Below the pieces are notes generated by a model. That model had not been told where the DNA came from. It was given only the letters and a program-made list of their open reading frames with translations, and did no database searches. Source: an uncultured Alphaproteobacteria bacterium (GTDB lineage: Bacteria; Pseudomonadota; Alphaproteobacteria; Micropepsales; Micropepsaceae). From it: a DNA stretch of 15,950 bases. Both the position numbers and the translations under genes were made by a program. This document shows, one piece after another, positions 1-15,950 of this stretch (position 1 is the first letter of the stretch; every line of letters begins with the position of its first letter). Location: contig CAIXUE010000241.1 in the NCBI GenBank assembly GCA_903922545.1, positions 1-15,950 on the forward strand. Reading direction: 5' to 3'.

Positions 1-2
1 AG

Positions 3-92
3 GTCGCCGCCGAGCGTCTGGCCGCGGTGATGGAAAGCGTGGCGGAAGCTTCAACGCCCAATCTGGTGATTCCTGATGTTGACCAAAGCTGA
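3..92 (+). CDS. C-terminal end of an unidentified protein (5' part outside window)
   Basis: The third reading frame is open from the window edge to a TGA at 90-92. It gives 29 residues, with an Ala/Glu-rich, helix-like stretch (RLAAVMESVAEAS) and then NLVIPDVDQS. The stop lies 14 bases inside the next gene, an overlap typical of co-transcribed genes. The fragment is too short to assign a family. The other two forward frames close at about 28-30 and 74-76, so this frame is the best candidate for the upstream gene. Whether it is a real C-terminus is an inference from the overlap and the protein-like composition. Confidence 0.5.
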   Translation, partial: VAAERLAAVMESVAEASTPNLVIPDVDQS

Positions 93-459
93 AGCCCGCA
101 AAATCGCCCTCGCCATGCCGGGCACTTCGGAAGGGCCTTATTTCGGCAAGCCCGCCATCTTCGTTGGTGAAGATTATCTCTGCCGCATCCACGACAAGGA
201 AGATGCGGTAGTTCTGCGTACCGGCTCGATGGAAATGCGCGAAGTGATGCTGGAGGCTGAGCCCAGGCTTTTCTACATCACCGACCATTATAAAAGTTTT
301 CCGGTGATTCTGGCGCGGCTGAAGGCGCTGGACAAAAAGACGCTCAACGAATTGTTGGCGGCGCGCATTCTGCGGATCGCAGAAAAATCCGCGAAAAAGA
401 AACCCCGCAAGCCCGCAAAAAAGACTCTCAAAAAGCCCGTGAAAAAGAAGCGCGGTTAA
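76..459 (+). CDS. YjbR/MmcQ-family protein with lysine-rich C-terminal tail
   Basis: The 127-residue product matches the YjbR/MmcQ (CyaY-like fold) family. An N-terminal helix (LTKAEARKIALAMPGTSEG) is followed by the typical strand pattern GKPAIFVGEDYLCRI, then AVVLRTGSMEMREVML, and FYITDHYKSFPVILARL at about 67-83. The family is usually described as single-domain and possibly DNA-binding; its biochemical role is not settled. Residues 104-127 form a tail of Lys, Pro and Ala (KKKPRKPAKKTLKKPVKKK) that the core fold does not need. The tail resembles histone-H1-like tails and would suit nucleic-acid binding (inference). The ATG overlaps the end of the upstream frame, suggesting one transcript. 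No strong Shine-Dalgarno sequence is visible. Confidence 0.85.
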   Translation: MLTKAEARKIALAMPGTSEGPYFGKPAIFVGEDYLCRIHDKEDAVVLRTGSMEMREVMLEAEPRLFYITDHYKSFPVILARLKALDKKTLNELLAARILRIAEKSAKKKPRKPAKKTLKKPVKKKRG

Positions 460-493
460 CAAAGGCCTTACCCAAAACTCCGACAATGGCGGC

Positions 494-1399
494 ATGACCA
501 GCCGCCTGCCCAGTTGCGAGTTTCCCGCCGAATGGTGCGCCGTGGGCGCCACCATCGCGGTGGATTGGGTTTGGGCTGAGACTATCCAATTCCATCTTCT
601 GCTGGGCTGGCAGGCAGCCGTCACAATCGCGGCCATCGCCACCGTCTATGCGCTGGTGCGGATTTTTCTTGCCCCCCGCTTCGCGCTGCTGGCGGAATAT
701 TTCTGCCTGTCGCTGGCCGGCACTGCCGCGCTGCTGGTTTTCTCGTATCTGTGCCTGGCCTCCGCGCACGGCCCGCTGGTGGATCAAGATCTGCTGGCGG
801 CAGACCGGGCGCTGGGTTTTGACTGGCTGGCGCTTTACCGCGATCTGCTGGCGCATCCGCGCCTCTTCATGGCGGGCAAGCTGATCTACCAGAGCCTTTT
901 GATACAGGGTCTTTACTGCACCCTTCTGCTGGGCCTGATGCAGCAGCGCGCGCCCATGAAAGAATTGTGGCGGCTGACTTTTATCGCCAGTGTGCTGTGC
1001 TGCCTGGGCGCGCTGCTGTTTCCCGCGCTGGGGCCTTACAAGATTTTCGGCTTTGAACCCGAAGGCGTCTTCCTGCCCGATATGGAGCATCTGCTCAGCC
1101 ATCGCGATCTTGTCTTCTCGCCCGGCAGCATGACCGGCGTGGTCTGCTTTCCCTCGCTGCACACGGTGATGGCGCTGGCCTATCCGTATGGCCTGCGCCG
1201 TACCGGACCGATTTTTTATATTTTCCTGATCCTCAACGGCCTGATGCTGTTCACCATCCCGTTCTTTGGCGGGCATTATCTGGTGGACATGATCGCGGGC
1301 GTGGGCGTGCTGCTGGTGTCGGTGGCCGCCGTGCGCTGGCTGGGATCGGCCAGAAGCAAATCCGCTCCCGCACCGCAGGGTCTGGCAGAGCCTGCTTAA
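494..1399 (+). CDS. PAP2-superfamily membrane phosphatase / lipid phosphatase-like protein
   Basis: The 301-residue protein has about six hydrophobic segments (near residues 34-58, 66-90, 128-150, 160-178, 238-257 and 264-283). It carries the two C-terminal signature motifs of PAP2 acid phosphatases: CFPSLHTVMA (S221, H223) and GGHYLVDMIAGV (H261, D265). In this superfamily these His residues act in phosphoryl transfer from lipid or isoprenoid phosphates at the membrane. The first canonical motif (KxxxxxxRP) is not evident, so this is likely the PAP2_3 or inositolphosphotransferase-like branch. The substrate cannot be told from sequence. The ATG at 494 has no clear ribosome-binding site. The gene ends tail-to-tail with the regA stop, overlapping by 4 bp. 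Confidence 0.85.
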   Translation: MTSRLPSCEFPAEWCAVGATIAVDWVWAETIQFHLLLGWQAAVTIAAIATVYALVRIFLAPRFALLAEYFCLSLAGTAALLVFSYLCLASAHGPLVDQDLLAADRALGFDWLALYRDLLAHPRLFMAGKLIYQSLLIQGLYCTLLLGLMQQRAPMKELWRLTFIASVLCCLGALLFPALGPYKIFGFEPEGVFLPDMEHLLSHRDLVFSPGSMTGVVCFPSLHTVMALAYPYGLRRTGPIFYIFLILNGLMLFTIPFFGGHYLVDMIAGVGVLLVSVAAVRWLGSARSKSAPAPQGLAEPA

Positions 1400-1926
1400 C
1401 GCGGGCTGCGCTTCGCCAAAATGCGCTGAAGCGTGCGCCGGTGCATGTTCAGCCGCCGCGCCGTTTCCGACACGTTATGGCCGCACAGTTCATAGACGCG
1501 CTGAATATGCTCCCAGCGCACCCGGTCGGCCGACATGGGATTTTCCGGCGGCTTGGGCTTGGTGCCCGGAATCGCCATCAGCGCGGCCAGAATGTCATCG
1601 GCATCCGCCGGCTTGGGCAGATAATCGATGGCGCCATATTTCACGGCCGCCACGGCGGTTGCGATATTGCCGAAACCGGTCAGCACCACCACCCGGCTTT
1701 CGGGGCGAATGGTGTGCAATGTTTCCACCACATCCAGGCCATTGCCGTCATCCAGCTTCAGATCCACCACCGCATAGGCGGGCGGCGCTTCCTTGGCCCG
1801 CGCCTTTCCTTCGGCCACCGACTCGGCAATCGCCACGGTAAAGCCGCGCGTTTCCATCGCACGAGCAAGCCGTTCCCGCAGGGGGCGGTCGTCTTCCACG
1901 ATCAAAAGCGTTTTTTCATCCGTCAT
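1396..1926 (-). CDS. regA: RegA/PrrA/ActR-type redox response regulator
   Basis: This is the response regulator partner of the RegB kinase encoded just upstream. In alphaproteobacteria the pair controls respiration, carbon and nitrogen fixation and photosynthesis genes in response to redox state. The 176-residue product has a receiver domain with the acidic pair at D12-D13, the phosphoacceptor D55 (VVDLKLDDGNGLDV), a very RegA-like VVLTGFGNIATAVAAVKYGA segment, and the conserved Lys in YLPKPADADD. A C-terminal Fis-type helix-turn-helix follows (NVSETARRLNMHRRTLQRIL). Length and architecture match RegA. A start at 1998 would add 24 residues overlapping regB, so I chose the ATG at 1926, which leaves a 34-bp gap after regB and starts MTDEKTLLIVEDD. 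The two genes are probably one operon. Confidence 0.95.
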   Translation of the reverse strand: MTDEKTLLIVEDDRPLRERLARAMETRGFTVAIAESVAEGKARAKEAPPAYAVVDLKLDDGNGLDVVETLHTIRPESRVVVLTGFGNIATAVAAVKYGAIDYLPKPADADDILAALMAIPGTKPKPPENPMSADRVRWEHIQRVYELCGHNVSETARRLNMHRRTLQRILAKRSPR

Positions 1927-1960
1927 CGGGGCGGGACATAGTACCCCAAAGAGGGGTGCG

Positions 1961-3346
1961 TCAATCAGTTCTGGTGGCTGGCGGCTCTGCGCCGTCAATC
2001 ACGCCCCGTGCCCATAATATAGACACGCGCGCGCCGCCCCCGTGCGGATTGTCCGCTTTAACCACACCGCCCGTCTGTTCCAGCAGCACTTTGGCGATGA
2101 AAAAACCAAGCCCCATGCCTTCATGTTCGTCCAGGGAACCGCGCGGGCCCATCTCGGTCTCACCCAGGGCGTGATGGCCCGGACGCGAGGTCACATAAGG
2201 CTCGCCGATCTTTTCATAAATCTCCGGCGCAAAGCCCGGACCGTCATCCTCGATCACCACCGCCAATTGCGTGTCATTCCAGCTGGCGGCGATGCTCACC
2301 CGGCTGGAAGCAAAGTCGGCGGCATTTTCGATGATGTTGCCCAGCCCATGCAGCAGTTCCGGCGCACGCCAGACTTGCGGCTGCGCGCCGCCCGTATCCG
2401 GCGCGGTGACAACAATCTTCAGATCGTCATCGCGAAACGGCGCGGCGATATCATCCAGCAGCGCCCCCAGCGGCAGGCGCGCGGTGGCGCCCAGCATGCC
2501 TTCCTCGGGATTGGCCAGCCGCGCGATGATGGCGCGGCAGCGTTCGGCCTGCGCCCGCAGCAGGCGCACATCTTCAATCTCCGGCGAATTTTCCTTCATG
2601 CCGCGTTCCAGCTCCCGCGCCACCACCGCAATGGTGCCCAAGGGCGTGCCCAGCTCATGCGCCGCCGCGGTGGCCAGCGCGCCGATGGAGGCGAGCCGAT
2701 GTTCCCGCGCCAGGGCCAATTGTGTGGCGGCAAGGCCCGCCGACATGCGGGTGGATTCCGAAGCAATGCGCCAGGCATAAACAGACGTGAACCCGATACC
2801 GATCACCAGCGCCGCCCAGATGCCGCCCTGGTAAAGCTGCGGCAGCATCAACGGCTCGCCGGCCGGCCAGGGCAGCGGGCGATGCACAATGCCGATGATG
2901 GAAACCGAGACAAAAGCGATAGCCGCCAATATCAGTGTATTGCCCAGATTAAGCGTCGCCGCCGCAATCACCACCGGGGCCACGAACATCAGGGCAAAGG
3001 GATTGGCGATGCCGCCGGTAAAATACAGCAGCGCCGCAAGCTGCACCACGTCGAACGCCAGATAGATGGTGGCTTCGCGATTGGCCAATCGATGGCTTGG
3101 CGGATAGCGCACCGCCAGCACGACATTCAGCACCACACTGGCCGCAATCGCCGCCACGCAGTAACTCAGCGGCAGAGGATAACCCAGCGCGAAATAGACC
3201 ATGAAAAGCGCAGCCGATTGCCCGGCAATGGCCAGCCAGCGCAGGTTCGACAGGGTGCGCAGCCGCACCCGCCCCCGTTCCTCACCGGTGGGGGACGGAT
3301 AATAAACCCGGGGCCTGCCCGCTTTCGCCCGCTCCCTCGCCGCCAC
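1961..3346 (-). CDS. regB: RegB/PrrB/ActS-type redox sensor histidine kinase
   Basis: The 461-residue membrane histidine kinase has six likely transmembrane segments (about 37-190), with the quinone-binding loop motif GGIANPF at 111-117. It has an H-box AAAHELGTPLGTIA with phosphoacceptor H230 and a Cys at 270 in ERCRAIIARLA, at the place of the redox-active Cys of RegB. The ATPase follows: N-box LGNIIENAAD (about 335-344), G1 IEDDGPGF and G2 GMGLGFFIAK. RegB autophosphorylates and passes phosphate to RegA, its activity being tuned by cysteine oxidation and ubiquinone binding (family knowledge). The N-terminal 28 residues before RVRLRTLSNLRWLAIAGQ are not conserved in the family as I know it, so the true start may be internal. 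The gene diverges from senC across only 42 bp. Confidence 0.95.
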   Translation of the reverse strand: MAARERAKAGRPRVYYPSPTGEERGRVRLRTLSNLRWLAIAGQSAALFMVYFALGYPLPLSYCVAAIAASVVLNVVLAVRYPPSHRLANREATIYLAFDVVQLAALLYFTGGIANPFALMFVAPVVIAAATLNLGNTLILAAIAFVSVSIIGIVHRPLPWPAGEPLMLPQLYQGGIWAALVIGIGFTSVYAWRIASESTRMSAGLAATQLALAREHRLASIGALATAAAHELGTPLGTIAVVARELERGMKENSPEIEDVRLLRAQAERCRAIIARLANPEEGMLGATARLPLGALLDDIAAPFRDDDLKIVVTAPDTGGAQPQVWRAPELLHGLGNIIENAADFASSRVSIAASWNDTQLAVVIEDDGPGFAPEIYEKIGEPYVTSRPGHHALGETEMGPRGSLDEHEGMGLGFFIAKVLLEQTGGVVKADNPHGGGARVSILWARGVIDGAEPPATRTD

Positions 3347-3388
3347 TGCTCTTTCCTCTTTGCGCGGCCGATATTAAAGCATGGCCCC

Positions 3389-3991
3389 ATGTTTAAAACC
3401 AAAGAGGCACTCATCCCCTATCTGCTGCTGATCGCCGCCATGGCGGGCGGCCTGATCTGGCATGAAAGCGAGAATGTGCCGGGCCTGGGCCGCACCGTCA
3501 CCAGCGGCCAGATCGCGGTGGGCGGGCCCTTCACCCTGACCGATCAGAACGGTGCGCGCCGCTCCAGCAGCGATTTTCGCGGCAAATATCAGCTGATTTA
3601 TTTCGGCTACAGCTTCTGTCCCGATGTCTGCCCCACCACTTTGGCGGTGATGTCCCAGGCGCTGGACAAGATGGGCATCGACGCCAATCGCATCGTCCCC
3701 ATCTTCATCACCGTCGATCCCGAACGCGACACGCCGCAGATTCTGAAAAAATACATGGAAGCTTTCGGGCCGCGCTTTGTCGGTTTTACCGGAAGTCTCA
3801 AAGATATCGCCGCGGTGGAAAAAGAATATCGCGTCTATGCCAAGAAACAGAAGCTGGATAACAGCGGCAATTACGGCATGGACCATTCCAGCGTGATCTA
3901 TCTGATGGGGCCGGACGGGCGCATCGTGACCTTCTACGACGAGCTGGTTTCGCCCGACGCGCTGGAAAAAGATCTCAAAGCGAAGATTTAA
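3389..3991 (+). CDS. senC: SCO1/SenC/PrrC-family copper chaperone or thiol-redox protein
   Basis: The 200-residue protein has an N-terminal membrane anchor (IPYLLLIAAMAGGLIW, about 9-24) and a periplasmic thioredoxin-like SCO domain. The metal ligands are visible: the CxxxC pair C77/C81 in FCPDVCPTTLAVM and H166 in GMDHSSVIYL. SCO/SenC proteins deliver copper to the CuA or CuB sites of cytochrome oxidases and may act in thiol redox signalling. Together with regB it forms a redox/respiration cluster known from other alphaproteobacteria, where senC (prrC) often lies in the reg operon; here it is divergent. The frame stays open far upstream, but only the ATG at 3389 gives a family-like N-terminus without overlapping regB. 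Confidence 0.93.
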   Translation: MFKTKEALIPYLLLIAAMAGGLIWHESENVPGLGRTVTSGQIAVGGPFTLTDQNGARRSSSDFRGKYQLIYFGYSFCPDVCPTTLAVMSQALDKMGIDANRIVPIFITVDPERDTPQILKKYMEAFGPRFVGFTGSLKDIAAVEKEYRVYAKKQKLDNSGNYGMDHSSVIYLMGPDGRIVTFYDELVSPDALEKDLKAKI

Positions 3992-3997
3992 GCCCCC

Positions 3998-4123
3998 TGT
4001 CATGGCCCGGGAATCCGGGCCATCCAGGTGACACCACACCAGCGTTTGAAAATTCGCGGCGTTTGTATTTTTTACAGAAGTGACGTTTCACCTGGATGGC
4101 CTGCACGCCGGCAGGCCATGACA
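3998..4123. repeat. Inverted pair of REP-like palindromic repeats (BIME-like)
   Basis: Two related palindromes face each other between senC and folD. Copy 1 (3998-4030) reads TGTCATGGCCCGG, loop GAAT, CCGGGCCATCCAGGTG. Copy 2 (4089-4123) begins CACCTGGATGG, has a hairpin GGCCTGC...GCAGGCC and ends GGCCATGACA. The outer ends (GTCATGGCC / GGCCATGAC) and inner ends (CCATCCAGGTG / CACCTGGATGG) are exact reverse complements, while the middles differ but remain self-complementary. About 58 bp of AT-richer spacer separates them. This is the form of paired REP elements in other bacteria. The pair lies between two convergent gene ends, where REPs usually sit and may act as terminators or mRNA stabilisers (inference). 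Confidence 0.85.
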
Positions 4124-4129
4124 AAGGCG

Positions 4130-5014
4130 TTAAAGCGCCGGAACCGGAATGCCATTTTGATGGCACGCGGCGAATAATGTGTTCTGCATCAAACACACAA
4201 TCGTCATGGCGCCCACACCACCCGGCACCGGCGTGATCGCGCCGGCCACTTCTTTGGCGGCATTGTAATCCACATCGCCCACGATCTTGGTCTTGCCGTC
4301 ACCGGCATCCACCCGGTTGATGCCCACATCAATTACCACCGCGCCCGGCTTGACCCAGTCGGCGTGCACGAATTCCGGCTTGCCGATGGCGGCCACCAGA
4401 ATATCGGCGCGCCGCGCCAGCGCCGGAAGATCGCGCGAGCGCGAATGCGCCATGGTGACGGTGGCATTGGCCGCCAGCAGCAACTGCGCCGCCGGCTTGC
4501 CGAACAGCAGCGAACGGCCGATCACCAGCACGTCTTTGCCGCTGATGTCGCCGACATATTCCTTCAGAAGCAGCATCACACCGGCCGGCGTACACGACAC
4601 CAGATGCGCCCGGCCCGACAGCAGCAGCCCCGCATTCTTGGGGGTCAACGCATCCACATCCTTGGCGGGATCCAGCGTGTCCAGCACCGAGACTTCATCC
4701 AGCGCCTTGGGCAACGGCAGTTGCACCAGAATGCCATGCACCGATTTGTCGGCGTTCAGCTCACGCACCTTCGCCAGCAGCGTCTCCTGGCTGGTGTCGG
4801 CGGGCAGCGCCACATGCACCGATTTGAATCCGATCGCTTCGGCGGTCTTGCCCTTGTTGCGGACATAAACTTCCGACGCCGGATCATTGCCCACCAGCAC
4901 GGTGGCAAGCCCCGGCACCAGGCCGTGTTCGGATTTCAACCGCGCGGCGGCGGCGGCGATCTTTTCGCGCAACTTGGCGGCGCTGGCTTTGCCGTCAATG
5001 ACGATGCCGGTCAT
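4130..5014 (-). CDS. folD: Bifunctional methylenetetrahydrofolate dehydrogenase / methenyltetrahydrofolate cyclohydrolase FolD
   Basis: FolD interconverts 5,10-methylene-THF and 10-formyl-THF in one-carbon metabolism in the cytoplasm. The 294-residue length is normal. Catalytic residues fall at the same numbers as in E. coli FolD: Y50 and K54 in SEVYVRNKGK, Q98 in VHGILVQLPLP and D121 in KDVDALTP. The substrate loop LVSCTPAGV, the NADP-binding motif VIGRSLLFGKPAAQLL and the C-terminal ITPVPGGVGAMT are present. The last motif is usually GGVGPMT; the Pro to Ala change here is unusual but outside the catalytic residues. The start lies 4 bp after the yggT stop, so the two genes are probably co-transcribed and perhaps translationally coupled. 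Confidence 0.97.
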   Translation of the reverse strand: MTGIVIDGKASAAKLREKIAAAAARLKSEHGLVPGLATVLVGNDPASEVYVRNKGKTAEAIGFKSVHVALPADTSQETLLAKVRELNADKSVHGILVQLPLPKALDEVSVLDTLDPAKDVDALTPKNAGLLLSGRAHLVSCTPAGVMLLLKEYVGDISGKDVLVIGRSLLFGKPAAQLLLAANATVTMAHSRSRDLPALARRADILVAAIGKPEFVHADWVKPGAVVIDVGINRVDAGDGKTKIVGDVDYNAAKEVAGAITPVPGGVGAMTIVCLMQNTLFAACHQNGIPVPAL

Positions 5015-5018
5015 GGGA

Positions 5019-5312
5019 TCAATAAACGCCGCGATAGGAAAAATACTGAATGCTGTATTGCAAGAACCAGATCAGCAGCAGCACCACGATGGGCGAAAGA
5101 TCCAGCCCGCCCACCGAGGGGATGACCTTGCGGATCGGGCGGAACACCGGCTCCGTCAGCGCCATCAAAATCCGCAGCGCCGAGCGCACGAAGTTGTTGT
5201 GGACGTTGATGACATTGAAAGCGGTCAGCCAGCTTACGATCACCGCCAGGATCACGACCCATTTGTAGAATTCCAGGATCTCGACCAGCAGGGCGGCGAT
5301 GGGGTTCAGCAT
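5019..5312 (-). CDS. yggT: YggT-family integral membrane protein
   Basis: The 97-residue protein has two hydrophobic segments (about 7-28 and 73-90) around the family signature EPVFRPIRKVIPSVGGLDLSPIVV. This matches YggT (Ycf19-like) membrane proteins. Their function is not firmly established; links to osmotic or ion homeostasis and cell-envelope assembly have been proposed. In many proteobacteria yggT sits near other housekeeping genes. Here it precedes folD by 4 bp as the first gene of an apparent two-gene operon. No clear Shine-Dalgarno sequence precedes the ATG. Another open frame covers the same DNA but lacks family-like sequence. Confidence 0.92.
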   Translation of the reverse strand: MLNPIAALLVEILEFYKWVVILAVIVSWLTAFNVINVHNNFVRSALRILMALTEPVFRPIRKVIPSVGGLDLSPIVVLLLIWFLQYSIQYFSYRGVY

Positions 5313-5384
5313 GGGGTTGTTTTAACGACCGGAACCGGCCCGGAGCAAGCGCGGCTTCGGTTTGCCCCCGAAATCCTTGCAAAC

Positions 5385-5413
5385 TTGACGGCTCCCGCCC
5401 TGCTTCCTAAAAC
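5385..5413 (+). promoter_or_regulatory. Probable sigma-70-type promoter of tRNA-Ala
   Basis: A -35 box TTGACG (5385-5390; five of six bases match the consensus), a 17-bp spacer and a -10-like TAAAAC (5408-5413; four of six) precede the tRNA. Transcription would start near 5420, giving a 5' leader of about 30 nt. The order and spacing are read from the sequence; activity is inferred. Confidence 0.55.
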
Positions 5414-5450
5414 CCCCTTCCCGTCGCACTACCCTGGCGGGACCGGTTTC

Positions 5451-5526
5451 GGGGCTGTAGCTCAGTTGGGAGAGCGCCTCGTTCGCAATGAGGAGGCCAG
5501 CGGTTCGATTCCGCTCAGCTCCACCA
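5451..5526 (+). tRNA. tRNA-Ala (anticodon CGC), CCA encoded
   Basis: The 76-nt cloverleaf is complete. The acceptor strands GGGGCTG and CAGCTCC pair with a G3-U70 wobble, the identity mark of alanine tRNA. The D-arm is GCTC...GAGC. The anticodon stem CCTCG/TGAGG encloses the loop TTCGCAA, with anticodon CGC at 5484-5486 (reads GCG). The T-arm is GCGG-TTCGATT-CCGC, and discriminator A73 plus CCA are encoded. This is an intact, functional-looking tRNA; the copy downstream is not. Confidence 0.96.
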
Positions 5527-5553
5527 TCCTCTCAGGATGGTTGCCCGAACCGA
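5511..5553 (+). repeat. Direct repeat copy 1: tRNA-Ala 3' end plus trailing hairpin
   Basis: These 43 bases, from the T-stem of tRNA-Ala through a downstream hairpin (CCATCCT-CTC-AGGATGG, 5524-5540, which includes the CCA end), recur at 5671-5713 with 37 of 43 positions identical. The second copy keeps a hairpin (CCATCC-TTTTC-GGATGG). No T-run follows either hairpin, so they do not look like ordinary terminators. Confidence 0.85.
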
Positions 5554-5577
5554 GATTTCCTTCACCTTTCCAAAAGA

Positions 5578-5713
5578 GCCAGCGGTTCTGCCCGGCCTCG
5601 CGGGCCTTTGGCCCGCTGTGGCGTTCGCCGGGCAAAAGGTCCCCCGGACCTTTTGCTTATTCCGGCTCACCCGCTCAGTTCCACCATCCTTTTCGGATGG
5701 GCGCCCGAACCGA
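5578..5713 (+). repeat. Broken second copy of the tRNA-Ala 3' end, T-loop replaced by an 82-bp palindromic insert
   Basis: GCCAGCGGTTC of the tRNA variable loop and T-arm (5496-5506) is repeated exactly at 5578-5588. The next tRNA bases, GATT (positions 57-60), are replaced by 82 bp (5589-5670). The tRNA sequence then resumes at position 61 with CCGCTCAGTTCCACCA and the trailing hairpin (5671-5713). The insert contains two nested palindromes: GCCCGGC...GCGGGCC-TTT-GGCCCGC...GCCGGGC (about 5590-5634) and CAAAAGGTCC-CCC-GGACCTTTTG (5633-5655). The copy lacks the 5' half of a tRNA and cannot make a cloverleaf. The same design follows tRNA-Arg at 9786-9864. Confidence 0.85.
5624..5672 (+). repeat. 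Shared palindromic core, tRNA-Ala copy
   Basis: This core starts TTCGCCGGGCAAAAGG, has the hairpin GGTCC-CCC-GGACC flanked by CAAAA and TTTTG, and ends CTTATTCCGGCTCACCC. It aligns with 9801-9851 with 46 of 51 columns identical (three substitutions, two single-base gaps). The hairpin followed by TTTTGCTTATT could also work as an intrinsic terminator. Confidence 0.85.
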
Positions 5714-5766
5714 AAACACCCCCGTTATTAGAAATTCTTTACCGTTCCGAGGGTTAACTGGCGCCC

Positions 5767-6195
5767 ATGCGCCCGCGCCTTCTGCTTCTTGGTCTGGCAA
5801 CCGCCCTTGTGGCGGCGGCGCCCGCCTTTGGCGATGACGCCAAGGACCAGAAAAAGCCCGAACACAAAGTCACCCAGTCGGTCAGCTATCTGGAAGTCGA
5901 TCCGATCTACACCACCATCGTCGGCGACAATCAGGCCGCCGGCATGTTGATGGTGGGCGTGGGTCTGGATGTGCCCAACGCGGCCCTTCGCGATGAGGTC
6001 AACCGCTCCATGCCGGTGCTGCGCGACGCCTATATCCGCAACCTGATGGCCTTCACCGCCGGCGCGGTGCGCACCGATGCCCAGCCGGATGTGACCATGA
6101 TCGCCGACCGGCTTCAGGCCGTGACCGACCGCGCCCTGGCGAAAAAAGGCGCGCATGTGTTGCTGGCGCAAGTCGCTCTGCGCGTCACCAAATAA
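5767..6195 (+). CDS. Secreted or periplasmic FliL-like protein, function unknown
   Basis: The 142-residue protein has a clear signal peptide (MRPRLLLLGLATALVAAAPAFG, cleavage near residue 22). A short charged linker follows, then a domain with the pattern of FliL C-terminal regions: strands around LMVGVGLDVPN, a long helix EVNRSMPVLRDAYIRNLMAF, a second helix MIADRLQAVTDRALAKKG and a closing strand HVLLAQVALRV. FliL is a flagellar basal-body protein, but no flagellar gene lies nearby and this version is exported without a membrane anchor, so a flagellar role should not be assumed. It precedes the CHASE2-cyclase gene by 68 bp on the same strand and may be co-transcribed with it. The FliL link is my reading of the pattern only. 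Confidence 0.75.
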   Translation: MRPRLLLLGLATALVAAAPAFGDDAKDQKKPEHKVTQSVSYLEVDPIYTTIVGDNQAAGMLMVGVGLDVPNAALRDEVNRSMPVLRDAYIRNLMAFTAGAVRTDAQPDVTMIADRLQAVTDRALAKKGAHVLLAQVALRVTK

Positions 6196-6263
6196 TATTT
6201 CAACTTTTGCGCGCCCGAATCGGCGCTTAGGCTTGCCTCCGGCCCGAATCGCCGGAAAGGCCC

Positions 6264-8360
6264 ATGAGCTTCGCCAAACCCGCCACCGGATTGATGCCGC
6301 CGCTGCTTCTGCTCGGCCTGTCGGCGGCTGCGTTGCTGTTCGATCCGTTCGGCGCGGTCAGCGCCCTTCAGGGCAAGCTGTTCGACACCTACCAAACCCG
6401 CCTTACCGCGCCCGCTGACACCAGCGTGGAACTTGTCACGCTCGACTCTGGCAGCCTTGCCCATTACGGCCGCTGGCCCTGGCCCAACGAAGGATTGGCC
6501 GAACTGGCCAAGGGCGCATCGGGCGCCACCGCCCTGGTCTTTGTCAGCCCGCTTGACCGGCCGCAAAGCGATTCCTTTCCCGCGCCACTGGCGTCCGCCT
6601 ATGCCGTGGTCCCGGTGCTGTTGGGCGTGGGCGGCCTTGCCCCCCACACACTCGCGCATTTCGATTATCGCGGAAGCAAAAGTCCCTTCGGCACCGCGCC
6701 GGATTTTTCCGCCGCCGCCGGGCCCAGCACGGCAATAGCCCGCGCCGCCAAGGGCCTTGGCGCACCCAATTTGATCGCGGACCGTGACGGCGTGGTGCGC
6801 CGCATGCCCACCGTGTTCCGGCTTGATAAGCAGCTGATCCCTTCTCTGGCGGCGGAAACGGCACGGCTGGCTGGTGACGCGCCGTCCCTCACCTTCGAGG
6901 ACGATGAGAAGGATATATTCGCGCTGCATTGGGGCATCGCCGGCATGTCCGCGCTTGACCTGCCCGGCCACGCCATCCCCACCGATGGCGATGGTCGTTT
7001 CTGGCTGAACTTCCAGAAAATGCCGCAACGCATTTCTGCCAGCACCTTGCTCAATCACGAACTGGAACCGGCCAGCCTGGAAGACAAAATCCTGGTGCTG
7101 GATACGCCCGAAGAAAAAGTGATGACGCCCACCGGCCTGCAGACAACCGGCGCGGTCATTGCGCAAGGCATCCAGAATTTGATGGCCGGAATGGCGCTGT
7201 CGCGCCCCAACTTCGCATTGCCTGCCGAATTCTGGAGCCTGCTTCTCACCGGCGGCACCGCCATGCTGCTGATGACCCGATACCGTTTTCATTGGGCGGC
7301 GCTGTTCACCGGCCTTTGTGTTCTGGTGGGATTTTATATTTCCTGGCTGGCTTTCGCCCATGGCCATCTGCTGATTGACGCCGCCTCGCCCGCGTTGGGA
7401 TTGATATTTGTGTTCCTTTCCGGCGCCCTGATGCGCTCGCGCGAAGTCGCCGTGGCGCGGGCGGGCCTGCGGCTGGCCTTTTCGGATTCGCTTCCCCGCG
7501 CCAGTATTGAGCGCATCGCCCATACGCCCGCTCTGTTGTCCATCGAAGGCGAAACCCGCACCATTTCCTATCTGGTCTGCGGCGTGCGGGGCCTGGCGGA
7601 ACTGGCCGCTTCGCTGCGCGACAATCCCAAGGCTTTCACCGACATCATGCAGCGGGTGATGTCGCCTTTGATGGATCAGGCGCTGGCCCATGGCGGCACC
7701 ATCGACCGGCTTACCGCCGACGGTTTCGCCGCATTCTGGAATGCGCCGCTGGATGACACCGAACATGCGCTGCATGCCTGTGACGCCGCTGCCGGCATGT
7801 CGGTGATGGCCTCGCGCATCAGCGAAAAGATCGCACTGGAGCGCGGCCCATCCGTTCCGCCGCTGGAAATCGGCGTTGGCGTCGCCACGGGACAAGTGAT
7901 CGCGGGCGGCTTCGGCGGCGCCGGCCGCATGGGCTACAGCGTCAATGGCGAAGTGGTGCAGCTTGCGGCGCAGATACAGGCGCTTTCGCCGCAATATGGC
8001 CCGGCGGTGATCGTGGCGGAAGAAACCCAAAATCTGGTGGCGCGCGAATTTGCTTTTCTGGAAGTGGATTATATCGCCGCCGGCGGCACCGACGCGCCGC
8101 TTAAATTGTTTGCGCTTCTTGGCAATCCGGTGGTGCGCGCCTCACCCAAATTCCGCGCCCTGATCGCATTTCACGACCATATCTTTACGTCCCTGCGCCG
8201 CCAGCAATGGGCCAAGGCCCGCGCGCTCATCAGCCAGTGCCGCAAGCTTTCCGGCGCCAGCCAGAAGCTTTATGACCTGCATCTGAACCGCATCAGTTAC
8301 TTTGAACACAATCCTCCAAGCCCTGAATGGGATGGAGCCTTCAGACCTATTCTGAAATAA
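6264..8360 (+). CDS. CHASE2 sensor protein with a class III cyclase domain, probably catalytically degenerate
   Basis: The 698-residue protein has a short N-terminal membrane segment (11-27), then an extracytoplasmic CHASE2 domain (about 35-315, with FDTYQTRL and LAHYGRWPWPNEGLAEL). Three membrane helices follow (about 323-338, 344-364, 369-389), then a C-terminal class III nucleotide cyclase domain (about 430-600). Family members make cAMP or cGMP in response to a periplasmic signal. Several active-site residues are changed. The first metal-binding Asp is G440 (LVCGVRGLAE). The second, D486, is kept in DRLTADGFAAFWNAP. The usual GDxVNxAxR signature reads GEVVQLAAQ, placing Q566 and Q570 at the transition-state Asn and Arg positions. 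It may therefore be a non-catalytic sensor or half of a heterodimer. A good ribosome-binding site (GGAAAGG) precedes the ATG. Confidence 0.9.
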   Translation: MSFAKPATGLMPPLLLLGLSAAALLFDPFGAVSALQGKLFDTYQTRLTAPADTSVELVTLDSGSLAHYGRWPWPNEGLAELAKGASGATALVFVSPLDRPQSDSFPAPLASAYAVVPVLLGVGGLAPHTLAHFDYRGSKSPFGTAPDFSAAAGPSTAIARAAKGLGAPNLIADRDGVVRRMPTVFRLDKQLIPSLAAETARLAGDAPSLTFEDDEKDIFALHWGIAGMSALDLPGHAIPTDGDGRFWLNFQKMPQRISASTLLNHELEPASLEDKILVLDTPEEKVMTPTGLQTTGAVIAQGIQNLMAGMALSRPNFALPAEFWSLLLTGGTAMLLMTRYRFHWAALFTGLCVLVGFYISWLAFAHGHLLIDAASPALGLIFVFLSGALMRSREVAVARAGLRLAFSDSLPRASIERIAHTPALLSIEGETRTISYLVCGVRGLAELAASLRDNPKAFTDIMQRVMSPLMDQALAHGGTIDRLTADGFAAFWNAPLDDTEHALHACDAAAGMSVMASRISEKIALERGPSVPPLEIGVGVATGQVIAGGFGGAGRMGYSVNGEVVQLAAQIQALSPQYGPAVIVAEETQNLVAREFAFLEVDYIAAGGTDAPLKLFALLGNPVVRASPKFRALIAFHDHIFTSLRRQQWAKARALISQCRKLSGASQKLYDLHLNRISYFEHNPPSPEWDGAFRPILK

Positions 8361-9132
8361 TCGCCTCGCCATAATGAGCCTGCGGCGCGCCGGTCAGCGC
8401 CGCCCACATCTGGTCGCCCCAGGAAAAATGCCACCATTCATCGGGATGGCCGGCAAAGCCTTCTTCCACCATCAGCCAATGCAGCAGCCTGCGATTGGCG
8501 CGCGCTTCCTGGTCGGAAAAGGAAAAATTCTCAGGCGCAAGATTTTCAAAGCGGTCGCGATTGGCAAGCTCCGTCACATCGTCAAACAGCGAGCCCATCC
8601 ACACCGTTTCCCCGTCTCGCCATTTGAGGGTCAGATCAACTGCGCCGCCGGTGGCATGCGGCGCTGGCGAATTTTCATCTGTCGAAGGCGCCGCCCAGTA
8701 ACGCTCTACCTCTTCGCTCAAGGCCGCGCCCGACAAATGCGGATGATGCTGTTTCAATTCGCGCGGCATCCAGACATCGTGAAAATAGGCCTGCACCGCG
8801 CGCGGCCGCCAGGCATCGAACAGGAACAGCTCCAGCCCCGCTTCGCCGGCCCGTTCATTTACCTTGCAAAGCTTTTGCGCCACGCTCTGCCGCAGCAAAA
8901 GCTTTTGCGTCGCTCCTTCCACCCGCTGCCAGTAAGGCGGATTGCGGTCGCTGGCGTAAAAATTCTCGCCTTTCAGGCCCTGCTCGCGCGCCTCCACCAC
9001 TTTCTCGCAGAACAAGACGTTGTCGCGATGAATGGGAATGCGTTTGCGGAAATCCTTGCGCGCCGCCCGCGCCGCTTCCTGCGGGCCAATAGGCCGCTGG
9101 CGCAGGGCTTCCAGGCTTTTGAAATGGCTCAT
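8347..9132 (-). CDS. VanX/DdpX-family D-alanyl-D-alanine dipeptidase (peptidase M15D)
   Basis: The 261-residue product has the zinc-dipeptidase signature of VanX relatives: the substrate-binding Arg in LFDAWRPRAVQ (R109), the zinc ligands H159 and D166 in APHATGGAVDLTLKW, and the catalytic E232 and ligand H235 in HPDEWWHFSWGDQ. These enzymes hydrolyse D-Ala-D-Ala. Outside vancomycin-resistance clusters they usually recycle cell-wall dipeptides, and no vanH or vanA relative is present here. No signal peptide is visible, so it is probably cytoplasmic. I chose the ATG at 9132; a GTG at 9153 would add seven residues. The gene overlaps the cyclase gene tail-to-tail by 14 bp and diverges from the DUF2817-like gene over 22 bp. 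Confidence 0.92.
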   Translation of the reverse strand: MSHFKSLEALRQRPIGPQEAARAARKDFRKRIPIHRDNVLFCEKVVEAREQGLKGENFYASDRNPPYWQRVEGATQKLLLRQSVAQKLCKVNERAGEAGLELFLFDAWRPRAVQAYFHDVWMPRELKQHHPHLSGAALSEEVERYWAAPSTDENSPAPHATGGAVDLTLKWRDGETVWMGSLFDDVTELANRDRFENLAPENFSFSDQEARANRRLLHWLMVEEGFAGHPDEWWHFSWGDQMWAALTGAPQAHYGEAIISE

Positions 9133-9154
9133 GGCGAAGGCTAGATTACCCACG

Positions 9155-9670
9155 ATGGGTGACGAAGCAAATTTGGTGGCGGCCTACCGGGCGGCGCGGC
9201 GGGCTTTTATCGCGGCTTGCGAAAGCGCGCAGGCCGATGACATTGCCCGCGTGCATCCGGCGCGCGGGCCTGACGGCAAGCCGCTCTTTTGCGACAGCGC
9301 CGCGTTCGGGCCGCGTTTGGCAACGCGGGGGCTGGTGCTGATCGCCGATGGCGGCGGCGCGATCCATGCGCTGATCGGGCAAGCGCCCAAACTCCCCAAG
9401 GATGCGCGACTGGTCGCCATCCACGCCCTGGATCCTTACGCCCGCGCTTTTGGCAAACCCGGCCAGCCCGCTGACTGGCCGGCCAAAACCCTGGCCACCA
9501 TTGTGGGCGAAGATTTGGCCAAGGCGAAAAAGCTCACACTATTGGACCTGGAGGGCATCCTGCCGGACGCCATGGTTGTAGCGGCTTTGCCCGGTATCGC
9601 CGTCACATACCGGCAGGTGAAACCGGAACATGCCCAGCAGGCTTTTCTGGCGGCGATTGCCGCGCTTTGA
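9155..9670 (+). CDS. Shortened DUF2817 (M14-like) relative without catalytic residues
   Basis: The 171-residue product reads like a compressed DUF2817 protein, a family of M14-carboxypeptidase-like zinc enzymes usually about twice as long. Recognisable family segments are [71 protein letters not shown] and [10 protein letters not shown]. Where the family has the zinc motif (SGTHGVEG-like) this protein has [13 protein letters not shown], and the DxHTGLGP-like motif is DLEGILPD. The catalytic His and Glu are therefore gone and central regions deleted. The frame is intact from ATG to TGA with normal codon use, so it may be maintained as a pseudoenzyme rather than being a decaying pseudogene. An in-frame ATG at 9131 would lengthen it by eight residues but overlap the divergent dipeptidase. 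Confidence 0.75.
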
Positions 9671-9698
9671 GGTTATGGGTTATAGGATTTCGCGATAA

Positions 9699-9775
9699 GC
9701 GCCCGTAGCTCAGCTGGATAGAGTGCTGCCCTCCGAAGGCAGAGGTCATAGGTTCGAATCCTATCGGGCGCGCCA
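9699..9775 (+). tRNA. tRNA-Arg (anticodon CCG), CCA encoded
   Basis: The 77-nt cloverleaf is complete. The acceptor GCGCCCG pairs with CGGGCGC, and the anticodon stem CTGCC/GGCAG encloses CTCCGAA, with anticodon CCG at 9733-9735 (reads CGG, Arg). The T-arm is ATAGG-TTCGAAT-CCTAT, with discriminator G73 and encoded CCA at 9773-9775. It starts 28 bp after the end of the DUF2817-like gene on the same strand. A TATAGG at 9681-9686 could be a -10 box, but no matching -35 box is clear. Confidence 0.96.
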
Positions 9776-9785
9776 CTCATTTTCC

Positions 9786-9864
9786 GAGGTCATAGGTTCT
9801 TTCGCCGGGGCAAAAGGTCCACCGGACCATTTGCTTATCCCGGCTCAACCCATCGGGCGCGCCA
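9786..9864 (+). repeat. Broken second copy of the tRNA-Arg 3' end, T-loop replaced by a 49-bp palindromic insert
   Basis: GAGGTCATAGGTTC of the tRNA (9742-9755) is repeated exactly at 9786-9799. The bases GAAT (positions 57-60) are then replaced by 49 bp (9800-9848), and the tRNA sequence resumes at position 61 as CCCATCGGGCGCGCCA (9849-9864), with one mismatch to the intact gene. The insert contains CAAAAGGTCC-ACC-GGACCATTTG and ends CCCGGCTCAA. The breakpoints match those of the unrelated tRNA-Ala copy exactly. No 5' tRNA half is present, so this is not a functional tRNA. Confidence 0.85.
9801..9851 (+). repeat. Shared palindromic core, tRNA-Arg copy
   Basis: This is the second copy of the core at 5624-5672; three substitutions and two one-base gaps separate them. 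The inner hairpin has one mismatch (ATTTG instead of TTTTG), while the outer arms are slightly better paired (GCCGGGG / CCCGGC). Confidence 0.85.
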
Positions 9865-9869
9865 CGCCT

Positions 9870-9960
9870 AGCTTTTGTTAGCGAGCCGTCCATCGCGGCA
9901 GCGTATGGATGCGAGCTTACAAAAGCTGGTGCCCTGCGAGCGAAGCGAGCGGGCCGGTCT
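9870..9960. repeat. Imperfect long inverted repeat and GCGAGCGAAGCGAGC motif downstream of tRNA-Arg
   Basis: The arms AGCTTTTGT (9870-9878) and ACAAAAGCT (9919-9927) are exact reverse complements. Inside them lie TCCAT (9889-9893) and ATGGA (9905-9909), giving an imperfect stem of about 23 bp with an 11-nt loop. It is followed at 9936-9950 by the internally repetitive GCGAGCGAAGCGAGC. No gene covers 9776-9977; besides this and the broken tRNA copy I see nothing else there. Confidence 0.65.
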
Positions 9961-9977
9961 ATCCGCAATTCTCTTGG

Positions 9978-10589
9978 CTAGATTTTTCCCAGATCCGCCG
10001 GCTTTTGCATGGTGACGCTCAGATCGTTCACGATCCCGGTACCGAGCGAATAAACCCAGCCATGCACGCTGATGCTCTGGCCCCGCGCCCAGGCGTCCTG
10101 CACGAACAAATCCGAGGCGACATTCTTCACCTGGCGGCGGACATTCAGTTCGCAGAGCCGGTCCAGGCGCTTTTTCTCGTCCGGGATCGCGGTCAGTTCG
10201 GCGTGATGGTCTTCATAGACTTCGCGGATGGGGTGCAGCCAGTGATCCACCAGGCCCAGCCGCTTGCCGCTGACCGCCGCGGCGATGCCGCCACAGCCAT
10301 AATGACCGACCACGATAATGTGCTTGACCTTGATCACATCCACGGCGAATTGCAGCACCGAAAGGTAATTGGCGTCCTGCGGCGGAGCCAGGTTGGCGAC
10401 ATTGCGATGGACGAACAATTCACCCGGCGCCAGATCCACAATCTCATTGGCCGGCACCCGGGAATCCGAACAGCCGATCCAGAGATATTGGGGGCCTTGC
10501 TGCGCTTCCAGCCGCTTGAAGAAATCGGGGTCGTGCTGGACCATGCGCTCGGCCCAGGCGCGATTATTGGCTTTCAGGTCATCCAGCAT
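9978..10589 (-). CDS. can: Beta-class carbonic anhydrase
   Basis: The enzyme hydrates CO2 to bicarbonate in the cytoplasm, supplying carboxylases and buffering pH. The 203-residue length is normal for bacterial beta-carbonic anhydrases. The zinc ligands are visible: C40 in WIGCSDSRVPAN, with the catalytic D42-R44 pair, and H96 and C99 in VVGHYGCGGI. Other conserved blocks are HRNVANL (61-67) and SVHGWVYSLGTG near the C-terminus. The ATG follows the maoC-like stop by 15 bp on the same strand, so both genes are probably transcribed from the promoter at 11082-11110. No strong ribosome-binding site is seen; translation may depend on the upstream gene. Confidence 0.96.
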   Translation of the reverse strand: MLDDLKANNRAWAERMVQHDPDFFKRLEAQQGPQYLWIGCSDSRVPANEIVDLAPGELFVHRNVANLAPPQDANYLSVLQFAVDVIKVKHIIVVGHYGCGGIAAAVSGKRLGLVDHWLHPIREVYEDHHAELTAIPDEKKRLDRLCELNVRRQVKNVASDLFVQDAWARGQSISVHGWVYSLGTGIVNDLSVTMQKPADLGKI

Positions 10590-10604
10590 ATTTTCTGTCT
10601 AAAC

Positions 10605-11051
10605 CTACTTGCGCCGCCAGACCAGCAGCTTTGAGGTCTGAAGCTGCACCACCTCGCCCTGCTGGTTTTTGGTCTCGCTTTTCAGGGTGATAAAGCCCCG
10701 GTCGGGCTTGCTGCGGGAGGGGGTCACCTCCAGCACCTCGCTTTCCACGCAAAGAATATCGCCGGGCCGGGCGGGCCGGGGCCAAGACAGCTCCACACTG
10801 GCCCCGATCATGCCGCCCGCCAGGGCCGGGCCGGAATCCACCTGCAGGCGCATGGAGATGGCGGCGGTGTGCCAGCCAGACGCCGCCAGCCCGCCAAAGA
10901 AGCTGTGCCGGGCCGCTTGCGGATCAGTGTGGAAAGGCTGCGGGTCGAAATCGCGGGCGAAAGCCATGATCTCGTCTTCGTTCAGGGCATGGGTGTGGGT
11001 TTTGAAGCGCTGCCCCGGCTTGATGTCTTCCAGATAAAGCACATCGCGCAT
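10605..11051 (-). CDS. MaoC-like hot-dog-fold acyl dehydratase
   Basis: The 148-residue protein has the hot-dog helix and hydratase-2 motif FARDFDPQPFHTDPQAA, with the catalytic pair D36 and H41, followed by FFGGLAASGWHTAA. Such enzymes hydrate enoyl-CoA or related thioesters in fatty-acid or polyester metabolism; the substrate is not predictable here. The strands toward the C-terminus (ELSWPRPARPGDIL, GFITLKSETKNQQGEVV) fit the family. A longer frame starts at 11078, but the likely transcription start near 11075 and family alignment favour the ATG at 11051 (MRDVLYLEDIKPGQRF). It probably forms an operon with the carbonic anhydrase gene. Confidence 0.9.
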   Translation of the reverse strand: MRDVLYLEDIKPGQRFKTHTHALNEDEIMAFARDFDPQPFHTDPQAARHSFFGGLAASGWHTAAISMRLQVDSGPALAGGMIGASVELSWPRPARPGDILCVESEVLEVTPSRSKPDRGFITLKSETKNQQGEVVQLQTSKLLVWRRK

Positions 11052-11081
11052 GGTCTTTGGTCCGCTTCTCAAGCCCATCTC

Positions 11082-11110
11082 ATTATAACGGGCAATGGAA
11101 CGACTGTCGC
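11082..11110 (-). promoter_or_regulatory. Sigma-70-type promoter for the maoC-like / carbonic anhydrase operon
   Basis: On the minus strand a -35 box GCGACA (four of six consensus bases) is followed after 17 bp by a perfect -10 box TATAAT (11082-11087). Transcription would start near 11075, leaving a leader of about 24 nt before the ATG at 11051. This is the best promoter match I see in the window. Confidence 0.7.
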
Positions 11111-11183
11111 AGTTGGCGATTTAACTTTCCTTGGGGGACTCGTCTGTCGCCAAATGGGACCCATTTTCAACGGAGAGATATTC

Positions 11184-11567
11184 ATGGCCAAAGCCAAAAA
11201 ATCCAAAGCAAAAAAACCCGCCAAGAAGAAAACCAAAGCCGCAAAGGCCAAGCCCGCCAAAGCGCGCCGCGCACCGGTGAAGGCTAAAAAGGCCAAAAGC
11301 AAAAAAACCGCTGCCCGCAAGCCGGTTGCCCGCAAACCGGTGAAGACGGCGAAAAAGCCTGTCGCCAAAAAGAAGAAGCAAATTGTGGGCGAAGGCGACT
11401 ACGCCGCCACCCGCGCCTTCGACAAGGATCAAACCACTTTTGTGAAGCGCAACAAGGCCAAGATCCCGGAACTGGCCCGCGAAGCCGAAAAGGCGCTGGA
11501 CGGACCGGAGGGCGATTCGCTGCGCGCCGCCGAACAGGAAGCGATGAACCGCTCCACCATCGACTGA
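11184..11567 (+). CDS. Lysine-rich histone-H1-like protein with conserved C-terminal domain
   Basis: The 127-residue protein begins with about 66 residues of almost pure Lys, Ala, Pro and Arg in AKKP/RKPV repeats, like bacterial histone-H1 mimics, suggesting binding to DNA or RNA (inference). The second half (from IVGEGDYAATRAFDKDQTTF through ELAREAEKALDGPEGDSLR) is acidic and helical, of a kind I have seen in hypothetical alphaproteobacterial proteins, with a GEGxY start and a DGPEGD segment. Length and charge separation suggest a nucleoid-associated accessory protein. A GGAGA ribosome-binding site precedes the ATG at 11184; a longer upstream frame is not protein-like. A terminator follows the stop. 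Confidence 0.85.
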   Translation: MAKAKKSKAKKPAKKKTKAAKAKPAKARRAPVKAKKAKSKKTAARKPVARKPVKTAKKPVAKKKKQIVGEGDYAATRAFDKDQTTFVKRNKAKIPELAREAEKALDGPEGDSLRAAEQEAMNRSTID

Positions 11568-11584
11568 TCAGCAAAGCTTTTAAA

Positions 11585-11618
11585 GCGCCGCGGGTCCGAA
11601 AGGGCTCGCGGCGTTTTT
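11585..11618. terminator. Rho-independent terminator between convergent genes
   Basis: A GC-rich stem CGCCGCG (11586-11592) pairs with CGCGGCG (11607-11613) around a loop containing GTCCGAAAGGGC, followed by five T (11614-11618). It serves the H1-like gene on the plus strand. An A-run before the stem (TTTTAAAG) gives weaker activity in the msrB direction; the msrB stop lies inside the T-run. Confidence 0.85.
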
Positions 11619-11982
11619 ATGCCTTGTCGGTCGGTTTGAAGTCGAGAGCTGCACCATTGGTGCAATATCTGAGACCTGTCGGCTGCGGCCCATCCTCGAA
11701 GATATGTCCCAGATGACCGCCGCAAGCGGCGCAGTGAAACTCCGTGCGCACCATGCCATGGCTGCTGTCGCGGGTGGTTTCCACCGCGCCGGGTTTGGCG
11801 TCGTAAAAGCTGGGCCAGCCTGAACCGCTTTCATATTTGGTCTTGGCGTCGAACAGTTCGGCGCCGCAGCCGGCGCACATGAAGCGCCCGGCCCGCTTTT
11901 CATGATTGAGCGGACTTGAGCCAGGCCGCTCCGTGCCGTGTTCCTTCAGAATGTGATGCTGTTCGGGGGTCAGTTTGGTCAT
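11617..11982 (-). CDS. msrB: Peptide-methionine (R)-S-oxide reductase MsrB
   Basis: MsrB repairs the R-epimer of methionine sulfoxide in oxidised proteins. The 121-residue length is slightly short, as in single-domain bacterial MsrB. It has the structural zinc pairs C36/C39 ([12 protein letters not shown]) and C84/C87 ([18 protein letters not shown]), the substrate region SGSGWPSF, and the catalytic Cys C107 in [13 protein letters not shown] (usually RYCINGxAL). No second resolving Cys appears in the middle, so reduction would depend on thioredoxin by another route. No signal peptide is seen, so it is cytoplasmic. A GGAAAGGA ribosome-binding site precedes the ATG, with a promoter immediately upstream. 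Confidence 0.96.
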
Positions 11983-12000
11983 GGCGTTTCCTTTCCCGTG

Positions 12001-12028
12001 AATATAAGCGCGAATTGGCGCGCGCCAA
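12001..12028 (-). promoter_or_regulatory. Probable promoter of msrB, overlapping a 14-bp palindrome
   Basis: On the minus strand TTGGCG (12023-12028), a 16-bp spacer and TATATT (12001-12006) form a plausible -35/-10 pair, 18-45 bp before the msrB ATG. The perfect palindrome TTGGCGCGCGCCAA (12015-12028) covers the -35 box and begins right after the stop of the DUF3828-like gene. It could be an operator or the end of that gene's transcript. Confidence 0.5.
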
Positions 12029-12029
12029 G

Positions 12030-12554
12030 TTAGGGCGCTTCGCTCACCGTCATTTTCAGCATTTCATCCAATGTGCCGGTGTTGCCGAAAGCAAAATTGG
12101 CGTCATAGGCGATATCATCGACTTTCCACCCCGCTTCATTGGTCAGGACCAGGGTATCAGTCCAGCTTGCCGATTTCTGGCCGGGATCCTGGCGCGAAAG
12201 CGCGATGGCACAGCGCTGAATTTTGGCGTCACCCCGGCAGACGCCGACCTTGAACTGGGTGGGACCTTCAAACAGCGAGGAAAAAATATCGCCTTCGATC
12301 AGGGGCGGCGCGTCCTTGTTCCTGGCCTTGAAGCGCGCCTCGGCGGCCGCGCCATCCGACAGCAGCTTGTTCAGACGGGCGCTCAAAAGCGGCTGGAAGC
12401 GGACGCGGGTTGCAGCATTTGGAACGCCGCCGCCCGAGGCGCCCGCCGCCACCGAGGCGGAATAAAACGCGTTCGCCGCCGCCGTGAGGGCATCCTGCGC
12501 CCTTGCCATCACAGGCATCAGCAGCAACAGCCCCAGGGCGGCGGCTTTTCGCAT
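12030..12554 (-). CDS. Secreted DUF3828-like protein
   Basis: The 174-residue protein has a signal peptide ([19 protein letters not shown], cleavage near 19). The mature domain looks like DUF3828: an N-terminal helix with FYSA, then [12 protein letters not shown], the pocket [15 protein letters not shown], a strand run around [14 protein letters not shown], and the closing [20 protein letters not shown]. Function is unknown in the family; many members are periplasmic and of the NTF2-like type (inference). C105 and C114 flank the strand pair and could form a disulfide. Its ATG overlaps the mscL stop by one base (TAATG), so the two are probably translationally coupled. Confidence 0.8.
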
Positions 12555-12970
12555 TATCTGGCTTTCAGGGAATCGCGGATTTCGCGCAACAACAGCACAT
12601 CTTCCGGCGTGGCGGGCGCTGGCGCCGCTTCTTCGGGCTTGTGCACCAGCTTGTTCATCTGGCGGATCAGCATGAACAGCACAAAGGCCACAATCATGAA
12701 ATTGATCACGGCATTGACGAAGATACCGTAATTGATGGTGACGTCCTTGGCGGCCTTGGCGGCGGCCAGCGTATCCACCGCCCGGTCGCCTTTCAGCACG
12801 ACAAAGAAATTGGAAAAATCCACGCCGCCCAGCGCCAGCCCGATCGGCGGCATGATCACGTCATTGACCAGGGATGTGACGATGCCGGTAAAAGACGCGC
12901 CGATGATCACACCGACCGCCAGGTCGATGACGTTGCCGCGCATGGCGAATTTCTTGAATTCTTCTAACAT
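12554..12970 (-). CDS. mscL: Large-conductance mechanosensitive channel MscL
   Basis: MscL is a homopentameric inner-membrane pore that opens on hypo-osmotic shock. The 138-residue length is normal. The N-terminal amphipathic helix and first transmembrane helix carry the signature FKKFAMRGNVIDLAVGVIIGASFTGIV (residues 5-31, with the pore glycines). A periplasmic loop with KAAKDVTINYGIF follows, then TM2 (FVNAVINFMIVAFVLFMLI). The C-terminal helix ends with PEDVLLLREIRDSL, the usual cytoplasmic bundle. A GGAG lies about nine bases before the ATG. It overlaps the DUF3828-like gene by one base and starts 32 bp from the VanZ-like stop. Confidence 0.97.
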   Translation of the reverse strand: MLEEFKKFAMRGNVIDLAVGVIIGASFTGIVTSLVNDVIMPPIGLALGGVDFSNFFVVLKGDRAVDTLAAAKAAKDVTINYGIFVNAVINFMIVAFVLFMLIRQMNKLVHKPEEAAPAPATPEDVLLLREIRDSLKAR

Positions 12971-13002
12971 TATATAGCGCTCCAGAATATGCGGGCTGGA
13001 GG

Positions 13003-13371
13003 CTAATCGCTGACCGGCACCTCAACAAGCGGGGCCAGAACCCATTGCAGGATCAGGGCCACGCCCAATCCGGTCATGGCGCCGATGGTGTTGGCGATAA
13101 AATCGAAAATATCGGGATCGCGGCCGGTATAGCCCTGAAGAATTTCCAGCACGCCGCCCAGCAGCACGATGCCGAAAATCGCCCTGGCCAGTCTTTGGCC
13201 CCGTTCCAGCACCATGGCCGCCATGGCGGCGAGGCCAAAATAGGCGGTGAAATGCTCAGCCTTGTCCCAACCGAATACCAGACTGAGATCGGGCGGATGG
13301 GGTGTGAGTTCGCCCCAAACAATAAGAAGCAGTCCTGGCCAGAACAGCCAGCGTGAAAAAAATCTCGTCAT
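13003..13371 (-). CDS. VanZ-like membrane protein
   Basis: The 122-residue protein has four predicted membrane segments and the VanZ-like pattern LTPHPPDLSLVFGWDKAEHFTAYFGLA, followed by GGVLEILQGYTGRDPDIFDFIANTIGA. The DKxxHF and GRxxxxxDxxANxxG elements define the family. VanZ proteins accompany some glycopeptide-resistance clusters, but most members are found outside them and have no known enzyme activity. The frame is open to a TTG at 13401; the ATG at 13371 (MTRFFSRWLFWPGLLLI) gives a normal N-terminus. A vanX-type dipeptidase lies 4 kb away, but nothing suggests a resistance operon. Confidence 0.88.
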   Translation of the reverse strand: MTRFFSRWLFWPGLLLIVWGELTPHPPDLSLVFGWDKAEHFTAYFGLAAMAAMVLERGQRLARAIFGIVLLGGVLEILQGYTGRDPDIFDFIANTIGAMTGLGVALILQWVLAPLVEVPVSD

Positions 13372-13465
13372 TGCTAAAAACCGAACCCTCCACACCGCCA
13401 AGCCCCTTTAACCGCCTGATCATCGTCAGTGATTGTGGCGGCTTTCCGGCAGTGGCGTGGATTTT

Positions 13466-14134
13466 CTAGGCCGAGCGCACATTGGCGACCAAGGCCTGCG
13501 GGATCGTCAGATGGACCGTGACGCCCAGATTGTCGGAATCAACCGCAAGCGCCGCACCCATTTCAGATGTAAGCGCGCGAATGACCCTGAAACCGACGCC
13601 GCCGTCTTTTTGCGGATCAAAGCCGACAGGCAGGCCGACGCCGTCATCGGCGATGCTGACACACAGTGTGCCGTCGTTTTTTGATTCGCATGCCACTGTT
13701 AACAATAATGGCGCGCCGGCCGGATGGGCATATTTCAGCGCATTGGTGAGAACTTCGCAGATGATCAGGGTAAGGGGCTGCACCAGCCTGGTCAGTACCA
13801 GGCATTCGCCGCCGTGATACGTGACCTTGAGCGGCTGCTGCTCCGAGGAAAAAGCCGTAACCAGATTGCTGCAGACATCGCGCAGATGCGGCGCGAGGGA
13901 GAGCGAACCCTCATTGGGCACATTGGCCAGCATGCGATGCAGCTGGCTGATCGTGGCGATACGCGCCGCGATGCCATCGAACATCATGCAAATTTCGGCA
14001 TTGCTGAAGGTCTGGGAATTTTTCCCGACCACACGGGCCTGCATCCGCACCAGCCCCCCAAGCAGGGACAAGCTGTTGGCCACACGGTGATTGGCTTCAG
14101 CGATCATGTCGGCGGGGTGAAGAGACTTGTCCAT
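13466..14134 (-). CDS. Sensorless HisKA_2-type sensor histidine kinase
   Basis: The 222-residue product is only a dimerisation/phosphoacceptor domain and an ATPase domain, with no membrane segment or PAS/GAF sensor. The HisKA_2 box EANHRVANSLSLLGGLVRMQAR places the phosphoacceptor at H16. The ATPase has the N-box ICEVLTNALKYAHPAG (N131), DDGVGL (about 163-168) and GGVGFRVIRALTSEMGA. Kinases of this class feed alphaproteobacterial response regulators such as PhyR or stand-alone receivers. Being sensorless, it probably works through a partner. I chose the ATG at 14134 because GGAGG lies five bases before it; the ATG at 14146 would place that GGAGG inside the gene. It diverges from the small ribbon-helix-helix gene. 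Confidence 0.85.
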   Translation of the reverse strand: MDKSLHPADMIAEANHRVANSLSLLGGLVRMQARVVGKNSQTFSNAEICMMFDGIAARIATISQLHRMLANVPNEGSLSLAPHLRDVCSNLVTAFSSEQQPLKVTYHGGECLVLTRLVQPLTLIICEVLTNALKYAHPAGAPLLLTVACESKNDGTLCVSIADDGVGLPVGFDPQKDGGVGFRVIRALTSEMGAALAVDSDNLGVTVHLTIPQALVANVRSA

Positions 14135-14312
14135 GGGGACCTCCATCGGGCCCCAAGCTGCGCTCTTTTGGAAAGCCGCGCAAATATATTTTCATTACAG
14201 ATCAATGGCTTACGTTAGTAATCGGCGACTTTTGTACTCTTTATGCCGTTGCTATAAAGGCCCTAAAACGGATATCTTGAGCGCGTTGGGAACTTTGGGA
14301 CCTCTAGGCTCT

Positions 14313-14329
14313 TTACTCACAGTGAGTAA
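14313..14329. promoter_or_regulatory. Perfect 17-bp palindrome, candidate operator
   Basis: TTACTCACAGTGAGTAA is an exact inverted repeat with a one-base centre. It lies 19 bp before the ATG of the ribbon-helix-helix-like gene and inside an AT-rich intergenic stretch (14147-14348). No T-run follows, so it is not a terminator. It is a good candidate for a dimeric regulator's binding site, perhaps the adjacent small protein (inference). Confidence 0.6.
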
Positions 14330-14348
14330 GGGGTGAGAGGGTTGTGAG

Positions 14349-14597
14349 ATGAATGATCTGACGCGCGGCGAGCGCCTGCAAATTATGTTGACGCCTGAGG
14401 AACTTACGGCCTTGGACAATTGGCGTTTTCAGCGCCGCATGCCCAGCCGCGCCGCAGCCGTGCGCGAACTTTTGAAGCGCGGCCTGGCGGCCGAAGGCTT
14501 CGACAGCGCCGATGGCGGCAGCAAATCCCAGGATTTTGGAGTCACCGGCAAATCCCACTCCAGCGGCCGCGACGAGCAGGACGGCCGGGACGAATAG
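14349..14597 (+). CDS. Small ribbon-helix-helix-like protein
   Basis: The 82-residue protein opens with RGERLQIMLTPEELTALDNW, a short strand and helix, and continues with RRMPSRAAAVRELLKRGLAAEGF. This is the strand-helix-helix pattern of Arc/MetJ-type DNA-binding proteins and of a small family common in alphaproteobacteria. The remaining third (about 52-82) is polar, Ser/Gly/Asp-rich and probably disordered. The predicted role is transcription regulation (inference). A GAGAGGG ribosome-binding stretch lies about ten bases before the ATG. The gene diverges from the sensorless kinase, and the palindrome at 14313-14329 sits in its leader. Confidence 0.8.
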   Translation: MNDLTRGERLQIMLTPEELTALDNWRFQRRMPSRAAAVRELLKRGLAAEGFDSADGGSKSQDFGVTGKSHSSGRDEQDGRDE

Positions 14598-14694
14598 CCG
14601 ATTCCGGCTTGCCTTTTGCCCATCCTACCCTTTAGAACCCGCGCTCTTTCGGGCCGCCCGGCTGGGCATGCCGTGGCGACCCATGAAAGCGACC

Positions 14695-14710
14695 GAGGGC
14701 CTTCGCCCTC
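14695..14710 (+). promoter_or_regulatory. Leader hairpin just before the rpmI ribosome-binding site
   Basis: GAGGGC-CTTC-GCCCTC forms a perfect 6-bp stem with a four-base loop, ending three bases before AGGAG (14714-14718). It could influence ribosome access to rpmI. Ribosomal protein L20 is known to control such operons in other bacteria, but that mechanism is not shown here. Confidence 0.45.
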
Positions 14711-14724
14711 CAGAGGAGAGCAAA

Positions 14725-14922
14725 ATGCCCAAGATGAAGACCAAGTCGGGCGCCAAAAAGCGCTTCAAATTCACTGCGAATGGCAAGATCAAGACCCACC
14801 AGGTCGGCAAGCGCCACCGGTTGATCAACAATTCGCCGGCCCGCACCCGCGACCTTCGCGGCACCGCGGTGCTGTCCGAATCCGAAACCCAGCGCGTCAA
14901 GCGCTGGATGCCGTACGGTTGA
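14725..14922 (+). CDS. rpmI: 50S ribosomal protein bL35
   Basis: The 65-residue protein is canonical bL35: MPKMKTKSGAKKRFKFTANG, HRLINNSPARTRDLRGTAVL and a C-terminal RWMPYG. AGGAG lies seven bases before the ATG. An open frame extends upstream but is not family-like. infC, which often precedes rpmI in other bacteria, is not adjacent here; the region from 14598 to the ATG holds only the leader hairpin. rplT follows after 14 bp. Confidence 0.98.
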   Translation: MPKMKTKSGAKKRFKFTANGKIKTHQVGKRHRLINNSPARTRDLRGTAVLSESETQRVKRWMPYG

Positions 14923-14936
14923 GGGGGAAATAGACC

Positions 14937-15287
14937 ATGTCACGCACACCCCGTTCCGTACCCAGCCGCGCGCGCCGCAAAAAGGTCCTCAAGCAGGTCA
15001 AGGGCCAGCGCGGACGCCGCAAGAACAACATCACCACGGCCAATGCCGCGGCCGACAAGGCGCTGCAGCACAATTATATCGGCCGCAAAGAGCGCAAGCG
15101 TAATTTCCGCGCTCTGTGGATCCAGCGCATCAACGCCGCCGTGCGCGAGCATGGCCTGACCTATAGCCGATTTATCTCCGGGCTTGGGGCGGCGGGCATC
15201 GCGTTGGACCGCAAGGTTCTTTCCGATCTGGCCATCCATGAGCCCGCCGCGTTCAAGGCTCTGGTGGATCAGGCGTCCAAGGCTTAA
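14937..15287 (+). CDS. rplT: 50S ribosomal protein bL20
   Basis: The 116-residue product is a normal bL20, an early-assembly 23S rRNA-binding protein. It shows the basic N-terminal tail ([21 protein letters not shown]) and the conserved core [21 protein letters not shown], ending with [17 protein letters not shown]. The start has a GAGGGGG ribosome-binding site. It is the second gene of the rpmI-rplT pair and sits 60 bp before pheS. In other bacteria L20 represses its own operon by binding a leader; the leader hairpin at 14695 may be relevant (inference). Confidence 0.98.
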
Positions 15288-15308
15288 TCAAATTCCACCA
15301 GGGCGAAT

Positions 15309-15327
15309 CGGGGGCCCAAAACCCCCG
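15309..15327 (+). terminator. Weak hairpin between rplT and pheS, possible terminator or attenuator
   Basis: CGGGGG (15309-15314) pairs with CCCCCG (15322-15327) around CCCAAAA. The stem is followed by GCTTTCCTTTT, a broken T-tract. This could attenuate transcription between the ribosomal genes and pheS. The short stem and interrupted T-tract keep confidence modest. Confidence 0.45.
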
Positions 15328-15347
15328 GCTTTCCTTTTGGAGTTTTG

Positions 15348-15950
15348 ATGACCGACAAGCTGCAATCCGAGTTACTCGCGCAGATCGCCGCCGCTGGCGA
15401 TGAGGCTGCGCTTGAGACCGTGCGCGTGGCCGCGCTGGGCAAGAAAGGCTCGATCAGCGAGCTTTTGAAATCGCTGGGCGGCATGAGCCCGGACGAGCGC
15501 AAGATTCAAGGCCCGCTTCTGAACGGATTGCGCGATGCGGTGAGCGAAGCCATTGCGGCGCGCAAAAGCCAGCTTGGCGATGCGGCGCTGGACGCGCGGC
15601 TGGCCGGTGAAAAGCTGGATGTTACGTTGCCCGCGCGCAGCGAGCCGCAAGGCAGCATCCATCCCATTTCCCAGGTGCTGGAAGAAATCACCGCCATCTT
15701 CGCCGATCTGGGCTTTGCCGTGGCGGAAGGCCCGGATGTGGAATTCGACGATTATAACTTCACCAAGCTGAACATTCCCGCCGATCATCCCAGCCGCCAG
15801 ATGCAGGACACATTCTATGTGGCGCCGCAGGGGGATGGCAGCGCCCATGTGCTGCGCACCCACACTTCACCCGTGCAGGTGCGGGTGATGCTGAACCAGA
15901 AGCCGCCCATCCGCATCATCTCGCCGGGCCGCACCTATCGCGTGGATTCC
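15348..15950 (+). CDS. pheS: Phenylalanyl-tRNA synthetase alpha subunit (3' part outside window)
   Basis: The first 201 residues are visible and the reading frame continues to the window edge. The N-terminal coiled-coil-type domain (about 1-100, with [20 protein letters not shown]) is followed by the start of the class II catalytic core: [49 protein letters not shown] and [13 protein letters not shown]. These are strong PheS signatures. PheS and PheT together charge tRNA-Phe. A GGAG lies seven bases before the ATG at 15348. The order rpmI-rplT-pheS is common in bacteria, and pheT would be expected just beyond the window. Confidence 0.97.

Follow-up and report, generated by a model that had tools for sequence, protein, structure and literature searches.

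A dispersed REP-like palindromic family with a preference for tRNA genes and, at some loci, duplicated tRNA ends at its borders

A palindromic core that occurs twice in the window, by which is meant the whole 15,950-nucleotide stretch of DNA analysed, belongs to a family of non-coding palindromes that are dispersed in genomes and have GTTC(R) and CTCAC as their ends. Comparison of its copies tips the balance modestly towards the core being a non-autonomous, non-coding, REP-like palindromic mobile element with a preference for tRNA genes, which would be inserted by hairpin joining with duplication of the target. The lodging of such a hairpin in a tRNA, together with a duplicated piece of that tRNA, suggests a mobile element able to enter tRNA genes without killing the cell. 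If this is true, tRNA genes would be a repeated landing site not just for islands and phages but also for gene-free hairpins of less than 0.2 kb, whose insertion would itself ensure that the tRNA remains functional. The loci described here also offer defined places at which to study the spread of palindromic repeats that lack a transposase, CGTC REPs among them, and they warn annotators of a class of broken tRNA copies.

Palindromic cores beside two tRNA genes of the window

The sequence-only reading had pointed to two nearly identical palindromic cores in broken tRNA copies, and both parts of this were borne out. Global alignment of positions 5624-5672 with 9801-9851 gave 46 identical columns out of 51, and both cores fold as claimed, with predicted energies of -25.9 kcal/mol (z -6.0) for core A and -25.4 kcal/mol (z -4.7) for core B. 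The hairpin pattern CAAAAGGTCCNNNGGACCWTTTGCTTAT has exactly two occurrences in the window and none in 200 shuffles with three mismatches permitted. The broken second tRNA copies are likewise real, being delimited by direct repeats of 43 nt at locus A (5511-5553 / 5671-5713, 86% identity) and of 14 nt (9742-9755 / 9786-9799, 100%) and 17 nt (9760-9776 / 9849-9865, 94%) at locus B. Since the T-stem 5′ half is, as read from the sequence, also duplicated at locus A, each element lies in the T-loop of a second tRNA copy (Table 1).

Table 1. Features of loci A and B in the window; the R1 scores are those of cores that were among the 17 sequences used to build R1.
Feature	Position	Strand	Basis
Intact tRNA-Ala(CGC)	5451..5526	+	ARAGORN; Rfam RF00005, 67.1 bits
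X1 of locus A: T-stem 3′ half, acceptor 3′ strand, CCA and trailer hairpin of intact tRNA-Ala	5511..5553	+	43-nt direct repeat, first copy
T-stem 5′ half, second copy GCCAGCGGTTC, left of element A	5578..5588	+	Sequence; same layout in G010, L216/L255
Element A, left hairpin, variable part	5589..5622	+	Sequence; predicted fold
Element A, core: GTTCG-stem-GCAAAAGGTCC-CCC-GGACCTTTTGC-TTATT-stem′-CTCAC	5623..5670	+	R1, 71.8 bits; predicted fold
X2 of locus A: relic tRNA-Ala 3′ end and trailer hairpin, immediately 3′ of CTCAC	5671..5713	+	Direct repeat
Intact tRNA-Arg(CCG)	9699..9775	+	ARAGORN; Rfam, 69.5 bits
X1 of locus B: T-stem 3′ half and acceptor of intact tRNA-Arg, one extra base	9760..9776	+	Direct repeat
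Locus B, second copy of GAGGTCATAGGTTC = T-stem 5′ half	9786..9799	+	Direct repeat
Element B, core, without left hairpin, start about 9800; begins TTTCG, ends CTCAA	9800..9848	+	R1, 59.3 bits; predicted fold
X2 of locus B: relic tRNA-Arg 3′ end, immediately 3′ of element B	9849..9865	+	Direct repeat

A search of the whole window with Rfam 15 placed the two tRNAs alone above the gathering score, and locus A gave sub-threshold matches only, the tRNA apart. The two elements of the window may be remnants of old insertions. A second palindromic repeat, AGCTTTTGTTAGC...GCTTACAAAAGCT, lies 3′ of the tRNA-Arg relic (9870-9927), and a Lys/Ala-rich frame (AKKSKAKKPAKKKTK..) at 11184-11567 is histone H1-like in appearance by eye.

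Architecture of the family

A pattern scan of genome contigs with AAAAGGTCCNNNGGACCNTTTGC returned 117 stretches, mostly from Alphaproteobacteria and many from the same genomes, of which 17 had a tRNA within 300 bp and 100 had none. The core is accordingly not confined to the end of a single tRNA precursor, an arrangement that the sequence-only reading had held against mobility. A strict GTTC..core..CTCA match was present in 48 of 118 sources. The plan of the family runs from GTTC(R) through a variable stem of 4-6 bp, GC-AAAAGGTCC and a 3-nt loop to GGACCTTTT-GC, 4-6 unpaired bases, the second stem arm and CTCAC, giving an inner stem of 11 bp, an outer stem of 4-6 bp and a loop of 3 nt (alignments A1 and A2); the inner stem varies to AAAAAGATCC/GGATCTTTTT in L026.

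Pairing is retained in 95.1% of cells across 17 sequences, with five outer-helix pairs changed on both sides, a test biased in the structure's favour because the structure was derived from the same 17 sequences. Cells changed on both sides numbered 25 against a shuffled mean of 12.2, and the covariation score was 0.191 against 0.055, neither value being reached in any of 500 shuffles; the number of pair types, at 6 against 5.2, was no higher than in shuffles (183/500 as high). Among 154 copies the right end reads CTCAC in 118 and the left end GTTCG in 120. The distance from the left repeat, X1, to the core ranges from 30 nt (L145) to 148 nt (L373), leaving aside L288 and L279, whose repeats extend into the left hairpin, and this variation implies that the left end is not fixed.

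Some copies have unusual surroundings. In a clostridial tRNA cluster (L057, about 2520-2640), the core lies by eye in the anticodon loop region of a tRNA-Gln-like sequence, as an insertion, a pseudogene or an intron. Composite repeats of the form TCTTCCCC..[element]..GGGGAAGA occur in L124, L131, L132, L134 and L152 (G001, G008, G018), as though the element lay inside a larger palindrome.

Distribution among bacterial groups

The model R1, built from 17 copies, found matches in all 19 carrier genomes, which had been chosen through their pattern loci and were taken as Alphaproteobacteria, one as Proteobacteria only; each carried 2-51 matches, counts for which 150 candidates were scored per genome and one place may match on both strands. 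With stricter filters than in this carrier scan, R1 was found in 14 of 385 genomes of the Alphaproteobacteria (the class of G018), 24 of 369 of the Gammaproteobacteria (the class of G403) and 26 of 250 of the Lachnospiraceae (the family of G407), the group names being those taken for these three genomes and the samples including the pattern-chosen carriers G018 and G010, G403 and G404, and G407 and G413, respectively. Full-length matches of at least 45 bits in the Lachnospiraceae numbered 21 in 15 genomes, and some of the others were short and weak. The Bacteroidota genome G410 has weak matches (at most 38.3 bits) of a different layout beside tRNA-Asn, tRNA-Pro and tRNA-Leu. The exact core pattern was absent from the viral contigs searched.

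Preference for tRNA genes and sites of insertion

The preference of the element for tRNA genes is real. The profile search and count of flanks that the sequence-only reading had proposed revealed copies that are dispersed, yet with tRNA genes strongly preferred in several groups. Among alphaproteobacterial copies, here the loci other than those assigned to other phyla or to Gammaproteobacteria, 11 of 148 lie within 250 bp of a tRNA, compared with 8 of 1361 control points; 9 of these 11 are at one tRNA-Ala(CGC) locus, so that independent alphaproteobacterial events are few (about four). In the Lachnospiraceae, 15 of 18 loci read, out of the 21 full-length ones, are within 300 bp of a tRNA (13 tRNA-Leu and 2 tRNA-Arg by ARAGORN). 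The three loci with no tRNA call are L310, L317 and L334, of which the latter two are cut near a contig start but still show either a repeat of the T-loop or part of a tRNA end.

For the Gammaproteobacteria, a tRNA lies no more than 300 bp from a copy in 13 of 24 carriers, or in 11 of 22 when G403 and G404 are excluded. The gammaproteobacterial loci inspected numbered 46, of which 26 were selected automatically and 20 by hand; 13 were near a tRNA and 13 had a repeat score of at least 14. Five multi-copy genomes of this class had no tRNA-linked copy among the matches read (7/7 in G746, 6/6 in G999, 4/5 in G973, 5/14 in G1004 and 3/16 in G731).

Insertion positions recur, in the T-loop in sense and in the D-loop in antisense orientation. 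Most tRNA-Leu copies occupy the site GGTTCAAGT|CCC, and the antisense D-loop site GCTCTA(T)|CC is used in tRNAs for Lys, His, Thr, Arg, Phe and Met, and less exactly Gly. T-loop sites in Pro and Arg tRNAs and an anticodon-arm site in Trp were seen in Gammaproteobacteria. In 12 of 19 D-loop copies, 92-108 nt separate X1 from the core. The earlier proposal of a mobile element entering the T-loop of tRNA 3′ copies therefore stands in part: mobility is supported by the dispersed family, as far as comparison of genomes can indicate it, but the T-loop alone is too narrow a target, given D-loops in antisense, anticodon arms and one protein gene end.

Direct repeats at the right end of the element

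For 154 distinct full-length copies of at least 45 bits, the right flank was sought within 400 bp to the left. A repeat score of at least 14 was reached by 21 of 154 copies, compared with 2 of 668 random control points in the same loci, and for 19 of these 21 the repeat begins immediately 3′ of the element, in a test that was applied to full-length model matches alone and so favours intact right ends. These 21 copies represent 13 different loci, with 8 of the 21 at one orthologous tRNA-Ala locus, and 133 of 154 copies have no detectable flanking repeat. An earlier, hand-picked set, which omitted L007, L016, L027 at 5290, L028, L034 and L043 (46-50 bits) and kept L111 (39 bits), gave 21/149 versus 2/625 in the same test. 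The best repeat of the Lachnospiraceae loci is at offset 0 in 15 of 18, with scores of at least 12 in 14 and at least 14 in 5.

Repeats of 100% identity stop abruptly after 28 (L341), 32 (L348), 42 (L373), 51 (L340 and L001) or 72 bp (L117), and because of this variation a fixed 70-bp duplication was dropped as an explanation. X1 and X2 stand 77-196 bp apart in 12 of 14 cases measured, the exceptions being L288 and L279. At a protein gene end (L145 in G008), 69 bp, of which 64 are identical, are repeated around the element; this gene is present in seven relatives, and the four that were read (G018, G006, G010, G004) have a single gene end with no element after it. One copy of the repeat abuts the right end of the element, and the other, at the tRNA loci as at L145, forms part of the intact neighbouring gene. 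In the copies with a repeat, the element lies against a duplicate of its target, which leaves the tRNA whole and the broken end outside. Tandem arrays of the element occur in L096, L108 and L021.

Inverted-repeat flanks, as in hairpin-loop targeting, were considered and set aside, with scores of at least 9 in 9 of 147 copies versus 6 of 579 shuffled pairings, and of at least 8 in 14 versus 18 shuffled; this is an excess, but it is not claimed as a finding, since three of the nine (L005, L107 and L232) share one flank and five copies at exactly 8 are one composite repeat.

The window loci in related genomes

At the tRNA-Ala(CGC) gene, the element and a relic are present in 9 of 12 relatives searched, in the T-loop in G001, G008, G010, G011 and G018 and at the anticodon arm in G004, G006, G015 and G016. 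Neither was found at this gene in G013 and G017, and no orthologous locus was seen in G007. The relic T-loop of G006 carries a second, divergent GTTC..CTCAC element, and the relic tRNA-Ala in L264 shows extra hairpins in the T-loop and in the loop of the trailer hairpin, like stacked insertions. In L015 and L074 the trailer of X2 has diverged but its tRNA piece remains conserved, a hint of constraint or of repeated conversion.

Downstream of tRNA-Arg(CCG), the stretch read in each of 11 relatives (the 12 minus G013) contained neither element nor relic, the G004 stretch being cut short by the end of its contig. In G001, G008 and G018 a palindrome lies directly 3′ of this tRNA, and by eye a similar one lies 3′ of X2 in the window; from its position, the relic X2 seems to be the end that the gene first had, and the intact end an added copy. 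A piece of about 50 nt from the 3′ end of tRNA-Arg(CCG) lies some 7 kb from the intact gene in G006 (L268, C3:88840-88889), with no element seen alongside, and it follows that partial tRNA copies can arise without the element.

Comparison with known repeats and islands

Tyrosine-integrase islands that integrate at tRNA genes leave an intact tRNA and a partial 3′ copy, with the original end distal. The present loci share the intact tRNA plus partial 3′ copy but differ in having about 0.1-0.2 kb between the repeats, with no room for an integrase, in a flank that is in some cases duplicated past the tRNA, and in the antisense use of D-loops. The RtT repeats of the E. coli tyrT locus are tandem 178-bp units within one operon, each with a piece of a tRNA 3′ end; they resemble the present arrangement in these tandem units but have no dispersed palindrome. 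The fixed short target duplication of a MITE of a DDE transposon was not found, the repeats at 100% identity being 28-72 bp long.

With GTAG REPs and REPINs and their RAYTs, the element shares a short, imperfect, multi-copy hairpin that is bulged and has an unpaired motif at its foot, but it lacks the GTAG tag, has a longer hairpin and a strong tRNA preference, and comes with Y1 in 3 of 19 carriers. Cutting by REP transposases is described as GTAG-dependent in the available part of the source (PMC8266576). REPIN clusters, reported as tandem repeats that include flanking sequence (PMC3116915), are the nearest precedent for the layout of the repeats. GTAG and CGTC super-families of REPs have been defined, the latter without a reported transposase and with the tags CGTC, TGTC and CCTC named for it, according to the accessible sections (PMC3733652). 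Like the present family, CGTC REPs are dispersed in Alphaproteobacteria and other phyla with no dedicated transposase, and their tags are similar, not identical, to ours, where the left foot is often GCGTTC and the right CCTCAC. They differ in a stem of 8-9 bp, a loop of 4-5 nt and a CCA tail, as opposed to our stem of 4-6 + 11 bp and 3-nt loop, and in the portion available tRNA is mentioned solely via tRNA-synthetase and pseudouridine-synthase genes (PMC3733652). Br-REP1 and Br-REP2 of Bradyrhizobium are also alphaproteobacterial palindromes in 3′ regions, but their consensus is by eye unlike ours and the word 'tRNA' is absent from the text as available (PMC5082802). Further sources on known kinds, likewise available in part, are PMC3119063 and PMC12306157. 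On the features tested, the element is REP-like in build and a member of neither the GTAG nor the CGTC super-family. Among the literature matches listed, no title concerned a tRNA-lodged palindromic repeat, in a coverage outside which most subscription journals lie, so that absence is unproven; for the core string, the matches listed held no title on bacterial interspersed repeats.

Alternative explanations

A serious rival, though one that we consider rather unlikely, is slippage or template switching during host replication, in which the hairpin would stall the fork and the nascent strand would jump to another copy of the element and back, yielding a tandem copy of the flank with no dedicated enzyme needed. 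Neither a Y1 transposase nor a reverse transcriptase being general among the 19 carriers agrees with this, as do the tandem arrays in L096, L108 and L021, the element-free relic L268, the variable left end and the copied sequence on both sides of the element at A and B; the copying of the T-stem 5′ half at these two loci is also a point that plain target duplication does not predict. A random jump, however, should not end at the right end of the element in 19 of 21 copies, nor should it recur at the same T-loop and D-loop positions across tRNAs and phyla. A conserved tRNA-linked terminator or processing hairpin, the other function proposed from the sequence, is very unlikely indeed. It would account for an A-stem-T hairpin on both strands, for the retention of element and relic at tRNA-Ala(CGC) in 9 of 12 relatives with an outer arm changed on both sides relative to the window, and for a conserved X2 tRNA piece beside a diverging trailer (L015, L074). 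Against it stand the 100 of 117 first-scan loci without a nearby tRNA, the lack of the element in G013 and G017, and a T-run tail that is short and interrupted by GC; no terminator-like site was called at A and only one weak match, at 9816-9828 and covering the core, at B, and where read (L274, L275, L278, L281, by eye) a T-run hairpin already lies between the intact tRNA and the element.

Relics of integrase islands, in which X1 and X2 would be attL and attR, the interior would be lost and the hairpin would be a leftover or a folded attachment site, are an improbable source of these loci. The polarity is like that of islands that integrate at tRNA genes, with X2 as the apparent original end at B, and the T-loop crossover and the short repeats of the Lachnospiraceae are in keeping with such an origin; yet some repeats extend far into the leader or trailer (72/72 in L117; L288), the same arrangement is found at a protein gene end (L145), and interiors of 77-196 bp in 12 of 14 cases are too short for an integrase gene. 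It is also quite doubtful that the element is a GTAG-type REP moved by a RAYT or IS200-like Y1 transposase. Its reverse strand, GTGAG-GCCGG-ATCA-GC.., resembles an E. coli REP, and in one carrier, G007, a sister element lies about 1.1 kb from a Y1 frame (L118). By eye, however, the repeats beside that Y1 gene are other repeats, Y1 is found in 3 of 19 carriers and not in the complete genome G017, none of 154 copies begins with GTAG or ends with CTAC, and Y1 insertion is not known to leave a target duplication.

Possible route of insertion and candidate enzymes

For the favoured reading of a mobile element with a preference for tRNA genes, we infer that a single-stranded hairpin copy (DNA or RNA) would be joined via its CTCAC end to tRNA loops at YTCNN|CC-like sites. 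The adjacent few tens of bp would then be duplicated as the gap is filled or the strand is re-synthesised, with one copy rebuilding the tRNA gene and the other staying outside the element as a broken end. Rebuilding of the tRNA by duplication would explain how insertion into an essential gene is tolerated.

A Y1 transposase (PF01797) was found in only 3 of 19 carriers, some of them drafts, with none in the complete genome G017, and a reverse transcriptase in 7 of 19, of which 6 were above the cut-off; hence neither is a general partner, in a set where drafts can miss genes, and the 7/19 speaks against a reverse transcriptase as the common enzyme. A decidedly unlikely variant is a SINE-like bacterial retroposon, a structured hairpin RNA, constant at its 3′ end (..CUCAC) but variable at its 5′ end, that would enter tRNA loops by target-primed reverse transcription in Proteobacteria and Firmicutes at least, its variable target duplications (28-72 bp at perfect identity) rebuilding the tRNA.

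The Y1 frame in L118 (1460-2140) is RAYT-like and is accompanied by GGGGACACTATAC-like repeats, and the sister element in this locus, at about 296-370, has an AAACGG inner stem.
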